NCBI GenBank assembly: GCA_014729945.1
Contig: WJJC01000173.1
Coordinates: 1 to 7,580 of the forward strand
Reading direction: 5' to 3'
DNA: 7,580 nt
From: Candidatus Bathyarchaeota archaeon
Lineage (GTDB): Archaea > Thermoproteota > Bathyarchaeia > TCS64
Positions within the stretch are counted from its first letter, which is position 1, and each line of letters opens with the position of its first letter. Made by a program: the position numbers and the translations under genes. Shown here one piece after another: positions 1-7,580 of the stretch. Under the pieces are notes generated by a model, which was given only the letters and a program-made list of their open reading frames with translations, was not told the origin of the DNA and did no database searches.

Positions 1-558
1 AACATACTGTTGTATTCTCTCTATTGATCTCTTGGGAGCCGTAGGAACAGCCACCGTGATACTCATGGGGTCATATTTTCTAATTGCTTTTGCTGTTGTT
101 AGCATACTAAATCCCGATGCTATTCCATCATCAACGAGAATAGGGTGCTTTTCCTCCAGATCCGGGAATTTTTTCTCACCATACATTTTTCTTCTATTAT
201 TTATGGTCCTGATCTCTTTCTCGATTACATTTTCCATCTGATCCTCTGTTAAACCCAGATGATTAACAAGTGGCTCATTGATCTCAACGAGTTCATTCCA
301 TGTGACTGCCCCGAACCCCGCCTCCTGGTTCCAAGGAACATGTAGCTTACGGGTAATCGCAACCTCTAGGGGTAGTTCTAGTTTTTCACTAATCGTGTAT
401 CCTACAGGTACGCCACCAGCAGGTATAGCTACTATTATCGATGAGGGATCATTCTTATAATTACTCAGTTCCTCTGCTAAAAGCAGGCCAGCGTGTTTTC
501 TATCCCTGAATATCCGTGTTTTTTCACGGTATCTTTCTACCTCAAATATCTGAGCCAT
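1..558 (-). CDS. Phosphoribosyltransferase, COG1926-like, 'PWN' subtype (3' end off window)
   Basis: An open frame runs from ATG at 558 to the left edge with no stop, giving 186 visible residues. The PRPP-binding loop is ILVDDGIASG (residues 140-149), with the Asp-Asp pair at 143-144 that in type I phosphoribosyltransferases contacts the ribose of PRPP. An N-terminal IPAGGVPVGY block (45-54) and RKLHVPWNQEAGFGAV (70-85) match the predicted phosphoribosyltransferase group COG1926. The family transfers phosphoribosyl groups, but the acceptor is generally unknown. It differs from the divergent neighbour at 665: PAGG instead of PRGG, and a PWN segment where the neighbour has GHPNNPEYAVGA, so it is a separate subfamily rather than a recent duplicate. 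A TATA-like element 27 bases before the ATG fits a leaderless transcript. No signal peptide or membrane segment is seen. Family assignment is firm; substrate is unknown. Confidence 0.88.
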   Translation of the reverse strand, partial: MAQIFEVERYREKTRIFRDRKHAGLLLAEELSNYKNDPSSIIVAIPAGGVPVGYTISEKLELPLEVAITRKLHVPWNQEAGFGAVTWNELVEINEPLVNHLGLTEDQMENVIEKEIRTINNRRKMYGEKKFPDLEEKHPILVDDGIASGFSMLTTAKAIRKYDPMSITVAVPTAPKRSIERIQQYV

Positions 559-580
559 CTCATATTTATCTAATACCGGG

Positions 581-588
581 TTTTATTT
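581..588 (-). promoter_or_regulatory. TATA-like box for the minus-strand phosphoribosyltransferase
   Basis: On the minus strand this reads AAATAAAA, centred about 27 bases before the ATG at 558. That is the distance expected for an archaeal TATA box on a leaderless transcript. The 106-base divergent interval 559-664 holds no clear equivalent for the plus-strand gene; CTTTATTT at 612-619 is only a weak candidate. Confidence 0.4.
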
Positions 589-664
589 GAAGCTTAAACA
601 ATCCGTTGTAGCTTTATTTGTAAGGTATTAATGTGGTTACTAATAATCAATTAAGTGTAGTTAA

Positions 665-1285
665 ATGTATAAGAATAGAGAAGAAGCGGGACAAAAACTC
701 GCGGATGAACTAAGCCAATACGATGATGAGGACGCTGTCTTATTGGCTATCCCACGAGGTGGAGTGCCAGTAGCATACGAAATAGCTAAGAGATTGGATT
801 TACCTCTAGATGTCATCATTGTTAAAAAAATTGGTCATCCAAATAATCCCGAGTATGCGGTTGGTGCAGCTAGTGTTAATTCATCCTACATTAACCCTGA
901 TAACATTAGAGGAGTAACAGAGGAATATCTTGAAGAAGCCAAAGAAAGGAAACAGCGTGAAGCAAAAGAAATTTATAGAAAGTTGAAAGGTGAAGTGAGC
1001 CCAGTTGATTTGGTGGGTAAAACAGCTATCCTGGTCGATGACGGTGTGGCTACTGGATCAACACTTAAAATGGCGATAACGGTAGCAAAAAATCTAGGAG
1101 CAAAAAAAGTAGTAATTGCTGTACCTGTGGGAAGTCCTCAGGCAATAGGGATGCTCAGACAGGAATCAGATGATGTTATCTGCCCATTACAGCCAAAGGT
1201 ATTCCACGCTATAGGTCAGTTTTACCAGGATTTCAGCCAGGTACCTACCGAGGTAGCTAAGGAGATGTTAAAGGAAAATGAGTAA
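665..1285 (+). CDS. Phosphoribosyltransferase, COG1926-like
   Basis: A complete 206-residue type I phosphoribosyltransferase. The PRPP loop is AILVDDGVATGSTL (121-134) with Asp125-Asp126. The N-terminal IPRGGVPVAYE (29-39), IVKKIGHPNNPEYAVGA (52-68) and C-terminal GQFYQDFSQVPTEV (184-197) are hallmarks of COG1926 predicted phosphoribosyltransferases. The acceptor substrate is not known for the family; a nucleobase or modified base is a guess. The stop overlaps the start of the downstream hydrolase by 8 bases, so the two are translationally coupled. In some bacteria, such as the mycobacterial Rv0571c type, the same two domains are fused in one chain, which supports a joint function. The first ATG is used; no Shine-Dalgarno sequence is visible before it and the promoter is unclear. 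Cytosolic. Confidence 0.9.
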   Translation: MYKNREEAGQKLADELSQYDDEDAVLLAIPRGGVPVAYEIAKRLDLPLDVIIVKKIGHPNNPEYAVGAASVNSSYINPDNIRGVTEEYLEEAKERKQREAKEIYRKLKGEVSPVDLVGKTAILVDDGVATGSTLKMAITVAKNLGAKKVVIAVPVGSPQAIGMLRQESDDVICPLQPKVFHAIGQFYQDFSQVPTEVAKEMLKENE

Positions 1286-1925
1286 TAACTATGATCCCAT
1301 AAAAATCGGGGTTGGAGACAAAATAATCAATGGCGATTTGAAAAAAGTGGAGGACTCTAGCTGCATAGTCTTATTTGCACATGGCAGTGGGAGTGGTCGA
1401 CATAGTCCCCGTAATAGATACGTGGCTAACAACATGATAGACCATGGGTTATCAGTTCTATTAATGGATCTACTAACCGAGGAAGAGGACCGTGTAGACA
1501 AGATGACACGTGAGTACCGATTCAATATACCAATGCTAGCTGAAAGAGTGGGAAATGTAAAGACTTGGGTGAGGAAAAGAGAAGGGTTAACCGATCTCAA
1601 CATCGGACTCTATGGCTCAAGCACAGGATCAGCCGCAGCATTAATAGCAGCCGCAAAAAGACCTGAGGGTGTATGCGCAGTTGTCAGCAGGGGTGGACGC
1701 GTAGACCTAGCATCTGATTACCTAGAAGAGGTCAGAGCCCCCTCCTTGTTCATAGTCGGAGGAAAAGATAGAACAGTTCTTGATATGAATAGGGAAGCTA
1801 TAAAGAAACTAATAGTCGATAAAAAACTAGAGGTTGTACCTAATGCAGGTCATCTTTTCAGCGAACCCGGGGCTTTAGACGAGGTTACAAGGCTTAGTAT
1901 CAATTGGTTTAAAGAAAAATGTTAA
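1278..1925 (+). CDS. Dienelactone hydrolase-type alpha/beta hydrolase
   Basis: A 215-residue single-domain alpha/beta hydrolase. Visible elements in order: the HGSGSG oxyanion loop (35-40), the nucleophile elbow GSSTG (113-117, Ser115), the acid in GGKD (Asp164) and the catalytic His192 in AGHLF. This is the expected Ser-Asp-His order. Dienelactone-hydrolase relatives cleave ester or lactone bonds, but the substrate here cannot be read from the sequence. The ATG at 1278 overlaps the stop of the upstream phosphoribosyltransferase, pointing to one transcript and coupled translation; AAGG lies only 3 bases before the ATG, so reinitiation probably drives its synthesis. The split pair mirrors fused PRTase-hydrolase proteins in other organisms, so the hydrolase may act on the transferase's product or substrate (inference). 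It ends 12 bases before a convergent gene. No signal peptide. Confidence 0.88.
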   Translation: MSNNYDPIKIGVGDKIINGDLKKVEDSSCIVLFAHGSGSGRHSPRNRYVANNMIDHGLSVLLMDLLTEEEDRVDKMTREYRFNIPMLAERVGNVKTWVRKREGLTDLNIGLYGSSTGSAAALIAAAKRPEGVCAVVSRGGRVDLASDYLEEVRAPSLFIVGGKDRTVLDMNREAIKKLIVDKKLEVVPNAGHLFSEPGALDEVTRLSINWFKEKC

Positions 1926-1928
1926 AGA

Positions 1929-1950
1929 AGTAGTGGACTATTCCACTGCT
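1929..1950. terminator. Inverted repeat between convergent genes
   Basis: AGTAGTGGA (1929-1937) pairs with TCCACTGCT (1942-1950), giving nine pairs including one T-G wobble around a 4-base loop. It lies at the junction of the convergent hydrolase and beta-sandwich genes and covers the minus-strand stop at 1938-1940. On the minus strand a T-rich stretch follows. It may terminate or stabilise the 3' end of one or both transcripts. Archaeal termination rests mainly on T-runs, so the role is tentative. Confidence 0.35.
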
Positions 1951-2273
1951 ATCAGTTTATCTCTTTCTCTACTGATTAACTCGGAGTCCTCATAGAGATA
2001 AACATGCAATTCATGCCTACCAGTCTCTTCTATCGAGAAATCAATAGAATATGTTTTCTCCATATCCTTATCAAGAGTACCTGTCTCAACTTCATCTATC
2101 TGTTCATATGATGAAGGGGAGTTAAGCCAGAATTTCAGGACATAGGAGTGATCGGATCTATAAGTAAGTATAGTTGCCTCAGCGTCAATTAATTTATGCT
2201 TCTTAACTTTAGGTTTTGATAATACGAACACATTTTTTATCTCGGCTATTTCATCCTCCACCCTGATCTTCAC
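1938..2273 (-). CDS. C-terminal domain of the frameshifted beta-sandwich protein
   Basis: A 111-codon frame that aligns without gaps to the C-terminal half of the intact paralog at 2626-3264, sharing blocks such as NVF-L, FW-SPSSYE-I and VYLY-D. It is predicted to be a CARDB/Ig-like beta-sandwich, with no signal peptide or membrane helix. The only upstream start candidate is GTG at 2273, with no Shine-Dalgarno sequence at useful distance. The same frame continues upstream without a stop to about 2315 and encodes FYW-S-PVKI, matching the FFWTSPRVEI of the paralog. The natural reading is therefore that this is the second half of a protein starting at 2574, separated by a shift near 2295. It may be translated by frameshifting or reinitiation, or be part of a pseudogene. 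Function unknown. Confidence 0.6.
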   Translation of the reverse strand: MKIRVEDEIAEIKNVFVLSKPKVKKHKLIDAEATILTYRSDHSYVLKFWLNSPSSYEQIDEVETGTLDKDMEKTYSIDFSIEETGRHELHVYLYEDSELISRERDKLIAVE

Positions 2274-2574
2274 TGGTGCAGAGTCCCAGTAGAACTTTTC
2301 CCTCCTGATAACCTGTTACTGTTAGGTAGACTCTTCCTGATTCTCGTGCCTCAACTTGGAAAGGTATACTCGCTATATCCCCCGTATCCATTTGACTGAT
2401 ATAGGAATCCGGTCTTACTACCGATAAAAAGTAGGGCTCAATAGAATGTAAGGAAACTTCTAATCTAGAGAGGGGTTTATCGCTTATGTTTTCTAGGTTT
2501 ACTGATACCCATTTTGTTCCTCGCTCTACCTTAACAGGTGAGATACTGCATTCAAGTAATCTTTTTTGATACAT
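2251..2574 (-). CDS. N-terminal domain of the frameshifted beta-sandwich protein
   Basis: A 107-codon frame starting at ATG 2574. Residues 4-93 align without gaps to the N-terminal domain of the neighbouring 212-residue paralog: WVSV-L-N-S, LHS--PYF, SY-S and PFQ are shared, roughly 35-40 percent identical by eye. After Lys93 the similarity stops, and the last 14 residues (from Val94, ending DQGGG) look like out-of-frame coding before TGA at 2253-2251. A TATA box 27 bases before the ATG gives it its own leaderless promoter. The fold is probably an Ig-like or NEW3-like beta domain; no export signal. It overlaps the next frame by 23 bases. Either a sequencing error, a decaying gene, or a programmed +1 site at 2306-2292 explains the split. 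Confidence 0.65.
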   Translation of the reverse strand: MYQKRLLECSISPVKVERGTKWVSVNLENISDKPLSRLEVSLHSIEPYFLSVVRPDSYISQMDTGDIASIPFQVEARESGRVYLTVTGYQEGKVLLGLCTSEDQGGG

Positions 2575-2595
2575 GCTTAGTACTAGTTAGGATGA

Positions 2596-2605
2596 CTTTT
2601 ATAGC
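2596..2605 (-). promoter_or_regulatory. TATA box for the frameshifted paralog
   Basis: The minus strand reads GCTATAAAAG, centred about 27 bases before the ATG at 2574. This is a good match to an archaeal TATA box placed for a leaderless transcript. Its presence just after the T-run terminator of the upstream paralog suggests independent transcription. Confidence 0.55.
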
Positions 2606-2607
2606 TT

Positions 2608-2625
2608 AAAAATAGAAAAAAAGGT
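2608..2625 (-). terminator. T-rich terminator after the intact beta-sandwich gene
   Basis: Immediately after the stop at 2628-2626 the minus strand carries TTTTTTT, a short break and TTTTT. Such oligo-T runs are the usual intrinsic termination signal in archaea. Confidence 0.55.
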
Positions 2626-3264
2626 TTATTCTAGCCAGATGGTATCCGAGCCACTACCAATATACTTGGTGTCATGGTAGAGATATACATAGATGTCATG
2701 GATTCCAGATTCCTCGGGCGTGAATTCGATTGATGGCCTGATTACTTCCCTAGCTTCTAGATTCTCTATCTTTGTCTCACCTATCTTCTCATAGCTGGAC
2801 GGTGAATCATGCCAGAAGGATACGGTGAAATCAGCACCACCGATAACTCCCTCAACCACAGCCTCCGCTTCAATTGTCTCATCAAGGATAGCGTGAGGAT
2901 GCGTCAACGCAAAAACGTTTCTCAGCTTCGCCCTCGTGACCCCTACATCTATCTCAACCCTAGGGGATGTCCAGAAAAAGTATTCACCATCTCTGAACCC
3001 TGAGACCGTAGCATATACCTTGGTTGATATATCAGCATTCAACTGGAATGGTAGAACTCTTTCTTCTCCCGCTTTAATTTCAGAGACATAGCTACCTGTA
3101 CCAAGCACATCAATGAAATACGGGTCCTCTGAATGCAGTTTAACGTCCAGCTGAGTCATGTCATCGGTGCTGACGTTTTTCAGGTGAACGGATACCCAGT
3201 GCTTTCCTGTCTTAATCGTTTCCGGAGTTACCTTAAATTCGAAAGGTCTTTTCATCGTCATCAT
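2626..3264 (-). CDS. Unrecognised two-domain Ig-like beta-sandwich protein
   Basis: A 212-residue protein that I cannot assign to a named family. Residues about 1-105 show alternating hydrophobic strands with WVSVHLKNVS, LHSEDPYF and VLPFQLN, a pattern like NEW3/COG1361 or CARDB adhesion-type beta domains. Residues about 110-212 form a second beta domain with FWHDSPSSYE and HDIYVYLYHD. There is no signal peptide, membrane helix or cysteine, so the protein looks cytosolic, unlike most surface proteins with such domains. It is followed by a T-run and then a frameshifted tandem paralog. Three in-frame ATGs (3264, 3261, 3255) could start it; a TATA-like element at 3295-3303 allows any of them. 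A binding or scaffold role is plausible, but there is no catalytic motif to support an enzyme. Confidence 0.8.
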   Translation of the reverse strand: MMTMKRPFEFKVTPETIKTGKHWVSVHLKNVSTDDMTQLDVKLHSEDPYFIDVLGTGSYVSEIKAGEERVLPFQLNADISTKVYATVSGFRDGEYFFWTSPRVEIDVGVTRAKLRNVFALTHPHAILDETIEAEAVVEGVIGGADFTVSFWHDSPSSYEKIGETKIENLEAREVIRPSIEFTPEESGIHDIYVYLYHDTKYIGSGSDTIWLE

Positions 3265-3294
3265 TCTATATCGTTTAATTTTATGTGAATATGT

Positions 3295-3303
3295 TATTTA
3301 AAT
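3295..3303 (-). promoter_or_regulatory. TATA-like box for the intact beta-sandwich gene
   Basis: The minus strand reads ATTTAAATA, centred about 35 bases before the ATG at 3264, which predicts a leader of about 10 bases. It lies in the divergent interval shared with the gene at 3366. Confidence 0.4.
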
Positions 3304-3327
3304 CGAGAAATGGTATCCGTTTCAAGG

Positions 3328-3337
3328 TTTATAAAAA
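3328..3337 (+). promoter_or_regulatory. TATA box for the 64-residue CxxC protein gene
   Basis: TTTATAAAAA is centred about 33 bases before the ATG at 3366. This is close to the archaeal consensus and predicts a leader of under 10 bases. Confidence 0.5.
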
Positions 3338-3365
3338 ATGTTTACCGAGCTATATTTGAAGAAAA

Positions 3366-3560
3366 ATGCTAAGTGACCATGTATACGATCTAATGACCCA
3401 ACTAGTAGAAGAAAGCCAGAGCCTTTGGAGAATCAAGAATACATACAAAACCGACTCTGTCGGCTGCGAGAAGTGTCTAAAGTTCTGGGAAAAAATGGAG
3501 AAAGACAAGCAAGCTCACATCGATGAGTTGACTGAGTTACTCAAAAATCATCTAAAATAG
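3366..3560 (+). CDS. Small helical CxxC protein, possibly half-ferritin-like
   Basis: A 64-residue protein predicted to form two amphipathic helices (about 2-29 and 38-63) joined by a loop with CEKC (Cys34, Cys37). Helix 1 has Glu15-Glu16. Helix 2 has FWEKMEKDKQAH with Asp47 and His51, resembling the D/E-x2-3-H metal-binding helices of ferritin-like proteins, and it ends with His62. This may be a two-helix unit that dimerises into a four-helix bundle, or simply a zinc- or redox-active CxxC protein; I do not recognise a named family. The stop at 3558-3560 abuts a Shine-Dalgarno sequence for the proline-rich frame downstream, so the two are probably one transcript. The coding frame is clean and a TATA box sits at a sensible distance upstream. 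Confidence 0.7.
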   Translation: MLSDHVYDLMTQLVEESQSLWRIKNTYKTDSVGCEKCLKFWEKMEKDKQAHIDELTELLKNHLK

Positions 3561-3564
3561 GTGA
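3560..3564 (+). promoter_or_regulatory. Strong Shine-Dalgarno overlapping the upstream stop
   Basis: AGGTGA (3559-3564) matches the anti-Shine-Dalgarno complement of archaeal 16S rRNA. It overlaps the stop of the 64-residue gene and lies 6 bases before CTG at 3571. In-frame TGA at 3562-3564 means nothing further upstream can start the next frame, so this site is the best evidence that the proline-rich frame is translated. Confidence 0.5.
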
Positions 3565-3570
3565 GATAAT

Positions 3571-3681
3571 CTGTCGATAGAAGATCCACCAGACGATCCA
3601 GAAGATATACCCCCAAAAGAACCTCCTAAGGAACCCCCGGATAAGCCTCCAGAGCCTCCTGAGGAACCCCCAACCGAATAA
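3571..3681 (+). CDS. Proline-rich acidic mini-protein, probable CTG start
   Basis: A 36-codon frame ending in TAA at 3679-3681 that would be missed by ATG/GTG/TTG gene calling. Of 36 residues about 15 are Pro and 13 are Asp/Glu; the rest are mostly Lys. From residue 14 on it is a repeating PP-x-x array (IPPKEPPKEPPDKPP and onward). Such a chain would be disordered or polyproline-II, and its PP motifs would need aIF5A for efficient translation. The only start candidate with the Shine-Dalgarno sequence at 3559-3564 is CTG at 3571 (spacing 6); CTG starts are rare. Composition this biased is unlikely to arise by chance in a spacer. It follows the small CxxC protein and may be its coupled partner. 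Alternatives: a decayed tail of a longer gene, or a sequencing error near the start. Confidence 0.45.
   Translation: MSIEDPPDDPEDIPPKEPPKEPPDKPPEPPEEPPTE
3622..3671 (+). repeat. 17-bp imperfect direct repeat inside the proline-rich frame
   Basis: CCTCCTAAGGAACCCCC at 3622-3638 recurs at 3655-3671 with a single A-to-G change, offset by 33 bases (11 codons), so reading frame is kept. This suggests growth of the PP-x-x array by slippage or unequal exchange. Confidence 0.55.
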
Positions 3682-3686
3682 TCTCT

Positions 3687-4628
3687 TTATTTTTCCAAAT
3701 TATTTAAGACCCTCTCGTGTGGAAAACCTCTTTCCTCGCATAAGAACTGCATAACGCCATTCCTATTGATCTCCTTAAACTCAAGAGAGTAATCTTCTAT
3801 TAAAGGCGGGTCAAGAAACAATTTTCTAACATCTGCATAATTTTCATCCAGTTTTTTCTGGTATTTCTCAGGTATCTTCTCGATCGATCCATGTCTCTTG
3901 ATTAATTTTAGAGCTGTTTTGGGGCCTACTCTGAATACCCCCTCATTGTAATCCGTTCCAATGAGGATTCCCATATCAACAAGTTGCGCCCAGGAGATCT
4001 CATGATGATTCAAGAATTTATCCAGATCAATAATCTCTATGTTATCCTTGTTACTAATTGTCATATATCTGAGGAGCTTGCTCGCCCCAAATAGCATGGA
4101 ATCATAATCCCTGCTGTTCATAGCGTAGATCTCCTCATCGTGGGTCATATAAGCACACTGGGCCTCGGCCTCTGCTGGAGCCTGAACTATTGGTAGTCCC
4201 ATATTGTTTAAGAGCAGTTTAGCGTCCTTTATCATCTGATCATCCAGGAAACCAGTCTTAACCGCTTCTTTGAACGCTTTCTCGTCTTTTCCAACCTGTT
4301 TAGCTTTGCTCCACTTTTTCTTAGCTTCTCTTCTCCTCTCGGCTCTTTTCTCTACAACATCTGTTTTCAGGTCCGGCATCTCGCCATCAAAAACATAGAC
4401 TGGTTTAACTGAGAACTCTCTCATCATCTTCAGGGTGCGATAGAATAATCCTATAAGATGGGATGTTACGTTTCCCTGTGAATCTGTAAGCGGAGTTCCA
4501 TCTGGTTTCCGTATCGTAGAAAGGAACTGATGGAGTATATTCGATGCGTCAATAGTTATAACTTTGCCTTTTAATTCATCTAACTTTATTGTGTCCTTAA
4601 CCAGTATGGATTTAAGGTCTACGCCCAT
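3687..4628 (-). CDS. FEN1-like flap endonuclease lacking a PCNA-binding tail
   Basis: A 313-residue structure-specific 5' nuclease of the FEN1/XPG family. The N region has MGVDL, TIDASN (Asp27) and VYVFDG (Asp81). The internal region has APAEAEAQ (Glu153, Glu155) and SRDYDS (Asp174, Asp176). GTDYN (Asp226) completes the two-metal site, and the helix-turn-helix VGPKTAL follows. All seven acidic ligands are present. Oddities: the chain stops after the helix that normally precedes the extended C terminus, so the usual QxTLxxFF-type PCNA motif is absent. LHQF (His33) replaces the usual LYQF tyrosine that stacks on the flap base. The GIGP loop is RVGP with about one residue fewer before it. It starts in a 1-nt TAATG overlap with the polymerase gene, with GAGGAG 8 bases upstream. 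It probably processes flaps in the same pathway as its operon partners and may be a second, non-replicative FEN1. Confidence 0.9.
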   Translation of the reverse strand: MGVDLKSILVKDTIKLDELKGKVITIDASNILHQFLSTIRKPDGTPLTDSQGNVTSHLIGLFYRTLKMMREFSVKPVYVFDGEMPDLKTDVVEKRAERRREAKKKWSKAKQVGKDEKAFKEAVKTGFLDDQMIKDAKLLLNNMGLPIVQAPAEAEAQCAYMTHDEEIYAMNSRDYDSMLFGASKLLRYMTISNKDNIEIIDLDKFLNHHEISWAQLVDMGILIGTDYNEGVFRVGPKTALKLIKRHGSIEKIPEKYQKKLDENYADVRKLFLDPPLIEDYSLEFKEINRNGVMQFLCEERGFPHERVLNNLEK

Positions 4629-5530
4629 TACTCTAACTCCTCAATCTCACTCTGTATCCTCTTTAACGAACAGGGCTCGTTATAGAAATTTCTCCAAGGA
4701 TCATCTCTCTGACCTAGACGCCTGAAAATATTATTTATAGTATAGGTTTTTGAGTAAAGCTCTGAGTCATCGAGTTCATCCCACTCTAGAGGGGTTGCAA
4801 CTGGGCAATCTTTTCTCGCCCTAAGCGAATACGGTGATACAGAAGTTTGTCCATAAGCGTTTCTCGCGGTGTCCAGAAATAGTCTTCCTTTTCGCTTCTT
4901 TTTCCGTATCTCTGTGGTGTATTTTTCAGGGTACTTGGATGCAAGATGTGAGGTGATTTTATTTGCTGTATCTCGAACACTATCAAATTCAAGCTCTCTT
5001 TTTATGTGTAGCACAATATGCAATCCTTTTGAGCCAGTAGTCATGACAAAGGGGTCGAGTTTTAACTCCTCCATAATATCCCGTAGATCAAATGCGGCTT
5101 CCCTGACGGGTTCAAAGTCATCCCTTGGGGGATCCAGATCAAAGATAAGCTTATCCGGCAATTGAAGTGAATCTAATTTACTTAACCATATGTGGAAAGT
5201 GATGGTGCCTAGGTTAGCAAGATATACTATGGTTGCTCTACTATTTCCCATCATCTGGTACTGTTTTCCACCTTCAACTTTCTTTATTTTAACTGTTTCA
5301 ATGTAATCAGGGATATAATCAGGCGCCTCTTTCTGATAGAAGTCTACTCCACTTATTCCATCTGGGTACCTGTGAAGGGTCAAGGGTCTATTCCTGATAT
5401 GAGTCTCCATCGTGGGGAAAACCCGTCTATAGTAGTCAATTATATCTCCCTTGGTGACTCCAGAATCCTCAAAGAACACCTTTTCTAGGTTAGAGAGTTC
5501 TACACTGTGGCCGTTTATCTCGTCCATCAT
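4628..5530 (-). CDS. Stand-alone LigD-type primase-polymerase (PolDom)
   Basis: A 300-residue archaeo-eukaryotic primase-type polymerase equal to the polymerase domain of bacterial LigD. Signatures in order: LSNLEKVFF and TKGDIIDYYRRV (12-37), RPLTLHRYPDGISGVDFYQK (48-67), HIWLSK (113-118), LIFDLDPP with Asp131/Asp133, TTGSKGLHI (164-172), LFLDTARNAYGQT (217-229) with the third metal Asp220, SPYSLRAR and PLEWDEL. All catalytic aspartates are present. Relatives add ribo- or deoxyribonucleotides at gaps and broken ends. There is no ligase or phosphoesterase domain fused. The ATG pair at 5530/5527 follows the ligase stop in TAATG, with a GGGAG motif about 14 bases upstream; the stop overlaps the FEN1-like start the same way. 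It supplies gap filling between ligase and flap nuclease. Confidence 0.95.
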   Translation of the reverse strand: MMDEINGHSVELSNLEKVFFEDSGVTKGDIIDYYRRVFPTMETHIRNRPLTLHRYPDGISGVDFYQKEAPDYIPDYIETVKIKKVEGGKQYQMMGNSRATIVYLANLGTITFHIWLSKLDSLQLPDKLIFDLDPPRDDFEPVREAAFDLRDIMEELKLDPFVMTTGSKGLHIVLHIKRELEFDSVRDTANKITSHLASKYPEKYTTEIRKKKRKGRLFLDTARNAYGQTSVSPYSLRARKDCPVATPLEWDELDDSELYSKTYTINNIFRRLGQRDDPWRNFYNEPCSLKRIQSEIEELE

Positions 5531-6522
5531 TACGCTGGTATCTCCCTCTTGATTTCCCTTGGTGATTTATCTCTACGTAATCCAAGATATGAGGGGTGTC
5601 TAAGTTTACCATGATCTGTCCACTCGGTGAACTTAACCTCACAGACCAGTTTTGGCTCAACCCAGTGCACCCCTTTATCATCAATCATCCCCTCAAACGG
5701 GCTCTCTTCGGTCTCAATCTCTCTTAGTTTCTCTCCTAGTGTCTCTAAAGTCTCCTCTGTGTAACCGGTTCCAACTTTTCCAGCATAGACAAAATCATCA
5801 CCCTGGTAGTATCCGATTAAAAGGGCTCCGAAATACTCTCGCTCCCCTTGGGGTTCCGTGTACCCTCCTATAACGAATTCTTGTTGGTTTCGGCACTTGA
5901 ATTTAAGCCATTTTCTTGATCTGGAGTGAACATATTTACTAGTACCATCCTTAGCGATAATACCCTCCCAGCCTTTATCACAGGCTTCATCATGGTACTC
6001 TATCCCCTTCTCTCTACGATGCTTAACAAACCTGATTGGATCACTGAACTCCATCAAAGATTTTAACACTTCTTTCCTATGAACCAGCTCCACTTCTTCT
6101 GTGTTGTATCCGTTAAGGTGCATAATATCGAAAATATAAAAATAGACAGCTATGCCTGTTTTTTCAATATTTTCCTGTTCCCTCTTATGCATCCTCTTTT
6201 GAAGCTTGGAGAAACTGGTTAATTCACCCTCAAATGCCACTACTTCCCCATCAACGATGAAATCCCCCTGTTCTCCCTTCAAGGCGTTAACCACCTTAGG
6301 ATAAGTATTATTCAGGAGTTTTTTGTTTCTTGAATAAAGTTTTACTTCATCTTCTTTTTTAAAAGCCAAGCATCTTTCGCCATCTAACTTTCGTTCATAG
6401 ATCCAATCTATGTCATCGAAGTAATCATCTGTTAGGGTAGCTAGCATTGGGGTTATCCAGTCAGGCTGCTTCTCCTTTTTGAGATATTCCCCATATTCAT
6501 CTAATAGTGTCTTGGTGTTCAA
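5530..6522 (-). CDS. Minimal ATP-dependent DNA ligase (LigC/LigD-type)
   Basis: A 330-residue ATP-dependent ligase consisting only of nucleotidyltransferase and OB domains. Motif I is ERKLDGER with the AMP-accepting Lys45. Motif III is IVDGEVV (Glu93), IIIa YFYIFDIMHL (127-136), IV GWEGIIAK (184-191), V RKWLKFKC (203-210). The OB domain from about 213 ends with HPSYLGLRRDK (309-319). It lacks the N-terminal DNA-binding domain of the replicative archaeal ligase (about 550-600 residues), so it is a repair ligase of the LigC or LigD-ligase kind. The start is TTG at 6522: AGGAG lies 7 bases before it and an in-frame TAA stands at 6537-6535, leaving no upstream alternative. It lies 18 bases after the zinc-finger gene and overlaps the polymerase gene by one base. 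It would seal nicks left by the polymerase and flap nuclease. Confidence 0.95.
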   Translation of the reverse strand: MNTKTLLDEYGEYLKKEKQPDWITPMLATLTDDYFDDIDWIYERKLDGERCLAFKKEDEVKLYSRNKKLLNNTYPKVVNALKGEQGDFIVDGEVVAFEGELTSFSKLQKRMHKREQENIEKTGIAVYFYIFDIMHLNGYNTEEVELVHRKEVLKSLMEFSDPIRFVKHRREKGIEYHDEACDKGWEGIIAKDGTSKYVHSRSRKWLKFKCRNQQEFVIGGYTEPQGEREYFGALLIGYYQGDDFVYAGKVGTGYTEETLETLGEKLREIETEESPFEGMIDDKGVHWVEPKLVCEVKFTEWTDHGKLRHPSYLGLRRDKSPREIKREIPA

Positions 6523-6529
6523 TGAGTAG

Positions 6530-6534
6530 CTCCT
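6530..6534 (-). promoter_or_regulatory. Shine-Dalgarno deciding the TTG start of the ligase
   Basis: The minus strand reads AGGAG, 7 bases before TTG at 6522-6520. Because an in-frame stop lies just upstream and the next ATG is at residue 26, inside the conserved N terminus, this site fixes the TTG as start. Confidence 0.65.
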
Positions 6535-6540
6535 TTATCT

Positions 6541-6765
6541 TTACTTTTGTGTACCTTGGGGTTTCTCTGCTTCAGGTAGGTTGCCTTGTTTATTTTCTTC
6601 TTTTACTGGGCTTCTTCGCTGGGGTACTGTTACGGTAGGTTTCTTATGCGTGACATCAATGTGACGGTTAAGTACTTTTCTGGCTCCTTTCTCTGTCTCT
6701 TCTATGGTTTTCCAGTCACATAATTTGCACTCTGCGACCCATTTTCCATCAACTTGTTTTATCAT
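6541..6765 (-). CDS. Small C2H2-like zinc-finger protein leading the repair operon
   Basis: A 74-residue protein. Residues 8-40 form one zinc-finger-like unit: WVAECKLC with Cys13 and Cys16, an amphipathic helix, then RHIDVTH with His35 and His40 (C-x2-C-x18-H-x4-H). Residues 41-74 are a polar, probably disordered Pro/Lys/Glu-rich tail. It is the first gene of the operon, 18 bases before the ligase, with a TATA box 26 bases before its ATG. Single C2H2-type fingers in archaeal small proteins bind DNA, RNA or protein; here a recruiting or regulatory role for the ligase-polymerase-nuclease set is the simplest inference. An autoregulator of the operon is the alternative. I know no named family. 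The ligand pattern is clear, the function is not. Confidence 0.75.
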   Translation of the reverse strand: MIKQVDGKWVAECKLCDWKTIEETEKGARKVLNRHIDVTHKKPTVTVPQRRSPVKEENKQGNLPEAEKPQGTQK

Positions 6766-6786
6766 ATTTACTACTTCTAAATCACG

Positions 6787-6795
6787 TTATATAAA
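6787..6795 (-). promoter_or_regulatory. TATA box of the repair operon
   Basis: The minus strand reads TTTATATAA, centred 26 bases before the ATG at 6765. This is a near-consensus archaeal TATA box at the leaderless distance and the only strong promoter seen for the four-gene minus-strand operon. Confidence 0.6.
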
Positions 6796-6830
6796 CGAAA
6801 AAAAAAGGAGAAATAAACAAGGTATTTCTC

Positions 6831-6838
6831 TTTAAATA
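6831..6838 (+). promoter_or_regulatory. TATA box of the ferredoxin gene
   Basis: TTTAAATA is centred about 32 bases before the ATG at 6867, predicting a leader of a few bases. It shares the divergent interval 6766-6866 with the repair-operon promoter; a run of nine A residues (6798-6806) lies between the two boxes. Confidence 0.5.
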
Positions 6839-6866
6839 TTACAGTTGTTATATGAAATAGATCGAA

Positions 6867-7073
6867 ATGCCGAAAGTAATAGTAGATCTTGACCAGTGTT
6901 CAGGCGCAGCCGTATGTAAAGACGTATGTCCCGTAGATGTATATGACATCGTAGAGATGCCAGAATATGATAACGAAAAAAAAGCTGACCCTGTGCGAGC
7001 AGAAGAATGTATACTGTGTATGGCTTGCGTAAATAGCTGCCCGGAAGGCGCCATTACAGTAGAAGCCGAATAG
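6867..7073 (+). CDS. Short dicluster ferredoxin with one cluster cysteine missing
   Basis: A 68-residue electron carrier. The second motif is canonical: CILCMACVNSCP with Cys48, 51, 54 and 58. The first motif reads CSGAAVCKDVCP: Cys11, Cys17 and Cys21 are present, but the second ligand position is Ala14. Cluster I would then keep Cys11, Cys17 and Cys58 only, favouring [3Fe-4S] or a [4Fe-4S] with an open iron site; cluster II is complete. The core, including EKKADPV and ILCMACVNSCP, closely resembles Sulfolobus/Thermoplasma-type ferredoxins, which have Asp at this position, but the N-terminal zinc-binding extension of those proteins is absent. Cytosolic, with probable partners such as 2-oxoacid oxidoreductases (family knowledge, not shown here). 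It has its own TATA box and a T-rich terminator, so it is monocistronic. Confidence 0.92.
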   Translation: MPKVIVDLDQCSGAAVCKDVCPVDVYDIVEMPEYDNEKKADPVRAEECILCMACVNSCPEGAITVEAE

Positions 7074-7074
7074 G

Positions 7075-7094
7075 TCTTCTTTTTTCTATTTTTA
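7075..7094 (+). terminator. T-rich terminator after the ferredoxin gene
   Basis: An uninterrupted run of seven T (7080-7085 region) followed by CTATTTTTA begins 2 bases after the ferredoxin stop. This is the oligo-T pattern of archaeal intrinsic terminators. Its end merges with the next promoter. Confidence 0.55.
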
Positions 7095-7098
7095 TATA
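7091..7098 (+). promoter_or_regulatory. TATA box of the ferritin-like gene
   Basis: TTTATATA is centred about 26 bases before the ATG at 7121. This is a near-consensus archaeal TATA box at the leaderless distance; no Shine-Dalgarno sequence precedes the ATG. Confidence 0.6.
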
Positions 7099-7120
7099 AT
7101 GATTTCTTAGTTTACTCAGA

Positions 7121-7580
7121 ATGAATACTAAAGAGATTACTAAGAAACTTAGAACATATGCAGATCTAGAGGAAGAATATGCTCTAAAATTGGAGAATAT
7201 ACGTGGTCTGGGCAATGACTACGTTGAGATGCTCATCAACTCAATTGGATACGATAGTAAGAAGCATGCGGGTCTATACCGGGCAGCTGCAGATATAATT
7301 CAAGGCAAGAACATGGGTTTGATGGCTACCAAGATGGAGAACCTTGAGAAAGAACTCAACGAGCACATCAAAGTAGAGAAAGAGATGATGAAAAACGTAC
7401 AGGACTTAATAAAACGAGTAGATAATGAGAAAGCAAAAATCTTGCTAAAAGTTATAGAGGAAGACGAGAAAGCCCATCACCCCTTGATGAAAAAGATACT
7501 GGAATCTGTTCTTAAGCCAGAGACCTTGGAAGACCAAGATGTGTGGATGATGATGTTCGGTCTACTACCCCGACATGGTC
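7121..7580 (+). CDS. Ferritin-like four-helix protein (3' end off window)
   Basis: An open frame from ATG at 7121 runs to the right edge, giving 153 visible residues. Four predicted helices carry likely metal ligands: Glu18/Glu19 in LEEEYALKL (helix A), DSKKHAGLY with His49 (helix B), HIKVEKEM with His82/Glu86 (helix C) and EEDEKAHHPLM with Glu116 and His119 (helix D, E-x2-H). The DS-KHA and DEK-HH patterns are typical of a widespread archaeal ferritin-like group, probably a di-iron or related metal site with oxidoreductase or peroxide-handling roles; exact activity is unknown. The visible end, VWMMMFGLLPRHG (141-153), resembles the C-terminal tail of that group, so probably only a few residues are missing. 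It stands alone behind its own promoter, after the ferredoxin, a possible electron donor (inference). Confidence 0.8.
   Translation, partial: MNTKEITKKLRTYADLEEEYALKLENIRGLGNDYVEMLINSIGYDSKKHAGLYRAAADIIQGKNMGLMATKMENLEKELNEHIKVEKEMMKNVQDLIKRVDNEKAKILLKVIEEDEKAHHPLMKKILESVLKPETLEDQDVWMMMFGLLPRHG

What the first reader, a model, noticed from the sequence alone, without database searches (positions are those of the whole stretch)
3687..6765. Four-gene zinc finger - ligase - LigD-type polymerase - FEN1-like repair operon without Ku
The operon joins a minimal ATP ligase, a stand-alone LigD-type polymerase and a FEN1-like flap nuclease by 1-nt TAATG overlaps, behind a small zinc-finger gene and a single TATA box. 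Bacterial LigD carries a 3'-phosphoesterase, and the described archaeal end-joining set (Methanocella) has Ku, phosphoesterase, polymerase and ligase genes. Here neither Ku nor phosphoesterase is present and FEN1 takes the nuclease place. This points to a distinct module: either microhomology or flap-based end joining, or a Ku-independent gap/excision repair pathway like mycobacterial LigC with Prim-PolC. Coupling suggests fixed stoichiometry and perhaps a complex.
Basis: partly seen in the sequence, partly recalled or inferred. Interest (0 to 1): 0.78.

Follow-up and report, generated by a model that had tools for sequence, protein, structure and literature searches.

The report
Archaeal ligase-polymerase-flap nuclease repair operon
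An archaeal gene cluster joins a DNA-sealing enzyme, a gap-filling polymerase and a flap-cutting nuclease, and the last two stay together in related archaea, which suggests a repair kit that cuts away displaced DNA strands instead of trimming back the newly made ones.

Summary
On the minus strand lie a small C2H2-like zinc-finger gene, a LigD-type ATP ligase, a stand-alone LigD-type polymerase and an archaeal FEN1, the last three joined by 1-nt TAATG overlaps. The window seems to be the whole 7,580-base contig, so Ku and phosphoesterase (PE) elsewhere in the genome cannot be excluded.

Three results change the reading. (1) Lack of Ku is ordinary: the Pol belongs to a large stand-alone LIG-POL group, and 14 of 49 genomes tested whose Pol is not beside Ku carry Ku. 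(2) FEN1 is the unusual part: 0 of 91 other Pol loci have a FEN1-like ORF in the stretch fetched, yet Pol and FEN1 appear linked on at least six further contigs, 62-71% identical to the window, with congruent divergence. (3) This FEN1 belongs to a 20-member clade with an intact active site in which none has the C-terminal PCNA-binding motif.

Best explanation: Ku-independent gap repair or microhomology joining. Pol over-fills by strand displacement, FEN1 cuts the displaced 5' flap, ligase seals. Known archaeal end joining instead has PE trim the added 3' end. A new variant of a known kind; the mechanism is inferred, not shown.

The parts
6788..6795 (-). TATA-box-like TTTATATA, 22 nt before the first start codon
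   Evidence: pattern scan of the window, the only minus-strand match; function inferred
6541..6765 (-). small C2H2-like zinc-finger protein, 74 aa, with a low-confidence (probably disordered) C-terminal tail
   Evidence: ORF; two further homologues at 81 and 91%; model pLDDT 84-94 over residues 1-40 and about 40-51 after that
5530..6522 (-). LigD-type ATP-dependent DNA ligase, 330 aa, TTG start with GGAG 7 nt upstream; K45LDG motif
   Evidence: TIGR02779 over cut-off; PF01068 and PF04679; best solved relative 1vs0; motifs
4628..5530 (-). stand-alone LigD-type primase-polymerase, 300 aa; catalytic D131, D133, D220 and wedge residues K17, R54, P56, F64, Y65
   Evidence: PF21686 and TIGR02778 over cut-off; best solved relative 5dmu; residues invariant in 18 of 18
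3687..4628 (-). FEN1-type flap endonuclease, 313 aa, intact active site, no C-terminal PCNA-binding motif
   Evidence: TIGR03674 over cut-off; active-site residues invariant in 20 of 20; motif absent; model

Best explanation
A translationally coupled repair module that seals short gaps, nicks with bad 5' ends, or microhomology-annealed ends without needing Ku. The LigD-type Pol fills the gap and over-fills it by strand displacement. FEN1 cuts off the displaced 5' flap, carrying any damaged 5' end with it. The LigD-type ligase seals the nick. FEN1 thus does from the 5' side what the phosphoesterase does from the 3' side in known archaeal end joining. Loss of the PCNA motif suggests that FEN1 is brought in by its operon partners and not by the replication clamp; the zinc finger may help to dock them on DNA. 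Inferred: biochemistry, substrate, recruitment, the zinc finger's role.
For: Pol and FEN1 hits of the two clades share six contig lengths, 6 of 323 pairs, against 2 of 13,957 pairs that involve a non-clade hit; distances of the seven linked pairs agree (r 0.96, 3 of 5,040 permutations as high). A FEN1 profile finds nothing in the other Pol loci (0 of 92 loci searched, 91 of them distinct). The Pol has the full displacement wedge, invariant in 18 of 18. FEN1 has its acidic residues and arch K/R invariant in 20 of 20 while the PCNA motif is found in 0 of 20 clade members against 82 of 101 next-best FEN1s. Archaeal Pol of this family displaces strands, and PE is needed to clear the product; the authors contrast 5'-flap removal, proposed for Pol theta, with 3' resection by PE (PMC4797286, sections read).
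Against: PE may exist elsewhere in the genome, as in all five archaeal genomes with LIG-POL pairs. Six of the 101 next-best FEN1s, outside the clade, also lack any trace of the PCNA motif, so its loss alone does not mark a LigD partner. Linkage rests on matching contig lengths, not on reading the contigs; 11 of 17 Pols and 13 of 19 FEN1s have no matching length. No biochemistry exists for these proteins.
Confidence: 0.5

Rival explanations
1. Ordinary archaeal-prokaryotic end joining split over the genome: Ku and PE lie elsewhere, and FEN1 is an accessory end trimmer.
For: Genomes G001, G002 and G003 have a LIG-POL pair in one place and Ku and PE outside the stretch fetched around it. The ligase and Pol score as NHEJ-type LigD domains.
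Against: The Pol groups with the stand-alone set and is split from the archaeal Ku-adjacent Pols at 99/98; 35 of 49 comparable genomes have no Ku, among them the archaeal G041 and G063.
Confidence: 0.2
2. The FEN1 is simply the lineage's general FEN1, which lost the PCNA motif, and its place beside Pol reflects operon drift and not a shared pathway.
For: 380 of 394 archaeal genomes have a FEN1 match and 14 of them have two, so one copy is the usual state; P0137, a clade FEN1, is on a 587 kb contig with no clade Pol row of that length.
Against: Linkage with congruent divergence; 0 of 20 with the PCNA motif that most archaeal FEN1s keep; long stem of the clade, 0.55. The P0137 row is not a test, since the contig column seems to describe only the cluster representative.
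Confidence: 0.18
3. A LigC/Prim-PolC-like excision-repair pair that fills short gaps with ribonucleotides, FEN1 serving to remove blocked 5' ends or leftover RNA and not flaps made by Pol.
For: Mycobacterial LigC and Prim-PolC are a co-operonic, Ku-independent pair that fills short gaps with ribonucleotides in base excision repair (PMC5663958, abstract and passages).
Against: The ligase scores 295 bits as a LigD-type ligase, over its cut-off, against 127 bits for PRK08224 (cut-off 296; I recall this as the LigC model). The words flap and strand displacement do not occur in that paper.
Confidence: 0.1

Closest known systems
Archaeal-prokaryotic NHEJ set of Methanocella paludicola (Ku, Lig, Pol, PE; PMC4797286)
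   Same: Separate LigD-type Pol and ligase genes; closest solved Pol is 5dmu, the Methanocella enzyme; same wedge residues
   Different: No Ku or PE in the window; FEN1 in the same operon
Stand-alone PE-LIG-POL operons of bacteria (for example Zixibacteria L001, Christiangramia L005) and LIG-POL pairs of archaea (L016, L038, L057, L089, L090)
   Same: LIG directly followed by POL, ligase up to 58% and Pol up to 54% identical; often no Ku in the genome
   Different: PE upstream of the pair in most bacterial loci; no FEN1-like ORF in any of the 91 loci
Mycobacterial LigC with Prim-PolC (PMC5663958)
   Same: Co-operonic ATP ligase and primase-polymerase working without Ku
   Different: Ligase is LigD-type by score; no FEN1 is part of that complex in the passages seen
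Archaeal FEN1
   Same: XPG fold, active site and helical arch, TIGR03674 over cut-off
   Different: Ends at the last core helix without the PCNA-binding tail; own clade

Membership tests
Archaeal-prokaryotic NHEJ (Ku, Lig, Pol, PE) | LigD-type polymerase | tested here: met
   TIGR02778 260 bits, cut-off 215
Archaeal-prokaryotic NHEJ (Ku, Lig, Pol, PE) | LigD-type ATP ligase | tested here: met
   TIGR02779 295 bits, cut-off 228
Archaeal-prokaryotic NHEJ (Ku, Lig, Pol, PE) | Ku in the locus | tested here: not met
   no Ku among 13 window ORFs given to Pfam
Archaeal-prokaryotic NHEJ (Ku, Lig, Pol, PE) | PE in the locus | tested here: not met
   no PF13298 among 13 window ORFs given to Pfam
Archaeal-prokaryotic NHEJ (Ku, Lig, Pol, PE) | Ku and PE anywhere in the genome | not testable with these tools
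   no genome is held for the window and no clade genome was reached
Stand-alone LIG-POL set | adjacent, separate ligase and Pol genes, Pol in the stand-alone branch of the tree | tested here: met
LigC/Prim-PolC complex | LigC-type ligase | tested here: not met
   PRK08224 127 bits, cut-off 296; the link of that model to LigC is recalled
LigC/Prim-PolC complex | Prim-PolC C-terminal structural loop | not tested
   feature named in the abstract of PMC5663958; no comparison made
Archaeal FEN1 | XPG N and I regions with the catalytic acidic residues | tested here: met
   PF00752, PF00867, TIGR03674; D27, D81, E153, E155, D174, D176, D226 invariant in 20 of 20
Archaeal FEN1 | C-terminal PCNA-binding motif of the replicative enzyme | tested here: not met
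   0 of 20 clade members; 82 of 101 next-best FEN1s match my pattern

The most novel reading that the evidence does not exclude
In this archaeal clade a dedicated, clamp-free FEN1 has replaced the phosphoesterase in a LigD-type ligase-polymerase machine, giving a prokaryotic 5'-flap route of gap repair and microhomology joining, in the style proposed for eukaryotic Pol theta joining but built from unrelated parts.
Probability: 0.33. Interest if true: 0.8.

Novelty: new variant of a known kind. Interest (0 to 1): 0.6.

Why it matters
A 2025 paper states that very few archaeal species possess Ku and that no Ku-independent NHEJ pathways had been reported in archaea (PMC12019639, passage). An operon whose three enzymes could in principle fill, de-flap and seal would be a compact, reconstitutable candidate. 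It would also bear on why LigD-type polymerases displace strands at all, which PMC4797286 leaves open.

Tried and rejected
Lack of Ku as the defining feature: rejected, since 35 of 49 genomes whose Pol is not beside Ku have no Ku match.

Salt-adapted (acidic) host, because several bacterial relatives of the Pol come from salty places: not supported; apart from the ferredoxin, net charge per residue of the window proteins is between -0.07 and +0.07.

Host taxonomy: the nearest non-clade FEN1s include Bathyarchaeia-labelled proteins, and one clade Pol, P0009, is labelled Bathyarchaeota. Searches of whole genomes and a comparison of fetched FEN1 stretches with Bathyarchaeia-labelled FEN1s showed no clade member, so the host stays open.

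Virus or plasmid origin: no support. Scans of viral contigs with Pol, ligase and FEN1 confirmed no relative; no plasmid match; two unannotated records in the phage collection carry a distant Pol at 32-34% identity. The first genome-contig scan, with the ligase alone, also confirmed none.

Non-matching contig lengths as disproof of linkage: rejected as a test. The window's own Pol and FEN1 sit on one 7,580-base contig, yet no row shows that length, so the column seems to describe cluster representatives only.
Full report
Observation. The window encodes, on the minus strand, a 74-aa zinc-finger-like protein, a LigD-type ligase, a LigD-type polymerase and a FEN1. Ligase/Pol and Pol/FEN1 overlap by one base in TAATG; ligase and FEN1 have GGAG 7 and 8 nt upstream; a TATA-like box lies 22 nt before the first ATG. 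The best solved relatives are the NHEJ polymerase 5dmu, the M. tuberculosis LigD ligase 1vs0 and an archaeal FEN1, 1mc8. The organism is unknown and no genome is held; the window seems to be the complete contig.

Is the lack of Ku special? No. In 91 loci with a related Pol (80 from the species-genome collection, 11 from archaeal genomes reached by the genome search), home-made profiles find a ligase near 38, PE near 52 and Ku near 8. Most bacterial loci that have the pair run PE-LIG-POL. Five archaeal loci (L016, L038, L057, L089, L090) have LIG-POL with neither PE nor Ku in the stretch fetched, which for L089 and L090 reaches only about 1.5 kb either side of Pol. Of the 56 genomes given to searches have Ku and 45 have PE. 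Leaving out seven archaeal genomes whose Ku lies beside Pol (six seen; in G355 a Ku fragment lies on the Pol's contig), 14 of 49 have Ku; in eight of these 14, Ku lies within about 6 kb of a PE-bearing open frame of 505-881 aa, that is, probably of a separate large LigD. All five archaeal genomes with pairs have PE somewhere; G001, G002 and G003 have Ku, G041 and G063 do not. The genomes' completeness was not told. A tree of 90 Pols puts the window clade (18 rows plus the shorter P0018, 100/100) in the stand-alone group and splits off the archaeal Ku-adjacent Pols at 99/98. So the missing Ku is ordinary, and the missing PE in the window is weak evidence.

Is the FEN1 special? On two counts. 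First, linkage. A FEN1 profile finds no ORF at E up to 10 in 92 other Pol loci, 91 of them distinct, since L088 repeats L038; flanks run from under 1 kb to 10 kb, and a distant bacterial 5'-exonuclease could be missed. Yet among the 17 closest Pols and 19 closest FEN1s six contig lengths are shared: 28500, 5690, 3151, 2624, 2206 and 1944. That is 6 of 323 pairs, against 2 of 13,957 pairs that involve a non-clade hit. Pol and FEN1 distances over the seven linked pairs (window included) agree, r 0.96, with 3 of 5,040 permutations as high. The 1,944-base contig leaves about 100 bases beside the two genes. Second, the protein. The 20 closest FEN1s form one clade (support 100) on a stem of 0.55, next to a group that includes Bathyarchaeia-labelled FEN1s (quick tree, SH-aLRT only). 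Identity to the window falls from 63% inside the clade to 50% or less outside it. None of the 20 has the PCNA-binding motif, and 19 of 20 end within one residue of each other. Of the 101 next-best FEN1s 82 match my pattern for the motif; of the 19 that do not, 13 keep a partial form and six (P0144, P0155, P0165, P0185, P0188, P0205) show none. Of 34 FEN1 C-termini from fetched genomes all but two show it by eye, L109 and L116. Active-site acids and two arch residues are invariant in 20 of 20, and the predicted model has the core fold with the arch helices (mean pLDDT 79.7, lower in the arch).

Mechanism. Archaeal and bacterial LigD-type Pols over-fill gaps by displacing the downstream strand; arginine R53 of the mycobacterial enzyme is needed for this, and PE resects the excess so that ligation can follow (PMC4797286; sections read). 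By the alignment, with the chain running three residues ahead of the paper's numbers, K16, R53, P55, F63 and F64 are K17, R54, P56, F64 and Y65 here, invariant in 18 of 18 clade Pols. A displaced 5' flap is the substrate of FEN1 (established knowledge), so Pol, FEN1 and ligase make a closed fill-cut-seal cycle. The same paper contrasts removal of 5' flaps, proposed for Pol theta, with 3'-end resection by PE. Loss of the clamp motif fits recruitment by partners. Whether the substrate is a gap, an excision intermediate or a microhomology-paired break cannot be told from sequence.

What is not shown. Presence or absence of Ku, PE and a second FEN1 in the host. Eleven of 17 Pols and 13 of 19 FEN1s have no matching contig length, which neither supports nor refutes linkage for the reason given under Tried and rejected.

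Literature. Three searches of the held open-access library for FEN1 or flap endonuclease together with LigD listed six different papers; none is titled or abstracted as describing such an operon. Only listings were seen for five of them; in the sixth, PMC12019639, the words FEN1 and flap do not occur. A search for FEN1, archaea, paralog, PIP box and PCNA listed six papers, seen as a listing only. Subscription papers are mostly not held. PMC7719229 reports 230 of 243 archaeal genomes with its LigD-type ligase domain and no Ku (passage); that domain search may also catch other ATP ligases (my caution).

Verdict. Real, conserved in part, mechanistically sensible and directly testable: a new variant of the stand-alone LIG-POL repair set, set apart by its linked, clamp-free FEN1 and not by the absence of Ku.

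Noticed in passing
window 1938-2574 and 2626-3264, minus strand: Two overlapping ORFs in different frames (111 and 107 aa) together resemble in size and sequence the neighbouring 212-aa CARDB-like protein, as if a second copy were split by a frameshift or a sequencing error.
   Followed up: no
window about 3572-3681, plus strand: A short proline- and glutamate-rich reading frame (repeats of the kind PPKEPPKEPP) without an ATG start runs head-on into the end of FEN1.
   Followed up: no
window 1-1925; L030 7320-7931: Two phosphoribosyltransferase genes and an alpha/beta hydrolase share the contig; a 50% identical hydrolase lies about 2 kb from the Pol in a Zixibacteria genome, perhaps a loose neighbourhood.
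   Followed up: partly
L010 and L023 (Salinisphaera): One locus holds both a stand-alone PE-LIG-POL set and a fused LigD (856 and 812 aa) with two Ku genes, a natural comparison of the two systems.
   Followed up: partly
proteins P0144, P0155, P0165, P0185: A second, separate group of short archaeal FEN1s (321-323 aa) without a PCNA motif, two of them labelled Bathyarchaeota or Thermoproteota.
   Followed up: partly
archaeal genomes; G142 C1:76359-77318 and C1:80672-81640: Fourteen of 394 archaeal genomes have two FEN1 matches; in G142 the two lie about 3.4 kb apart and fall on different sides of the FEN1 tree.
   Followed up: partly
L007, L033, L070: PE and Pol are fused in one ORF of 507-530 aa without the ligase.
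   Followed up: no
L094 (genome G245): A Pol in a 0.7 Mb archaeal genome, beside Ku and ligase, is interrupted by one TAG codon.
   Followed up: no
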